Below the pieces are notes generated by a model that worked only from the letters and a program-made list of their open reading frames with translations, was not told the origin of the DNA and made no database searches. Both the position numbers and the translations under genes were made by a program. From Pelovirga terrestris (GTDB lineage Bacteria; Desulfobacterota; Desulfuromonadia; Desulfuromonadales; Geopsychrobacteraceae), in contig NZ_JACWUN010000009.1 in the NCBI RefSeq assembly GCF_014773365.1, positions 1 to 64,000 on the forward strand: a DNA stretch of 64,000 bases. Direction: 5' to 3'. The stretch's first letter is position 1. Every line of letters begins with the position of its first letter. Shown piece by piece: positions 1 through 64,000 of this stretch.

Positions 1-2842
<2,842 letters not shown>

Positions 2843-2884
2843 TAACTGATAAAAAAAACTTCTGCAGGAAGTTTGGAGGAATAG

Positions 2885-5407
2885 ATGATTTCGGAACAGA
2901 ATAAAATATCGGTAAATATCGTCGACGAGATGCGTAAATCCTACATGGATTACGCTATGAGCGTCATTGTCGGCCGGGCCCTGCCGGATGTTCGTGATGG
3001 GCTTAAGCCGGTTCATCGCCGCATTCTTTTTGCTATGCACGATCTTGGCAATGAACATAACAAACCTTACAAAAAATCAGCAAGGGTCGTTGGTGATGTC
3101 ATCGGTAAATATCACCCCCATGGTGACAGCGCGGTCTACGACTCGATTGTCAGGATGGCTCAGCATTTTTCCATGCGTCACCCGCTGGTAGATGGTCAGG
3201 GAAACTTCGGTTCGGTTGATGGGGATTCTCCGGCGGCCATGCGTTATACCGAAATTCGTATGGATAAAATGGCCCAGGAACTGCTGGCCGATATCGACAA
3301 AGAGACCGTTGATTTTGGTCCTAATTATGACGAATCCCTGGTGGAACCTCTGGTGTTACCCTGTAAATTTCCCAATTTGCTGGTCAACGGATCAGAGGGG
3401 ATAGCGGTGGGAATGGCAACCAAGATCCCACCGCACAATCTCGGTGAGGTGATCGACGGCCTGATTGCGATCATTGATGATCCGCGTTTAGGCGTAGAAG
3501 AGTTGATGGATACCATTCATGGTCCGGATTTTCCCACGGCTGGATTTATTAATGGCAAAGAGGGCATCCGCGAGGCGTACAAGACTGGTCGCGGCATTGT
3601 TCAAATGCGCTCACGGGCCATGGTAGAAGTTGATCGACGCAGTGGGCGCGAAGCCATTGTGGTGACGGAAATTCCCTACCAGGTCAATAAGGCGCGGCTG
3701 ATAGAAAAAATCGCAGAGTTGGTGAAAAACAAGAAAATTGAGGGCATCTCTGATCTGCGGGATGAGTCCGACCGGGATGGCATGCGGATTGTCATCGAGT
3801 TGAAAAAAGACATGGTTGCCGGGGTTGTGCTCAACCAGTTGTATAAGATGACGGCGATGCAGTCTTCTTTTGGCATCATTATGCTGGCGATCGTAAAAGG
3901 GCAACCCAAAATTTTGACGTTACGCGAAGTTCTCGATAATTTTATCGATCATCGCCGTGAAATTGTTACCCGACGCTGTATTTTTGAGCTGAAAAAAGCG
4001 GAGGCCCGTGCGCATATTTTGCAGGGGTTGAAAATCGCCCTTGATCATCTTGATGAAGTGATTAATCTCATCAAAACCAGTGCCAACTCGCCGGAAGCCA
4101 AAGCCCGCTTAATGGAGCGTTTCGCTTTTACTGATATCCAGGCCCAAGCGATTCTGGATATGCGCCTGCATCGCTTAACCGGCCTCGAAAGGGAAAAGAT
4201 TCTTGAAGAACTGGCACAGGTTCTGGCACAGATTGAGCGGCTTAAAGAGATCCTCGCCAGTGAGGTTGAAATTCTTGCCATTATCAAGCAGGAATTGATT
4301 GACGTTAAAGAAAAGTTTGCCAACCCCAGACGCACCGAAATCATTGATCGTACCGCTGACCTGACCTTGGAGGATATGATTGTTGAAGAGGATATGGTGG
4401 TAACCGTGACCCACAGTGGTTATATCAAGCGCAATGCGGTTTCTCTCTATCGGGCGCAACGACGCGGCGGCAAGGGTCGCAGTGGCATGCGCACCAAGGA
4501 TGAAGATTTTGTTGAAAATCTTTTTATTGCCTCAACCCATTCCTACATCCTGATCTTTACCAATCTGGGTAAACTGTACTGGCTGAAGGTGCATGAAGTG
4601 CCACAGGGGGGGATGGCTTCGCGTGGTAAAGCGATTGTCAATCTGCTCGATCTAGCGCCGGATGAAAAGGTGACAACGATTCTGCCGGTGAAAAAGTTTG
4701 AGGAAGGGCGCTACATCGTTACGGCCACTGCCCGCGGTATCATCAAGAAAACCGATCTGATGGCTTATTCAAACCCTCGCAGTGGCGGTATTATCGCCCT
4801 GACGATTGACGAGGGGGATAGCCTGATTGAAGCACGTCTGACTGACGGCAACCGTGACCTTCTGCTGGCCAGCAGTAACGGCAAGTCGATTCGCTTTCCG
4901 GAAACCAATATCCGCTCCATGGGACGGACAGCACGCGGGGTGCGCGGAATTACCCTTGATCCCGATGATGAAGTTGTCGGTCTGCAATCGGTAACTGACA
5001 GCACCGCCATGGCGCTGGTAACAATAACTGAGCATGGCTATGGCAAGCGTACCGATATCGCCGAATATCGCGTCCAGAGTCGTGGTGGCAAAGGGATTAT
5101 TACCATCAAAACCAGTCAGCGCAATGGCCGGGTTGTAGCCATCAGGATGGTCGACGAAGATTCCGATCTGATGTTCATTACCAACCGTGGCAAAATGTTG
5201 CGGACCAAGGTGCGTAATATCCGCGCCATAGGACGCAACACCCAAGGGGTACGGATGATGGTTCTTGAAGCGGATGAATTCATCGTTTCTGTAGCCATGC
5301 TGGCGGAAAAGGATTCAGTTGATGAGTCTGGAGAGATTGAAGAAACAATTGAAGCAGGACTTGAAACAGAACCAGAAGCCCCAGCAGGCGACGAAGAACA
5401 GGAGTAG
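2885..5407 (+). CDS. gyrA: DNA gyrase subunit A
   Basis: DNA breakage-reunion subunit of gyrase. The N-terminus has [16 protein letters not shown], the catalytic tyrosine Y121 in [10 protein letters not shown], and the quinolone-resistance region [10 protein letters not shown], with S82 and D86 at the positions usually linked to drug resistance (both wild-type-like). The C-terminal beta-pinwheel carries a GyrA box QRRGGKG from residue 525 and repeated GG-rich blades, which marks GyrA rather than ParC. The start has a clear GGAGGA ribosome site. The protein ends in an acidic tail of mainly Glu, Asp and Ala. The bases for that tail also encode the basic N-terminus of the next gene in another frame, an overlap of about 86 bases. 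Confidence 0.98.
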
Positions 5408-6218
5408 CCTGCTAAAATATGGAATCGTCATTCTGGTTTTGCTAGCGATGGTAGTTTTTGGTTACCCCAAGTGGCAAGAATACCGCTCTGCTGAGCCACA
5501 ACGTTTTTTAACCCAGGCGATAAAGCTGGAGAGTCTGGGGCGTACCTCCGAAGCCCTGGACAGCTATCAACAGATTATTGCTCGTTTTCCCAAAGAACTT
5601 GCAGCTTCTGAGGCTCTTTATCGGGTGGCGCGACTTTGGCACTTTGATCTGCAGGATCCACAGCAGGCGCTGCTTACATACCTCCAGTTGGAGCGTGATT
5701 ATCCGGACAACAATTACATTCAGCAGGTAGGTGAAGCTGCCGCGCGGATTGTAAAAATTGATCTGGGTGATGATATCCAGGCCATTGGCTATTACCAGCG
5801 CCTGCTTGACAGTGATCAGGGTCAATCCGATCAATATCTGTATGAGATTGCTGACAGCTACTTTCGTCTGCAAAACTATCCCCAGTCCCGGATTGAGTTG
5901 GAGAACCTGTTGTCAGCTTATCCGGATAGCCCCTTGATCCCTGAGGTTCTGCATCGCAAAGCCACAATTCTGATACTTGAAAACCGCACTGAAGAAGCGA
6001 ATCAGGATTGGCAGCAGCTGGTTGATGATTATCCAGATAGCAGATATGCTGCTCGGGCTCGCTTTAATATGGCTGTCCTGCTGGAAGAGAGGGGTGAGTT
6101 GGAGTTGGCTCTGGAAATATACCGCAACCTGGAGGATTATCCACAGCCACTGCTGCTGGAACAGAAAATCAATCATTTAACCAGGCGCATCCACAACAGA
6201 AACGAGGGGTTGGAATGA
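5322..6218 (+). CDS. Membrane-anchored tetratricopeptide repeat protein
   Basis: About 298 residues: a basic, Gln/Lys-rich N-terminus, one transmembrane helix (about residues 33-50, [16 protein letters not shown]), then a periplasmic-type region of TPR units (repeated pairs such as [14 protein letters not shown] and [18 protein letters not shown]). The layout resembles YfgM- or YbgF/CpoB-like scaffold proteins, but the exact role is unknown. The same position between gyrA and gpsA is occupied by a TPR gene in Geobacter-type genomes (from memory). I chose ATG 5322; a TTG directly before it (5319) is equally possible. Both lie inside the 3' end of gyrA, and later starts would remove the membrane helix. 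The stop overlaps the gpsA start (ATGA). Confidence 0.85.
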
Positions 6219-7222
6219 ATACCAGAATAGCGGTCGTTGGTGCAGGTAGCTGGGGAACAACACTTGCCAATCTGCTGGCACAAAAGGATCTGGCTGTTAC
6301 CCTGTGGTGTTTTGAAAAAGACCTGGCACAGCGGATGCGCACAAGCAGGATTAATGATCTTTACCTTCCGGGTATTCCCCTTGCAACAAACCTGCAGATA
6401 ACAGATGACCTTGTGGCTGCGGTGGCGGATGCTGCTTTTGTCGTCTACGTAACGCCTTCACAGGTGACCCGCCAGGTGCTACGCCAGTCGCTGCCGGCTC
6501 TGCTGTCAGATGCGGTTATTGTTTCCGCTTCGAAGGGTATAGAGAATGACAGTTTGCAGTTGCTCTCCCAGGTATTTGACAATGAGCTTCCCCCAGGATT
6601 GAAGCGTCGGGTGGTTTTTCTTTCCGGGCCGTCCTTTGCTCGTGAAGTCAGTCAGCACATGCCGACCGCGGTGGTTGCCGCCGGTTACGAACCTGCAATG
6701 GCTGAGGCGGTGCAATTGCTCTTCAGTACGCCGGTTTTTCGGGTCTATACCCACGATGATATTGTCGGGGTTGAGCTGGGAGGTGCGATGAAAAACGTCA
6801 TTGCTCTGGCGGCCGGGGTCGCCGACGGTTTGGGCTTTGGCTATAATACGCGCGCCGCGCTGATTACTCGTGGCCTGGCAGAGATGACACGGATGGGGGT
6901 CAAGCTTGGCGCGGATCGGGAAACCTTTGCCGGTCTGGCCGGTATGGGGGATCTGGTTCTGACCTGTACCGGCGATTTATCGCGCAATCGCAGCGTTGGT
7001 ATGGAACTCGGCAAGGGGCGTCCCCTCGAGGAAATCCTGGCAGGCATGAACATGGTCGCAGAGGGGGTTAAAACCACCCTGTCGGCCTACCAGTTGGCAC
7101 AAAAACTGGGAGTGGATGTTCCTATCATCGAACAAACCTATCATATTCTGTATCAGAACAAGGATCCGCGTCAGGCGGTAACCGATCTGATGATGCGCGA
7201 TCTTAAAGCGGAAAAATTATAA
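6215..7222 (+). CDS. gpsA: Glycerol-3-phosphate dehydrogenase [NAD(P)+]
   Basis: Cytosolic enzyme reducing dihydroxyacetone phosphate to sn-glycerol-3-phosphate for phospholipid synthesis. The N-terminal Rossmann motif GAGSWGTTLA (residues 8-17), the segment LSGPSFAREV and the catalytic-lysine region LGGAMKNVIALAAGVADGLG are all present, as is the C-terminal GLGDL-type segment (GLAGMGDLVLTCTGDLSRN). The length of 335 residues is normal. The four-base overlap with the TPR gene suggests translational coupling. PlsY, which uses the product of this enzyme, lies 15 kb away at 22.1 kb, not in the same operon. Confidence 0.97.
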   Translation: MNTRIAVVGAGSWGTTLANLLAQKDLAVTLWCFEKDLAQRMRTSRINDLYLPGIPLATNLQITDDLVAAVADAAFVVYVTPSQVTRQVLRQSLPALLSDAVIVSASKGIENDSLQLLSQVFDNELPPGLKRRVVFLSGPSFAREVSQHMPTAVVAAGYEPAMAEAVQLLFSTPVFRVYTHDDIVGVELGGAMKNVIALAAGVADGLGFGYNTRAALITRGLAEMTRMGVKLGADRETFAGLAGMGDLVLTCTGDLSRNRSVGMELGKGRPLEEILAGMNMVAEGVKTTLSAYQLAQKLGVDVPIIEQTYHILYQNKDPRQAVTDLMMRDLKAEKL

Positions 7223-7255
7223 GCTTATCCGCGACCGACACAAAAAGGAGTAACG

Positions 7256-7825
7256 ATGAGGATTCTGATAATTTTACTGTTGCTGATCTGGTGGGGGACG
7301 GGAACCCTGATAGCCGCTACCCTGGTGGAGATGAAAACCAGTCATGGAACGATTCAGGTTGAACTTTACCCGGAAAAAGCCCCTGTAACAGTAGAAAACT
7401 TTCTTGCTTACGTTGATCGGGGATTTTACGATGGAACAATTTTTCACCGCATTATCAGCGGTTTTATGATTCAGGGTGGTGGCTTTGACAAAAATGATCG
7501 CAGAAAAGAAACTGCTGCTCCGATTGTTAACGAAGCTGATAATGGTCTGAAAAACCACACCGGCAGTCTGGCGATGGCCCGCACCAACCAGGTCAATAGT
7601 GCCACCAGCCAGTTTTTTATCAATCTGACCGATAACGATTTTCTTAACCATCGCGGAAGATCTCCCAATGCTTTTGGCTACGCGGTTTTTGGCCAGGTCA
7701 TAGGTGGGATGGAGGTGGTAGAAACAATTGCCAGACAAAGGACATACAAGCGTAACAACCTCTTCCAGGATTATCCTGAACAGCAGATAGTTATTGAAAG
7801 TATTCGCAGAATTGATACATTGTAG
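7256..7825 (+). CDS. ppiA: Periplasmic cyclophilin-type peptidyl-prolyl isomerase
   Basis: Cyclophilin (peptidyl-prolyl cis-trans isomerase) with a signal peptide: a hydrophobic run of about 18 residues ending GTLIAATL, then the compact bacterial cyclophilin domain. Signature elements are the active-site [14 protein letters not shown], the substrate-binding [21 protein letters not shown] and a final [11 protein letters not shown]. The 189-residue length and the export signal match E. coli PpiA rather than cytosolic PpiB. A Shine-Dalgarno AAGGAG lies eight bases before ATG. It follows gpsA by 33 bases on the same strand, so it is probably the end of the gyrase-gpsA transcript. The role is folding of exported proteins; clients cannot be inferred. 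Confidence 0.9.
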
Positions 7826-7890
7826 CATCGTCGGCTATTTTTTTTAGACCTCGTCCGGCCGATATCGGTGACCCAGAGAAAGGTGGATAA

Positions 7891-8634
7891 ATGGCACGAT
7901 TCCGGGTCATGAGCTACGATCTGAACCATCAACGCAGTCGGTCGGGCGAATTGTGTGCGCAACTCTGTGGCCAGATGATACGGCAGCAGGGAGTTGACCT
8001 GGTACTGCTGCAACGGGTGGGATCGCCACAGGGTGAAACGTCCCTGCAGCGCCTGGCTGAGCGGGTTGGGTTAGCGGCTTATGGATCCGATAGTGAAGGC
8101 AGTTGCGCTTATTTATCACGTTATCCCCTGCACAATCTGCAAACCACACCTCTAGGCCATGACGACGTTTGTGTCCGGGCCGACTTTGATACCGCCTCTG
8201 AGCGCGTCCATCTGCTTAATCTGACCCTGAACTGGCACCCTAGCAAGCGTCTCAAGCAGGTGGCGAGGCTGCTTGGTGAAGAGCTGCTGGGCGGCCGCAG
8301 TTTCCCTTGTGCAACAATTATTGGTGGCGATTTCGGTCTTCCCCTGTGGGGTTGTGGACAAGTCGCATTTAATCCACAGATTGTGCGGGCAAAGCACCCA
8401 TTGTGGCGCGCAAATTATCCGGCAAAGTTCCCCCTCTGGGGGCGGGAACGCATCTATTTTCAAGGCCCCGTCACTGCCATAAGCGGCAGGATTATTACCA
8501 GCAAAGAGGCAAAAAGCACGTTAATTCAGCTGCCTCTGGTTGTTGATGTGGAAACCTGTGATACCCGCAAAGCCCTGCGCATCACAGAACAGGTCCGCCT
8601 CAACGCGAAACACCCCAAGCCTGTCTGTGGATAA
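7891..8634 (+). CDS. Endonuclease/exonuclease/phosphatase-fold protein with degraded active site
   Basis: 247 residues with the outline of the EEP (exonuclease III/DNase I-like) fold: an opening strand FRVMSYDLN, a VDLVLLQRVG strand, GSCAYLSRYPL, HLLNLTLNWHP, IIGGDFGLPLW and a final strand near LPLVVDVE. Each usual catalytic motif is changed. The first Asn of the NxN-type strand is Asp, the metal-binding Glu of LQE is Arg (LQR, residues 40-42), the GDFN motif is GDFG, and the SDHxP motif is not recognisable. It may be a non-catalytic relative or have another activity. The gene has a good ribosome site (AAAGGTGG) and clean coding structure, so it looks expressed. Related phospholipase-like EEP proteins exist, but I would not assign a reaction. 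Confidence 0.6.
   Translation: MARFRVMSYDLNHQRSRSGELCAQLCGQMIRQQGVDLVLLQRVGSPQGETSLQRLAERVGLAAYGSDSEGSCAYLSRYPLHNLQTTPLGHDDVCVRADFDTASERVHLLNLTLNWHPSKRLKQVARLLGEELLGGRSFPCATIIGGDFGLPLWGCGQVAFNPQIVRAKHPLWRANYPAKFPLWGRERIYFQGPVTAISGRIITSKEAKSTLIQLPLVVDVETCDTRKALRITEQVRLNAKHPKPVCG
8353..8361 (-). promoter_or_regulatory. DnaA-box-like 9-mer, one mismatch
   Basis: TGTGGACAA on the plus strand is the reverse complement of TTGTCCACA, one mismatch from the DnaA consensus TTATCCACA. It lies inside the EEP-like gene, and a near match (TTAATCCACA, one extra base) follows 7 bases later. On its own it is weak; it is listed because two more lie at 8626-8653. Confidence 0.25.
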
Positions 8635-8653
8635 GTTGATGAAATGTGGACAA
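8626..8653 (-). promoter_or_regulatory. Pair of DnaA-box-like sites upstream of nth
   Basis: TGTGGATAA (8626-8634) is a perfect complement of the DnaA box TTATCCACA and also forms the last codons and stop of the EEP-like gene. TGTGGACAA (8645-8653) follows 19 bases later in the same orientation with one mismatch. They sit 27 bases before the nth start and about 8 kb from recF/gyrB, so a DnaA-controlled promoter or a titration site is possible. There is no AT-rich unwinding region here, so I do not call an origin. Confidence 0.35.
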
Positions 8654-8679
8654 GTTGTTTTAGGTGAAAAAGACAGGGT

Positions 8680-9321
8680 ATGAAGAACCGCGAAAAGGCC
8701 TTGAGACTGCTTAAATCCCTTGAGTTGATTTACCCTGATGCCCATTGCGCATTGAACTATCGTTCAGCCTGGGAGCTTCTGGTTGCTACCATACTCTCGG
8801 CCCAGTGTACCGATGTGCGGGTCAATCAGGTGACGGTTGAGCTATTCAGGGCGTATCCTGATCCTGATCGTTTGGCGGTAGCATCACAAGAACATGTTGA
8901 AGCGCTGATTCGTTCTACCGGTTTTTTTCGAAACAAGGCCAAAAACCTGATCAGCTGTGCATCCCAGGTGCTTACGAGGCATCGGGGGGAGGTACCGCAG
9001 ACCCTGGAAGAGTTGGTAGCTCTGGACGGGGTTGGGCGTAAAACTGCCAATGTTGTTCTGGGTAATGCTTTTAACGTACCGGGCATGGTGGTCGATACCC
9101 ACGTTAAGCGCCTGGCGCGCCGTTTTGGCTGGACCCGTTCGGATCATCCCGATCAGATCGAAAAGGATCTGTGCCGTCTGTTGCCGCCTGCTGAATGGAC
9201 TCAGTGCGCTCATACCTTGATCTGGCATGGACGTGCCTGTTGCAAGGCTCCTGTTCCTTACTGCAGTCGCTGCGCAATTGTTGCCCTCTGCCCGCGTAAA
9301 GGGGTAGCGCGATCGCATTGA
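8680..9321 (+). CDS. nth: Endonuclease III (DNA glycosylase/AP lyase)
   Basis: Base-excision repair glycosylase removing oxidised pyrimidines and cutting at AP sites. The helix-hairpin-helix LDGVGRKTANVVLG carries the catalytic lysine K121, followed by the catalytic aspartate D139 in VVDTHVKR. The C-terminal [4Fe-4S] cluster ligands C188-x6-C195-x2-C198-x5-C204 match the family spacing exactly. The 213 residues are typical. The start follows an AGGTGA-like site, and a strong hairpin terminator follows. Two DnaA-box-like sites lie directly upstream. Confidence 0.97.
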   Translation: MKNREKALRLLKSLELIYPDAHCALNYRSAWELLVATILSAQCTDVRVNQVTVELFRAYPDPDRLAVASQEHVEALIRSTGFFRNKAKNLISCASQVLTRHRGEVPQTLEELVALDGVGRKTANVVLGNAFNVPGMVVDTHVKRLARRFGWTRSDHPDQIEKDLCRLLPPAEWTQCAHTLIWHGRACCKAPVPYCSRCAIVALCPRKGVARSH

Positions 9322-9344
9322 GCAATGGCTAAGCATGCTAAAGA

Positions 9345-9372
9345 AAAGCCCCGCAATGATTTGCGGGGCTTT
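9345..9372. terminator. Hairpin between nth and the cold-shock gene
   Basis: Perfect 12-bp stem AAAGCCCCGCAA with a TGAT loop and its complement ending in TTT. It lies 24 bases after the nth stop and before the end of the opposing csp gene. With A and T runs at both edges it could stop transcription from both sides. Confidence 0.8.
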
Positions 9373-9434
9373 CCGGTCTACCCTCAGAGGCGTTCATAAC
9401 TACACAGTGATAGCTGTAGAAAACAGTTAAAAAC

Positions 9435-9635
9435 TTAGATTTTTACGACGTTTGCTGATTGTGGGCCTTTTTCTCCCTGGATGACGTCAAAGCTGACACG
9501 ATCTCCCTCAGCCAGGGACTTGAAACCCTCCGACTGGATAGCAGAAAAATGGACGAAGACATCAGGACCGTTGTCCTGCTCGATAAATCCAAAACCTTTA
9601 GAATCGTTGAACCATTTTACAGTACCTTCTGCCAT
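9435..9635 (-). CDS. Cold-shock-domain protein (CspA family)
   Basis: 66-residue single cold-shock domain binding single-stranded RNA/DNA. RNP1-type KGFGFI and RNP2-type DVFVHFSAI are intact. The start is the ATG at 9635 ([10 protein letters not shown]), preceded by an AAGGAG site; the frame stays open for 20 codons further upstream, but that part is the leader. A promoter at 9721-9749 predicts an untranslated leader of about 78 bases, a feature often used for cold-dependent control in this family (inference). It faces nth across a shared terminator. Confidence 0.95.
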
Positions 9636-9720
9636 GCTTTTACTCCTTATACATTTTGTCGAGGGTAACCGATTACTACAAATTGCTTCTAGCACAAGAA
9701 ACGGTGAAAAACAACGTTAT

Positions 9721-9749
9721 TTTACATCGAAAGCGGGGTTGACTGTCAA
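9721..9749 (-). promoter_or_regulatory. Sigma-70-type promoter of the csp gene
   Basis: On the minus strand there is a perfect -35 TTGACA (9744-9749), a 17-base spacer and a -10-like TGTAAA (9721-9726). The expected start is near 9713, giving a leader of about 78 bases before the cold-shock ATG. Confidence 0.6.
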
Positions 9750-9895
9750 TTTTTCTCGTTTTTACTGCTTAATGATGGTTATTCCAGGAAAATATAAATG
9801 GTTTGAGATAAATGTTATGGGGCGGAGTTGGCAAATTAACCAAACAGAGGGTAGACTGAAATAATCATCAACATAACACCACAAGGAGGTCGCCG

Positions 9896-12553
9896 ATGCT
9901 CGGCAATTCATTTGCAAGTGAAAAAAAACTGACGGTCAATGGTGTCGACTATCGCTATCATAGTCTGAAAGCTGCATCAGGTTCGGGACTAGGTGATCTT
10001 GATCGGCTCCCTTTCACGATCAAGATCCTGCTTGAAAACCTGCTGCGTAAAGAAGATGGTCAACTGGTTAAAGGTAGCGATATCGAAGCTGTTGCTAAAT
10101 GGGGTACGAGCACGGCACCGGCCGGCGAAATTGCCTTCAGCCCGGCGCGGGTGCTGATGCAGGACTTTACCGGTGTGCCGGCCATTGTCGATCTGGCGGC
10201 GATGCGCGATGCCGTGGCGAAGCTTGGCGGGAATCCGGCAGCAATCAATCCCCAGATTCCCGTCGATCTGGTCATTGATCACTCGGTCATGGTTGATCAT
10301 TTCGGCAGTTCCGATGCCTACAAGGCTAATGTCGATCGTGAAATGGAGCGCAATTTTGAGCGTTATGCGTTTTTGCGCTGGGGGCAGAAGGCATTCAACA
10401 ATTTCCGCGTGGTACCACCAGGTACCGGGATCTGTCATCAGGTCAATCTCGAGTATCTGGCCCAGGGCGTGTGGAGCGAACAAACAGACAGCGAGACCTG
10501 GGTTTATCCCGACACCCTGGTAGGTACCGACAGCCATACCACCATGATCAATGGTCTCGGCGTGCTGGGTTGGGGGGTCGGCGGCATTGAAGCCGAAGCG
10601 GCGATGCTGGGCCAACCCATCTCCATGCTGATCCCCGAGGTGGTGGGTTTTCGTCTGACCGGCAGTTTGCCCGAGGGGGTTACCGCCACCGATCTGGTCC
10701 TGACCGTGACCCAGATGCTGCGCCAGCACGGGGTGGTAGGCAAGTTTGTCGAATTCTTTGGCGCCGGTCTGGCGCAACTGCCTTTGGCGGATCGCGCCAC
10801 CATCGCTAATATGGCGCCGGAATATGGAGCAACCTGCGGATTCTTCCCCATTGACGAGATAACCCTCAATTACCTGGCGTTGACCGGACGCAGTGTGCAG
10901 ACCATCGATTTGGTCGAGGCTTACTGCAAGGAGCAGGGTCTATGGCGTAGCGATGATCAGGTGGAACCGGTTTATAGTGCTGTGCTCGAGCTTGATTTAG
11001 GCACGGTCAGACCCAGCCTGGCCGGTCCTAAACGTCCCCAGGATCGGGTTTTGCTTAATCAGATGCGGACGGCAACCGAGGCAGTGTTGCCGGAGAACAA
11101 CCGCGACCAGGCCGTTCCCATTCCTGACAGCAAGGAACAACTGCACCACGGTGACGTGGTGATAGCGGCGATTACCTCCTGTACCAACACCTCCAATCCG
11201 GCAGTGATGATGGCCGCCGGTCTGGTGGCTAAAAAGGCCGTTGAAAAGGGACTGAACACCAGGTCCTGGGTTAAAACTTCCCTGGCACCCGGCTCCAAGG
11301 TGGTTACCAGTTACCTGGCCAAAGCCGGCCTGCAGGACTATCTCGATCAGCTTGGGTTTAACGTGGTCGGTTATGGCTGTACCACCTGTATCGGTAATTC
11401 CGGACCCTTAAGTGGGCCGATCGCTGAAGCCATCGATGCCGGTGATTTGACCGTCTGTTCGGTGTTGTCCGGCAACCGTAACTTTGAAGGGCGCATCCAC
11501 GCCCAGACCAAAGCGAACTGGCTGGCATCACCACCTTTGGTGGTGGCTTTTGCCCTGGCCGGAACAACCCGCATTGACCTGGCGACCGAGCCGATCGGTA
11601 GCGATTCCGCGGGGCAACCGGTCTATCTCAAAGATATCTGGCCGAGTAACGCCGAGGTTGCCGAGATGGTGGCCCTGGTCAATGCGCAGATGTTCCTTAA
11701 GGAGTATGCCGCGGTTTTTGATGGCGATGAAAGCTGGCAGAACCTGCCGGTACCCGAAGGTTTGACCTATGCCTGGGATAAGGAATCAACCTATATCCGG
11801 CGCCCGATCTTTTTTGATTCCCTGGCAGTTGCACCTGGCTATCCGGGGATTAAAGACGCCAGACTGCTGGCTTTGCTCGGCGATACCATCACCACTGATC
11901 ATATTTCCCCGGCTGGAGCGATCAAGGCGAGTAGTCCGGCAGGCAGCTATCTGCGTGAGCACGGGGTAGAAGAAAAGGATTTCAATTCCTACGGATCGCG
12001 CCGCGGCAATCCCGAACTGATGGTTCGAGGTACCTTTGCCAATATCCGCCTGCGCAACCGCATGATTCCGGGTAGTGAGGGGGGCGTTACCAGACACTAC
12101 CCTTCCGGTGATGATCTGAGTATTTATGATGCATCGCAACGCTATATCGGTGACTCGGTCCCGCTGATCGTGGTGGCAGGCAAGGAGTACGGCACCGGCT
12201 CCAGTCGTGACTGGGCTGCTAAAGGGACTTTGATGCTTGGCATCAAAGCGATATTAACCCAAAGCTACGAGCGTATTCATCGTTCCAACCTGGTTGGTAT
12301 GGGAGTATTACCGCTTCAGTTCACCGGTAAAGACAGTGCTGAACGTTTGGGGTTGGACGGTAGTGAAACCTTCAATCTGCCTGCCGGTCCAGTCCTGCAG
12401 GCAAAGCAGAAATTGCCGCTTGAGATTGTCCGTGCCAACGGCCAGCGCCAGACTATCGAGGTGCTATGCCGGATCGACACCGATCAGGAGGTGGCTTTCT
12501 TTCAGAGTGGCGGTATTCTCAACCATGTGCTGTTGGAACTGATGAAAAAGTAG
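9896..12553 (+). CDS. acnA: Aconitate hydratase A
   Basis: TCA- and glyoxylate-cycle enzyme interconverting citrate and isocitrate in the cytosol. The 885-residue AcnA/IRP-type layout is complete, with [19 protein letters not shown], and [4Fe-4S] ligands C429 ([10 protein letters not shown]), C495 and C498 ([11 protein letters not shown]). The swivel domain has [13 protein letters not shown] and [16 protein letters not shown] very strong AAGGAGG site precedes ATG. It stands alone with its own terminator. It would supply isocitrate to the isocitrate lyase encoded 24 kb downstream. The ~200 bases upstream carry a small inverted repeat (TTGG, 8-base gap, CCAA, near 9830) that might be a control site, but this is weak. 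Confidence 0.97.
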
Positions 12554-12581
12554 CGACTTTCCAGGGCAGATCGATCATCAC

Positions 12582-12618
12582 AGCGCCGGTGGAGAAAGCC
12601 AGTTCTCCGGCGCTTTTT
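12582..12618 (+). terminator. Rho-independent terminator after acnA
   Basis: AGCGCCGG and CCGGCGCT form an 8-bp GC-rich stem followed by a T run. It lies 29 bases after the acnA stop and just before the end of the opposing trmO gene. Confidence 0.8.
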
Positions 12619-12631
12619 GCCGGCCAGGGAT

Positions 12632-13339
12632 TCAATCGATCTCGATATCGCTGATAATGATGTGCGCGCCGTCAACCTGCCAACGAATATTATAGCGGTC
12701 GAGATGACAACCGTAAGAGCGCTGGTCGTCCCTTTGATGATGGTATGCCGGACGCGGATCTAGGGACAGTGTGTCACGGATCAGGGCTTCCAGTTCCGGC
12801 GTCTGCTCTGAAAAATCGCACAGTTTGCCTCGGGCCGTAGCGCTGAAGATAACCTCCAGGCAGGGTTGCGGTTCGCTGTCGGCAAAGCCACCCTGCGCAG
12901 TCGCAATGCTGTCGGCGTAAGGGATATAGGGCTTGATATCAATGATCGGCGTTCCATCGATCAGGTCTGCTCCCTCGATCTCCAGGGTTAAGGTAGCCGC
13001 CTTGTTGTCTATGTTCAATAATCTGACGGCTGACAGGCCAATGGGGTTGGGGCGAAACGGCGAACGCGAGGCAAAGACCCCGACCCGGCGGTTACCGCCG
13101 AGCCGCGGTGGCCGCACCGTCGGGCTCCACCCCTGATCAAGATGCTGGTGAAAGATAAACAGTAGCCAGATGTGGCTGAAGCCTTCTAGTCCACGAACCG
13201 ATTCGCTCGAGCTGAACCCGGGTAAAAATTCAACCCGGGCCCTTACCGACGGCGTCAGACCGGACTGGCGCGGGGTAGCGAACTTTTCCTTGAACGGTGA
13301 ATGAATGACAGCAATCGGACTCAGAGATACATTTTCCAT
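12632..13339 (-). CDS. trmO: TrmO/TsaA-family tRNA (N6-threonylcarbamoyladenosine-37) methyltransferase
   Basis: YaeB/TsaA/TrmO family: a SAM-dependent enzyme adding the N6-methyl group to t6A37 in some threonine tRNAs. Family marks are the opening LSPIAVIHSPFKEKFATPRQ, then GLEGFSHIWLLFIFHQ and FASRSPFRPNPIGLSAV, followed by DGTPIIDIKPYIPYAD. The 235 residues fit the bacterial proteins with the C-terminal extension. The start codon shares one base with the stop of the upstream EamA gene (TAATG), so translational coupling is likely. The family call is firm; the exact substrate is taken from E. coli TrmO. Confidence 0.9.
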   Translation of the reverse strand: MENVSLSPIAVIHSPFKEKFATPRQSGLTPSVRARVEFLPGFSSSESVRGLEGFSHIWLLFIFHQHLDQGWSPTVRPPRLGGNRRVGVFASRSPFRPNPIGLSAVRLLNIDNKAATLTLEIEGADLIDGTPIIDIKPYIPYADSIATAQGGFADSEPQPCLEVIFSATARGKLCDFSEQTPELEALIRDTLSLDPRPAYHHQRDDQRSYGCHLDRYNIRWQVDGAHIIISDIEID

Positions 13340-14250
13340 TATACAACTTTCGCTGGTTGCACTGAGGAAAGCGGATCTTTCCTGCTGCTGAGCCAGACCC
13401 CGAAAAAGACCAGGATACAGGCAAATAGTTGTGACAGGTTCAGCTTGTCCCCCAGAATGATCATCCCCATGATCACGGCGAATACCGGAATCAGATTGAC
13501 GTAGGCAGCGGCACGATTAGCCGGTATTTTGCTGACGCCGAAATTATAACAACCATAGGCCAGGCAGCTGATGGCAACCCCCAGATAGATGACGGCCAGA
13601 GCCGGGACCGTTACCCAGTCGGTTGGCAGCCCCGCCCCCGGCAAGAGCAAAAAGGGAAAGAAAAACAGACTGCCGATAAACGCCTGAAAAGCCGTTAGGA
13701 ACAAAGGCGGGTAGTGACTGCTTAAGTGTTTGACCGCAATGGTATAACCGGCAGCGCACACCATCGCCAGAAATTCCAGAAAATTACCCAGCAGGGGGTT
13801 AGGGGCATTGTCGCTGCTGTCCCCGGCCAGGCTCAGCCAGAGAACACCGCTGATCGCGATCCCGAAGCCGATCAGGGTCTGGCGGCGGATCCGTTCTTTG
13901 AGCAGACCCCAGGCCAGAACAGCCACCAGCAGCGGCAGAATAGCCGAAATCATGCCAGCCTGGGAAGCACTGGTCAATTCAAGGGCTCTGGCCTCGAACA
14001 GAAAATACAGACAGGGTTCACAGAAAGCCATCAACAGCAGGTACTTGATATCCTTGCGGCGAAAATTCAGGCGGCTGAAGGCCGGGATAAAGATGACAAA
14101 ACAGAAGGTTGCAATCAGCATGCGCCCGAAAACCACCTGCATCGGGTGGTATCCCACGAGGGCCAGCTTCATCGCTACAAATGAGCTGGCCCAGAGGATC
14201 ATCGCCAGCAGCAGGCAGATTTGTGGTAACCAAGGATTGAGCTTGCTCAC
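13339..14250 (-). CDS. EamA/DMT-superfamily transporter
   Basis: 303-residue inner-membrane protein with ten hydrophobic helices arranged as two EamA repeats: the first opens with LLLAMILWASSFVAMKLAL, the second follows GNFLEFLAMVCAAGYTIAVKHLS. The motif INRAA-like AAAYVNLIPVFAVIMG near the end is typical of DMT carriers. Members export amino acids, purines or metabolites; nothing here fixes the substrate. It is the first gene of a two-gene unit with trmO (one-base overlap). Confidence 0.9.
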   Translation of the reverse strand: MSKLNPWLPQICLLLAMILWASSFVAMKLALVGYHPMQVVFGRMLIATFCFVIFIPAFSRLNFRRKDIKYLLLMAFCEPCLYFLFEARALELTSASQAGMISAILPLLVAVLAWGLLKERIRRQTLIGFGIAISGVLWLSLAGDSSDNAPNPLLGNFLEFLAMVCAAGYTIAVKHLSSHYPPLFLTAFQAFIGSLFFFPFLLLPGAGLPTDWVTVPALAVIYLGVAISCLAYGCYNFGVSKIPANRAAAYVNLIPVFAVIMGMIILGDKLNLSQLFACILVFFGVWLSSRKDPLSSVQPAKVV

Positions 14251-14329
14251 ATAAGGCTCCCTAAAAAGATCCTGACGAAGATAATACCCGACGAAAAATC
14301 TTGCCAGAGAAAATTGCGAGAGGTGATCT

Positions 14330-15028
14330 ATGAAATTCTTTTTACCAACAATTTTGCTGCTCAGCCTTTATCTGATCATAACGGGGACCACTCAAGCCCA
14401 GGTAGAGCAGGTGCCGTTATTCTTCGGCGATCTGGATTCGGGGATAAACAGTGACTGGCGTGAACAATCTTTTCGGGCAACGGATCCCACCCAGTATCGG
14501 TTAGCCGAAGAAGACGGCGCAGTGGTGCTCCGGGCTGACAGTCGCAAACAGGCGTCAGGGTTAATCTACGAAATCGAGGTTGATCTGGAGACTTATCCGA
14601 TTCTGATATGGCGCTGGAAGATAGAAAGTGTTCTTCCTGCCGGTAACGCCCTGACCAAAGAAGGAGATGACTATCCCGCCCGCGTCTATGTGGTGTTTCC
14701 CCACTGGTTCAAGCCCAGAACCAAAAGTATCAACTACATCTGGGCCAACCGCTTGGCGCAAGGGGAGGTCGTTCCCAACCCCTTTTTCGGTAATGCCCGT
14801 ATGCTGGCGGTGCAAAGCGGTAATGAGCAGGCCGGCACCTGGATCCGCGAATGCCGTAATGTGTATCAGGATTACCGCACGATTTTTGGAGAGTCTCCAC
14901 CGCAAGCTGGAGCCATTGCCCTGATGACCGATACCGATAATACCGGCGGGCAGGCGCGCGCCTGGTACGCCGATATCCGTCTGGTGGCGGCAGACAAGGA
15001 TGCTGACCCCTCCCTTTACTGCCCCTGA
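14330..15028 (+). CDS. Secreted DUF3047 protein
   Basis: 232 residues with a signal peptide (hydrophobic LPTILLLSLYLIITGTTQAQ) and a DUF3047-type beta-rich domain: GLIYEIEVDLETYPILIWRWKIE, then GDDYPARVYVVFPHWFK and the conserved NYIWANRL, TWIRECRNVYQDYR and TDTDNTGGQARAWYADI. DUF3047 proteins occur in many Proteobacteria, are predicted to be periplasmic and have no known function. The start has a GAGAGGTGA site. It is divergent from the EamA gene and has no same-strand partner. Confidence 0.85.
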   Translation: MKFFLPTILLLSLYLIITGTTQAQVEQVPLFFGDLDSGINSDWREQSFRATDPTQYRLAEEDGAVVLRADSRKQASGLIYEIEVDLETYPILIWRWKIESVLPAGNALTKEGDDYPARVYVVFPHWFKPRTKSINYIWANRLAQGEVVPNPFFGNARMLAVQSGNEQAGTWIRECRNVYQDYRTIFGESPPQAGAIALMTDTDNTGGQARAWYADIRLVAADKDADPSLYCP

Positions 15029-15050
15029 ACAGGCCTGCTGTCCACCCCGA

Positions 15051-15080
15051 CCCTGCGCAAGGATAGTGCTGCATAGTTAC
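15051..15080 (+). repeat. Solo end of the 145-bp dispersed repeat (copy A)
   Basis: GCAAGGATAGTGCTGCATAG followed by TTAC. It matches the right end of the full element at 34157-34186 (GGATAGAGCTGAATAGTTAC) with a few changes. The rest of the element is missing. Confidence 0.65.
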
Positions 15081-15081
15081 G

Positions 15082-15104
15082 CCAAAAGCAGACTTGACAC
15101 CCTA
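15082..15104 (+). repeat. REP-like sequence related to the tyrosine transposase termini
   Basis: GCCAAAAGCAGACTTGACAC with CC following closely resembles the right terminus of the transposase element at 20407-20431 (AGCCAAAGGTAGACTTGACC), with one extra base before CCC. It abuts repeat copy A directly. It is possibly a non-autonomous REP unit mobilised by this transposase family. Confidence 0.5.
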
Positions 15105-15274
15105 TTTGCTATTCACCGCAGTTGACGTCAAAAACACTCCCACAGAATACGGCACCTATTGTCAGGGCAACCTTCTTGAAAAGGAAAGAGTGCTCTTAAC
15201 AAATTAAATTGCCTAACCATGCAGGGTGAGCTTGGGGATCAAGTTCCAGAGAATCGGGTAGTCCACGGCAAGAA

Positions 15275-15304
15275 CGATTGCGATCCCGATAGCGATTTCG
15301 ATTT
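15275..15304 (+). repeat. Five tandem CGATNN hexamers
   Basis: Five successive units CGATTG, CGATCC, CGATAG, CGATTT, CGATTT. Degenerate CGATNN runs are common between genes in deltaproteobacteria (general knowledge). There is no evidence of function here. Confidence 0.5.
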
Positions 15305-15385
15305 GGATAACCGTCCGTAGGGGCCTAGAAACCTATTATTTTATTGAATGTGCTGGGGCGGGCGAGACAAGCCGATTCAATTGAG

Positions 15386-15595
15386 CTACACGACTTTTAT
15401 CCGCTCTGTGCCGTAGTCGACAATCTGGCCAGGGCGGATTTTACCGCGCTTACGCAGCTCGACCTGGCCATCAACCTTCGCTTCCCCTGAGGCGATTGCC
15501 AGTTTGGCACTACCACCACTGGAACAGCTTCCCGTCAGTTTGAGCAGGTCACAGAGTGCGACATAGGGGCGTCCATCAAGCTCAAAGGTGTCCAT
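15386..15595 (-). CDS. Small S4-domain RNA-binding protein (YbcJ/YaaA type)
   Basis: 69 residues forming one S4 domain: FELDGRPYVALCDLLKLTG, then SGGSAKLAIASGEAKVDGQVELRKRGKIRPGQIVDYG. Stand-alone S4 proteins of this size (YbcJ, RlbA) bind structured RNA, probably ribosomal. It begins three bases after the stop of the spermidine-synthase-like gene, so the two form an operon. The partner RNA is unknown. Confidence 0.9.
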   Translation of the reverse strand: MDTFELDGRPYVALCDLLKLTGSCSSGGSAKLAIASGEAKVDGQVELRKRGKIRPGQIVDYGTERIKVV

Positions 15596-15598
15596 TTA

Positions 15599-16270
15599 TT
15601 AGCCTTTTTTCCGTGCCACCCAGACCGCATGGCGATAGCCACCCTTACCGGGACGCTCGACGCGCACCGAAAAACCGGCCGCTGCCAGACGATGCTCGAA
15701 GGCGGTATCAGGATTTTCTCCCCAGACGGCCAGGATTCCCCCCGATGTCATGGCGTTGCGGGTTCGGCCGATGGCGTCGCTGCCGTAGAGGGGATCGTTG
15801 CGCGGGTCAGTGCGGGGGTGGGGACCACGATAAAGATCGAGGATAACCGCGTCAAAAGTGGTCGCCGGAGACCGGCGAATCAGCTCGGCAACATCGGTAA
15901 TCACCACTTCAACCCGCGGGTCGGCGGTCGCGGCAGCGGTTAATTCAGCCAGCGGGCCGAGACACCAAGTGTGAACGATGGGGTTCAGCTCCGCGACAAT
16001 CACCTGTGCCGTAGCGGGAAGCTGATCGAGCACGGCGCGTAGGGTGATGGCCATCCCCAGCCCGCCGACCAGCACTTTCGGAGCGGGGTGCTGCTGCAGG
16101 CCCTGACAGCCGAGCGTGCCCAGGGCGATTTCCGAGCGTTGGGCTTTGCTGTTCATCAGGATCTGGTTACCGATGGTGATGAGAAAGTCTCCGGTGCCGC
16201 GTTGCCGCAGTTCGAGGGTTTCACCGCTCTCGGTCAAAACATGATCAAGGGTTTTCCAGGGCAAGGCCAC
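15599..16270 (-). CDS. Spermidine synthase-like class I methyltransferase-fold protein
   Basis: 223 residues with the spermine/spermidine synthase fold: a short N-terminal beta domain, then the nucleotide-binding KVLVGGLGMAITLRAVLDQLP, VIVAELNPIVHTW, ITDVAELI and FDAVILDLYRGPHP. The conserved acidic residue in the VAELNP strand would bind SAM or its decarboxylated form. True SpeE proteins are usually about 280 residues with a longer N-terminus, and no speD is nearby, so polyamine synthesis is uncertain. The start is GTG with AAAGGAAA upstream. The coupled S4 gene hints at an RNA link, but this is speculative. Confidence 0.75.
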   Translation of the reverse strand: MALPWKTLDHVLTESGETLELRQRGTGDFLITIGNQILMNSKAQRSEIALGTLGCQGLQQHPAPKVLVGGLGMAITLRAVLDQLPATAQVIVAELNPIVHTWCLGPLAELTAAATADPRVEVVITDVAELIRRSPATTFDAVILDLYRGPHPRTDPRNDPLYGSDAIGRTRNAMTSGGILAVWGENPDTAFEHRLAAAGFSVRVERPGKGGYRHAVWVARKKG

Positions 16271-16340
16271 GCGGGTTTCCTTTTATTAGTTGTATCAGTT
16301 CAGCATGGTATCGGTGGAAAAACCCAAATAAATCGTTCAG

Positions 16341-16440
16341 GCCACCAAGGCGCCAAGATCTCCAAGAAAAACAATGTATGGTCCCTTGCTAATCAAAGCC
16401 CTGTTTTTGACTCTCTTGGTGGTCCTGGAGGCTTGGTGGC
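16341..16440. repeat. CCAAGA-type inverted-repeat element, copy 1
   Basis: 100-bp imperfect hairpin. The left arm starts GCCACCAAGGCGCCAAGATC and the right arm is its approximate complement ending TTGGTGGC. Copy 2 is at 56403-56526. It looks like a MITE-like element without coding. Its right arm lies inside the ABC-F reading frame and supplies that protein's last residues and stop. Confidence 0.75.
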
Positions 16441-18065
16441 AGATTGATGGTTCCTTGACAAAGCTTGGCCCGCAGGGCGGTGATGTCGGGATTGTCAAGA
16501 TATTCGTCAAAGCTCATGACCCGGTCGATGACGCCGTTGGGGGTCAGTTCGACAATACGGTTGGCGGTTGTCGCGACCAGTTTGTGGTCATGGGAGGTCA
16601 GCAGAATCACCTCGGGGAAACTGACCAGGCTGTTGTTCAGGGCAGTGATCGATTCCAGATCCAGGTGGTTGGTCGGCTCATCGAAGATCAGGGCGTTGGC
16701 GTTGGTCAGCATCATCCGGGCGAGCATACAGCGGACTTTTTCGCCCCCGCTTAACACCGTCGTTGCCTTGGTCGCTTCATCGCCGGAAAAGAGCATGCGG
16801 CCCAGATAACCCCGGGCAAAGCTCTCCCCTTCAGTTGGGGCGAACTGTCCCAACCAGTCAATCAAGCTCCTCTGTGGAGCAAAATAACTGCTGTTTTCCT
16901 TCGGGAAATAGGCATGAGTGATGGTGACGCCCCAGCGGTAGCTGCCGCTGTCCGGCTCCAGCTCGCCGGCCAGAATCTGGAACAGGGTAGTCTTGGCCAG
17001 ACTGTTGCCACCGACAAACGCAATCTTGTCCCCCTTGTTGACGATCAGATTCAAGCGATCAAGCACCTTGACCCCATCGATGGTTTTACTCAGGTCGGTG
17101 ACTTCGAGAATGATATTGCCGCAGGGACGCTCCGGCCTGAAAAGGATGAAGGGGTATTTACGCGATGATGTCGGCAAATCATCAATCTCCAGTTTGTCGA
17201 GGAGTTTTTTGCGGGAGGTTGCCTGTTTGGCCTTGGAGGCGTTGGAGCTGAAGCGGGCGATAAATTCCTTGAGTTCGTTGGCCTTGTCACTGGCCTTTTT
17301 GTTGGCATCCTGTTTCTGTTTCAACACCATCTGACTGGCTTCATACCAGAAATCGTAATTGCCGACATAGGTGCGGATGGTGCCGAAATCGATATCAGCG
17401 ATATGGGTGCAGGCCTGGTTGAGAAAGTGGCGATCGTGGGAAACAACAATCACCGTATTCTGGAAACGGCCGAGAAACTCCTCCAGCCACTGAATTGATT
17501 TCAGGTCCAGATGGTTGGTCGGCTCATCGAGCAGCAGGATATCGGGGTTGCCGAACAGGGCCTGGGCCAGCAGGACCCGCACCTTGTCGCCGCCTTCCAA
17601 TTCTTTCATCTTCTTCTGGCGCAGGGCTTCAGGGATACCGAGACCGTTGAGCAATACCGCGGCTTCCGATTCCGCATCGTAACCGTTTAATTCGGCGAAT
17701 TCCGCCTCCAGTTCGCCGGAACGGACGCCGTCAGCATCGCTGAACTCCCCCTTGCTGTAGATCGCCTCGCGTTCGACCATCACCTCATAGAGCTTTTTAT
17801 GCCCCATGATGACTGTGTTGAAGACGGTTTCTTCGTCAAAAGCAAACTGGTCCTGGCGTAATACCGCTAGGCGCAACCCTTTGTTGATGGTGACTTCGCC
17901 CTTGTCGGGCTCGGCATCGCCGGCAAGAATTTTGAGAAAGGTGGATTTGCCGGCGCCATTGGCCCCGATCAGTCCATAACAGTTACCGGGGGTGAACTTG
18001 ATGTTGACGTTGTTGAAAATAACCCGCTTGCCATAAGCCAGGCAGATGTTTGTCGCAGTAATCAT
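16389..18065 (-). CDS. ABC-F family ATPase (YbiT-like)
   Basis: 558 residues with two ABC domains and no membrane part, as in ribosome-associated ABC-F translation factors. Domain 1 has Walker A GANGAGKS (34-41), signature LEGGDK and Walker B DILLLDEPTNHLDL. The linker (about 245-300) is Lys-rich. Domain 2 has signature LSGGEK and ALIFDEPTNHLDLES, but its Walker A reads GGNSLAKTT (352-360), with Ala in place of the last Gly. The tail after LCQGTIN is encoded by the CCAAGA repeat element. The start has an AAAGGAAAG site. It resembles the YbiT branch; a specific role (ribosome rescue, resistance) cannot be assigned. Confidence 0.9.
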   Translation of the reverse strand: MITATNICLAYGKRVIFNNVNIKFTPGNCYGLIGANGAGKSTFLKILAGDAEPDKGEVTINKGLRLAVLRQDQFAFDEETVFNTVIMGHKKLYEVMVEREAIYSKGEFSDADGVRSGELEAEFAELNGYDAESEAAVLLNGLGIPEALRQKKMKELEGGDKVRVLLAQALFGNPDILLLDEPTNHLDLKSIQWLEEFLGRFQNTVIVVSHDRHFLNQACTHIADIDFGTIRTYVGNYDFWYEASQMVLKQKQDANKKASDKANELKEFIARFSSNASKAKQATSRKKLLDKLEIDDLPTSSRKYPFILFRPERPCGNIILEVTDLSKTIDGVKVLDRLNLIVNKGDKIAFVGGNSLAKTTLFQILAGELEPDSGSYRWGVTITHAYFPKENSSYFAPQRSLIDWLGQFAPTEGESFARGYLGRMLFSGDEATKATTVLSGGEKVRCMLARMMLTNANALIFDEPTNHLDLESITALNNSLVSFPEVILLTSHDHKLVATTANRIVELTPNGVIDRVMSFDEYLDNPDITALRAKLCQGTINLPPSLQDHQESQKQGFD

Positions 18066-18555
18066 TGTTGCTTCTTTCCTTTAACGGTTCCAATAGAAAA
18101 AGACCACCGAGTCGAACCCTGTGGCCTTCGTGCTGCCAAGCTATATCATTTCTTGCGAGCATGAACAAGGTTCAAGTGCAATGGGCTATTTTTAGTTCTG
18201 ATTTTTAACCGCCTTTTCTGGCAATAAAAACCTGGAAGTACTCTTTTAATATGATTATTTTGTTTTCCATAAGCATTGGCTTGTGATAGTGTTGCCTAGC
18301 TTTATTCACCTCTAAATGAAAATACCGCACACCTTTCAGCTCCAACGCCGTCAAACGCAAATATTTTCAAACTAGGCTGATGAGGTTTTTCTACTCTCAG
18401 TTTTGCTGACTGAAATTGCTTATATGAACTGAATAACTTAGGGAAGCGCGGTGCTTCCCGTTTCACGTTTCACCTTACACAGGGAGGATTTAAGATGGTT
18501 CTCTTTCAGATCGTGTGGGTAACAGCAGTTCATTGTCGTTCTTCAAGTACCTTCT
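18066..18555. other. 490-bp gap between the ABC-F gene and the transposase remnant
   Basis: There is no open frame with a recognisable product. It holds a GGGAAGC/GCTTCCC hairpin (18441-18459). Bases 18530-18555 can be read as a continuation of the ISL3 protein in another frame. It presumably carries the ABC-F promoter and one end of the old insertion sequence; I could not find a convincing terminal repeat. Confidence 0.5.
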
Positions 18556-19401
18556 TCAACCACAACATCTTGTGATGAAGGGTGGTGCCGGGAGATGGAC
18601 AAGTTTGCCGGCGACCAAGTAGGCCATGGTGATCAAATGACGGACCGTTCCATAACCCCTGGCTCTGGCTTTAGCTGCCTGAATGAGGCCGTTGACTCCT
18701 TCAACACCGCCGTTGTTCAGGTGCCCGTCAAACCAGGACAGGATGCCGTTCCAGTGGCGCCGAATGGTTTTGGCAGCGTCTTTCATCGGCTCCAGTCGAC
18801 AGCGGATCGCCCAATTGTACCAACGGCTCAAGGCCGTCTCGGCATCGGTAAGCGTTTGACACTGTTGGTAGATCTCCTGCAATGAGGTCTTGATCTGCCA
18901 GGCTCTGGCCGTTTTCAGGCGACTTTTTGGCAAACTGTCAAAGTGCTCCTGCTGCCGTTGCGTGCGGTTCGCTTCATTGCGCAACCACAGGTAACGGGTC
19001 TTTTTCAGCAGGGGTTCGGTCTTCGCCTCCTGCCGTCGTACCAGATCCACGGCCTTGTTAACGATGGCCATGACATGAAACGGGTCGAAGGTGATGTCGG
19101 CATTGGGTAACCACTCACCAACGCCAGCAATATAGCTTTTCGACATATCAATACAGACAGAATCAACGTTTTCGGTTTGACCGCCATGAGCTTCAAGATC
19201 TTTGACAAATGCTGCAACCACAGCTTTATCACGACCTTCACAGGCAAACAGCAGGCGCTTCTGATCCAGGTCATGAAAGAGACTGATATAGTTGTGGCCA
19301 CGTCGTGAAGCGGTTTCATCCAGGCCGACACTTTGGACGCTGGAGAAATCTTCCCGTTGCCGGGCGGCCTCGACATAATGATCGAAAAGCGATGGGGTCA
19401 A
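18556..19401 (-). pseudogene. ISL3-family transposase, N-terminally truncated
   Basis: 281 residues of an ISL3 DDE transposase, whose family usually has about 400. Present are VGLDETASRRGHNYISLFHD with the first catalytic Asp, CIDMSKSYIAGVGEWLPNADITFDPFHV with the second, and the final Glu region NGGVEGVNGLIQAAKARARG. The N-terminal zinc-finger and helix-turn-helix part is missing: the coding sequence runs straight into the inverted repeat of the tyrosine-transposase element at 19395, with a stop inside that repeat. At the C-terminus the current frame ends ITRCCG, while another frame continues LHHKMLWLKKVLEERQ to a stop near 18530, suggesting a frameshift too. It is most likely dead. Confidence 0.8.
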
Positions 19402-19419
19402 GTCTGCCGTTGGCTTTTA
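19395..19419 (+). repeat. Left terminal inverted repeat of the transposase element
   Basis: GGGTCAAGTCTGCCGTTGGC plus TTTTA. It matches the complement of 20407-20431 at about 23 of 25 positions and resembles the solo copy at 15082-15104. Confidence 0.75.
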
Positions 19420-19447
19420 TTTCAATATCTGATATCAATCATCCATT

Positions 19448-20422
19448 ATGAGCAGACCACTTCGCATTGAATTTTCGGGGGCGTGGTACCACGCCATGAA
19501 TCGGGGCCGCAGAAGAGAAAACATTTTTCTTCAGTCGGATGATTTTGAAGCGTTTCTGAACATCGTGCGTGAATCGGCAGATCGGTGGAATGTGCACGTG
19601 GCGGCTTACTGTTTGCTGTCCAATCACTATCACCTGCTGCTACAGACTCCGGAAGGCAATCTGGCGCGTTGCATGCGCCACATCAATGGTGTTTATACCC
19701 AGCGATTCAATCGTATCCACGGGCAAGACGGGCAACTGTTTCGGGGACGCTACAAAGCCGTTCTGGTCGAGGATGACAGCCATCTACTCGAAGTCATGCG
19801 CTATATCCATCGCAATCCGCTTAACGCCGGCCTGGTCCGGCATCTCGATGAATATCCCTGGAGCAGCCACACGGGGTACCTGTCCTGCGCAAAACAATGG
19901 AACTGGTTGGAGCGCGAGACGCTGCTGACCATGCTAACAACGAAGAAGTCGCAGCGCAAACAGGCCTATCTCGATTTTGTCTCCCAAAACGAACCGCAGC
20001 AAATCTCTTCTTTCTATGCGATGAAGAAGCTTGCCTCACTGCTGGGAGGCGAAGCGTTCAGGGATTGGGTCAGTCATCGTTTCGTCGATCTTGAATTGCA
20101 GCGGGAAATTCCGGAAGCAAAAAAATTGGCGAATACTCCGCAAGGAATCATCGTTCAGGTCTGTGCCTATTTCGACCAGGATGAAGCGCGTTTGCGACAC
20201 TCACGGCGTGGAATAGAAAACCTGCCGCGAGATATCGCCATCTATCTGGCGCGCAGCACCAGCCGGATGACGCTTGGCGAGATTGGTGCAGTGTTCGGCG
20301 TGGCCAACTACAGCACCGTCAGCAGCGCGGCCGAGCGAATCAAGATCCGCATGGCCAAGGATGCCCGCCTGCGGCAGGATGTTGAAAGCCTCAAACAACT
20401 ACTCGCTAAAAGCCAAAGGTAG
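19448..20422 (+). CDS. REP-associated Y1 tyrosine transposase with DnaA domain IV-like C-terminus
   Basis: 324 residues. The N-terminal Y1/HUH transposase domain (about 1-145) begins MSRPLRIEFSGAWYHAMNRG, has the HUH motif HYH (60-62, in LLSNHYHLLLQT) and a candidate catalytic tyrosine Y119 in VMRYIHRNPLNAGLV, the RAYT hallmark. The C-terminal part (about 230-315) resembles DnaA domain IV: RRGIENLPRDIAIYLAR, then MTLGEIGAVFGVANYSTVSSA, like the box-binding helix-turn-helix of DnaA. Such fusions are known among RAYT proteins. The frame is intact and ends just inside the right inverted repeat, so it may be active. It would excise and paste single-stranded DNA at REP hairpins (family knowledge). 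Confidence 0.88.
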   Translation: MSRPLRIEFSGAWYHAMNRGRRRENIFLQSDDFEAFLNIVRESADRWNVHVAAYCLLSNHYHLLLQTPEGNLARCMRHINGVYTQRFNRIHGQDGQLFRGRYKAVLVEDDSHLLEVMRYIHRNPLNAGLVRHLDEYPWSSHTGYLSCAKQWNWLERETLLTMLTTKKSQRKQAYLDFVSQNEPQQISSFYAMKKLASLLGGEAFRDWVSHRFVDLELQREIPEAKKLANTPQGIIVQVCAYFDQDEARLRHSRRGIENLPRDIAIYLARSTSRMTLGEIGAVFGVANYSTVSSAAERIKIRMAKDARLRQDVESLKQLLAKSQR

Positions 20423-20431
20423 ACTTGACCC
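20407..20431 (-). repeat. Right terminal inverted repeat of the transposase element
   Basis: TAAAAGCCAAAGGTAGACTT then GACCC. It is the inverted partner of 19395-19419 and overlaps the last codons and stop of the transposase gene. Confidence 0.75.
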
Positions 20432-20494
20432 TTTCATTGACCCCTTCATACGAGATGATGTATCCAGAATTCTTTCTATATCAGGCTTGTTTTT

Positions 20495-20532
20495 TACCAT
20501 ACTTTTGGTATTCTAAATACTAACTACCAAAA
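20495..20532 (+). promoter_or_regulatory. Operator palindromes before the toxin-antitoxin genes
   Basis: TTTTGGTA (20503-20510) and TACCAAAA (20525-20532) form an 8-bp inverted repeat across an AT-rich core, and TACCA (20495-20499) gives a second overlapping pair. It ends just before the AAGGAGG site of the antitoxin. This layout fits autoregulation by a ribbon-helix-helix antitoxin. Confidence 0.6.
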
Positions 20533-20543
20533 AGGAGGAAGGC

Positions 20544-20768
20544 ATGCTCGCCGAGAAAGTCTCCATCTCTCTACCTACGCCATTACTTGAATTTGTCGAG
20601 CACTATAAAGAGAGCCACGCGCTCAAAAGCCGTTCCAAGGTGATTGAGATGGCGCTGGAACGTTTGCAGCAGGAAAGCCTGGAGGCCGCCTATCGCCAGG
20701 CCGCAGCAGACGTGGATCCCGCCTTTGATGCTACCAATGCAGACGGATTGCGCAATGAAACGTGGTGA
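20544..20768 (+). CDS. Ribbon-helix-helix antitoxin (MazE-like partner)
   Basis: 74 residues: an N-terminal ribbon-helix-helix DNA-binding fold (EKVSISLPTPLLEFVEHYKESHALKSRSKVIEMALERLQQ) and a flexible acidic C-terminus likely to bind the toxin. It overlaps the toxin gene by 14 bases, has a strong AAGGAGG site and follows a palindromic operator. It should neutralise the adjacent MazF-type RNase and repress its own operon. It belongs to the RHH-type partners (MazE9/CopG-like) rather than AbrB-type MazE. It lies just downstream of the transposase element, a usual setting for mobile toxin-antitoxin modules. Confidence 0.85.
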   Translation: MLAEKVSISLPTPLLEFVEHYKESHALKSRSKVIEMALERLQQESLEAAYRQAAADVDPAFDATNADGLRNETW

Positions 20769-21090
20769 GATTTACTACGCCGATCTCAGCCCCACTCTGG
20801 GCGCTGAGATCAACAAAAAAAGGCCCGTGCTTATTGTCAGTTGCGACGCGAACAACCGTGCCGCCGAAACGGTTACCATTCTGCCGATTACTTCGAACAC
20901 GACCAGGATTTATCCCTTTGAGGTGTTTCTCAAACCGCAGGAATCAGGCCTGCCGAAACCATCCAAGGCCCAAGCCCAGCAAATTCGCACTATTTCAAAG
21001 GAACGTATTTCCGGCAAGGCTCAAGGCTGCCTTGACCGGGCACGGTTGACGGCAATTGACGCGGCGTTACGAATCCATCTGTCCTTATGA
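20755..21090 (+). CDS. mazF: MazF/PemK-family endoribonuclease toxin
   Basis: 111 residues. Family marks are the opening KRGEIYYADLSPTLGAEINK, then KRPVLIVSCDANNRAAETVTILPITSN and the later PSKAQAQQIRTISKERIS, where conserved Arg and Ser/Thr positions of MazF cluster. It cleaves mRNA at short motifs when free of antitoxin (family knowledge). The start is the ATG at 20755 inside the antitoxin gene. An in-frame start at 20644 would add 37 residues without family match and is rejected. The frame is intact. Confidence 0.9.
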   Translation: MKRGEIYYADLSPTLGAEINKKRPVLIVSCDANNRAAETVTILPITSNTTRIYPFEVFLKPQESGLPKPSKAQAQQIRTISKERISGKAQGCLDRARLTAIDAALRIHLSL

Positions 21091-21178
21091 ATTCAAGCTG
21101 CGGTGTACTACTATTGGCGTGCAAACGAAAACCTGTCTGCACACACTAAGAAAGCAATGAAAAGAGCGGGACTTGTCT

Positions 21179-21208
21179 TTGTCTGTGTCCCCCTGTTGAT
21201 GCTATAGT
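21179..21208 (+). promoter_or_regulatory. Possible sigma-70 promoter of the small membrane protein gene
   Basis: TTGTCT, an 18-base spacer and TATAGT; the predicted start is about 50 bases before the ATG at 21266. Plausible, not certain. Confidence 0.4.
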
Positions 21209-21265
21209 GCGCCGCAGATTGGCAGCTGTACCTATTTTTATAACCCAGCTTGAGGGATAACACGG

Positions 21266-21481
21266 ATGGACATTTTACAGGTCTATATGTACGGCATGCT
21301 GGCGGCAGCAGTTCTGGCCCTGGCCTGGTCATTTCTGCTGGACAAGTTCGACAACAACATGCCGCCCACCACCCGGGAGCTGATCCTTAAACTCCTGGCA
21401 CGTTTTGCCTTTCTGGCCTTCATGTTTGCCGTTATTCTGGGCTTTTTGTACCTGGCCATCGGGCTGTTCCGCACCGCGTAG
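21266..21481 (+). CDS. Small two-helix membrane protein
   Basis: 71 residues with two hydrophobic segments: about 5-25 (VYMYGMLAAAVLALAWSFLL) and about 47-67 (FAFLAFMFAVILGFLYLAIG), joined by a short charged loop with DKFDNNMPPTTREL. No family recognised. It has a GAGGGA site and a possible promoter at 21179. It lies alone between the toxin-antitoxin pair and the IscU-like gene. Confidence 0.65.
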   Translation: MDILQVYMYGMLAAAVLALAWSFLLDKFDNNMPPTTRELILKLLARFAFLAFMFAVILGFLYLAIGLFRTA

Positions 21482-21500
21482 ATCAACGCCTGCGCTGTGC

Positions 21501-21530
21501 CCCGGTGCAAGGATAGAGCTGAACAGTTAC
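21501..21530 (+). repeat. Solo end of the 145-bp dispersed repeat (copy B)
   Basis: CCCGGTGCAA followed by GGATAGAGCTGAACAGTTAC. It matches the right end of the element at 34043-34186 almost exactly. It lies about 95 bases before the IscU-like start. Confidence 0.75.
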
Positions 21531-21623
21531 ATGTTTCTTTTGGTTGCAGCGCCGCCACCATCAGGGCTAAAATCGCCTTTTTCATGCAGGGTTGTTTTTT
21601 CATCTGAACCAACGGGCAAGACT

Positions 21624-22019
21624 ATGTATACCGAAAAAGTCATGGAGCATTTCAACAATCCGCGCAACGTCGGCATCATTGCCGACCCAACGGTACTGGT
21701 CCAGGTCGGTGAACCGTCCTGCGGTGACGCCCTCTTATTGTCGCTGAAAATCGACAATGATCGGATTGTCGACGTCAAATACAAGATCTATGGCTGCGGG
21801 GCGGCCATTGCTACGGCTTCGGTCGCCAGTGAAATGGTGATGGGATTAGCCCTTGACGACGTCCTTAATAACATCACCGACCAGACGATTGCCGATGCCC
21901 TTGACGGGTTACCACCGGAAAAAATGCACTGCTCTAATATGGCGGCCGGTGCCCTGCATGGCGCGATCTGTGAATATCGCAAAACCATCGCCGCCAAACA
22001 TCCTGTTCCCGCAAACTGA
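21624..22019 (+). CDS. IscU/NifU-N-type iron-sulfur scaffold protein
   Basis: 131 residues of the IscU family, which assembles [Fe-S] clusters. The three ligand cysteines and the aspartate are in family context: C33 and D35 in GEPSCGDALLL, C58 in IYGCGAAIATAS, C103 in KMHCSNMAAGALHGAI. The opening YTEKVMEHFNNPRNVG is typical. There is no NifU C-terminal domain. No cysteine desulfurase or isc genes are adjacent, so it is an orphan scaffold here. The start is ATG 21624; the longer frame from 21405 lacks similarity and runs through a repeat. Clients could include aconitase, Nth, NadA and SfrAB in this window (inference). Confidence 0.9.
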   Translation: MYTEKVMEHFNNPRNVGIIADPTVLVQVGEPSCGDALLLSLKIDNDRIVDVKYKIYGCGAAIATASVASEMVMGLALDDVLNNITDQTIADALDGLPPEKMHCSNMAAGALHGAICEYRKTIAAKHPVPAN

Positions 22020-22050
22020 AGCAGTCGTCCCTCTCATGGAGAAAGAATAT

Positions 22051-22635
22051 ATGCTGGTTGTTCTGGCCATCTGTGCCTATCTGTTTGGTGCCATCCCGAC
22101 CGGGCTGCTTTTAACCCGTTTTTTCGGTAAAGAAGACATCCGCAAAGTCGGCAGCGGCAACATCGGTGCGACCAATGTCTACCGTGTCGCCGGACGCAAA
22201 CTGGGTCTGATTACGCTCGTTGGCGATTGTCTTAAAGGGGTCCTTCCGGTGATCCTTGCCCTGCAGGTCTTTGAACTGACGGACACGCCTCTGGCGCTGG
22301 TCGCCCTGGCTGCCTTTGTCGGCCATTGTTTTCCGGTCTATCTGGGCTTCAAAGGAGGAAAAGGCGTTGCCACCGCCCTGGGGATTTTTCTGGTACTCTC
22401 GCCGCTGGCGGTGCTGACGGCAATGGTGGTGTTTGTGTTGTTTTTGTGGCGCTGGCGCTATATTTCCCTGGCATCCATTGCTGCTGCAATCACCATCGCG
22501 CCGGCAGTCTATCTGACCACCGCCTCTCTGCCGATTTTTACTGTTACCCTGGTCGTCGCGACAATTGTCATCTGGCGCCACAAGGGCAATATCGAGCGCC
22601 TGCGTAACGGCACTGAAAATCGCTTCAGCTTTTAG
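22051..22635 (+). CDS. plsY: Acyl-phosphate:glycerol-3-phosphate acyltransferase
   Basis: Inner-membrane enzyme that acylates glycerol-3-phosphate with acyl-phosphate, the first step of phospholipid synthesis. 194 residues with multiple transmembrane helices and the three PlsY motifs: GSGNIGATNVYR, the GHCFPVYLGFKGGKGVAT segment, and the later RHKGNIERLRNGTE. Start at ATG 22051 with GGAG eight to nine bases before; an ATG at 22036 has no ribosome site. It is followed by mltG after ten bases, so the two are co-transcribed. Confidence 0.95.
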   Translation: MLVVLAICAYLFGAIPTGLLLTRFFGKEDIRKVGSGNIGATNVYRVAGRKLGLITLVGDCLKGVLPVILALQVFELTDTPLALVALAAFVGHCFPVYLGFKGGKGVATALGIFLVLSPLAVLTAMVVFVLFLWRWRYISLASIAAAITIAPAVYLTTASLPIFTVTLVVATIVIWRHKGNIERLRNGTENRFSF

Positions 22636-22645
22636 TCATCAATCT

Positions 22646-23641
22646 ATGCGGCGTTTTTTTCTTATCATTTTTCTTGTATCTGCCTTCGTTGTCGGTGGAC
22701 TGATTGTGAGCAGTTGGCGGCTACTGATCACCCCGGTTACACCACCTGGGGCGGTATCCCTTGATGTCACCCCGGGCAGCAGCCTGCAGCGGGTGGCACG
22801 TAATCTTGAGGAGCAAGGGGTCATCAGTCATGCCCTGTTGCTACGATTGCTGGCCAAATGGCATGAGCAGGAACAGCAGATTCACGCAGGACGTTACACC
22901 TTTGTTGCACCGGCAACAGCAGAAGAGGTGCTACAGCGGCTGGTACGTGGCGATGTCGACCGGGTCAGCTTGACCATTCCAGAAGGCTATACCCTACAAC
23001 AGATTATTGAACGGATTGGTGAAGAGGGGTACGGTGAGGTTGACACGTTATGGCAGCTGGCGCGCGATCCGCAGTTTATCGCCAGCCTCGGAGTTGAAGC
23101 CGACAGTCTGGAAGGCTATCTGTTTCCGGAAACCTACCGGTTTGTTCCAGGCACCAGCGAGGCGAACCTGCTGCGCATGATGGTTGAAGAATTTCAGCGC
23201 GCATTAAGCCCGGAAAATCATGAAGCAGCACGCCGCCTGGGATTATCCCTGCATGAACATGTCACCCTGGCCTCCCTGATCGAAAAAGAAACCGGCGTGG
23301 TGGCAGAGATGCCGCTAATCTCTTCGGTGTTTCATAACCGCCTGGCCATCAATATGCGGCTACAGACCGACCCGACAGTCGTCTATGGCGTTGAGGATTA
23401 TTCCGGCACCATTACGCGTCGCCACTTGAACACCCCTACCCCCTACAACACCTACATCATCTATGGTTTACCGCCGGGCCCGATTGCCAGCCCAGGCCGG
23501 GCCGCACTCCATGCTGCCGTATTCCCTGGGGAGTCAGACTACTATTATTTTGTTTCGCGCGGTGACGGCAGCCACCACTTTTCCCGCACCCTGCGCGAAC
23601 ATAACAACGCCGTTCAGAAATACCTGCGCAACCGCCGCTGA
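22646..23641 (+). CDS. mltG: Endolytic murein transglycosylase
   Basis: 331-residue YceG/MltG protein that cuts nascent glycan strands in the periplasm. It has an N-terminal membrane anchor (FFLIIFLVSAFVVGGLIV), then a LysM-like substrate domain (TIPEGYTLQQIIERI) and the catalytic domain with LEGYLFPETYRF, the catalytic Glu region ASLIEKETG and SVFHNRLAINMRLQTDPTV, ending YNTYIIYGLPPGPIASPG. Start ATG 22646; the frame extends upstream into plsY but without match. A strong terminator follows. Confidence 0.95.
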   Translation: MRRFFLIIFLVSAFVVGGLIVSSWRLLITPVTPPGAVSLDVTPGSSLQRVARNLEEQGVISHALLLRLLAKWHEQEQQIHAGRYTFVAPATAEEVLQRLVRGDVDRVSLTIPEGYTLQQIIERIGEEGYGEVDTLWQLARDPQFIASLGVEADSLEGYLFPETYRFVPGTSEANLLRMMVEEFQRALSPENHEAARRLGLSLHEHVTLASLIEKETGVVAEMPLISSVFHNRLAINMRLQTDPTVVYGVEDYSGTITRRHLNTPTPYNTYIIYGLPPGPIASPGRAALHAAVFPGESDYYYFVSRGDGSHHFSRTLREHNNAVQKYLRNRR

Positions 23642-23654
23642 AATGATTATTTCC

Positions 23655-23693
23655 TGCACAAAAAAACCCGGCAGAACCGGGCTTTTTTGTGCA
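23655..23693. terminator. Bidirectional terminator between mltG and sfrA
   Basis: Long stem TGCACAAAAAAACCCGG/CCGGGCTTTTTTGTGCA with a CAGAA loop. The A/T run inside the stem gives a U tract on either strand, serving both the plus-strand mltG and the minus-strand sfrA unit. Confidence 0.9.
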
Positions 23694-23711
23694 GAATGTG
23701 GTGAATGCCGA

Positions 23712-26261
23712 TCAGGCTCGTTCTACCTGAACCGTCGTGCGGTTATCGCCATCGGCCAGCAGGCCAGCGATACCGGTACTGCTGAAGTTGGTACTGGCAT
23801 AAATCAACCCTTTGGGAACATTCGGCGAAATGCGTACCCGGGCTACGGCCGAGGCACCGGTAGCACCCGTCACCTTGAGCTTTTCACCGTCACGCACGGC
23901 GACCTCCCCGGCATCTTCCGCGCTGATATTCAGCAGGCCTTCCGGTTCCACGTCACAGATCGCCGGAGCGAAGGCCGAGGTGGTACCAAAATGAGCCATG
24001 GACGAGCCGACCAGTAACTGCAACCCCGTGGCCTCATCCCTGGAGCTAATCGGCTGATAAACCAGACTCTTGTCAGATACTTGCCAGGCTTGCTTCAGAC
24101 TTGAGTGCCAGTCTTTGCTGGTAAAGGAAATATCCTGATAGAGGTCGGTTAACGATTGAATCTCCTGAATCACCGCATGCTGGCTATAGAGGGTGCTGGA
24201 TTGCGTCAAGCGACCCATCAGCTCAGCAAAGATCACGGCATCGCCACGACTCTCCCCCACTGGATGCACAGCCTGGCGCGCAGGACGAACCGATTGATCG
24301 AGAGAGGTGAAGCTACCCTCTTTTTCTGCAAAGGTAGCTCCCGGAAGCACGACCTTGGCCAGTCCGCTGGTCACTGAGGGGAAAATATCCTGAACAACAA
24401 GGACCTCCACCTGCTGCAGTGCTTTCAACCAGCGCACGCTATTGGGGAAAGACAGAGGATTGACCGCCGCCAGATAAAGCAGACGGATATTTCCCTCTTC
24501 GATTTCTTTAAGGATACCGTCGGCATCGAGCCCACCTTCGGGCAACGTGCACCCCCAGGCCTTCTCAAAGGCTTCTTTCTTTTTTCCATAGGGCTGATAG
24601 CCGGGCAGTGATTCGGGATAAATCCCCATATCCAACAGGCCTTGAGTGTTGCCTTTTTCGTCAAGGGGAAAGAGTCCACCTTCATGACGCAGAGCACCAC
24701 AAATAATCGCCAGGTTGCAGATCGCTGCTGCCTTGGCGACCCCGTTGATGGACCGGTGGATATCGCCACCGAACACCACCGCTACATTGGTAGCATTACC
24801 GATCATCCTGGCGGCTTCCTGCAATTGTTGCAGACTGATGCCCGTGGCACTGACAACCTGATCCAGATCAATCCCGGCCAGATCGCTTTTAAGTTCATCG
24901 AGATTTTCCACCGTAAGATTGAGATAGTCTTGATCGACCAGGTCGCTTTCCAACAGTAACTTGGCCAGACCTTGGGCCAGTTCGATATCACTACCAGGCT
25001 GATAGGTCAGTTGGCTGTTGGCAAACCGGGTCAGATGGATCCTGCGCATATTGGCAATAATCAGCTTGCCATCACCGCGGCGCACCGCATTCTGAATCTG
25101 CCAGTCAACAGCCGGGGCTTCAGCACTGGGATCAGCGCCGAAGACCAGCACCGCATCAGCGCGCCCAATCGTCTCCAGGCGATTACTGGCACCACGCAGA
25201 CCGATTCCCTTGTTGAGGGCACGCAATGACCGTAAAGCGCCAAAGCGGGCTTCAGAATCAATATTGTTGCTACCGATAGCAGCACGAAACAGTTTCTGAA
25301 ACAGATAGTTTTCTTCATTACTCAGGCGCGGCGAAGATAATCCGGCTATGGCGGCGGGACCATGGTCTTGTTTGATGCGCACAATCTCTTTGGTCAGATA
25401 GCCCAGTGCCTCATCCCAGGAGACCGTTTTGTCGCTGATCTGCGGGGCGGTTAAACGCTTGGTATTGTTGACATAGCCATAGCCGAAAAAGCCACCAATG
25501 CACAGGGTTCCCTGATTACTGGTGGTGTCATCATCTGAGGTAATCCGGTAAATTTCATTATTTTTAACATGGACATCGATCTGGCACTGGCTTGGGCACA
25601 ACGTGCAGATCGATCTGGTTTTGCACAGTTCCCATGGCCGGGCCTTAAACTTGAACGGTTTGGAGATCATCGTCCCGGTCGGGCAAACCGCAACGCAGTT
25701 GCCGCAGTAAATACAATGGTCAACGCGCTTGTCGATGTAGGCGCGGTCCCCTTTGTCATTAACAAAAAGGGCATCTGCTCCCACCAATTCATGACAGACC
25801 TTGACACATTTCTCACACATGACACAACGTGAGGGTACCTGCTGAATCAGCGGCCAATGGTCGATGGTTGGTGGGTTGACATCCTCTGACTTGAAATGTT
25901 GGCGATTGACCCCCAGTTCAAAACAGGTGTCCTGTAGATCACACTCACCGCCGGCATCACAGACCGGACAATCGAGGGGATGGTTGAGCAGAATCAACTC
26001 CATGATCTGCTTACGTGCCTTCGTCAGGGCCTCTGACTGGGTCGTGACGACAATCCCTTCCTTGACCGGGGTGTTACAGGCGGTCATGGGGCGATCGACG
26101 CCGGCAATTTCTACCGCACAGATACGACAAGCACCCGTGGTCGAAATTTTTTTCAACCAGCACAGGGTAGGGATATGAATATTCAGTTGGCGGGCAGCAT
26201 CAAGAATCGTTGCGCCGTTGGGGACGCTTACCGACTTGCCGTCTATCGTCAGGTTAACCAT
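23712..26261 (-). CDS. sfrA: SfrA-like NADPH oxidoreductase alpha subunit (NuoG-like iron-sulfur/molybdopterin-fold protein)
   Basis: 849 residues in NuoG order: N-terminal [2Fe-2S] ferredoxin domain (LCWLKKISTTGACRIC), the His/Cys-ligated cluster (NHPLDCPVCDAGGECDLQ), two [4Fe-4S] motifs (CVMCEKCVKVC and CIYCGNCVAVCP), a CTLCPSQCQIDV cluster motif, then a long molybdopterin-oxidoreductase-like domain. No other Complex I genes are nearby; instead it follows a GltD-like flavoprotein, the pairing known as SfrAB in Geobacter, a cytosolic NADPH oxidoreductase first isolated as an Fe(III) reductase and later tied to acetate metabolism. Molybdopterin binding itself is doubtful. It could alternatively be annotated NuoG. 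Confidence 0.8.
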   Translation of the reverse strand: MVNLTIDGKSVSVPNGATILDAARQLNIHIPTLCWLKKISTTGACRICAVEIAGVDRPMTACNTPVKEGIVVTTQSEALTKARKQIMELILLNHPLDCPVCDAGGECDLQDTCFELGVNRQHFKSEDVNPPTIDHWPLIQQVPSRCVMCEKCVKVCHELVGADALFVNDKGDRAYIDKRVDHCIYCGNCVAVCPTGTMISKPFKFKARPWELCKTRSICTLCPSQCQIDVHVKNNEIYRITSDDDTTSNQGTLCIGGFFGYGYVNNTKRLTAPQISDKTVSWDEALGYLTKEIVRIKQDHGPAAIAGLSSPRLSNEENYLFQKLFRAAIGSNNIDSEARFGALRSLRALNKGIGLRGASNRLETIGRADAVLVFGADPSAEAPAVDWQIQNAVRRGDGKLIIANMRRIHLTRFANSQLTYQPGSDIELAQGLAKLLLESDLVDQDYLNLTVENLDELKSDLAGIDLDQVVSATGISLQQLQEAARMIGNATNVAVVFGGDIHRSINGVAKAAAICNLAIICGALRHEGGLFPLDEKGNTQGLLDMGIYPESLPGYQPYGKKKEAFEKAWGCTLPEGGLDADGILKEIEEGNIRLLYLAAVNPLSFPNSVRWLKALQQVEVLVVQDIFPSVTSGLAKVVLPGATFAEKEGSFTSLDQSVRPARQAVHPVGESRGDAVIFAELMGRLTQSSTLYSQHAVIQEIQSLTDLYQDISFTSKDWHSSLKQAWQVSDKSLVYQPISSRDEATGLQLLVGSSMAHFGTTSAFAPAICDVEPEGLLNISAEDAGEVAVRDGEKLKVTGATGASAVARVRISPNVPKGLIYASTNFSSTGIAGLLADGDNRTTVQVERA

Positions 26262-26341
26262 AGTGTGTTCACCTCAAATACTGGCGGACGTCATTTACGG
26301 GGCGTCATTACAGACACCGCCACACCCAGCCATTGTGTTTT

Positions 26342-28369
26342 TTATTGAATGGCAATCATCGAGACCCGGTAGCAGCGCAGGCAGCGCTCAGCTTCCTGTA
26401 CCGCCACAGTGTCTGTGTAGCCGAGTTCAACCTCGTTGTAGTTTCCTTTCGCCGCCCGCTCGCGGCCATGAACTTCGGCCTGATGAAAACGATCGACAGC
26501 ATCGAGCCAGGGAACCTCTTCGTTTTTATCGTAAACGCCCAGATTTGACAGGATATCCTCGTGGAAATCCTCATCGGTCAGATAGGCCTCCCCTTCTTCG
26601 AGCCAGCGTTGAATCACCCTGGCAACGCGGTGGGCATTGCCGACACAGGCGACAACGGTCAAAGGACCGATCTCTGCATCACCAGAGGCAAAGACGCCGG
26701 CCATATCGGTGACCAGAATCCGTGACAGGGGATTGCCCATGGCATCGTTCAAATCGCGACCTTCAGCATTTTTAAGGGGCACATACTTGGTCACCACGGT
26801 GTTCCACTTGGTGATGGCAATGCCGGTGTCCTCGGTGATAAAGGAGAGCTCGGGATCCTGACCGATGGCCGGGATCAGGGTGTCGCACTCAACAACAAAC
26901 TCACTGCCTTCAACCGGTTGCGGCCGGCGGCGACCGGAGTCGTCCGGTTCTCCGAGTTCCATGCGCACACATTCAACCCCGATGACCTTGCGCTGATCGT
27001 TAACAATAATCTTTTTCGGCAGGATCAGAAACTCAAACTGCACCCCTTCCTCTTCGGCACCGTCGATTTCCCAGGAATCAGCAGGCATCTCCTTGCGCGT
27101 CCGGCGATAAAGCAGAATGGCATCTTCGGCACCCTCGCGCAGAGCAACCCGTACGCAATCAATGGCGGTATTACCACCACCGACGACACAGACCTTCTTC
27201 CCCATACCGGTCGGTCGGCCCATGTAGGCGTCACGCAGAAATTCGATACCGCCGGCCAGAAAACCCTGATAGCCGTCTTTTTCCCCTTCAACACCCATCG
27301 GTTTTGATTTATGCGCACCGGGGGCGAGCAATACGGCGTCGAATTTTTCCTTGAGTTGCGTCAAACTGATATCGCGGCCGACATGGGTATCGTAGATAAT
27401 TTCTACCCCCAGGGAGCAGATAATATCGATATCGCGCTGGAGGACATGGCGCGGCATGCGGTACGCCGGTATGCCGACGGCGATCATGCCACCGCCGAAC
27501 CCTTCGGGCAGGGATTCATAGATGGTGCAGGGATAGCCTTCCATTACCAGATAATAGGCAGCAGCAAGACCGGCCGGACCGGCACCGACAATGGCAACTT
27601 TTTTACTTTTACGCGGCTTGGGCTGCATCGGTGGTTGGTGATGATGCTTCCATTCATAATCAGAAGCCGTGCGCTTGAGCACCATGATACTGATCGGATT
27701 ATCCACATTGGCACGGCGGCAGGCCGTTTCGCAGGGGTGGGGACAGACCCTCCCACAAACTGCCGGCAGGGGCATGCTTTCACGAATCACCTCAAGGGCT
27801 TCGCCAAACTGGCGATTCTTGATGGCTTCAATGTAGGCAGGGATGTCGATGTGAGCCGGACATTTGTCCTGGCAGGGAGCCGTCAGTTTGACCTTGTAAT
27901 CAACCGCCGCTGCTTTGGGCGGCGTACCTTTGATGTAGGCGAGGTACTCATCGCGGAAGTGCTTGACCGTATCTACGATGGGAACGGCTGAACTCGGGCA
28001 CAGGGTACATTTGCAGTTTTGCAAGATTTCAGCAATCTGCTCGATGGTGTCCAGATCGCTCTGGTGCCCTTTACCGGAGACGATCCGCGCCATGGTGTCC
28101 TGCATCACGCGGGTGCCTTTTTTACCGGGTGAGCACTTGGCACAACAGAAATCTTCCTGAACCCGGCGGGCGTATTCTGCCGCCATGGCAACCACATCGA
28201 CATTAGGGTTATTGAGAATCAGGCCATCCCAGCCCATAAAGGCAGCAATTTCTTTCTGGCCATCAAAGGTTACCGGAAGTTTTTTTTGGGCGACCGGCAC
28301 TTCGGCATCACCGCCCTGGCGATTATCAACAACCTGTCTCCCCCAGCTGGAAAATGCAACTTTCGACAA
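26342..28369 (-). CDS. sfrB: SfrB-like NADPH oxidoreductase beta subunit (GltD-like flavoprotein)
   Basis: About 675 residues. The N-terminal part has several Cys clusters (CCAKCSPGKKG, CKCTLCPSS), then a GltD-like Fe-S region (CQDKCPAHIDIPAYIE, CGRVCPHPCETACRR) and two dinucleotide folds: FAD VAIVGAGPAGLAAAYYL and NAD(P) VCVVGGGNTAIDCVRVA, with ATP-like end GVFASGDAEIGPLTVVACVGN. I place the start at TTG 28369 because AAAGGAGG lies five bases before it; the open frame reaches 28504 but that part looks non-coding. It would pass electrons between NADPH and the SfrA-like partner encoded 80 bases downstream. Confidence 0.82.
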   Translation of the reverse strand: MSKVAFSSWGRQVVDNRQGGDAEVPVAQKKLPVTFDGQKEIAAFMGWDGLILNNPNVDVVAMAAEYARRVQEDFCCAKCSPGKKGTRVMQDTMARIVSGKGHQSDLDTIEQIAEILQNCKCTLCPSSAVPIVDTVKHFRDEYLAYIKGTPPKAAAVDYKVKLTAPCQDKCPAHIDIPAYIEAIKNRQFGEALEVIRESMPLPAVCGRVCPHPCETACRRANVDNPISIMVLKRTASDYEWKHHHQPPMQPKPRKSKKVAIVGAGPAGLAAAYYLVMEGYPCTIYESLPEGFGGGMIAVGIPAYRMPRHVLQRDIDIICSLGVEIIYDTHVGRDISLTQLKEKFDAVLLAPGAHKSKPMGVEGEKDGYQGFLAGGIEFLRDAYMGRPTGMGKKVCVVGGGNTAIDCVRVALREGAEDAILLYRRTRKEMPADSWEIDGAEEEGVQFEFLILPKKIIVNDQRKVIGVECVRMELGEPDDSGRRRPQPVEGSEFVVECDTLIPAIGQDPELSFITEDTGIAITKWNTVVTKYVPLKNAEGRDLNDAMGNPLSRILVTDMAGVFASGDAEIGPLTVVACVGNAHRVARVIQRWLEEGEAYLTDEDFHEDILSNLGVYDKNEEVPWLDAVDRFHQAEVHGRERAAKGNYNEVELGYTDTVAVQEAERCLRCYRVSMIAIQ

Positions 28370-28600
28370 ACCGGCCTCCTTTGACCTGCTTCGACCTCCC
28401 ACAAAAAAGGAAGGCCGAGAATCCCGTAAATAGGGAGAAAAGCCAGATTTTCTGGCAATTTTTAACGCTCTGGATCGTATACAGTATGCAGGTAGATAAC
28501 ACAAACCGGGGTTTTAAATCAAGCCAATTTTCCCGGAAAAAGAGCGGGAAACCAGCACAAAGACAAACGAAAACAGATTGTTGGGATTAGCACTGACGGC

Positions 28601-29026
28601 CTACCGGTTCCATGGCAAAAGCGGTGGCGGGTTGCTGATTAGCCACACCGCTTCAGTAGCAAAACGACCCGGCTGTTTCTGCCACTGCTGTACCCAGGTC
28701 CAACGCTCAATCCGGCTGGAGGGAAGACGATAATAGTCAAGCAGATAAACAACCTCGGCCGCACCATCACGTGCGCCCGGTTGGATATTCTGGATCTGAC
28801 TGTCCACCACGAACAGGTCGGGATCTTCCCTGAATTGCTCCAGGAACGCTGAACGCTGCTCGGTCTCAACAAATTTGGCGGCCCCGTACCAGTCCTTCCA
28901 GCGCATGGATTCAGTGAAACGCTCAGCGATCTGTGGCAGGTTGGCCGTCTCGCCGCCCGTCAGTGCCGCGCAACCGGACAACAACAAACAAACGCTAGCG
29001 AATAACAACAGAGAAAAACGGCGCAT
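28601..29026 (-). CDS. Predicted lipoprotein
   Basis: 141 residues. Signal peptide MRRFSLLLFASVCLLLSGC with lipobox LSGC (Cys19), so a lipid-anchored envelope protein. The mature part has a small mixed fold with ERFTESMRWKDWYGAAKFV and WTWVQQWQKQPGRFATEAVWLISN, reminiscent of NTF2-like small domains, but no family is assigned. It starts 32 bases after rpe, so it is probably the last gene of the def-fmt-rsmB-rpe operon. Confidence 0.75.
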   Translation of the reverse strand: MRRFSLLLFASVCLLLSGCAALTGGETANLPQIAERFTESMRWKDWYGAAKFVETEQRSAFLEQFREDPDLFVVDSQIQNIQPGARDGAAEVVYLLDYYRLPSSRIERWTWVQQWQKQPGRFATEAVWLISNPPPLLPWNR

Positions 29027-29058
29027 GAGGCTCTCCCTTTATTTTTGAGCAAATTGAA

Positions 29059-29724
29059 TCAACCCTCAGTCGCCCGTGCGTTAGCGCGCAATTGATGAAT
29101 GGTTGCGGCGTAATCGTCGGCCCCAAAAACCGCGCTGCCGGCCACGAAGACATCAGCACCGGCGGCAGCGATGCGCTGAATATTGTCGATCTTGACCCCG
29201 CCATCAACCTCCAGCTCAATCGCTTTGCCCAGCTGATCGATGCGCTGGCGCAGTTGCGCAATCTTCGGCAGACAGCTTTCGATAAACGACTGGCCACCAA
29301 AACCGGGATTGACCGTCATTAGCAGCACCAGGTCAAGGTCCGGCAGAATCATATCGAGGGTCGTCAGGGACGTCGCCGGATTGAGGGAGACGCCCGCTTT
29401 TTTGCCAAGCGAACGAATCAGCTCGATGGTACGATGCAGGTGGGTCGTTGCTTCGACGTGCACGACAATCAGGTCCGCACCGGCACTGGCAAAGTCACCG
29501 ACAAAGCGATCCGGATGTTCGATCATCAGATGGACATCGAGGGGCAAATCGGTGACGCGGCGCACGGCATCGACCACCAACGGGCCGATGGTGATGTTGG
29601 GGACAAAGTGACCGTCCATAACATCGATGTGAACGTAATCGGCTCCTGCCTCTTCAATGGCGCGGATTTCGTCACCAAGGCGGGAAAAGTCGGCGGACAG
29701 GATCGAGGGGGCAATTTTCATCAT
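29059..29724 (-). CDS. rpe: Ribulose-phosphate 3-epimerase
   Basis: TIM-barrel enzyme interconverting ribulose-5-phosphate and xylulose-5-phosphate (pentose phosphate pathway). 221 residues with APSILSADFSRLGDE, the metal/catalytic HIDVMDGHFVPNIT, DVHLMIEHPD, MTVNPGFGGQSFI and EVDGGVKIDN, all canonical. AAGGAT precedes two adjacent ATGs; the first is used here. It follows rsmB by 18 bases. Confidence 0.97.
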   Translation of the reverse strand: MMKIAPSILSADFSRLGDEIRAIEEAGADYVHIDVMDGHFVPNITIGPLVVDAVRRVTDLPLDVHLMIEHPDRFVGDFASAGADLIVVHVEATTHLHRTIELIRSLGKKAGVSLNPATSLTTLDMILPDLDLVLLMTVNPGFGGQSFIESCLPKIAQLRQRIDQLGKAIELEVDGGVKIDNIQRIAAAGADVFVAGSAVFGADDYAATIHQLRANARATEG

Positions 29725-29742
29725 GCTGATATCCTTACTATT

Positions 29743-31101
29743 TTATGCTCTGCGCCGTAGGCGTGCGGCGAAAAAAGCGTCCATTCCTTCGTGACAGTGT
29801 GGATAAGTACGCAGGGTTCCAGCTGGGGCAAACACAGACGCCCAATGCGCCGGCAACTGTGCGGGCAACGGATCCAGGGTAAAGTTTGGGTGTTCAGCGA
29901 TAAAACTATCGATCACATCATTCGACTCGATGTGACTGAAACTGCAGACCGAATAGAGCAACAGACCACCAGGTCGCACCAGTGTCGCCGTTTGTGCAAG
30001 CAGGCGCTGCTGTAACGCGGCCAGTTGGCGCAGATCGGCAGCCGTCTTGTTCCAACGCCCTTCCGGGTTACGTCGCAGCACGCCAATACCACTGCAGGGG
30101 GCATCAAGCAGCACCCGATCAAAGCTTTCAGGGATGAGAAAATCGGCCGCTAACGTCATGTCCCAGACGTGGGCGCTGATACGGTTGCAGCCTAAGCGGC
30201 GCGCTCCCTGCTCAATCAGCTCGACCCGTTGTGGTGACTTATCGACAGCGACGATCTCGGCCTGATTCGCCGTCAGTGCTGCCAGATGGGTGGTTTTGCC
30301 ACCGGGCGCAGCACAGGCGTCGAGAATACGCTGGCCGGGCTGGGCATCAAGCAGATGCGCTATCAGCATACTGGCTTCATCCTGAACCTGGTAGAGACCT
30401 TCTTCGTCCCCCTGCAAGCGCTGTTCGCCCCGCCGCTCCAACACAACCCCTTCCGGGGCAAAGGTGCACCGACGCGCCTCGTGACCGGCGGCGCAAAGGA
30501 GATCGAGAAAACTGTCACGGTCGGTTTTAAGGGTGTTGACGCGGACGCTCTGGCGCGCCGGCTGGGCCAGCGCCTCGCCGAGGGCTCGCGCCTGCTGGTT
30601 AGGGAGCAGACGCATCACTTCTTTCGCCAGCCAGGTCGGCAGGCTGCAGACCCGCTCCAGATAGGGGCGTATCTGCTGCGGCTGCGGCCAGGGAATCTCG
30701 TCGCGCCCGCGGTCAAGGGCGCGCAGCACGCCATTGAGGATGCCGGTGAGACTGGCCAGTCCAAGCTTGCGCGCCAGCTCGACGGTGGCATCGACTGCCG
30801 CGTGGGCCGGCACCCGGTCCATCTCCAACAATTGATAAGCGCCGAGGCGCAGCAACCACTGGACCTCGCTCTGCAAACGCGGCAAGGGTTGATTACAAAA
30901 ACATCCGAGGGCAAAGTCGATGCGCCCGCGCAAGCGCAATACGCCATACACCAGTTCGGTGACAAAGCGGCGATCGCGTTGGTCAAGGGCAGAGCGCTTC
31001 AATTCACTGTCGAGGGCCAGGTCGGAGTAAGCACCATCGGCCACGCGCAGCAGCACAATGTAAGCGACATAACGGGCATCCTGTTGGGAAGGGCGTATCA
31101 A
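29743..31101 (-). CDS. rsmB: 16S rRNA m5C967 methyltransferase
   Basis: 452 residues: N-terminal NusB-like RNA-binding helices (about 1-150) and a C-terminal Fmu/Nol1/Nop2 catalytic domain with SAM motif DACAAPGGKTTHLAAL, motif IV LLDAPCSGIGVLRRNPE and the catalytic YSVCSF cysteine. It methylates C967 of 16S rRNA. The start appears to be TTG at 31101 with AAGGAT upstream, eight bases after the fmt stop. The def-fmt-rsmB order is widely conserved. Confidence 0.95.
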   Translation of the reverse strand: MIRPSQQDARYVAYIVLLRVADGAYSDLALDSELKRSALDQRDRRFVTELVYGVLRLRGRIDFALGCFCNQPLPRLQSEVQWLLRLGAYQLLEMDRVPAHAAVDATVELARKLGLASLTGILNGVLRALDRGRDEIPWPQPQQIRPYLERVCSLPTWLAKEVMRLLPNQQARALGEALAQPARQSVRVNTLKTDRDSFLDLLCAAGHEARRCTFAPEGVVLERRGEQRLQGDEEGLYQVQDEASMLIAHLLDAQPGQRILDACAAPGGKTTHLAALTANQAEIVAVDKSPQRVELIEQGARRLGCNRISAHVWDMTLAADFLIPESFDRVLLDAPCSGIGVLRRNPEGRWNKTAADLRQLAALQQRLLAQTATLVRPGGLLLYSVCSFSHIESNDVIDSFIAEHPNFTLDPLPAQLPAHWASVFAPAGTLRTYPHCHEGMDAFFAARLRRRA

Positions 31102-31109
31102 GGGAATGG

Positions 31110-32084
31110 TTATCCTTCGGGGTTAATCGGGGTGGCAGGGGTGGACTTCAGTCGCGTGCCGACCGGCAACGGATAGCCGCTGAGGAACTCACGCGCGGTC
31201 AGACGTTTTTTGCCCGGCAACTGTAGTTCACCGATGATCAGTGTGCCCTGTCCACAGGCAACACGGATTCCTGTAGCATCGGCACGCAACACCTCCCCCG
31301 GTGCGCCCGAGCCCTCTTCATTTGTACCGGTGCGGGCGATTTTGAGCGCCTGACCGTTCAGATAGCTATAGGCACCAGGCCAGGGGTCAAGGCCGCGCAC
31401 CTGATTGTGAATCTGCTGGGCGCTGCGACTCCAGTCAATCAGGCCATCCTCCTTGCTCATCATTGGCGCATAGCTACTTAAGGCCGCATCCTGCTCTTGC
31501 GGGGTCAGTTGACCTGCGCAAATCAGTTGCAGGGTTGCTGTCATCGCCTCCCGTCCGAGCAGGGCGAGGCGGTCATGGATCTCCCCGGCAGTTTCATCAG
31601 GGCCAATGGGCGTACTGCGCTTGACCAGCATGGCACCGGTATCGAGCCCCACATCCATCAGCATGGTGGTCACCCCGGTCTCACTTTCACCGTCAACAAT
31701 CGCCTTGTTGATCGGCGCTGCACCACGGTACTTAGGCAGCAGCGAGGCGTGAACATTGATGCACTGAAAGCGCGGAATCTCCAGTACCGATTTGGGCAGG
31801 ATCTGACCATAAGCCACCACCACGATCAGGTCGGGGGCCAGCCGGCGCAATTGCTCCACCGCTTCAGGCTTGCGCAGACGCTCCGGCTGAAATACCGGCA
31901 ACTGGTGGGCAAGGGCAAGTTCCTTGACCGGTGACGCCGCCAGTTTCTTGCCACGCCCTTTTGGGCGATCAGGTTGGGTATAAACCCCGACCAGGTTGAC
32001 GCCGGCATCGATCAGTCCCTGCAACGTCGGCAGGGCAAACTCCGGGGTTCCCATAAAAACGGTACGAATCTGCTCAGGCTTCAT
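31110..32084 (-). CDS. fmt: Methionyl-tRNA formyltransferase
   Basis: Formylates initiator Met-tRNA using 10-formyl-tetrahydrofolate. 324 residues with VFMGTPEFALPTL, the formyl-binding VVVAYGQILPKSVLEIP and the catalytic NVHASLLPKYRGAAPINKAI, plus the C-terminal OB-like tRNA-binding domain. It overlaps def by 11 bases, consistent with coupled translation of the formylation/deformylation pair. Confidence 0.97.
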   Translation of the reverse strand: MKPEQIRTVFMGTPEFALPTLQGLIDAGVNLVGVYTQPDRPKGRGKKLAASPVKELALAHQLPVFQPERLRKPEAVEQLRRLAPDLIVVVAYGQILPKSVLEIPRFQCINVHASLLPKYRGAAPINKAIVDGESETGVTTMLMDVGLDTGAMLVKRSTPIGPDETAGEIHDRLALLGREAMTATLQLICAGQLTPQEQDAALSSYAPMMSKEDGLIDWSRSAQQIHNQVRGLDPWPGAYSYLNGQALKIARTGTNEEGSGAPGEVLRADATGIRVACGQGTLIIGELQLPGKKRLTAREFLSGYPLPVGTRLKSTPATPINPEG

Positions 32085-32598
32085 GTTCTGCTTCCCGCTC
32101 CTGGAGCATCTTCAGATATTTTTTCTTGAAGATCGAGCGCTTCAGTGGTGACAGGCGATCGACAAAAAGGATACCGTCCAAATGATCAATTTCGTGTTGA
32201 ATCCCAACCGCCAGCAGTCCATCAGCATGACGCTCATGAACCTGTCCGGTCGGGTCCTGGTAACGCAGGGTCACCTCCTGATGACGCTTGACCGCTGTAC
32301 AGAAACCGGGTATCGACAGACACCCCTCTTCTTCGTAAGACTCTCCCTGGGCGGCAATAATTTCCGGATTGGCGGCAACAACCAGATCGGCCGGTTGGTC
32401 GGAGCCTGAGCAGTCCAGCACAATCAGGCGCAGCAGTTCACCAACCTGGGGCGCCGCCAGCCCGACACCGGGCGCGTCGTACATGGTCTCGACCATGTCC
32501 TGCGCCAACTGTTGCAGCTGCTGATCAAAAACCGTTACCGGCGCTGATTTTTTCTTCAGCAGGGGTTCGGGATAATGGAGTATCTCGCGAATTGCCAT
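32074..32598 (-). CDS. def: Peptide deformylase
   Basis: Iron enzyme removing the N-formyl group from new proteins. 174 residues with motif 1 GVGLAAPQVG, motif 2 EEGCLSIPG (C93) and motif 3 QHEIDHLDG (H135, E136, H139). Start at ATG 32598 (MAIREILHYP) preceded by GGAGG; the frame extends 40 codons further without homology. It heads the def-fmt-rsmB-rpe operon. Confidence 0.97.
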   Translation of the reverse strand: MAIREILHYPEPLLKKKSAPVTVFDQQLQQLAQDMVETMYDAPGVGLAAPQVGELLRLIVLDCSGSDQPADLVVAANPEIIAAQGESYEEEGCLSIPGFCTAVKRHQEVTLRYQDPTGQVHERHADGLLAVGIQHEIDHLDGILFVDRLSPLKRSIFKKKYLKMLQEREAEHEA

Positions 32599-32769
32599 TC
32601 TCTTTATGCCTCCATCCGGCATCAATGCCGGAAGTTGTAAATTTATCTGCCGCGCATTGCAACTAGCCATTGTTCTTGCATAACTTCTAATTCTAGAGAC
32701 ATGTGCCGGCGGGGTCAACAGTAATGGTAGCGGGACCTAAGGGAGAGCGATTGAGGCATTAAATAAGGC

Positions 32770-32802
32770 CCCGGGCGACAGAAGCATTCTCTGTCGCCCG
32801 GG
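32770..32802 (-). terminator. GC-rich hairpin after the aminotransferase gene
   Basis: 13-bp perfect stem CCCGGGCGACAGA with a 7-base loop, 28 bases past the aminotransferase stop. There is only a short U-rich tail, so termination strength is uncertain. Confidence 0.55.
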
Positions 32803-32830
32803 CGATGAAACTGTTTTGCTGCTCAAAACC

Positions 32831-34018
32831 TCAGCCGCTGGCTGCATAGTAATCCATCGCCGCCTTGACCCCTGCTCCCTGGTTAATTTCAGCCCCCATA
32901 TAACCGAGAACCGCATCCATTGCTCCCAGACAGTAGAGAACATTTTTCTGATTGCAGCCATGCCCCATCAACCCGATCCGCCAGACCTTGCCGGCCAGGA
33001 CGCCCAAGCCGGCGCCGATTTCAAGTTGATACTCTTGCAACAACCGGGACCGGACTGCCGCATCATCTGCGCCGGCAGGAATGACTACCGCGTTCAATTG
33101 TGGCAGTTGTTCATTTTCCGAAACCAGAAAATCCAGCCCCATGGCCGCAAAGCCGACACGTAACGCCTGATGGTGGTACTGGTGCCGCTGCCAGGCGTTT
33201 TCAATCCCCTCTTCGCGCAGAATCAGTAAGGCTTCGTGCAGACTGTAAAGGGCGTTGACCGGCGCCGTGTGATGATAGGCACGTTTTACTCCTTGTCCCC
33301 AGTAACCCATCACCAGGTTGAGATCGAGAAACCAGCTCTGTACCGGCTGCTTGCGGCTGGTGATTTTTTCCTGCGCGGCGGCACTGAAACTGACCGGCGA
33401 AAGACCGGGAACGCAGGAAAGACACTTTTGCGACCCGGAGTAAACCGCATCAATGCCCCACTCATCAACCCGTACCGGAACCCCACCCAGGGCCGTTACT
33501 GTATCAACGATGGTCAAACAGCCGAATTGACGGGCCAGGGCAGTCAGGGCCCGCGCATCGGAAAGCACCCCGGTAGAGGTTTCAGCCTGGACGAAGGCAA
33601 CAATTCCGGCATCAGGATTGGCTTTGAGGGCGGCCTCAAGCTTGTTGGCATCAACCGCTGTTCCCCATTCATCATCTACCGCGATAACCGTCCCGCCGGC
33701 GCGCACGACGTTCTCTTTCATCCTGCCGCCAAACACCCCGTTCTGACAGACGATCACCTTGTCCCCCGGCTCAACCAGATTGACGAAACAGCACTCCATC
33801 CCTGCTGAACCCGGAGCAGAAACCGGCATGGTCAAGGCATTCCCGGTTTTAAAAGCATATTGGATCAGGTGCTTAAGTTCATCCATCAAATCGATGAAAC
33901 GCGGGTCAAGATGACCAATAGTCGGTCGCGCCAGCGCTTCAAGGACACGCGGGCTGACATCGGATGGGCCGGGACCCATAAGGGTTCGCGAAGGGGGATG
34001 GAAGGTCGTGATACTCAT
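32831..34018 (-). CDS. Class V aminotransferase: alanine-glyoxylate / serine-pyruvate type
   Basis: 395-residue PLP enzyme of the AGXT family. Marks are LMGPGPSDVSPRVLEAL at the start, SAPGSAGMECCFVNLVEPGD, the IVDTVTALGGVPVRVDEWGID sheet with the PLP Asp, the PLP-lysine in YSGSQKCLSC, and GLGVLAGKVWRIGLMG with the carboxylate-binding Arg. Start ATG 34018 with GAGGAG before it. It lies divergent from malate synthase/isocitrate lyase and close to the glycine cleavage operon, so glyoxylate plus alanine to glycine plus pyruvate is the likely reaction. Serine-glyoxylate or phosphonate-type activities remain possible. A full copy of the 145-bp repeat lies 25 bases upstream of the start. Confidence 0.88.
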   Translation of the reverse strand: MSITTFHPPSRTLMGPGPSDVSPRVLEALARPTIGHLDPRFIDLMDELKHLIQYAFKTGNALTMPVSAPGSAGMECCFVNLVEPGDKVIVCQNGVFGGRMKENVVRAGGTVIAVDDEWGTAVDANKLEAALKANPDAGIVAFVQAETSTGVLSDARALTALARQFGCLTIVDTVTALGGVPVRVDEWGIDAVYSGSQKCLSCVPGLSPVSFSAAAQEKITSRKQPVQSWFLDLNLVMGYWGQGVKRAYHHTAPVNALYSLHEALLILREEGIENAWQRHQYHHQALRVGFAAMGLDFLVSENEQLPQLNAVVIPAGADDAAVRSRLLQEYQLEIGAGLGVLAGKVWRIGLMGHGCNQKNVLYCLGAMDAVLGYMGAEINQGAGVKAAMDYYAASG

Positions 34019-34042
34019 ATGTTCTCCTCTTTGAAAAAAAAC

Positions 34043-34186
34043 GTATCTGTTCAGCACCGGGCCTTTGGATCCGGTGGCAAGGTTTTTGGCGCCATGGACG
34101 GCGTCAAAAAGCGGTCAGGGATGACGAAAAGCGTCCCTTGCCATAGGATTCAAAGGCTCGGTGCAAGGATAGAGCTGAATAGTTAC
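34043..34186 (+). repeat. Full 145-bp dispersed hairpin repeat (copy C)
   Basis: Left end GTATCTGTTCAGC, then arm GGGCCTTTGGATCC, core with GCCATGGACGGC and GGATGACGAAAAGCG, arm GGATTCAAAGG, right end GGATAGAGCTGAATAGTTAC. The arms pair into a long stem. Compared with copy E the outer ends are exchanged relative to the core. It sits in the gap between the aminotransferase and malate synthase genes, which are divergent. Confidence 0.85.
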
Positions 34187-34617
34187 AAAAAAACAATCAA
34201 TGCATTGCTCATGATGACAGACCCGGTCTGGTGTCATAAGAACGGATGACAGCAGATGACAATCTTCCGGAATCTCGAAGCGGGCACAATTATCCATATT
34301 GCTGGAAAAAAGTAAAATCCTGTTACCAATCTAACGCTGCGGAAGATTTCGTCAGACTAAAAACCAAACAAACGACGAAAAACATCACAAAACCCATCAT
34401 TATGCAAAAGATTACTACTTTCGTGGGCTTTAGCCTGAAACGGCAATTTCACTTTTATTAAAAATTGATAAAAAATAATTTAAAAAAGCGTTCTTTTTTT
34501 ATCTCAGCACTTGACCTGAAAACACTACATGGTCTTTGTTACCACATAGTTTATCTGTTAGCTACAAATCAAGTCGACTTTTTCTTCGTTTCCCTGGCCT
34601 GCAGAAGGAGGAAATTC
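34187..34617. other. Leader region upstream of the malate synthase gene
   Basis: 430 bases with no credible gene. It is AT-rich near 34440-34500 and presumably holds the promoter of the malate synthase/isocitrate lyase pair. The only -35-like match, TTGACC near 34511, lacks a good -10. I found no recognisable operator or riboswitch. Confidence 0.5.
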
Positions 34618-36522
34618 ATGAGTGGAAGCACCCCCGGAACCTTGCAATTACAGATCCGTGATCATCTTGAACAGGACTATGCTGACATCTATACGCCGGA
34701 AGCACTGGCGGCCCTGGCCTTCATGGCCCAATTTGATGCCGAACAGAAACGTCTGATGGATGAGCGCACCCGACGCCGCTTGATGCGCATGAAGCAAGGA
34801 TGGAAAATCGACTTTCTGGATCCACAGTCTGAAATTAAAGGCACTGGCATCCGCGTTCAGGATGCCCGCGATGGTAACTTCGTCGGCGCAGTGATCCCAC
34901 ACGATCTTCAGCGTCAGTGGCTGCAGGGAACCGGGCCGGCGGCCAAACCCGGAGCTCCGGTCAAATCAAGTCTGCGTAATGTCGCCTACGCCCTGCTGTC
35001 TGGGGCTGACGGCTGGATGTTTGACGGTGAGGATGCCCTGGGGCAAACGCGCACCCTGTCCCTCGATAACCAGCGCAGTCTCAAACTGGCCATCGCCCGA
35101 GACCCGCAATTCCTCGAAGTTGCCGAGTCCGTTGCCCAGGAAATGAACAGCTGGGCCCAGGGGTTTTTTGGCCGCGATATCATCACCGACTGGCGCAAGC
35201 AGCTGAATTTTACCACCAAAATATTCAGAGCGCGCGGTCTGCACCTGGATGATCGTCACGTTCGATTGAATGGACAATCCTTCTCCGCTTCCATCGTCGA
35301 CATGACTCTCTATGTCGTCAATAACCACAAGACGTTGCATGCGGCAGGGTCCTCCATTGTCTTGTACCTACCCAAGATCCAGACGGCCGAAGAAGCCGGA
35401 TTCTGGAACCGGCTCCTCACCGCCCTTGAAGCCCATCTTGGTCTTGCCGCGGGTACCATCAAAACCTATGTACTGGTAGAACAGCTAGAGGCAACCTTCC
35501 AGCTGATGGAAATCCGCGCGGCATTGGGGCGGCATTTTGTCGGCTTCAACACCGGTCGCTGGGACTACATCAACAGTGTCTCCGATGTCAATTGCTGGGA
35601 TTCTGACTTTATTAACCCGAATATCGAATCCATCGTCATGACTTACGGGTATATGCGCAACTACGAAGACCGGGTGCGCCGTGCCGTCAATACGCCGGAC
35701 AAAAACGGTAACTATGCCCTCTGGCAGGGGGGGATGGAACCCAACATTCCAGTGGGATCGGAAGCTGGAGTAACCGGCAGCATGACCAAGGCCCGTGCCG
35801 GAGCCGTGCGTGAACAGCAGGAAGGGGCCAGCGGCAAGTGGATTGCCCACTGGAAAATGGCCCATATCATCCGACCGGTGTGGGAACAGGTGGGCGAAGC
35901 CAACCAGATGGGGCGACCCTTCCCGCGGCTTACCTACACCGCAGAAGATGCCGCCGGACTGACATTGCTGGAGCCGGCACCACGTACCATTCGCGGGGCA
36001 CGCAACCTGCTGAGCGTCGCCCTGCAATATGGTAACGCCTTCGGTCAGGGACTGCAGGCGGCGGCGCTGAAGCCTGCCGACTTCTTTGGCAACGATGACA
36101 TTCTCTACCTGATGGAAGATATGGCGACCGGAGAGATTCGTCTGAGCATCCTCTGGGAGTGGATTCACAAGGGCGCAGCACTGACCGAGGATGATGCCGA
36201 AACCGGACTGCGGGCCGGTGATGTATTCACCATGGAAATCTTTGAACGCCTCCTGGAAGAAGAGTATGCCAAGCTGCTTGCGGCCGATAATCGTGATGTT
36301 TACGACCACTCAAAAACCACCACCCTGCCGATTGCCCGGGCCATTGTCGCAGCCTACGTGCAGGACCCGATCAAGGTTCCCTGGTTTATCGACCTGCTGA
36401 ATATCAATCTGAACAACATGAATATCGACACCGCCAAAGAGCGGATCGCCCTTTATTTCACTACCTTTAAAGAAGAAGGCAGACGCATCACGGAAAACCT
36501 GGATACGTTGCCGACCAATTAA
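34618..36522 (+). CDS. aceB: Malate synthase, extended form of the A type
   Basis: Condenses glyoxylate with acetyl-CoA to malate. 634 residues against about 530 for E. coli AceB. Conserved blocks: the SGADGWMFDGEDALGQT strand, IFRARGLHLDDRHV with the catalytic Arg near R206, LYLPKIQTAEEAGFWNRLL, YVLVEQLEATFQLMEI, GFNTGRWDYINSVSDVN, and MEDMATGEIRLSILWEWIHKG, where D501 is the candidate catalytic base. The extra length lies mostly in the N-terminal ~70 residues and scattered inserts. Start ATG 34618 with AGAAGGAGG; the upstream open frame to 34465 has no match. It is 24 bases before the isocitrate lyase gene, so they form one operon. Confidence 0.88.
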   Translation: MSGSTPGTLQLQIRDHLEQDYADIYTPEALAALAFMAQFDAEQKRLMDERTRRRLMRMKQGWKIDFLDPQSEIKGTGIRVQDARDGNFVGAVIPHDLQRQWLQGTGPAAKPGAPVKSSLRNVAYALLSGADGWMFDGEDALGQTRTLSLDNQRSLKLAIARDPQFLEVAESVAQEMNSWAQGFFGRDIITDWRKQLNFTTKIFRARGLHLDDRHVRLNGQSFSASIVDMTLYVVNNHKTLHAAGSSIVLYLPKIQTAEEAGFWNRLLTALEAHLGLAAGTIKTYVLVEQLEATFQLMEIRAALGRHFVGFNTGRWDYINSVSDVNCWDSDFINPNIESIVMTYGYMRNYEDRVRRAVNTPDKNGNYALWQGGMEPNIPVGSEAGVTGSMTKARAGAVREQQEGASGKWIAHWKMAHIIRPVWEQVGEANQMGRPFPRLTYTAEDAAGLTLLEPAPRTIRGARNLLSVALQYGNAFGQGLQAAALKPADFFGNDDILYLMEDMATGEIRLSILWEWIHKGAALTEDDAETGLRAGDVFTMEIFERLLEEEYAKLLAADNRDVYDHSKTTTLPIARAIVAAYVQDPIKVPWFIDLLNINLNNMNIDTAKERIALYFTTFKEEGRRITENLDTLPTN

Positions 36523-36546
36523 TGGAAACTAGCAGAGGAGACCAAC

Positions 36547-38796
36547 ATGAGCACATTCAACGATGAAGTAGTCGCAACCAAAGCCTGGTTTGCTTCACCC
36601 CGATTCACCGGCATCACCCGACTGTATACCGCTGAACAAATCGTGGAACAGCGCGGGACCATTGCCGTTGAATACACGATTGCCCGCGACGCAGCGGAGG
36701 CGTTTTATCCGCGCTTGCGCCAAATGTTCGAAGCCGGCCAATCAATTACAACCTTCGGCCCTTACTCGCCGGGGCAGGCAGTGACCATCAAGCGCATGGG
36801 GATTGAGGGTATTTATCTGGGGGGCTGGGCAACCTCCGCCAAAGGCTCCAAGCAGGAAGATCCCGGCCCGGACCTTGCCAGTTATCCCTTAAGTCAGGTT
36901 CCCGATGAAGCCGCGCCCCTGGTACGAGCACTGCTGGCAGCAGATCGCAATCAGTATTTTCAACGACTGCGCATGAGCGAAGAAGAGAAAAAACAGATCC
37001 CCGAGATCGACTATCGCCCCTTCATCATTGCCGACGCCGACACCGGCCATGGTGGTGATGCCCATGTGCGTAATCTGATCCGCCGCTTTGTTGAAGCTGG
37101 CGTTCCCGGCTATCACATTGAAGATCAGAAACCGGGCGTTAAAAAATGTGGCCACCAGGCCGGCAAGGTTCTGGTCCCCGTCGATGAACAGATCAAACGC
37201 CTGAATGCCGCCCGCTTCCAGCTGGACCTGATGAAAGTCAGCGGGATTATCGTTGCCCGAACCGATGCGGAAGCCGCGACCTTCCTCGACGGCCGCGGCG
37301 ATGAACGCGATCACCGCTTCATCCTTGGCGCAACCCAGGTCAATGTCCCCAGCTATAAGGTGGCCTTTCTGGCGGTGATGCGGCAGTTCTTCAACAAAGG
37401 CATTCCCGAAATTAACGGCCATCTGATGTACCGGATTTCGGATGCTGCTTATGCCGCAGCGGATGAATGGCTCGACAAGTCTGGTCTATCGAAAGAAATC
37501 GACCGACTGATCAATGCCCTGTCATCACGCTCTACCCTGGATATCAATAACACCCTCGACAATGCGGCCAACCGCCTGCTCGATATGTGGCAGATGGACG
37601 CCAACATGAAAACCTATGGTGACGCTGTTGCCGATGTCATGGCCTTTCACCTTGATGAGGGAGCCGAACTGCCCATGAGCATCGATGAGTGGCACGCCTT
37701 TGTCGAAACCGCTTCGGTTGAGGAGTGTCGTGAAAAGGCCCGGAGCATGGGTTTCAATATCGTCTGGAACTGCGATATCGCCCGCACCCCTGAAGGCTAT
37801 TATCAGGTCCAGGGGGGTATTCCTTACGCTATCGCCAAGTCCCTGGCGGTTGCCCCCTTCGCCGATATTATCTGGATGGAGACCAAAACCGCCGATTTGC
37901 ACGATGCGAAAATCTTCGCCGATGCCATCCATGCCGTATATCCTGACAAGATGCTGGCCTATAACCTGTCGCCATCGTTTAACTGGGACAGTACCGGCAT
38001 GAGTGAAGATGACATGCGCCAATTCCCGGTTGAACTGGGAAAGATGGGCTTTGTCTTCAACTTTATCACCTATGGCGGCCATCAGGTCGACGGCATGGCG
38101 GGTGAAGAGTTCGCCCAGGCCCTCAAAGAAGATGGCATGCTGGCTCTGGCCCGTCTGCAGCGCAAGTTACGCCTGGTCAATTCGCCATACAAGACACCGC
38201 AAACCTACGTCGGTGGCCCCCGCTCCGACGCGGCCCTGATGGCGGTTACCGGTGGCACCGCCACCACCAAGGCAATGGGTAAAGGATCAACGCAATTCCA
38301 ACATCTGATCGAAATCGAAGTGCCGACCCGACGTCTCGAAGAATGGCTGAAGGTGTGGACCGACCATTATGGTCTCGCCGTTAATTTGCGCATTGCTTTA
38401 CGCCCCCATACCGCTGGATCCGAGTTATTGGAACTGAAAGTGATCTCAAAAGAGGAGATCGCAGCAAATATTGTCTTTGCTGTTCTTCAGGATCGTCGTG
38501 GACGCAACATGTTGTCTATCCGTGACCAGAACACCTTCCGCTCTGATTTTCGCAAAAAGCGCCTGATGTCCCTGGTCACCCTGTTTCTGATTCATCGCTA
38601 TAAGGCGGTGTCGGTTCATTACGTCACCCCGACTGAGGACAATCATCGTCTGGCCGAGGGGATGCAGGCCCTTGGACTGTTCAGCGATATCCGTACCGAG
38701 GTCGGTGAAATCATCGTCGCCCTGGTCAACGGTGAGCGCATCAAGCAACTGCTTCAGGATCAGACGGAACTGAACAAACTGATTATTAAAGGCTAA
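36547..38796 (+). CDS. aceA: Isocitrate lyase, long form with C-terminal extension
   Basis: Splits isocitrate to glyoxylate and succinate. 749 residues; most bacterial AceA have about 430, so this is the long type resembling mycobacterial ICL2. Visible: metal/substrate region [10 protein letters not shown] (D163, D165), signature KKCGH (199-203) with catalytic C201, [20 protein letters not shown] and [19 protein letters not shown]. The part after about residue 600 ([19 protein letters not shown] to the end) forms a separate domain that in ICL2 is regulatory; the function here is inferred. GGAG precedes ATG. A strong terminator follows. Confidence 0.93.
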
Positions 38797-38830
38797 AATC
38801 AGCACAGTGAGCTTCATTAGACAGAACAAT

Positions 38831-38884
38831 GACAGACATCGGTTCTCCCGAACGTTACAGGGTTGCCGGTGTCTGTCTTTTTTT
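38831..38884 (+). terminator. Rho-independent terminator after isocitrate lyase
   Basis: Stem GACAGACATCGG/CCGGTGTCTGTC (one G-T pair) with a long loop, followed by a run of T. It ends the aceBA unit. Confidence 0.85.
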
Positions 38885-39011
38885 CTGCACACCTGAGACT
38901 GCTGCGCAGCAGGAACACCCATCCTTTTTAATCATCAGCAAAGAAAAGATATACAGATGTTCCGGAGATTTGCTAAAAAGGATGTAACTGTTGAGCATGA
39001 GATCGGTGATC

Positions 39012-39041
39012 CTGCCCCCAGAACTACAGCTGAATAGTTAC
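39012..39041 (+). repeat. Solo end of the 145-bp dispersed repeat (copy D)
   Basis: Ends in AGCTGAATAGTTAC, identical over 14 bases to the right end of copy C; the preceding bases are diverged. It lies 37 bases before the gcvT start. Confidence 0.6.
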
Positions 39042-39077
39042 CATGAGGAATCTGTGGTCGACATCAGGAGGATATGA

Positions 39078-40163
39078 ATGAAAAAAACTCCCTTGAATGC
39101 TGTACACCGGCAACTTAAAGCACGGATGGTTGATTTTGGTGGCTGGGACATGCCGGTGCAGTACAGCGGTGTGATCGCCGAACACCAGGCGGTCAGAACC
39201 GCAGCAGGGCTATTTGACGTGTCGCACATGGGGGAGATCGAAGTCAGCGGCCGTAGCGCCCAGGAATTTCTTCAGTATGTCACCACCAATGACCTGACCA
39301 AACTCACCGACGGACAGGTTCAGTACAGCGCCCTGTGCTATGAGCATGGTGGCGTGGTCGATGATCTGACCCTCTATCGCTTCACTGGCGAACGCTTCAT
39401 GCTCTGCGTCAACGCCGCCAACATCAGTAACGATCTGGCCTGGCTGCTGTCCCTGACCTCCTCGTACAACGACACTGATCTGATGATAACCGACAGCAGC
39501 GACACCTATGGCCTGCTCGCCCTGCAGGGGCCGCAGGCCCAGCCCATTCTGGCACCACTGACCTCCGTCAATCTCGATGAATTGAGCTATTATCATTTCA
39601 CTGCGGCCACGGTGGCCGGCATCGACCTGCTGATTTCCCGCACCGGCTATACCGGGGAAGACGGCTTTGAGTTGTACTGCCCGGCAGATTCTACCGTCAT
39701 GCTGTGGCAGGCGCTGATGCAGGCCGGATCTCCCCTGGGTCTGATGCCCTGTGGCCTTGGTGCACGCGACACCTTGCGGCTGGAAAAAGGCTACGCGTTG
39801 TACGGTCATGAAATTTCAGCAGAGATATTGCCCCTCGAAGCGCGTCTCGGGTGGATCACCAAGCTTGACAAGGGGGAGTTTGTCGGCCGCGCGGCACTGC
39901 ACAAAGCCCGTGAACTGGGGATCCCACGTCAACTGATCGGCCTTAAACTGACGGTGCCCGGCGTTCCGCGTCAGGGGTATCCGGTGTTGTGTGACGGCCG
40001 CGAGGTTGGATTTGTCACCAGCGGTACCAGTTCGCCGACCTTAAAACAGGGAATCGCACTTGCTCTGGTTGACAGCCAATCAGCAGCCACCGGAAAGTCA
40101 TGGCAGATTGAAATTCGCCGGAGCGCCAAGGATGCCGAAACGGTTTCACTGCCTTTTGTGTAA
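39078..40163 (+). CDS. gcvT: Glycine cleavage system T protein (aminomethyltransferase)
   Basis: Transfers the methylene group from aminomethyl-lipoyl GcvH to tetrahydrofolate, releasing ammonia. 361 residues with MVDFGGWDMPVQYSGV, FDVSHMGEIEVSG, the folate-site segments SRTGYTGEDGFELYCPA and LGARDTLRLEKGYALYGHEI, and C-terminal GFVTSGTSSPTLKQGIALALV. AGGAGG lies six bases before ATG. First gene of gcvT-H-PA-PB; no lipoamide dehydrogenase or lipoylation genes are in the window. No glycine riboswitch pattern seen upstream. Confidence 0.97.
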   Translation: MKKTPLNAVHRQLKARMVDFGGWDMPVQYSGVIAEHQAVRTAAGLFDVSHMGEIEVSGRSAQEFLQYVTTNDLTKLTDGQVQYSALCYEHGGVVDDLTLYRFTGERFMLCVNAANISNDLAWLLSLTSSYNDTDLMITDSSDTYGLLALQGPQAQPILAPLTSVNLDELSYYHFTAATVAGIDLLISRTGYTGEDGFELYCPADSTVMLWQALMQAGSPLGLMPCGLGARDTLRLEKGYALYGHEISAEILPLEARLGWITKLDKGEFVGRAALHKARELGIPRQLIGLKLTVPGVPRQGYPVLCDGREVGFVTSGTSSPTLKQGIALALVDSQSAATGKSWQIEIRRSAKDAETVSLPFV

Positions 40164-40221
40164 AGAGGACAATTATTAAATCACGCTCCCTGGGGGAGCT
40201 ATCTTAACCAAGGAGGAGATA

Positions 40222-40605
40222 ATGGACTTTCCCGAGGAATTGAAATATACCGAAGAGCATGAATGGATCGCCATTGAAGCGGACATCGCCACTATCGGCA
40301 TCAGTGATTTTGCCCAGAACCAGTTGGGAGATGTGGTCTTCGTCGAACTACCGGAGGTTGGTGACGAACTTGAGGTCGGCAAACCCTTTGGGGTGGTCGA
40401 ATCGGTCAAGGCCGTCTCTGATGTCTATTCCCCATTAAGTGGTGAGGTCGTCGAAATCAATGAGGAATTGCCCGATGCTCCGGAAACCCTCAACACCTCG
40501 CCCTATGAGGATGGCTGGATGATCAAAATCCGCCTGAGCGATCCGCAAGAGATTGATGATCTGCTGGATGCTTCCGCTTATCAGGAGTTGGTTGCCGACG
40601 AATAA
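40222..40605 (+). CDS. gcvH: Glycine cleavage system H protein (lipoyl carrier)
   Basis: 127-residue lipoyl-domain shuttle between P, T and L proteins. KYTEEHEWI and IGISDFAQNQLGDVVFVELP lead to the lipoyl lysine K63 in ESVKAVSDVYSPLSGEV, and SPYEDGWMIKI follows. AAGGAGG before ATG. A small GCTCCC/GGGAGC hairpin lies in the 58-base gap after gcvT and may tune the gene ratio. Confidence 0.97.
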   Translation: MDFPEELKYTEEHEWIAIEADIATIGISDFAQNQLGDVVFVELPEVGDELEVGKPFGVVESVKAVSDVYSPLSGEVVEINEELPDAPETLNTSPYEDGWMIKIRLSDPQEIDDLLDASAYQELVADE

Positions 40606-40663
40606 TATCGCGCATCCTGTCAACCACCACGCAATTCCCGCAGCACTGGCCAAAAGGAGTGTT

Positions 40664-42013
40664 ATGCGCTATTTGCCCCATACCGACGCTGATATCAAGC
40701 AGATGCTTGCCACCATTGGTGTCGCCGCTACGGAGGCCCTTTTTTCCGGCATCCCGGCTGACTCTCGCCTGACCCACCCCATGGAGCTGCCGCCGGGACT
40801 GGCGGAAAGCGATATCCTCAGGGAATTACGCCGTCTGGCAGCGAAAAACGCCCAGATCGCCGACTGGAGCTCCTTTTTGGGTGGCGGTGCTTACAATCAT
40901 TTCATTCCGGCAGTGGTCGACCATCTGGTCAGTCGCAGCGAGTTTTACACGGCCTACACCCCGTACCAGCCGGAGATCAGCCAGGGAACCCTGCAGGGGA
41001 TCTTTGAATTCCAGACCATGATCTGCCAGCTGACCGGCATGGATATGGCCAACGCCTCCATGTATGACGGTGCTTCGGCCTGTGCTGAAGCGGTGCTGCT
41101 GGCGGTGCGGGCGGCAAAAAAGCGCAGCCGCGTGCTGCTATCCGCCGCTCTCCACCCCCATTACCGCCAGACCATCGCCACCTACTGCCGCTATCTCGAC
41201 ATTGAGCTGATCACCATCGACACCAGCAACGGCGTGACTGCGCTCGAACAGGTCGAACCACTGCTCGATGAACGGGTCGCCGCTCTGGTGGTCGGTTACC
41301 CCAACTATTTCGGCTGTATTGAAGATCTTTCGGCCCTTGCCGCCGCCGCCCACAGCGCCGATGCCCGGCTGATTACCGCTGTTGCCGAACCGTTGGCCCT
41401 GGCCCTCTACAAATCTCCCGGTGAACTGGGTGCCGACATTGTGGTCGGTGAGGGGCAGAGCTTTGGACTCCCCTTGTCCTACGGCGGCCCGGGAATCGGA
41501 TTTTTTGCCGTACGCAACAAGGACATGCGCCTACTCCCCGGACGTCTGGTAGGGGAGACCGTTGATCTCGACGGCAAGCGCAGCTTTGTTTTGACCCTGG
41601 CTACCCGCGAGCAACATATCCGCCGTGAAAAGGCGACCTCCAATATCTGCTCCAATCAGGGGATGTGCGCCCTGATGGTCTCTATCTATCTGGCGCTGCA
41701 CGGCAAGCAGGGGTTGCGCCAGCTGGCTGAAATCAATTATGCCCGCAGCCATTGGCTGCGTGAACAGATCGCGAACCTTGATGGTTTTGCCCTGCCCTTT
41801 GACGCGCCGGTGTTCAACGAGTTTGTCGTCTCCTGCCCGGAACCGGTTGCCGCTCTAAAAAAACGCCTGGAACAACAGAAGATCCTTGCCGGCGTGGCCA
41901 TCGGCCGCGATTATCCCGGCCTGGAGTCCGGCCTGCTGATCTGTACAACGGAACAGAACAGCAGACAACAGATGGAGCAACTGGTAGCAGCCCTGGCCGG
42001 AGGTACCCAATGA
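40664..42013 (+). CDS. gcvPA: Glycine dehydrogenase (decarboxylating) subunit 1
   Basis: N-terminal half of the P protein; with GcvPB forms the PLP-dependent decarboxylase of the glycine cleavage system. 449 residues with RYLPHTDADIKQMLATIG, SFLGGGAYNHFIPAVVD, FYTAYTPYQPEISQGTLQ, FQTMICQLTGMDMANASMYDG and GGPGIGFFAVRNKDMRLLPG. Start ATG 40664 with AAAGGAG; a longer frame from 40553 has no match. Its stop overlaps gcvPB (ATGA). The split A/B form is usual in anaerobes, Firmicutes and deltaproteobacteria. Confidence 0.97.
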   Translation: MRYLPHTDADIKQMLATIGVAATEALFSGIPADSRLTHPMELPPGLAESDILRELRRLAAKNAQIADWSSFLGGGAYNHFIPAVVDHLVSRSEFYTAYTPYQPEISQGTLQGIFEFQTMICQLTGMDMANASMYDGASACAEAVLLAVRAAKKRSRVLLSAALHPHYRQTIATYCRYLDIELITIDTSNGVTALEQVEPLLDERVAALVVGYPNYFGCIEDLSALAAAAHSADARLITAVAEPLALALYKSPGELGADIVVGEGQSFGLPLSYGGPGIGFFAVRNKDMRLLPGRLVGETVDLDGKRSFVLTLATREQHIRREKATSNICSNQGMCALMVSIYLALHGKQGLRQLAEINYARSHWLREQIANLDGFALPFDAPVFNEFVVSCPEPVAALKKRLEQQKILAGVAIGRDYPGLESGLLICTTEQNSRQQMEQLVAALAGGTQ

Positions 42014-43467
42014 TATCAACCGATTCCCGTGGTCTGATGCTTGACGAGCCCCTGTTGTTCGAGCAGTCCCAGCCGGGACGCATTGGCTACAGTCTGCCTG
42101 ATGCTGATGTGCCGCCGGCCTTGCCCGACATCGAACTGCTGCGCGATGAGATCACTGACTTTCCCGAACTGTCGGAAGTTGATGTCATCCGCCATTACAC
42201 GCGTCTTTCAACCTGGAACTACGGCGTCGACAGCGGCTTCTATCCATTAGGCAGCTGCACCATGAAGTACAACCCCAAGGTTAACGAGGTGGCGGCGCGC
42301 CTGCCCGGCTTCGCCGAGATTCACCCGCAGACGCCGGAGGCTCTCAATCAAGGGGCGTTGGAGCTGATGTATCGGCTGGAACGAGCGTTGGCAGAAGTTT
42401 CCGGCTTTCCCGCCATCTGCCTGCAGCCTGCGGCTGGAGCGCAGGGAGAACTGGCCGGCATGCTGATGATCCGCGCCTGGCATGAGGCGCGCGGCAACCA
42501 GCGCACCAAGGTCATTATTCCCGATACTGCCCACGGCACCAACCCGGCCACCTCGGCCCTTTGTGGCTACGAAGTGGTGCCGGTAACTTCCACCGGCATC
42601 CTTAGCCTCGACGCTGTCGCCGCCGTCATGTCCGACGAGGTTGCCGCCCTGATGATCACCAACCCCAATACCCTGGGGCTGTTTGAAGCTAACATCCGGG
42701 CCATTTGTGAGCTGGTTCATGAACAGGGGGGGTTGGTCTATTGTGACGGGGCCAACCTCAACGCCCTGATGGGAATCAGCCGCCCCGGTGATCTGGGGAT
42801 CGATGTCATGCACTTCAACCTGCACAAAACCTTCTCCACCCCCCATGGTGGCGGTGGACCCGGCGCCGGCCCGGTTGGTATTGCCGAGAAACTGATCCCG
42901 TTTTTGCCGCTACCGGTGATTACGAAGGAAGGGGACAGCTACCATTTTGACTATCAACGCCCGCAGTCGATTGGGCGGGTCAAGTCATTCTACGGTCATT
43001 TCGGGATTCTGGTGCGCGCCTACAGCTATATTCTGGCCATGGGTGGTGAGGGATTGAAAAAGGCCACGGAGTTGGCGGTACTGAACGCCAACTATATCCG
43101 CGCTCGACTCGAAGGGGCGTACGCCCTGCCCTATAAAGAGCGCTCACTGCATGAGGTGGTATTTTCCGAAGAGAAGTTGGGGGGTGGCTGCCATACCCTC
43201 GACGTCGCCAAGCGCCTGATCGACTACGGCTTTCATCCGCCGACCATTTATTTCCCTCTGGTGGTCGCCGGGGCGTTGATGATCGAACCGACGGAAACCG
43301 AAAGCAAGCAGATGATTGATGATTTCTGTGACGCGATGCTCGCCATTGCCGCCGAAGCCAGGCAGGATCCGGACACACTCAAACAGGCGCCGACCCGCGC
43401 CCGCCGGCGACGCCTCGACGAAGCCACCGCTGCCCGCAAACCAAAACTACGCTGGCGATCCGAGTAA
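42010..43467 (+). CDS. gcvPB: Glycine dehydrogenase (decarboxylating) subunit 2
   Basis: C-terminal half of the P protein carrying the PLP lysine in HFNLHKTFSTPHGGGGPGAGPVG. Also FYPLGSCTMKYNPKVNE, PAAGAQGELAGMLMIRAWH, DTAHGTNPATSALCGYEV and the C-terminal NYIRARLEGAYALPY. 485 residues, normal. Four-base overlap with gcvPA. The system can run in reverse as glycine synthase in some anaerobes; the direction here is unknown. Confidence 0.97.
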   Translation: MISTDSRGLMLDEPLLFEQSQPGRIGYSLPDADVPPALPDIELLRDEITDFPELSEVDVIRHYTRLSTWNYGVDSGFYPLGSCTMKYNPKVNEVAARLPGFAEIHPQTPEALNQGALELMYRLERALAEVSGFPAICLQPAAGAQGELAGMLMIRAWHEARGNQRTKVIIPDTAHGTNPATSALCGYEVVPVTSTGILSLDAVAAVMSDEVAALMITNPNTLGLFEANIRAICELVHEQGGLVYCDGANLNALMGISRPGDLGIDVMHFNLHKTFSTPHGGGGPGAGPVGIAEKLIPFLPLPVITKEGDSYHFDYQRPQSIGRVKSFYGHFGILVRAYSYILAMGGEGLKKATELAVLNANYIRARLEGAYALPYKERSLHEVVFSEEKLGGGCHTLDVAKRLIDYGFHPPTIYFPLVVAGALMIEPTETESKQMIDDFCDAMLAIAAEARQDPDTLKQAPTRARRRRLDEATAARKPKLRWRSE

Positions 43468-43475
43468 AAACGATG

Positions 43476-43513
43476 CGGGCAGGAAGCGGCGACGGATGTG
43501 CTCTTCCTGCCCG
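43476..43513. terminator. Hairpin after gcvPB
   Basis: CGGGCAGGAAG and CTTCCTGCCCG form an 11-bp stem with a 16-base loop, 8 bases after the stop. No long T run, but the place and stability fit the end of the gcv operon and of the opposing small gene. Confidence 0.6.
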
Positions 43514-43527
43514 TCACTGTCACCACA

Positions 43528-43764
43528 TCAGTTGTGTTTTGACGCGCCCTCAACAACCATCTCCGCCTGCTTGGCCTTGATCTGCTCTTCGAGTTGCTGC
43601 AGGGCGTTGGCCAGGCCGTTGACAAAACTCGGCGCCGTCGCCACCGGAACGATCAAGGTTGCCACCTCGACCGGCTCATTGTCGGGCCCATTCTGCGCCA
43701 GTTTGACCCGCAGGTTGCCGTTGGACAGGGATACGCTGGTAAAGCCGTCGGTAAAAATATGCAT
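43528..43764 (-). CDS. Small conserved-looking protein of unknown function
   Basis: 78 residues: MHIFTDGFTSVSLSNGNLRV, then a Gln/Asn/Pro turn and ATLIVPVATAPSFVNGLANALQQLEEQIKAKQ, with a final helix. The two beta segments and closing helix faintly recall DUF3467-type small proteins, but I do not assign it. AGGAGA lies 6 bases before ATG, and the codon usage matches neighbours, so I think it is real. It is convergent with gcvPB and upstream in the direction of no partner. Confidence 0.6.
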   Translation of the reverse strand: MHIFTDGFTSVSLSNGNLRVKLAQNGPDNEPVEVATLIVPVATAPSFVNGLANALQQLEEQIKAKQAEMVVEGASKHN

Positions 43765-43870
43765 GGAAAGTCTCCTGGGTAATCGTCATTATAATGGTGG
43801 TAAATAATCAGCACCTGAAAATTGACAGTCATGCCGACCTCTGTCAACTGAAACCTACAATCTGGACGAA

Positions 43871-44491
43871 TCAGAGCGACGACAGTTCTTCCACCACCAG
43901 CGGCAAGATCCCCTCCACCATCACCTGCACTCCTGCTACATTGGGATGAATTCCGTCAGCGAGATTAAGTTCGGGCTTGCCGGCCACCCCTTCCAGAAAA
44001 AAAGGGTAGAGGGGCACGTCGAATTCCTGCGCCAATTCCGGATAGATTTTATCAAAACTGTTATAATAATTTTCGCCCATGTTGCGCGGGGCGAGCATCC
44101 CGGCCAATAACACCCTGATCTGTCGCTCTTGCAGGCGGGTGATGATAGCGGCGAGGTTGGTTCGGGTTTGATCGGGACTCAAGCCGCGCAAGGCGTCGTT
44201 GGCTCCCAGGGCGAGGATGACCAGATCGGGATTATCGGCCAGACTCCATTCGAGACGGGCAGCGCCACCGGCACTGGTGTCGCCGGAGATACCGGCATTG
44301 ATAACGCGCACCTGATGACCTTGTGAGCCCAGTGCCGTTTCCAGTTGCGCCGGGAAGGCTTCGCTTTCGGCCAGGCCATAACCGGCGGTAAGGCTGTCAC
44401 CCAGCACCAGGATTGTCATGGGCGCAGCAGCCGCCAGGGTAAAGGGTACGGATAACGATAACAGCAATAACCAGCTAACAGGAGTTTTCAT
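43871..44491 (-). CDS. tesA: TesA-type periplasmic GDSL esterase / lysophospholipase
   Basis: 206 residues with a signal peptide (WLLLLSLSVPFTLAAAAP) and an SGNH hydrolase domain: block I ILVLGDSLTAGYG (Ser33), block II INAGISGDTSAGG, block III LGANDALRG and block V DGIHPNVAG with the catalytic Asp/His. E. coli TesA hydrolyses acyl-CoA, lysophospholipids and esters in the periplasm. The ATG at 44491 lies in a CATG shared with the ATG of ybbA on the other strand. tesA next to ybbA-ybbP is a conserved arrangement also found in E. coli. Confidence 0.93.
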   Translation of the reverse strand: MKTPVSWLLLLSLSVPFTLAAAAPMTILVLGDSLTAGYGLAESEAFPAQLETALGSQGHQVRVINAGISGDTSAGGAARLEWSLADNPDLVILALGANDALRGLSPDQTRTNLAAIITRLQERQIRVLLAGMLAPRNMGENYYNSFDKIYPELAQEFDVPLYPFFLEGVAGKPELNLADGIHPNVAGVQVMVEGILPLVVEELSSL

Positions 44492-45179
44492 GCCTGATCC
44501 TATCATTGAAATAAACGATCTTCATTTAAGTCTAGTTGGTGGTGCCGGGCCGGTCAAGATCCTGCGTGGTATCGACCTGCGCGTGGCGAGCGGAGAAACC
44601 GTCAGTGTTGTTGGCCCGTCCGGGGCCGGAAAAACCACGTTGCTGATGGCCCTGGCCGGGCTGGAACCAGCCACCAGCGGCACCATCAGGGTCGCCGGCA
44701 CGACCCTCAATGGCCTTGACGAAGATGCCCTGGCGCGCTTTCGCCGTGCTCATGTTGGCATTGTTTTTCAATCCTTTCATCTGATCCCGACCATGACGGC
44801 GCTGGAGAACGTCGCATTGCCACTGGAATTTTCCGGTGACGATACGGCGCTGGAGCGTGCAGCGGCAGCATTGACAGCCACCGGACTGGCCCAGCGCAGC
44901 GGCCATTTTCCCGGGGAACTGTCGGGCGGTGAGCAACAGCGTGTCGCTCTGGCGCGCGCCTTTGTTACCGAACCGGCGCTGATTCTTGCTGATGAGCCGA
45001 CCGGCAACCTCGACCAGGATACGGGTCTGATGGTGATGGACCTGCTCTTTTCTTTGCAGCAGGAAAAAGGGACATCCCTGCTACTGATCACCCATGATAC
45101 GACCCTGGCTCAACGCTGCCAACGCACCATTCGCATTGCCGACGGTCGGCTTGTCCCAGATGGAGTCAACCCCTCATGA
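44490..45179 (+). CDS. ybbA: YbbA-like ABC transporter ATPase (MacB/LolD type)
   Basis: 229-residue ATPase with Walker A GPSGAGKTTLL, Q-loop FQSFHLIPTMTALENV, signature LSGGEQQRVALARA and Walker B LILADEPTGNLDQDTG, the last being typical of LolD/MacB ATPases that drive mechanotransmission rather than transport through the membrane. Start ATG 44490 with CAGGAG; a longer frame begins inside tesA but has no match. Its stop overlaps the permease start (ATGA). Confidence 0.93.
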   Translation: MPDPIIEINDLHLSLVGGAGPVKILRGIDLRVASGETVSVVGPSGAGKTTLLMALAGLEPATSGTIRVAGTTLNGLDEDALARFRRAHVGIVFQSFHLIPTMTALENVALPLEFSGDDTALERAAAALTATGLAQRSGHFPGELSGGEQQRVALARAFVTEPALILADEPTGNLDQDTGLMVMDLLFSLQQEKGTSLLLITHDTTLAQRCQRTIRIADGRLVPDGVNPS

Positions 45180-47698
45180 TGGATTTGCTGACGCAATCAC
45201 TACGGCTGATGCGGCGGGAACTGCGTCACGGCTTGCGTGGCTTCGGGGTCTTTGCCACCTGCCTGTTCCTCGGGGTGTTTGCTGTCGCCGCCATCGGCAA
45301 TTTCAGTGCCGCCGCTCGATCGGGCCTGCTCGATGATGCCGGTGCCCTGTTAGGCGGAGACCTCGAGCTGCGCCTCGCTCATCGCCCGGCCGATCATGAA
45401 CAACTTGAATTTTTGCAACAGAACGCAGTTGTTTCCAGCACCCTGCAACTGCGCACCATGGCTCTGGCAGTTGGGTCAGAACAGCGACGGCTGGTTGAAC
45501 TCAAGGCTGTCGATGATCTCTATCCCCTCTATGGCCGGCTCCTTATCGATCCCCAGCAACCCCTTGATCAGGCCCTTGCCGAACGCAATGACCTGCCCGG
45601 TGCCCTGGTTGAATCGTCTTTCCTTGATCGCCTTAACCTGGCTGTCGGCGACCTCATTCAGCTCGGTTCAACCCAATTTCAGATCCGCGGCCGGCTGATC
45701 AACGAACCAGATCGCAGCTTTGGTGCCTTTACCCTCGGTCCGAGAGTCATGATTGACCAGGCCCGACTCATGTCAACCGGGTTGGTGCAACCGGGCAGCC
45801 TGGTTGATTATAACTATCGTTTAAAACTTGCCGACCGGGAACTGGTAGACGACTTCCGCCGTGAACTGGAGGCCCGCTTTCCCGACGCCGGCTGGCGCAT
45901 CCGTACCTGGCGCCAGGCGACCCCACGCATCAGTGATTTTCTCGATCGCATGGAAACCAACCTGACGCTGCTGGGGCTCTGTGCCCTGTTGCTCGGCGGG
46001 CTCGGGGTGACCGGCGCGGTGCGCGGCTACCTTGGCGGCAAGATCAGCCACATTGCCACGATGAAGTCCCTGGGGGCTTCACGGAAGCTGATTTTTACCA
46101 CCTATCTGCTTCAGATTCTCTTTCTCGGCGCTATCGCCACCCTTGCCGGGCTGATCTGCGGCGCTGCTATTCCCTGGCTGCTCAGCAGTCTATTGGGCAG
46201 TAACCTGCCTTTCCCCCTGACGGTGGCGATTTTCCCCAGGGTGTGGGTCATTGTTGCCATTTTTGGCCTGCTGACGGCACTGCTGTTTTCCCTTAAGGAG
46301 CTGGGGACGGCCTGTCGCATCCCACCGGCCCTGTTGTTTCGCGGCTACGTTGAAACGCGTAAAAAAACCAGCGGCACCGGGGTGCGGGTTGCCATGACCA
46401 TCACCGCTGCCCTGCTCATCGCCGTTGCCCTGTTCAGTAGCGCCGATCAGCGCCTGGCCTGGTGGTTTATCAGCGGTGCTGCCGGGTGTTTTGTGTTGTT
46501 TCATCTGCTCGCTGCACTGGTCATCAAACTGATGCGAATGGTTCCCCGACCGTCTCAGCCGCTGCTGCGACTGGCCCTGACCAGTCTGAAAAGTCCCGGT
46601 TCACCGGCGAGCAATATCATTTTTTCTCTGGGGATTGGCCTGACCGTACTGGTGTTGATTGTCCAGATTCAGGGAAACCTCAACAGTCTGGTGACCACCA
46701 CCTTGCCGGAAAAGGCTCCGACCTTCTTCTTTTTTGACCTGCAACCACAACAGATTGAGTCGTTCAACGCAATGCTCTTTGAGCAATCGCAGGATATCAC
46801 CTTTGAAGCGTCGCCGACCCTGCGTGGCCGCATAACCGCCATTGCCGGGGTCCCGATAACAGAACGAACCATTGATCCGTCAGTGCGCTGGGCGATTCGT
46901 GGTGACCGCTTCTTCAGCTATGCTGCCGCCATGCCCGCCGGTACCCGGATCACCGCCGGCGACTGGTGGCCGGACGATTATCAGGGACCACCGCTGCTCT
47001 CCATCACCAGCGATCTCGCCGCAGGGTTCGGCGTCGGCATTGGCGACACTATCAGCGTCAGCATTCTCGGACGCACCATCACGGCGGAAATTGCCAATCT
47101 GCGCAGCGTTGACTGGTCAACATTGGAACTCAATTTCGCCCTGATCTTCGCGCCAGGCACCCTCGAACAGGCACCCCACAGCTTTCTCGCGGCGGCCCAT
47201 CTGCCGGAAGAACTGGAAGAACAGCTGTATCGCCAGATTACCAGCGCCTTCCCCAACGTATCAGCGGTTTCGGTACGCGAAATCCTCGCCAATGTCGCGC
47301 GTAACCTTGAGCATATTGGCTGGGCTTTCAAAGGGATGGCGGCAATTACCCTGCTGACCGGTTTTCTGGTGCTGATTGGTGCCATCTCTGCCGATCAGCA
47401 CCGCCGCATCCGTGATGCTGTCATTTACAAGGTCTGCGGATCAACCCGCCTGGATATTCTGCGCGTCTTTGCCACCGAATTTCTAATCCTCGGCCTGATC
47501 ACCGGTGGCGTCAGCCTGTTCATCGGCACCCTGGCGGCTTTTGCCGTGCTGGAGGGACCCCTGAACAGCGATTTTCAGTTACAGGGAATGGCGGTTCTGT
47601 TAACCCTGTTGACGGGAATTGCCCTGACCATGATCCTGGGGTTGCTCGGCACCTGGAAGGCTCTGGGGCAAAAAGCCTCCAGCTATCTACACCGCTGA
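45176..47698 (+). CDS. ybbP: YbbP-like ABC permease (FtsX family)
   Basis: 840-residue inner-membrane protein with two FtsX modules: an N-terminal helix and a large periplasmic domain (about 50-260), helices TLLGLCALLLGGLGVTGAVRG, LLQILFLGAIATLAG and so on, a second periplasmic domain (about 490-710), and closing helices IGWAFKGMAAITLLTGFLVLIGA to GIALTMILGLLG. With YbbA it forms a MacB/LolCDE-like complex whose substrate in E. coli is not settled; linkage to TesA suggests lipid or lipoprotein handling (inference). Coupled to ybbA by a four-base overlap. Confidence 0.92.
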   Translation: MMDLLTQSLRLMRRELRHGLRGFGVFATCLFLGVFAVAAIGNFSAAARSGLLDDAGALLGGDLELRLAHRPADHEQLEFLQQNAVVSSTLQLRTMALAVGSEQRRLVELKAVDDLYPLYGRLLIDPQQPLDQALAERNDLPGALVESSFLDRLNLAVGDLIQLGSTQFQIRGRLINEPDRSFGAFTLGPRVMIDQARLMSTGLVQPGSLVDYNYRLKLADRELVDDFRRELEARFPDAGWRIRTWRQATPRISDFLDRMETNLTLLGLCALLLGGLGVTGAVRGYLGGKISHIATMKSLGASRKLIFTTYLLQILFLGAIATLAGLICGAAIPWLLSSLLGSNLPFPLTVAIFPRVWVIVAIFGLLTALLFSLKELGTACRIPPALLFRGYVETRKKTSGTGVRVAMTITAALLIAVALFSSADQRLAWWFISGAAGCFVLFHLLAALVIKLMRMVPRPSQPLLRLALTSLKSPGSPASNIIFSLGIGLTVLVLIVQIQGNLNSLVTTTLPEKAPTFFFFDLQPQQIESFNAMLFEQSQDITFEASPTLRGRITAIAGVPITERTIDPSVRWAIRGDRFFSYAAAMPAGTRITAGDWWPDDYQGPPLLSITSDLAAGFGVGIGDTISVSILGRTITAEIANLRSVDWSTLELNFALIFAPGTLEQAPHSFLAAAHLPEELEEQLYRQITSAFPNVSAVSVREILANVARNLEHIGWAFKGMAAITLLTGFLVLIGAISADQHRRIRDAVIYKVCGSTRLDILRVFATEFLILGLITGGVSLFIGTLAAFAVLEGPLNSDFQLQGMAVLLTLLTGIALTMILGLLGTWKALGQKASSYLHR

Positions 47699-47812
47699 TT
47701 CAACAATGGATTCTGCGCCCGTCTCGGTGTCATCCTGCGTGAAGTCGCAGGCTCCAGATTATCGGCTGGTCGTGACGGTCTCGATCTTTTTCTGAACCTT
47801 AAGGATTCACTC

Positions 47813-49099
47813 ATGTGGAAAAAACTGCTGACCCCGACCCTGGTCATCACCCTTGTTACCCTCTTCTCCCTGACCTGGTATGGCAGCATCAAGGCGGAAG
47901 AATATTTTGCCCTGTGGGTGGAGCGGTCCAACCACTATGCTCCGCTTAACACCACCAACGAACTGGTCAGCTATGAGCGGCGATTTTTTACCGCTGAAGC
48001 AATTACCACAGTTAATATCAGCGATCTGGGTCGTTACGATCTTCACCATCTGATCCGCCACTATGCCTGGGGCGTCACCATGATCACCACGCCGCTGGCA
48101 GACTCCGCTACCTCCTCATTGCTTGAGGGACTACGGATTGTCACCGATGTCGGTCCCACCGGGTCAGCACGCAGCAGGTTGTCGCTGCCCCGACTGGCAG
48201 TTGAAACTGCTGACGGCACGACGATCACTATCGACCGTATTGGCGGTGAGGGGCACGTCAACGCCGCCGCCACGCAAGGATCCTGGGATGTCAGCCTGGA
48301 GCAGATCCAGATCGTTTTGGATAGGGATAATCAGCTTGTCGTTGCCGGCATCAACAATGCCGGCGAGATGGACAATCTCGACCAATTCCCCCTTGGCCAA
48401 AGTCGTACCCGCATCAACAGTCTGGCACTACAAAGCGTTGATGGGCCCCCTTTCATTATCAATGGACTGCATATTGATTGGGCCAATCACATAGGGCCGG
48501 AGCCGTTCTACCTAGCCCTTTCTGACATCTCATTTGCCGGTCTGCAGACGGGGGGGAGCGCGTTTACGGATGGTCGTCTGGTGTTTAAATTACTGGACCT
48601 CGATACCCGGGTGATTGAGGCTTTAATGACAGCAAGAAACAGTTTCCGCCAGCATATCCGTTCCGCCAATGATAGTAATGACTCTTTTATCGATGATGCT
48701 ATCCTGCCGGTTTACCACGCCTTGTTACAATCAGGGGCAACCCTGGAGCTGGAGAACCTTTCCCTGGCGACTACCGGTGGACAGCTTTCAGGTGTGGGGC
48801 GCGCCACCTTGAAGCCGGGAACAACACAGACCGCTCCCGGCGCTTTGCTTGAGCAGATCGATTCGGAGCTGCAACTCGACTTCGACGTGGTCATCCTTGC
48901 CCGCCTGGGTCAGCTGGCCGAGCAGATCCAGGGTAAAACGACGAATATCAGCGTTAAAGAGGAAGAACTGCGGATGATCTTCGGTGGGTTGGCGCAACTC
49001 GGTTTTTTAAGTCGGCTGGAAGGGGAACGTTTTCGTTTGCGGGTTGCGTATGATCAAGGCGAGATTAAACTCAACGATCAACCGTTCCGGTTATTTTAA
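47813..49099 (+). CDS. DUF945-like (YdgA) membrane-anchored periplasmic protein
   Basis: 428 residues. N-terminal membrane segment (TPTLVITLVTLFSLTWYGSI), then a long beta-rich region with YERRFFTAEAITTVNIS and repeated short strands, and near the end SELQLDFDVVILARLGQLAEQ and LGFLSRLEGERFRLRVAYDQGEIKLNDQP, which matches the DUF945 closing pattern (VNGQPL-type). Members face the periplasm and some are AsmA-like; function unknown. AAGGAT precedes ATG. A 114-base gap separates it from ybbP, so it may still belong to that unit. Confidence 0.7.
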   Translation: MWKKLLTPTLVITLVTLFSLTWYGSIKAEEYFALWVERSNHYAPLNTTNELVSYERRFFTAEAITTVNISDLGRYDLHHLIRHYAWGVTMITTPLADSATSSLLEGLRIVTDVGPTGSARSRLSLPRLAVETADGTTITIDRIGGEGHVNAAATQGSWDVSLEQIQIVLDRDNQLVVAGINNAGEMDNLDQFPLGQSRTRINSLALQSVDGPPFIINGLHIDWANHIGPEPFYLALSDISFAGLQTGGSAFTDGRLVFKLLDLDTRVIEALMTARNSFRQHIRSANDSNDSFIDDAILPVYHALLQSGATLELENLSLATTGGQLSGVGRATLKPGTTQTAPGALLEQIDSELQLDFDVVILARLGQLAEQIQGKTTNISVKEEELRMIFGGLAQLGFLSRLEGERFRLRVAYDQGEIKLNDQPFRLF

Positions 49100-49108
49100 G
49101 AAAGACGC

Positions 49109-49834
49109 TCAGATCGACAGGCTGATCTGCTTGTCGGTGTAGAGGGCGAATACTCCGGGAGTACGTTCAAAAAGGATGGCGCGGCGATTTTCCTCATCCA
49201 TTTCACCGACGGCGACCATCATGCGCAGATCAACGATGAGGGAAGAATCGTACTGGGCTTTGACCTGCGGATGAAACTCCACCTGTAGATGTCTGGTGGC
49301 ACAACGAAAGGATCCATCACGGGCAATGGCATCGACCAGATGCGGACCTTCCTGTCCCGCCAACAACTCAAGATGAAGATAGCGGAGCTGCACCACCGCC
49401 AAATCCCTGCTGAAATAGGGAAGAACATTGTGTTCGGCCTCGAGAGGTGGGCCAAATCCAACATCGGGAGTGGCCATCAAGGCGCGAATTTGGGCAGCCA
49501 GGTGATTAAGCCCCTCAATCGTCACCTGATGGGTCTGCAGCAGGTCAAACAGCTCTCTGTCGGCATGGGCAATGCCGACATTACCCAGCTCCTTCAGTAG
49601 CTCCGGATAGGCAATCCGCTCAAGTTGACCTGTTTCTTTCAGGCGATCAATCAACTGACGCATGGCGACAAAGCGCCGACGCGGTTGTCCATCTTTTTTC
49701 TCCCGCGCCTGGTCCTGACCCCGCGACTTCTCATCGTGGGGTTGCTGCGCATCGATACGCGGGTAGGGCTGTACCGGTTCCACTTCACGGTAGAGCATAT
49801 ACCCTTTAGTGTCGGTAACACGTAGGTCGGCCAT
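49109..49834 (-). CDS. Uncharacterised cytosolic protein
   Basis: 241 residues, no signal or membrane segment. The first ~55 residues are charged and low-complexity (HDEKSRGQDQAREKKDGQPRRR). Next comes a helical part (RQLIDRLKETGQLERIAYPELLKEL) and a beta-rich C-terminal half with LPYFSRDLAVVQLRYLHLEL, FRCATRHLQVEFHPQ and DSSLIVDLRMMVAVGE. I do not recognise a family. It is convergent with the DUF945-like gene after only nine bases and has a weak ribosome site (GGAAAG). The coding impression is good: long, uninterrupted, with typical codon use. Confidence 0.65.
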   Translation of the reverse strand: MADLRVTDTKGYMLYREVEPVQPYPRIDAQQPHDEKSRGQDQAREKKDGQPRRRFVAMRQLIDRLKETGQLERIAYPELLKELGNVGIAHADRELFDLLQTHQVTIEGLNHLAAQIRALMATPDVGFGPPLEAEHNVLPYFSRDLAVVQLRYLHLELLAGQEGPHLVDAIARDGSFRCATRHLQVEFHPQVKAQYDSSLIVDLRMMVAVGEMDEENRRAILFERTPGVFALYTDKQISLSI

Positions 49835-49933
49835 CGCTTTCCATCTTGCGCGGGTTACATCGTTGCGACTTCCTGCTGAACAATCGAAAAAAACACCGTT
49901 CCATTTACCTGTCGACAGCGTCCGACCAGACCT

Positions 49934-50686
49934 TTAGCACTTTTTTTCTTGGCGATGTACCGCCAGGGCATTCCAGCTCTGCTGCACCGGCATCAGTTCG
50001 ATCGCATTAATGTTGACATGTGCTGGTCGGTTCACCACCCAGTACACTGTTTCAGCGATATCTTCGGGGCGCAATGGTGTCATGCCACGATACACCTGGG
50101 CAGCCTTGTCGGCATCCCCCTTGAAGCGTACTTGAGAGAACTCGCTTTCAGCCATCCCGGGGGCAATATAGGTAACCCGTACCGCAGTACCATGCAGATC
50201 AGCGCGCAGATTACGGCTGAACTGTTCGACAAAGGCCTTGGTACCGCCGTAAACATTGCCGCCGGGGTAGGGCCAACTGCCGGCGGTAGAGCCGATATTG
50301 ACAACATGCCCGCTGTTGCGCTTGACCATATTCGGCAATAATACTCTGGTGCAGTAGGTCAGTCCCTTGATGTTGGTATCAATCATCGTGTCCCAGTCGT
50401 TGATATCCACCTCCCAGGCCGGTTCCAGACCCAGAGCCAGCCCGGCATTATTGAGCAACACATCGACCGCCGGCAAATCGGCGAGCTGGCGAAAGACGGC
50501 CTCACGGTCACGCACATCGAGGGTCACAGTAGCGCTGACTGCGGCGCCGAGTTCCTGCTGTAACACCTGCAAGCGCTCGGAACGACGACCGGTAAGAATC
50601 AGTTGCCAGCCGTGACGAGCAAAAAGACGGGCGCAAGCGCTACCGAACCCTGCTGTCGCTCCAGTTATCAGTATTGTTTGACTCAT
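49934..50686 (-). CDS. ydfG: YdfG-like short-chain dehydrogenase (3-hydroxy acid / serine dehydrogenase)
   Basis: 250-residue SDR with NADP-binding ILITGATAGFGSACARLF and GRRSERL, DVLLNNAGLALGLEPAW, catalytic Ser in NIGSTAGSWPYPGG and the YGGTK Tyr/Lys pair. It is strikingly like E. coli YdfG (shared AGFG, GLALG.EPA and AGSWPY..GNVYG), which oxidises L-allo-threonine, L-serine and 3-hydroxypropionate and reduces malonic semialdehyde. Start ATG 50686 with AGGAGAAG; it lies inside the LapA gene, a 47-base overlap, so the two are co-expressed. It might connect to the serine/glycine genes nearby, but that is speculation. Confidence 0.92.
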   Translation of the reverse strand: MSQTILITGATAGFGSACARLFARHGWQLILTGRRSERLQVLQQELGAAVSATVTLDVRDREAVFRQLADLPAVDVLLNNAGLALGLEPAWEVDINDWDTMIDTNIKGLTYCTRVLLPNMVKRNSGHVVNIGSTAGSWPYPGGNVYGGTKAFVEQFSRNLRADLHGTAVRVTYIAPGMAESEFSQVRFKGDADKAAQVYRGMTPLRPEDIAETVYWVVNRPAHVNINAIELMPVQQSWNALAVHRQEKKC

Positions 50687-51017
50687 GATCTTCTCCTGCG
50701 GTAAGGGGTGTTTCCTGCTGCTGTGGTTTGATCTGTGAATCCTGGTCGTTATCACCGGCAGCGTCAGTTTTAGCAGCTGCCTGCTGGTGCTGCGCTGCTT
50801 CTTTAGCGGCCTTTTTCTTTTTATTGTAAGACTGACGCCGTAATACCAGCAACATTCCCAATAACACGCCGACACCAAGAACCGCCATCAGCAGCAAGGA
50901 AAAAGACAACCCATATTCCCAATTAAAAAAACGCACCGTAACCGGAACACTGTTCTGATAAACAAACGCCATCATCACAGCCAGTAAAACGGCAAATACA
51001 AATAATTTGAATTTCAT
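50640..51017 (-). CDS. LapA-domain (DUF1049) inner-membrane protein
   Basis: 125 residues with two membrane helices (about 4-20, LFVFAVLLAVMMAFVYQN, and about 37-60, FSLLLMAVLGVGVLLGMLLVL) separated by PVTVRFFNWEYGLS, the LapA domain pattern. The C-terminal ~60 residues are a hydrophilic, Gln/Lys/Asp-rich cytosolic tail. In enterobacteria LapA (YciS) works with LapB in lipopolysaccharide assembly control; here no lapB is adjacent. AGGAGC before ATG. It overlaps ydfG by 47 bases. Confidence 0.88.
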   Translation of the reverse strand: MKFKLFVFAVLLAVMMAFVYQNSVPVTVRFFNWEYGLSFSLLLMAVLGVGVLLGMLLVLRRQSYNKKKKAAKEAAQHQQAAAKTDAAGDNDQDSQIKPQQQETPLTAGEDHESNNTDNWSDSRVR

Positions 51018-51114
51018 TAATTGGCTCCTGTCATCTGCGAACCGTGTGCCGGGGATCGGTGGATAAACTCGTCAGCTGCTAGATGGTTACGACGAGCAAC
51101 AGTCTAACGGTTTT

Positions 51115-51260
51115 GTAACTATTCTGTTCTATCCTTGCCCCGGGTCTTTGAATCCTGTGGCAAGGGTTTTTGTCGCCATGGACGGCGATAAAAAGCGGTC
51201 ATGGATGACGAAAAGCGTCCCTTGACATAGGATTCAAAGGCCCGGGGCTGAACAGATACA
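51115..51260 (+). repeat. Full 145-bp dispersed hairpin repeat (copy E)
   Basis: Left end GTAACTATTCTGTTCTATCC, arm GCCCCGGGTCTTTGAATCC, core with GCCATGGACGGC and GGATGACGAAAAGCG, arm GGATTCAAAGGCCCGGGGC, right end GAACAGATAC. The arms pair over about 30 bases. The core matches copy C in the same orientation while the outer ends are swapped. It lies between the lapA and degP genes. Confidence 0.85.
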
Positions 51261-51284
51261 CTGGTTTTAACCCAGATTTTGGAT

Positions 51285-51313
51285 AAAAAAAAGGGGAACC
51301 CTGCTGATTCCCC
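51285..51313 (-). terminator. Rho-independent terminator of degP
   Basis: On the minus strand GGGGAA, a 9-base loop and TTCCCC are followed by eight T residues, about 85 bases after the degP stop. A second GC-rich hairpin (51362-51381) lies between them. Confidence 0.75.
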
Positions 51314-51395
51314 GAAATGAACGTAGGAGGTAACGTTCAATAAAAGTATGTGATGGCCTTCCGGCGCTGAGCAGAGCGCCGAAAAACCTGCGTTC

Positions 51396-52847
51396 CTATC
51401 TGTATCTCAATGCAATATACCGACTGCCACTACCTTGGCGGACCAACAGCAGAACCGTATCCCTTTTACTCTTTTCAACCAGCGAAACCACGTCCTGGGG
51501 ATCATTAACATCGACCCGATTGACCTCTTCAATCAAGGCCCCCGCCTGAATGCCGGCGCGAGCCGCAATCGATCCGGGTTCAACTGCGGCAACCAATACC
51601 CCGCGGTTTTCCTGGTAACCAAACTGCTCAGCCAATTCCTTGGTCAACTTCTGTAGCCGCAGACCAATCTGAGGAAGAACATCGGTACCGGCTTCAGCGG
51701 CCGGGGCATCAGCGCTTGCGGCGGTTTCAACCTCAAGGGCATCGACGACGATCTTGTGCTTACGTACTTTACCTTTGCGCAAAACTTCCAGTTCAATGGT
51801 GGTGCCGGGTCGAGTCAGGGCCACCTGATTGCGGAACGCAGCGACATTTTCCACTGCGGTGCCATTGAGTTTGAGGATGACATCCCCCTGCTCAAGGCCC
51901 CCTTTTTCCGCTGCCGAACCTTTCATTACCTGGGATACCAGAATTCCCTGACGCTGATCGATATCAAAAGACTCCGCCAGTTCTCTGGTCAAATCCTGAA
52001 TGTAAACGCCGATCCTGCCACGGGTGACCTTGCCGTGTTCCGCCAGCTGAAGATAAATATTTGTGGCCATATTGATGGGAATAGCAAAGCCGATCCCCAT
52101 ATAACCGCCACTGCGACTGAAAATCGCCGTGTTCATTCCGACCGCCTCACCATCCAGGTTCACCAGCGGGCCGCCCGAGTTGCCCGGATTGATAGCCGCG
52201 TCGGTCTGGATAAAGTTTTCGTAATCGGTCAGGCCGATACCACTACGTCCCTTGGCGCTGACAATCCCGGCCGTCATGGTATGGGAAAGGCCGAAGGGGT
52301 TGCCAAAAGCCAGAACCCAGTCACCGACTTCAAGCTGATCCGAATTTCCCAGTTTAATGTAGGGAAGCTCTTCATTGGCTTCGATGCGGATCAGCGCCAC
52401 GTCGGTGGGAGGATCGGCACCGACCAGTTCGGCATCGAATTCACGTCCGTCCTGAAACTGGACCGTAATCTTATCGGCATCACCGACCACGTGGTTGTTG
52501 GTCATGATATAACCATCAGCAGAGATCAGAAAGCCTGAGCCCTGGCCAGTGGTTCGGCGCGGAGGCCGATCCGGAGCTTCGCCTCGTGGCGGCTCACCAA
52601 AAAAGCGGCGAAAAAATTCTTCACCAAAGGGGCTGCCTTCAAAGGGGTTTGACCATGGGTCACGACTGCGCACCTGCACTTCCTGCTCGACCTGAATGTA
52701 GACAACCGCCGGTGAAATATCGCGGGCCACACTGCGAAAAGCCTTGCCGGTTTCACGCAGGCTTTCCAGCCCACTTTCTTGTGCTGACACGGAAGAACCC
52801 AGCAGCACCAGCACCACCAGCATTCCGAACAACTTATTTATTCTCAT
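51396..52847 (-). CDS. degP: Do-family periplasmic serine protease/chaperone (DegP/DegQ)
   Basis: 483 residues: signal peptide ending SVSAQ, a trypsin-like domain with triad H119 (TNNHVVG), D149 (PPTDVALIRIE) and S224 (INPGNSGGPL), a long LA-loop (RDPWSNPFEGSPFGEEFFRR), and two PDZ domains (about 275-370 and 390-480). It degrades or refolds damaged envelope proteins. Start ATG 52847 with AAAGGAG; it overlaps the end of the response regulator gene by 14 bases, so both are read from the sigma-54 promoter at 53346-53362. Confidence 0.95.
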   Translation of the reverse strand: MRINKLFGMLVVLVLLGSSVSAQESGLESLRETGKAFRSVARDISPAVVYIQVEQEVQVRSRDPWSNPFEGSPFGEEFFRRFFGEPPRGEAPDRPPRRTTGQGSGFLISADGYIMTNNHVVGDADKITVQFQDGREFDAELVGADPPTDVALIRIEANEELPYIKLGNSDQLEVGDWVLAFGNPFGLSHTMTAGIVSAKGRSGIGLTDYENFIQTDAAINPGNSGGPLVNLDGEAVGMNTAIFSRSGGYMGIGFAIPINMATNIYLQLAEHGKVTRGRIGVYIQDLTRELAESFDIDQRQGILVSQVMKGSAAEKGGLEQGDVILKLNGTAVENVAAFRNQVALTRPGTTIELEVLRKGKVRKHKIVVDALEVETAASADAPAAEAGTDVLPQIGLRLQKLTKELAEQFGYQENRGVLVAAVEPGSIAARAGIQAGALIEEVNRVDVNDPQDVVSLVEKSKRDTVLLLVRQGSGSRYIALRYR

Positions 52848-53256
52848 GATCGACTCCTTTAATGCGTTCGTTGCGGAGACAAACATGCGCGATCAATGTC
52901 ATCATGTCATCCAGATCAAAGGGTTTATCAATGACTGCTGCGGCACCAAGATGTCGCGCCTTACGATGAGTTTGCTCGTCTCCGAAGGCGGTCATACAGA
53001 TAAAGGGAATCTGCTGCAGATGCCGGTTGCGGCGAGCCAGGACCTCAAGACCATTTAACCCGGGCATGCGAATATCACTGATCACCAGATCGATGGCTGG
53101 CTGTTCTTTAAGCCTGGTCAGCAACTGCTCACCGTTGCTGCACTGACAGACCTGGTAGCCGGCATTTTCCAACACCAGGGCAAGCAGTTCACGCAGCTCC
53201 CGGTCATCTTCGGCAACAAGTACGCGCGGTGTCAGGTCAATACAAACAGCTTCCAT
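52834..53256 (-). CDS. Single-domain response regulator
   Basis: 140 residues forming one receiver domain with no output domain: acidic pair in VLVAEDDRE, phosphoacceptor D61 in LVISDIRMPGLNG, T89 in ICMTAFGD and K111 in VIDKPFD. Such proteins work by protein contact or as phosphate sinks. Start ATG 53256; the ribosome site is weak. It is encoded between the sigma-54 promoter and degP, and its stop overlaps the degP start, so it is made together with the protease. A feedback role on the adjacent kinase is plausible but unproven. Confidence 0.88.
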   Translation of the reverse strand: MEAVCIDLTPRVLVAEDDRELRELLALVLENAGYQVCQCSNGEQLLTRLKEQPAIDLVISDIRMPGLNGLEVLARRNRHLQQIPFICMTAFGDEQTHRKARHLGAAAVIDKPFDLDDMMTLIAHVCLRNERIKGVDHENK

Positions 53257-53345
53257 GATCACTCTACAGTTATCTCCGGTAAGTAGATTCAAGCTATGCT
53301 GCCGCCGGCAACAGAATGGCCTCGGCAGGCTCTACCACTTATATT

Positions 53346-53362
53346 AAGCACAGGGCATGCCA
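53346..53362 (-). promoter_or_regulatory. Sigma-54 (-24/-12) promoter of the response regulator-degP operon
   Basis: Minus strand TGGCATGCCCTGTGCTT. It fits TGGCAC-N5-TTGCW with GG and GC at the required 12-base spacing; mismatches are T for C in the -24 box and G for T in the -12 box. The predicted start is near 53336, about 80 bases before the regulator ATG. It lies between an NtrC-type activator gene and its likely target. Confidence 0.7.
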
Positions 53363-53404
53363 ACGACAATGGTCGAATTTTCAGCTGGTTAACAGAAAAC
53401 AGAG

Positions 53405-53439
53405 TGGGGCACAATGACTCGCTGGGGCAAATTGCCCCA
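53405..53439 (-). promoter_or_regulatory. Tandem NtrC-type activator sites (UAS)
   Basis: Perfect 17-base palindrome TGGGGCAAATTGCCCCA at 53423-53439 and a partial copy starting TGGGGCACAATG at 53405 (about 12 of 17 positions). They lie roughly 70-103 bases upstream of the predicted sigma-54 start, the usual place for enhancer-binding proteins. Confidence 0.65.
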
Positions 53440-53466
53440 TTCGGCTGAAGAGTCGGGGGAGGAGAA

Positions 53467-54834
53467 TCAGGTCTCTTTGAGTTTGCGATAGAGGGTTTTA
53501 CGGTCAACCCCAAGCATGCGGGCGGCCAGGGTCCGATTGCCATCGAGCTGTTCCAGCACCTGCTGAATGTAGCGCTGTTCCATCTCCTCCAGCGGGATAA
53601 TCGTCTGGCCGTCGTGCAGACTCAGGGGTAATGGTGCACTGTCACCCGGGTGCCGGACGCTATCAGGCAGATCATCAACGGTAATGGTATCATGGAGGGT
53701 CAGGGCCACTGCGCGCTCAATGGTATTGCGTAGTTCGCGCACATTGCCGGGCCAGGAGTAGGCCAGCAGGCAGGCCGCCGCCGGCTGCGCCAGACCAACC
53801 ACCGACTTGCCGAACCGCCGACTGAGCTGCTGGATGAACTTCATCGCCAGCAGGAGAATATCGTCGCCACGCCGACGCAAGGGGGGCAGCTCCAGCTGAA
53901 TCACGTTCAGTCGATAGAACAGATCACTGCGAAACAGCCCAGCGGCTACCGCCTCACCCAGATTACGGTGGCTGGCTGCGATGACCCGGACATCACAGGT
54001 AATTTCACTGCTCCCACCCAGGGGCCGCACGCGATGATCTTCGAGCACCCGCAACAGCTTGGGCTGCAGCGATAACGGCAATTCAGCAATTTCGTCAAGC
54101 AACAGGGTGCCCCCGGAAGCCTCGACAAACAACCCCTTGCGCGCTTCACGGGCATCGGTAAAGGCTCCCCGGACATGGCCGAAGAGCTCGCTTTCGAGTA
54201 GATTCTCCGGCAACGCGGCACAGTTAAGAGCGACGAACGCGCCGCCGCTACGCTGGCTCTGGCGGTGCAACGAACGCGCAACCAGTTCCTTGCCGGTGCC
54301 GCTTTCTCCCGCCAGCAGCACCGACGTGTCCAGTCCGGCAATGCGGGAGATCTGTTGTTTCAGCTTAACCATCGGCGGACTTTCACCGAGGAGATCATCG
54401 TCAGGTTGCTGACGACGAACCTGATCCTGCAGGCGGCGAACGGTCTCCTGCAGATGCCGATGCTGTAAACCACGATCCAGGGAAATACTCAGCAGATCCA
54501 GATCCACCGGTTTGGTAACAAAATCATAGGCCCCCGCCCGCAATGCGGCAATTGCCGTTTCGAGGCTGCCGAAGGCGGTCATGATGATGACCGGCAGATC
54601 GGGCCGCCGTTGATGCAGTTCGGCGCAGAAATCGATACCATTCATTTCCGGCATATTCAGATCGGTCAGAACAATATCAATGGAGTGCTGGTCCAACAAC
54701 TCACGCGCCTGACCTGCTTTCAACGCTGTCCACACCCGATGCCCGCGCTGTTGCAAGTCCTCATGCAGCAGGTCGCACAATGCGCGATCATCATCTATGA
54801 CCAGAATGCCCCCTGGCAGGCCGGCTTTGCTCAT
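53467..54834 (-). CDS. NtrC-family sigma-54-dependent response regulator
   Basis: 455 residues in standard order: receiver domain with D58 (TDLNMPEMNG) and K108; AAA+ domain with Walker A GESGTGKE (176-183), the sigma-54 contact loop GAFTDA (223-228) and Walker B GGTLLLDEIAELP; a C-terminal Fis-type helix-turn-helix (NRTLAARMLGVDRKTLYRKLK). It should activate sigma-54 promoters when phosphorylated by the adjacent kinase. Its ATG overlaps the kinase stop (ATGA) with GGGGAG upstream. The palindromes directly downstream of its gene are its likely binding sites. ZraR-like layout, but exact orthology is not shown. Confidence 0.95.
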   Translation of the reverse strand: MSKAGLPGGILVIDDDRALCDLLHEDLQQRGHRVWTALKAGQARELLDQHSIDIVLTDLNMPEMNGIDFCAELHQRRPDLPVIIMTAFGSLETAIAALRAGAYDFVTKPVDLDLLSISLDRGLQHRHLQETVRRLQDQVRRQQPDDDLLGESPPMVKLKQQISRIAGLDTSVLLAGESGTGKELVARSLHRQSQRSGGAFVALNCAALPENLLESELFGHVRGAFTDAREARKGLFVEASGGTLLLDEIAELPLSLQPKLLRVLEDHRVRPLGGSSEITCDVRVIAASHRNLGEAVAAGLFRSDLFYRLNVIQLELPPLRRRGDDILLLAMKFIQQLSRRFGKSVVGLAQPAAACLLAYSWPGNVRELRNTIERAVALTLHDTITVDDLPDSVRHPGDSAPLPLSLHDGQTIIPLEEMEQRYIQQVLEQLDGNRTLAARMLGVDRKTLYRKLKET

Positions 54835-56309
54835 GGCAACTCCCCGCGACAATCCACCGGTAAGTAGACCCGGAACGTGCTGCCTTTGCCGGGAACGCTT
54901 TCTACCGCAATCCAGCCACCGTGTTCCTGAACAATGCCGTAGGCAATCGACAGCCCCAACCCGGTCCCTTCACCAACATCCTTGGTGGTAAAGAAAGGAT
55001 CAAACATGTGCTTTTGAACCTCGAGCTCAATCCCGCTGCCTTGATCACTGACCTGCAGACAGACCCAGGACTGATCAGGATTTTCGAACCCGTCAGGAAC
55101 GCTGACCGCCGCTGCCGGATAGCTGGACAGGCTGATCTTGCCACCATCGGGCATGGCGTGAATACCATTGAGGATCAGGTTTAGCAGAACCTGTTGCATT
55201 TGCGCGGAGTCGGCACACACCAGCAGCTCCGCCGGAGCCTCATCGATACAGAGTTCGACCTGCTGCTTGTTGAGGGTCGGCTCGAGTAGCGGCAGCACCG
55301 CACGCATTACCAGGTTAAGATCAACGCGCTGTTTGCGAGCCTCGCCGCGCCGGGCAAAGCTTAACAACTGTCGCATAATACCGGTCATACGCTGCGCCTG
55401 TTCGTGAATGATGGTTGCAGAGCGGGTGATATCCTCGAGCGCCATTCCTTCGCGGGTTATCAGTTTGGCCCGCCCGGCAATCACATTGAGGGGCGTCCCC
55501 AACTCGTGCGCCATCCCCGCCGACAGCTGTCCGAGGGTTGCCAGCCGCTCGGTATGGCGCAACTTTTCCAGGGCCTCAAATTTCGCCGCGTGAGCTGCCT
55601 GTTCGGCATCGCGCGCCTGGGCCAGCTGCCCCCGCATCCGCTCAATGGTGTTAGACAGCTCAGCCAGTTCATCACTGCCGGAAAGATTGACGCTGGTGGA
55701 AAAATCACCGGTCCCAATCCGCTCAGCCTGGGCGCGCAACTTGCGCATCGGCCGCCCGACCCAGATGCTGCCCAGCACAGTCATTAATAAGAGCCCCGAC
55801 ACTACCAGGGCGCCGACAACGATGGCGGATCGACGCAAGCTTTCCTGGATGTAGTCGTGCATTTCTGCCATCGATTCGGTTAATTCGATGGCGCCCATCC
55901 GCTCACCAGGGAGCAATACCGGCAGATAGGTCAACAAAAAATCGTGCCCTTCATCCGAAGCCGCCATCAGGGTAACGGTTTCCTCAAATCGCAATCGGTC
56001 AAGGTGAGCAACCGGCACGCGAGGTTGATAAGACGCAGGTCCATCATTACTGACCCACACCCAGCGCACCAGGGTTTCAGAATAGCCCTGATTGGCGCGC
56101 AACAAAAAACCCAGGGCCTCTTCCTCACCATGCTGCTGCCACAGTTCTGTTACCATGACCCGCAGGCTTTCACCGATATGGCGGGCCTCACGACTCAAAT
56201 TACGTTTGAGCTGCTCTCGTTCGCGCTGGATCGACAGATAACTGTAAACGGAGAAGATCAGCACCACGCCGAGAAGGATCGCCAGGGTGATTTTGATGGT
56301 CAGACGCAT
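54831..56309 (-). CDS. Membrane sensor histidine kinase
   Basis: 492 residues: helix 1 (about 5-25), a periplasmic sensor of about 135 residues, helix 2 (about 161-184), HAMP linker (185-237), HisKA with phospho-acceptor H268 in LSAGMAHELGTPLNV, and a HATPase domain with N-box NLILNGIHAM, G1 DQGSGIE and G2 GEGTGLGLSIAYGIVQEHGG. The sensor domain resembles double-CACHE/ZraS-type periplasmic regions only in outline; the signal is unknown. It heads the kinase-NtrC unit. With a degP target an envelope-damage signal is the simplest guess. Confidence 0.93.
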   Translation of the reverse strand: MRLTIKITLAILLGVVLIFSVYSYLSIQREREQLKRNLSREARHIGESLRVMVTELWQQHGEEEALGFLLRANQGYSETLVRWVWVSNDGPASYQPRVPVAHLDRLRFEETVTLMAASDEGHDFLLTYLPVLLPGERMGAIELTESMAEMHDYIQESLRRSAIVVGALVVSGLLLMTVLGSIWVGRPMRKLRAQAERIGTGDFSTSVNLSGSDELAELSNTIERMRGQLAQARDAEQAAHAAKFEALEKLRHTERLATLGQLSAGMAHELGTPLNVIAGRAKLITREGMALEDITRSATIIHEQAQRMTGIMRQLLSFARRGEARKQRVDLNLVMRAVLPLLEPTLNKQQVELCIDEAPAELLVCADSAQMQQVLLNLILNGIHAMPDGGKISLSSYPAAAVSVPDGFENPDQSWVCLQVSDQGSGIELEVQKHMFDPFFTTKDVGEGTGLGLSIAYGIVQEHGGWIAVESVPGKGSTFRVYLPVDCRGELP

Positions 56310-56402
56310 TGCGGATTATCCACCTGTAACAGATTCATGAACATCGCTACCAGCCTGAGTGTCCTTGGAGAGTTGAAGACGGACTTGAACAAATTATGCG
56401 AA

Positions 56403-56526
56403 AATTGCCACTAAGACACCAAGAGCTCCAAGAGATGCAAATTTGATTTAATGAAACTAAGTCTTTTGCCTTTAACAATTCAAGTTTCAGCTTTTCTTGG
56501 TGTACTTGGAGTCTTGGTGGCAAATT
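56403..56526. repeat. CCAAGA-type inverted-repeat element, copy 2
   Basis: About 124 bp. Left arm AATTGCCACTAAGACACCAA and right arm ending CTTGGTGGCAAATT pair imperfectly around an AT-rich centre. Related to copy 1 at 16341-16440 in arms but not in the centre. It lies between the tatC stop and the kinase start; as a hairpin it might also end tatC transcripts. Confidence 0.75.
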
Positions 56527-56545
56527 GACTTTTGTAATGTCGGAA

Positions 56546-57313
56546 CTAATCAGATTTCGCGGCCGCCGCATCATCAAGCGCATCATCAACCGCTTTTTTC
56601 CTGCCGAACAGCCGGGCAACAACAATCCCGACTTCATACAAAACAACAAAGGGAACGGCGATGGAAACCTGGGAAATGAGATCGGGAGGAGTCAGGGTGG
56701 CGCCAACAATAAAAGCGGTCAGAAGTGCATATTTACGGTGTTTTGCCAGCCAGATATGGTCAACAACCCCCATCCGGGCGAGAAAGAAAATCACAATGGG
56801 TAGTTCAAAAACCAGCCCGAAAGCGATCAGCAACCGCGTCGCCAGGGTCAGATAGGCGCCCATGGAAAGCATCGCCTCAACCCCACTGACAGAGGTGCCA
56901 TAGTTGACCAGAAAGGAAAAAATTGTCGGAAAAACCAGGGCAAAGCCGAAATAGGTGCCGGTCCCGAAGCATAAAGAACTGATCACCACAAACGGAATGG
57001 CAAAGCGCTTTTCATGACCGTAGAGCCCCGGCGCAACAAACATCCAGACCTGCCAGATAATCACCGGGAAGGCAACCACCAAGCCAGCCAGGGCGGACAC
57101 CTTGAGGATAGTGAAGAAGGGTTCGGTGGCACTGATAAAAACCAACGAGCTGCCTTCCGGCAGGGCAGCGCGCACCGGTTGGGCAATTTCTTCAAAAATT
57201 CGCTCACCAAATGCGTAACAGCCCAGAAACGCAACCAGCCAGGAAATAGCTGCGTACATCAAGCGCTTACGTAGCTCAGCCAGATGATCGGTAATTGCCA
57301 TTCCATCAGACAT
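56546..57313 (-). CDS. tatC: Sec-independent translocase TatC
   Basis: 255 residues with six membrane helices and TatC hallmarks: [17 protein letters not shown] with the conserved Glu/Arg of the twin-arginine binding site, [13 protein letters not shown]-like [15 protein letters not shown], and [16 protein letters not shown]. It exports folded proteins with twin-arginine signals. Start ATG 57313 ([14 protein letters not shown]) with AAGGAGA; it overlaps tatB by eight bases. A short acidic/alanine C-terminus follows. Confidence 0.95.
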
Positions 57314-57671
57314 GGGGCGTGGTCTCCTTATCCTGCTCGGCAACGGTTTCAGCAGAAGCCAGGCCCGCTTGTTCTTTCTCCGTCCCCTCCGATTGCTCCA
57401 TTTGCGCTTCGGCAGTGACGACCTGAGCCCCCTTCTCTGCCTGCAATCTGGCCGCTTTTTCCATGTATTTTTCTCTTAACTCTGCCTTGTAACGATCTTC
57501 TTCTGCTTTGGTTTCGAGATCGATGGCACTCTTGAGTTCGTTGGTTGCACGCTTGAATTCGGCAAAGCCCTTACCCAGGGAACGCGCCAGATCAGGGAGC
57601 TTTTTCGGACCCAGGATAACCAGCGCCAGGGCGGCGATCAGAAGCATTTCCGTCATCCCGATTCCGAACAT
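57306..57671 (-). CDS. tatB: TatA/TatB-type translocase component
   Basis: 121 residues: [34 protein letters not shown], the TatB-type opening with Glu in the membrane helix and a PxxLP hinge, then an amphipathic helix and a long charged, Glu/Lys/Ala-rich tail. The opening favours TatB over TatA. Start ATG 57671; the frame extends 47 codons upstream without match. Located before tatC in one operon; no second Tat gene is present here. Confidence 0.92.
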
Positions 57672-57843
57672 AGTTATTCGACCTTTCGTCGCTGCAGCAC
57701 CTGACAGGTGACTGTTGAGGCCGTGCAGATTGTTGTTATCAAAGGGAAAAGAGGTCAATGTCAGCCCTTGCATGCGCTGACATTGAGGCGAGAATATCCC
57801 CTTGCGCCACACCTGTCAAGCACCGAGCAATGAGGTGAAACAT

Positions 57844-57872
57844 TTGACATATCAGGGGGTTTGATCTATTAT
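57844..57872 (+). promoter_or_regulatory. Sigma-70 promoter of nadA
   Basis: Perfect -35 TTGACA (57844-57849), 17-base spacer and TATTAT -10 (57867-57872). The expected start near 57879 is downstream of the ATG at 57871, which excludes that ATG as the nadA start. Confidence 0.8.
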
Positions 57873-57912
57873 GCCGGTCACTTCAAGACTCTTCACCAAA
57901 GGTAAAAAGGCA

Positions 57913-58830
57913 ATGAATCAAGATGCTTTGCAGCAACGTATCAGGCAGCTGGCGCGTGAGCGTAATGCCTTGCTGATCGCCCATAATTATCAACGTGATG
58001 AAGTTCAGGCAGTTGCTGACATCACCGGTGACTCGCTGGCCCTGTCGCTGGAAGCCGCCAGGACCGACCAGGACGTGATTGTCTTCTGTGGTGTTCATTT
58101 CATGGCCGAGAGTGCTGCTATTCTCGCCCCGGAAAAGACCGTGCTGCTGCCACGACCCGACTCGGGTTGTCCAATGGCCGACATGGTAACGGCCGAAGGC
58201 TTAAAGGCACTGAAAGAACAGCATCCAGATGCCACCGTCGTCACCTACGTCAACTCCAGCGCGGCAGTAAAGGCCGAAAGCGACATCTGTTGCACCAGCT
58301 CCAACGCCATCAGTGTCGCTCGCTCCCTGCCGGCAAAAAAACTGCTGATGGTTCCCGATCGCAACCTGGGGCGCTACATTGCCCGTCAGGTTCCGGAAAA
58401 GGACTACATCTTCTGGGAGGGGTATTGCCCAACCCATGATCGTCTTAAAACCGAAGAAATCATCAAAGCCAAGGCTGATCATCCCGATGCTCTGTTTATG
58501 GCCCATCCGGAATGTCGTCCGGACATCCTTGACCTGGCTGACCATATCTGTTCAACCAGCGGTATGTACGAATTTGCCCGCAATAATCCGGCAACCACGT
58601 TCATTGTCGGTACTGAAGAGGGGATCCTCTGGCGTCTGCGCAAGGAAAACCCGGATAAAACCTTTATCATTCCCAGCCACGGACTGATCTGCCCGAACAT
58701 GAAACTGACCAGCCTGGAGGATATTCTCAAAAGTCTTCAGACCTTGGAGCCGCGCATCACCGTCCCTGAGCCGATCCGCTTACGGGCATTGACGTCACTG
58801 GAGAGAATGCTGGCCGTCCCGCGCGACTAG
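57913..58830 (+). CDS. nadA: Quinolinate synthase A
   Basis: [4Fe-4S] enzyme condensing iminoaspartate and dihydroxyacetone phosphate to quinolinate for NAD synthesis. 305 residues with the three internally homologous domains and cluster cysteines C86 (SGCPMAD), C172 (EGYCPTHD) and C260 (LICPNMK), matching the family spacing. Also [20 protein letters not shown] and [19 protein letters not shown]. Start ATG 57913, supported by the promoter position; a longer frame from 57871 overlaps the -10 box. nadB and nadC are not in the window. Confidence 0.97.
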
Positions 58831-58864
58831 CACGGATCTATGGGGCTGGAAGGCACAATCCTAT

Positions 58865-58899
58865 CGGGCGCGCCAATTGGTGCGCCCGTTGCTTTTTTT
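58865..58899 (+). terminator. Rho-independent terminator of nadA
   Basis: CGGGCGC and GCGCCCG form a 7-bp GC stem across a 10-base palindromic loop, followed by a T-rich run. It lies 34 bases after nadA and 18 before mfd. Confidence 0.85.
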
Positions 58900-58916
58900 A
58901 AGAATGACAGCAGCAT

Positions 58917-61900
58917 ATGAGCGAAACTGAACCCTCCCATATCCGCCACGCCACCTTGCGCTCCTGCCTCGACGCCATTACCGAATCGGCACAGACCATC
59001 GATATTGTCGGGCTGCGAGACGGTGCCGAAGCCTTGTTCCTGGCACGCCTGCTGAACGAGCAACAGGGACTCACGGTTATCCTCTGTCCTGATCAGGAAC
59101 AGGCCCGCCAGCTCGCCGGCAATCTGGATCTGTTTCACCCCCACGCTGAACAGATCGGTCTGCTGCCTCACTGGGAGATGAACCCTTACGATCCTCTGAC
59201 TCCCCATCCGGAACTCGAGGCCACTCGCCTGGCGACCCTGGCGGCCCTGGCCGATCGCCGCCTCAGAGCCCTGGTACTGCCGATCCGCTCACTGGTGCAA
59301 CGGGTCATCCCCCGCCAGGTTCTTGAACAGGTGACTTTTCCGCTGCTCGCTGACGAAGAGTATCCTCGTCAGCCCCTGCTCGACTCCTTATTGCAGCTCG
59401 GCTATCAGCCAGTCTCCCTGGTTGAAGATCGTGGTACCTTCGCGGTGCGCGGTGACCTGATTGATATTTTTCCGGCCGCCGCCGGCACCCCGATACGCAT
59501 CGATTTTTACGGCGATTATATCGAAAAGATCCGACCCTTCGATCCCGCCACCCAACGTTCGGAAAAATCCAGCCTGGCGGAAGTTATCCTGATCCCGGCC
59601 CGGGAAATGATCCTTCACGGTCCATTTCTGGAAACCCTGGCACACAAACTCAAGCAGCGCTGTGACCAGCTCTCTATCCCTCGTGCTGAGCGCGAAGCCA
59701 TCATGACCGAACTGCGCGAAGGAATTCTCTCCCCCGGGCGTTCTTTTTTGCTGCCCTTAAACTACCCCGAACTGGATCCTCTGACCGCCTACTTTGACCA
59801 GCACCGCCTGGTGTTGATCGATCCGCCGGCACTGGAACGGGAAGCAGATCAGTTCGATCAGGATATTCGCCACGGCGTAGAACGCATGATGAGCGAACGG
59901 CAACCCCATGCCGATCGCCAGTCCCTCTATCTTGATCCGCTGCAAGTCGGCCGGCTGCTCAATGCGCCGGATCGCATCGAACTGTCCCGACTGCACCTAT
60001 TGCAACTGGACGATCAGCGCCAACGCTTCTTTTTCAACTGTTTCGGCAATGATAATTTAAGAGCTAAACCCGCCGGCGGACAGGACGGCCTGGAGCCCCT
60101 GGTTGAGAGACTGCACCAGGTCCGTCAGGACAACTGGCGCGCTCTACTGGTCTGCCGTCAGCGCAGTCAGGCAGAGCGCCTGCAGGAACTTCTCGACGGC
60201 CATCATATCCACCTCGACATTGAAACCGATGAACGCCTTAACGGCCTACGGCCGGGACAAACACGCCTTGCTATCGGTACCATCAGTAGCGGCTTCAGTC
60301 TGCCCGATGACAAACTCACCGTCATCAGTGAAGAGGACATCTTTGGCCGGCGCAGCCATCGCCGCCAGAGTAGCACCCGCCGTGCCCGCCAGCTGCTGGG
60401 CAGCCTCGCCGAGCTCAAGGAAAATGACTATATTGTCCATACCGACCACGGTGTCGCCCGTTATCGGGGTCTTACTCATCTAAAAACCGGTGACATTGAA
60501 GGGGATTTTCTTCACCTCCAGTACGCCGGCAGCGATACCCTCTACCTGCCGATTGAACGCATCGAAAAAATTCAAAAGTATGTCAGCGCCGAGGGACAGA
60601 GTCCGAAACTCGACAAGATGGGGGGGCAGGGGTGGGAAAAAGCTAAAATCAGGGCACGTGCCGCCGTCGAAGAGCTGGCCCGCCAGTTGTTGGAAATCTA
60701 CGCCAGACGTGAACTGCGCGAGGGGTTTGCCTTTTCCCCGCCGGACAACCTCTATCGCGAATTTGAGGCCACCTTCCCCCACGAGGAAACCAGCGACCAG
60801 CTCCAGGCGATCAGAGAGACCTTGAAGGATATGCAGTCCGCCAAGCCGATGGATCGGCTGATCTGTGGTGATGTCGGCTACGGCAAAACCGAGGTGGCCA
60901 TGCGTGCCGCGGTCAAGGCGGTCCTGGATAACAAGCAGGTGGCGGTACTGGTTCCGACCACTGTCCTTGCCCGGCAACACTGGCAGAGCTTCAGTCAGCG
61001 GCTGGAGGATTTTCCCATTCGGGTCGAGATGATCTCGCGTTTTCGCAGCGCCGCCGAGAACCGCGCCACCCTGGAAGCAGCGGCAGCCGGCAAGATCGAT
61101 ATCCTGATCGGTACCCATCGCCTGCTCCAACGGGATGTCCGCTTCAACGATCTGGGCCTGCTGATTGTCGACGAAGAGCAGCGCTTTGGCGTGGCCCACA
61201 AAGAAAAGCTCAAGCAGTTACGCGCTGAGGTCGATATCCTGACCCTCACTGCCACCCCGATTCCACGCACCCTGCACATGAGCCTGAGCGGCCTGCGTGA
61301 TCTGTCGGTGATCGAAACCGCGCCGGTCGATCGCCTCGCTATCCGTACCTATGTGACTCGCTTTGATGAAGAATTGATCCGTCAGGCGATCCTGCGCGAA
61401 TTGCGCCGTGGCGGCCAGGTCTATTTTGTCCACAATCGGGTTCAGACCATTGACGCCATGGCGGAGCAGTTGCGGCAGATTGTGCCCGAAGCGACCATTG
61501 CGGTGGGCCACGGCCAGATGGCAGAAAAAGAACTGGAGCAGGTGATGCTCGACTTTGTTGGTGGCAAGACCAATCTGCTGGTCGCCTCCACCATCATCGA
61601 AAATGGCCTCGATATTCCCCGCGCCAATACCATGATTATCAATCATGCCGATCATTTCGGTCTTTCCCAGCTTTACCAGCTGCGGGGCCGGGTGGGGCGT
61701 AGCGATCGCCGCGCCTACGCCTATCTGCTGATCCCCGGGGAGGCCGCCCTGACCCGGGAGGCGCGCGAACGCTTACGGATTTTGCAGGAACTGACTGAGC
61801 TCGGCGCCGGCTTCCGCATTGCCAGCCACGATCTAGAACTGCGTGGCGCCGGGGACCTGCTTGGCGGCAAACAATCGGGACCGATCGCTGCCATCGGTTT

Positions 61901-62402
61901 TGAAATGTACAGCGAACTGCTTGAAGAGACCATTGACCGCCTGCGTGGCAATGAACGCCAGGAACGTATCGACCCGGAAATTCGTCTCGGACTCTCCGCT
62001 TTCCTGCCGGAATCCTATGTGCCCGATCCCAATCAGCGTTTGCAGCTCTATCAGCGCATGGCCGCAGCCGATGACGATGAGCAGCTGTTCGACCTGGTTG
62101 ACGAACTGCGCGACCGCTTTGGTGAACTCCCGCTTGCTGCCGAAACCCTGATTGGCTCCATGCGCATCCGCGTTTTGCTCAAACGCTTGTGGATTGAGCT
62201 GCTGGAATACGATGGTAAGCGCCTGTCGCTGCTATTTCACGCCGCCACTCCGGTTTCCCCCGAGCAGATTCGCCAACTGGTCACCGATCAGACGCAGCGC
62301 TATCGTCTGGGAAGCGATTATCGCCTCATCATTGAGATTGGTCGCCACAGTCCGGGGGAACTGCTCATCCACACCCGCAAAGAGCTGCAGCAACTAATCT
62401 GA
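58917..62402 (+). CDS. mfd: Transcription-repair coupling factor Mfd
   Basis: 1161-residue DNA translocase that removes stalled RNA polymerase and recruits UvrA. Order: UvrB-like module (about 1-350, with LLPHWEMNPYDPLTPHPE), RNA-polymerase interaction domain (LKENDYIVHTDHGVARYRGL), superfamily 2 helicase with Walker A GDVGYGKT (651-658), DEEQ box (D752), TATPIPRTLHMS and QLRGRVGRSDR, then the TRCF C-terminal domain. Length normal. No obvious ribosome site beyond a weak AGCAG before ATG 58917. It begins the mfd-ppiC-surA set. Confidence 0.97.
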   Translation: MSETEPSHIRHATLRSCLDAITESAQTIDIVGLRDGAEALFLARLLNEQQGLTVILCPDQEQARQLAGNLDLFHPHAEQIGLLPHWEMNPYDPLTPHPELEATRLATLAALADRRLRALVLPIRSLVQRVIPRQVLEQVTFPLLADEEYPRQPLLDSLLQLGYQPVSLVEDRGTFAVRGDLIDIFPAAAGTPIRIDFYGDYIEKIRPFDPATQRSEKSSLAEVILIPAREMILHGPFLETLAHKLKQRCDQLSIPRAEREAIMTELREGILSPGRSFLLPLNYPELDPLTAYFDQHRLVLIDPPALEREADQFDQDIRHGVERMMSERQPHADRQSLYLDPLQVGRLLNAPDRIELSRLHLLQLDDQRQRFFFNCFGNDNLRAKPAGGQDGLEPLVERLHQVRQDNWRALLVCRQRSQAERLQELLDGHHIHLDIETDERLNGLRPGQTRLAIGTISSGFSLPDDKLTVISEEDIFGRRSHRRQSSTRRARQLLGSLAELKENDYIVHTDHGVARYRGLTHLKTGDIEGDFLHLQYAGSDTLYLPIERIEKIQKYVSAEGQSPKLDKMGGQGWEKAKIRARAAVEELARQLLEIYARRELREGFAFSPPDNLYREFEATFPHEETSDQLQAIRETLKDMQSAKPMDRLICGDVGYGKTEVAMRAAVKAVLDNKQVAVLVPTTVLARQHWQSFSQRLEDFPIRVEMISRFRSAAENRATLEAAAAGKIDILIGTHRLLQRDVRFNDLGLLIVDEEQRFGVAHKEKLKQLRAEVDILTLTATPIPRTLHMSLSGLRDLSVIETAPVDRLAIRTYVTRFDEELIRQAILRELRRGGQVYFVHNRVQTIDAMAEQLRQIVPEATIAVGHGQMAEKELEQVMLDFVGGKTNLLVASTIIENGLDIPRANTMIINHADHFGLSQLYQLRGRVGRSDRRAYAYLLIPGEAALTREARERLRILQELTELGAGFRIASHDLELRGAGDLLGGKQSGPIAAIGFEMYSELLEETIDRLRGNERQERIDPEIRLGLSAFLPESYVPDPNQRLQLYQRMAAADDDEQLFDLVDELRDRFGELPLAAETLIGSMRIRVLLKRLWIELLEYDGKRLSLLFHAATPVSPEQIRQLVTDQTQRYRLGSDYRLIIEIGRHSPGELLIHTRKELQQLI

Positions 62403-62509
62403 TTGCCGTACAGCGTGCAAACAGAAACGGATACAGGTGACAAAACAGCGTATTTTTAAAGGCAATCGTGCTAAATTATGACCCTTTCTTGCCCTAATGG
62501 AGGACCATC

Positions 62510-63475
62510 CTGTCCATCACCGTCCGCTATCTGCTGCTGTTATTTCTCGTCGCCAATGTACTGGCCTGCCAGGAACAACCCACACCGACATCTGCGCAGC
62601 AAACGTCACCATCCGCCTTACCCCTGATCACGGTTGGATCGCGCACGGTCACGCTTGAGCAGTTTAACCGTCAAGTACGGATGAACTATCCACATATTGA
62701 TGATCTTCCGGTGCATGAGAGAATTCACCTGCAGCAACAGATAGTAACCCAGCTCATCGATCGCGAACTGATCCACGCTGAAGCTGCTCGCCTTGATGTC
62801 CGCCTGTCCCCTGATGAATTCGATGCCGCCCTGACCGGAATCCGCGGGGTGCACAACCATGAAGAATTTGAACAGAATCTGCGTGACGCCGGCATCATCC
62901 CGGAACTGTGGCGCGAATCCTTGCGTTTTCGTCTGCTGATAAGCAAGATAACCCAGACGATCGTCAGCCCGCGTATTGAGATTTCACAAGCTGACATGGA
63001 GTCCTATTATCACGACCATCGCGAAGACTATCAACGCCCGGAAGAGGTTCGCGTTCACCAGATGCTGCTGGAGAGCCGTGAAGCCGCCCTGGAAATAAAA
63101 AAACACTTGCAGGATGGCGCAGATTTCGCCACCCTTGCCAGGCAGCATTCCTTATCACCTGACAGTGCGGAGGGGGGTCTTTTGGGTTATTTTGCTGCGG
63201 GGGCACTGCCACCGGAATTTGATGCGGTAATTTTTTCTCTGCCCCTGCGTCAGGTCAGTGATCCGGTAGCAAGCCCTTACGGCTTTCATCTGTTGATGGT
63301 CGACCGCAAACGTAACGCCGGGCAACGCCCTTTTGCTGCAGTTACTGATGAAATCAGGGAGCGGCTTTACCAAGAGCAGGAAGAGGTGTTGCTGCAACAG
63401 TGGCTGAAGGAGTTGCGTGAAAATGCCGAGGTTATGATTGACTGGGAGAAGATTCTCCCGCGTTCATCCCGTTAA
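62510..63475 (+). CDS. PpiC-type peptidyl-prolyl isomerase lipoprotein, apparent CTG start
   Basis: About 321 residues: an N-terminal lipoprotein signal (RYLLLLFLVANVLAC, lipobox VLAC), a SurA-N-like helical part with MNYPHIDDLPVHERIHLQQQ, and a parvulin/PpiC domain (EEVRVHQMLLES to GFHLLMVDRKRNAG). It would be an envelope foldase like PrsA. The reading frame is open back to a stop at 62495, and the only candidate before the signal is CTG at 62510, six bases after GGAGG. The first ATG in frame (62681) lies inside the domain and would delete the export signal. So either CTG is the start or a base differs from the true sequence. Followed by surA after 27 bases. Confidence 0.75.
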   Translation: MSITVRYLLLLFLVANVLACQEQPTPTSAQQTSPSALPLITVGSRTVTLEQFNRQVRMNYPHIDDLPVHERIHLQQQIVTQLIDRELIHAEAARLDVRLSPDEFDAALTGIRGVHNHEEFEQNLRDAGIIPELWRESLRFRLLISKITQTIVSPRIEISQADMESYYHDHREDYQRPEEVRVHQMLLESREAALEIKKHLQDGADFATLARQHSLSPDSAEGGLLGYFAAGALPPEFDAVIFSLPLRQVSDPVASPYGFHLLMVDRKRNAGQRPFAAVTDEIRERLYQEQEEVLLQQWLKELRENAEVMIDWEKILPRSSR

Positions 63476-63502
63476 AGGGATAGTGTTTAAGGACGATAGA
63501 CG

Positions 63503-64000
63503 ATGAAAAGATTCACTTTTTGGTTCCTGCTCATGTGCCTGTCAGTGCCCATATCTCCGCTGGCGGCACAAACCATCGCCAGTGTCGCTGCTGTGGTTAA
63601 TAGCGACATCATTACCACTTATCAGCTTGATCGCGCCGTCGAGAGGCTGGTATCAAGCCAGAACCTGTCCCGTTTCCCCAGCGACCAGGAGCGCCAGCAA
63701 CTGCGGCGGGAGGTTCTTGATCAGTTGATTAATGATCGCCTGCTGCAACAACGGAGCAAGGAGCTCGGCCTGTCGGTCACTACCCAGGAGGTGGATGCGG
63801 CGGTTGACGACGTGATGACCAGCAATAATCTGAATCCAGCCACGCTGGAGACGGCTCTGGCAGCCGAAGGGATGTCTCTGGAGTCCTATCGCCGACAGAT
63901 CCATGACGAAATTCTACGCTATAAGCTGATGTCCCAGGAGGTCAATTACCGCGCCCGCGTTACCAGTGGCGAAGTCCGCCGTTATTTTGAGGAGAATATC
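63503..64000 (+). CDS. surA: SurA-like periplasmic chaperone, 5' part only
   Basis: 166 codons up to the window edge: signal peptide (RFTFWFLLMCLSVPISPLAAQ), then SurA N-domain features IASVAAVVNSDIITTYQLDRAV, LRREVLDQLINDRLLQQRSKELG and YRRQIHDEILRYKLMSQEVNYR. The parvulin domains lie beyond the window. SurA helps outer-membrane proteins fold. AAGGA lies nine bases before ATG. Tandem with the PpiC lipoprotein and mfd. Confidence 0.88.
   Translation, partial: MKRFTFWFLLMCLSVPISPLAAQTIASVAAVVNSDIITTYQLDRAVERLVSSQNLSRFPSDQERQQLRREVLDQLINDRLLQQRSKELGLSVTTQEVDAAVDDVMTSNNLNPATLETALAAEGMSLESYRRQIHDEILRYKLMSQEVNYRARVTSGEVRRYFEENI

Follow-up and report, generated by a model that had tools for sequence, protein, structure and literature searches.

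A one-gene TIRtron from Pelovirga terrestris with a DnaA-like transposase module, and a tandem stutter at the ends of its relatives

A window of 64,000 nucleotides of Pelovirga terrestris DNA (the whole stretch analysed: contig NZ_JACWUN010000009.1, positions 1 to 64,000) contains a one-gene transposable element, a TIRtron of about 1.04 kb, whose transposase ends in a DnaA-like module. From the sequences compared here, a probability of about 0.5 is given to the reading in which this module would recognize the element's own ends, the Y1 part of the enzyme would handle their tip, and nicking, copying and rejoining would produce a short tandem repeat beside them. This repeat, here termed the stutter, consists of 4–12 nt of host flank plus the tip GGGGTC(A), standing as an exact tandem copy directly before that flank and the complete end. 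It resembles a scar left when the enzyme cuts DNA and joins it again. It also looks new as a feature of TIRYT-type ends; no description of it was found in the literature searched, including the available portions of PMC3733652.

The initial annotation of the gene described a tyrosine transposase with the HUH motif HYH and a tyrosine at position 119, fused to a C-terminal region resembling the box-binding domain of DnaA, and these features are confirmed by profile matches, alignment and modelling (Table 1). H60, Y61, H62 and Y119 are invariant among 39 aligned transposase sequences (39 of the 43 rows studied, which comprise the window element and 42 related loci). Pfam Y1_Tnp matches residues 11–123 with 51.8 bits (cut-off 23), and Bac_DnaA_C matches residues 233–298 with 40.3 bits (cut-off 31.5). 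In an AlphaFold2 model built on these 39 sequences (mean pLDDT 88.7), residues 229–321 superimpose at 1.4 Å over 93 residues (Z 16.5) on 1j1v, the structure of E. coli DnaA domain IV bound to its box. The structural comparison with domain IV that had been proposed as a check thus comes out in favor of the likeness, with a helix-turn-helix present in the modelled module and the basic-loop arginine kept.

Table 1. Features of the element and its immediate surroundings in the window
Feature	Position	Strand	Basis or remark
Y1 (HUH) transposase with DnaA-like C-terminus, 324 aa	19448..20422	+	ORF, profile matches, alignment
Y1_Tnp domain, residues 11–123, including H60, H62 and Y119	19478..19816	+	Pfam, alignment, model
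DnaA-domain-IV-like module, residues 229–321	20132..20410	+	Pfam, model
Left terminal inverted repeat, tip GGGG 19394–19397	19394..19419	+	counterparts in 34 loci
Right terminal inverted repeat, tip AGGG (one change)	20407..20432	-	
Right-end stutter, 12-nt tandem repeat TTGACCCTTTCA / TTGACCCCTTCA on the + strand	20425..20448	-	period 12
Solo copy of the end	15081..15104	-	15081–15100 with 1 mismatch; GGG tip
ISL3 transposase remnant (and sequence past its stop), broken at the element's left end	18497..19393	-	

The 25-bp inverted repeats that had been reported at the gene edges are present at 19395–19419 and 20407–20431 with 92% complementarity, the right one overlapping the final codons and stop of the gene. 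A search of the window with GGGTCAAGTCTGCNNTTGGC at up to 3 mismatches finds three sites, both ends and 15081–15100, where 0.05 would be expected, and the related solo end previously placed at 15082–15104 is credible. The labelling of these sequences as REPs of a RAYT does not hold, the element being bounded by terminal inverted repeats whose tip is GGGGTCA and not by GTAG-tagged hairpins; the left end, taken as single-stranded DNA, folds no better than its shuffles (z −0.32). Hairpin (REP-like) ends formed by a GTCAA...TTGAC palindrome were considered and rejected, the seven ends folded giving z-scores of −3.9, −2.5 and five values between −1.04 and 0.13, that of the window end among the five. 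On its left the element adjoins an ISL3 transposase that is broken at this point: a relative of the ISL3 transposase at locus L114 continues where the element starts, and tblastn with that protein places its C-terminal 275 residues at 19383–18559 (83%), its N-terminal part having no convincing match in the window (best E 0.36). On the other side the element adjoins, at 20544–21090 (+), a 74-aa ORF and a gene for a PemK/MazF-like toxin (104.8 bits), a two-gene unit with the appearance of a type II toxin-antitoxin pair. The 3.10-Mb host genome has a single copy of the element at the DNA level; the transposase has five protein matches there (the window's own included), and a second DnaA-like C-terminus outside dnaA lies on contig C3. 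No family of ends is apparent in this genome at up to 3 mismatches (116 + 103 sites versus 133 + 103 for the reversed-pattern control).

Part of this picture is established. The fusion of a transposase to a DnaA-like domain and the idea of targeting to the replication fork are already published (PMC3733652 and PMC6006769, in the sections available). The TIRYT/TIRtron class was named in 2013 (Di Nocera, PMC3733652) and, in the excerpts of that paper, comprises RAYT-like Y1 transposases lying between terminal inverted repeats, with no REPs, the ends being dispersed as well in some genomes. The window element shares these characters: its protein is a RAYT-like Y1 transposase with HUH motif and tyrosine, and its gene lies between terminal inverted repeats, as do those of the other rows with recognised ends. 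The motif GGGGWSAS, which the same excerpts give for some but not all TIRYT ends and not as a defining trait, fits the window end GGGGTCAA at 7 of 8 positions. A Bac_DnaA_C C-terminus was stated in 2018 for TnpAREP subclass 2.1 (Quentin, PMC6006769); the portions available also remark that the terminal inverted repeats are unlike DnaA boxes, and they name the fork as a possible target of the domain. A C-terminal Bac_DnaA_C or HTH extension is what the window element, at its 40.3 bits, has in common with subclass 2.1.2 (PMC6006769, same portions), in which it is placed by its domain make-up rather than by the published tree. The additions made here to that subclass are tests of origin bias, of contact residues and of covariation with the ends, together with the stutter. 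Compared with RAYT/TnpAREP proteins that act with GTAG REPs (4er8), the window protein has the same Y1 fold (modelled residues 1–190; Z 17.7, 2.2 Å over 156 residues) and matches NCBIfam REP_Tyr_transpos (80.1 bits, cut-off 80), but it carries an extra C-terminal module, and its ends have a GGGG tip instead of a GTAG tag, with a weak or absent hairpin at the left end. With IS200/IS605 it shares the HUH motif and the single catalytic tyrosine, whereas those elements have subterminal hairpins in place of inverted repeats, and transpos_IS200 scores 14.5 bits, below its cut-off of 55.

A pattern-seeded scan of contigs yielded 61 related loci, by title mainly deltaproteobacterial. Ends are recognised in 35 of the 43 rows; in the other eight (L005, L006, L010, L012, L013, L032, L033 and L035) the best inverted repeat has no tip, and these were left out of the end set. 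The common end of the 35 elements is GGGGTCAAGTCT-NNNN-TTGAC, and their span is exactly 1,036 bp in 16 and 1,032–1,042 bp in 27. At the four variable bases agreement is 0.90 within elements versus 0.38 between them (31 elements; permutation p 0.0002). In 7 of 14 genomes tested, copies of the end are more numerous than matches to the reversed-pattern control, most strongly so in the single-contig genome G091 (23 versus 1, the elements' own ends counted). Many ends of wider relatives read GGGGTCAG; the wider set comprises 27 loci, of which four have no ORF by the rule applied, one (L108) has a wrong ORF and several are without clear ends. Five relatives have a C-terminus with HTH-type matches (one above its curated cut-off) and no DnaA match; an exact GGGGTCA tip is found at both ends in three of them and at one end in two, the other end showing one change, and their inner end differs from that of DnaA-type elements. 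Among 24 plasmid records no relative reaches 60% identity and only two cover 80% of the query; a single phage record matches the transposase, and the viral contigs searched contain no matching stretch.

Several further observations concern this wider group. The proteins of L109 (1041–2444, +) and L111 (1266–2627, +) carry one more domain after the Y1 and DnaA-like parts, a nucleotidyltransferase (Pfam Polbeta; 61.9 bits in L109 and 61.5 in L111, cut-off 26.9). Locus L134 (G012:C2:1386103–1386397) consists of two inverted ends 295 bp apart with no gene between them and is MITE-like. Double tips of the GGGGTCAGGTC type are abundant in genomes G325 (37) and G302 (21), several of them forming closely spaced inverted pairs that resemble REPIN-like dimers. 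Immediately outside the tip, positions −3, −2 and −1 are A-rich (A 0.61, 0.71 and 0.77 in 154 ends from L002–L062, L094–L112 and L124–L143), so that the end may start at AAA or the target may be A-rich.

The stutter is frequent and far above chance. Among 154 non-redundant ends not selected for it, 25 have an exact stutter (a run of at least the period minus 1, with periods up to 45 allowed; the count includes one low-complexity case, L016, period 9), against a mean of 0.065 and a maximum of 1 in 200 shuffles of the flanks; the flank part of these 25 measures 4–12 nt. In the same sequences the feature occurs at 105 of 40,000 random positions and at 6 of 1,586 GGGG sites without a following TC. 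Of 395 genomes of the phylum, 14 had double tips in one pattern search and 32 in another, and among the matches listed for these genomes there were none of the reversed pattern. Double tips collected from further genomes are exact tandem repeats in 34 of 55 cases and inexact in 21, where the control mean is 0.72 and the maximum 3 in 500 shuffles. Pooling all ends gives 58 exact cases among 224 (run at least equal to the period), a figure that is not a rate because the pool includes loci chosen for their double tip. Left, right and solo ends all show stutters, which also occur in a single-contig genome and at L152, an element with an HTH-type C-terminus. The window's own right end has one at 20425–20436 / 20437–20448, its unit being the flank TGAA plus the tip; it is identical at 11 of 12 positions and was left out of the exact cases because of the one substitution.

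Of the 58 exact cases the junction overlap is 0, 1 and 2 nt in 26, 18 and 12, none has an overlap of 3–10 nt, and two multi-copy arrays have 11 or 14 nt; the 2-nt overlaps are about twice as frequent as chance (about 6 expected, by estimate). The part of the end that is copied measures 7 nt in 16 of 26 unambiguous cases, 6 nt in 4 and other lengths in 6. The position of the cut in the flank is variable, with no clear consensus. Some longer units copy the whole end, namely those at L125 (33 nt, stopping right after TTGAC), L141 and L048.

Cleavage by an HUH enzyme yields a 3'-OH and a 5'-phosphotyrosine. An enzyme docked on its end might nick single-stranded DNA 4–12 nt outside the tip and become linked to the 5' side; a polymerase would extend the free 3' end across flank and tip, halting at GGGGTC(A) where the end is occupied and sometimes passing beyond it; the new 3' end would then attack the phosphotyrosine and the junction would be sealed. 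Each cycle would add one unit of flank plus tip, and each run-through a whole unit of flank plus end. That the TIRYT ends hold a genomic record of such events, with the flank nick of the HUH tyrosine priming short synthesis that stops at the enzyme-bound tip, is offered tentatively, at somewhat less than even odds. It is supported by the exactness of the stutters, by overlaps of no more than 2 nt in 56 of 58 cases and by the break at 6 or 7 nt in 20 of 26; the variable flank cut, the 21 inexact double tips, the six breaks elsewhere, the surplus of 2-nt overlaps and the eight rows lacking recognised ends count against it. In vitro, TnpAREP cleaves beside its repeat and joins DNA by strand transfer from a 3'-OH, and replication priming has been named as a possibility for it (PMC8266576, in the passages available).

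Two other origins must be weighed against priming by a flank nick. The enzyme could cut one strand after GGGGTC(A) and another in the flank, the two being joined by exchange between sister strands, in which case the tip would be the cleavage site itself and no synthesis would be needed. The nearly fixed break in the end, seen also at ends without a hairpin, would suit this scheme, and related TnpAREP proteins cleave at CT and in one instance CA dinucleotides (PMC8266576, same passages), GGGGTC/A being a CA step; the unambiguous breaks, however, lie mostly after A (16) and less often after C (4), and the whole-end units at L125, L141 and L048 are more simply explained by copying. This double-cut scheme is judged unlikely. 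Alternatively, replication might slip where a hairpin or a bound protein obstructs the end. Such slippage would require no cleavage by the transposase, and it could draw on the hairpins of two of the seven ends tested, on the possibility that a bound module stalls a fork and on the slight excess of 2-nt overlaps. It fits poorly with the lack of 3–10 nt overlaps, with flanks restricted to 4–12 nt although much longer periods were allowed, and with double tips at AGGTC-type ends, including one that gave no stable hairpin on folding; slippage is accordingly considered quite improbable.

If the enzyme acts at these ends, the question arises of what its DnaA-like module reads. The DNA contacts of E. 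coli DnaA, which we take to be R399 in the basic loop together with D433, H434, T435 and H439, correspond in the window transposase to R254, N287, Y288, S289 and S293. The arginine is kept in 38 of 39 sequences, but H434 is replaced by Y in 35, T435 by S in 38 and H439 by S in 33, and the E. coli stretch DHTTVLHA reads NYSTVSSA. The likeness to box-binding domain IV covers the fold and the arginine, with TTATCCACA as the candidate target proposed in the initial annotation; the window protein also differs from DnaA in having no AAA+ part. The ends themselves point elsewhere, with no DnaA box in the first 30 nt of any of 224 ends. When the N-domain is held constant, distance between ends correlates with distance between C-terminal modules (partial Mantel r 0.33, p 0.0005; 31 elements), and much less with the N-domain when the module is held (r 0.115, p 0.085). 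The middle region correlates with the end too (0.197 given N, p 0.016; 0.129 given C, p 0.091), so that the result is not exclusive to the module, and the distances still carry phylogenetic signal. On the simplest view the module would recognize the inner half of the ends of its element in a sequence-specific way, and we infer that the GGGGTCA tip shared by these ends is handled by the Y1 part.

The initial annotation had instead suggested that the module might direct the transposase to DnaA boxes, to the origin region or to the replication fork. Its fusion of a Y1 transposase with a domain IV fold stands, and that fold with its conserved basic-loop arginine is what favors such targeting, together with three DnaA boxes in the 60 nt outside the 224 ends where 1.13 are expected (Poisson P 0.11). 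The element seemed origin-linked because the window holds a recF-like tail, gyrB and gyrA, and of this context gyrB (452–2842), gyrA (2885–5407) and the resemblance of the window's start to a recF tail are borne out by inspection; the host dnaA, however, lies on a separate contig and at its edge (G000:C42:5–1033, −), where only profile positions 1–339 of 437 are visible and domain IV is absent from the assembly. The DnaA-box-like sites placed at 8353–8653 come down to one (8626–8634) of six TTWTNCACA sites in the window, and such sites are not clearly enriched there (3.76 expected; at least six in 12 of 100 shuffles). Apart from dnaA itself, nine genomes together have 22 matches to the C-terminal part of the DnaA profile (counted irrespective of an intact Y1 domain). 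On a scale from 0 at dnaA to 1 at the opposite side of the genome, these show no origin bias (mean 0.53, KS p 0.39; eight genomes are single contigs and G080 has two, with exact lengths used except for G007, G055 and G075), nor do the 19 left after neighbours are collapsed (p 0.68). A variant without two partial matches and with rounded genome lengths gives 20 genes, mean 0.56 and KS p 0.15. Mapping of the end copies relative to the origin, which had been proposed, likewise reveals no bias for the 10 end clusters of the complete genome G091 (mean 0.52, p 0.82), and the host genome has no end family to map. The GGGGTCA tip is moreover common to relatives with another HTH. With the contacts replaced, no box in the ends and no bias of position towards dnaA, there is no support for targeting to the origin or to DnaA boxes, and the annotation's reading as a whole, fork included, is regarded as very improbable; the module most likely binds the ends of the element that encodes it, and not the origin.

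The fusion is suggestive, but soberly viewed a DnaA-like domain carried by a transposase would most likely be an ordinary end-binding domain. The end signature is common and easily searched, and its nearly fixed break and scant junction homology make a cycle of cutting, copying and joining directly testable. If such a cycle operates, these Y1 enzymes would be replicative at their ends, and run-through copying would multiply dispersed single-end repeats, perhaps REPs among them.
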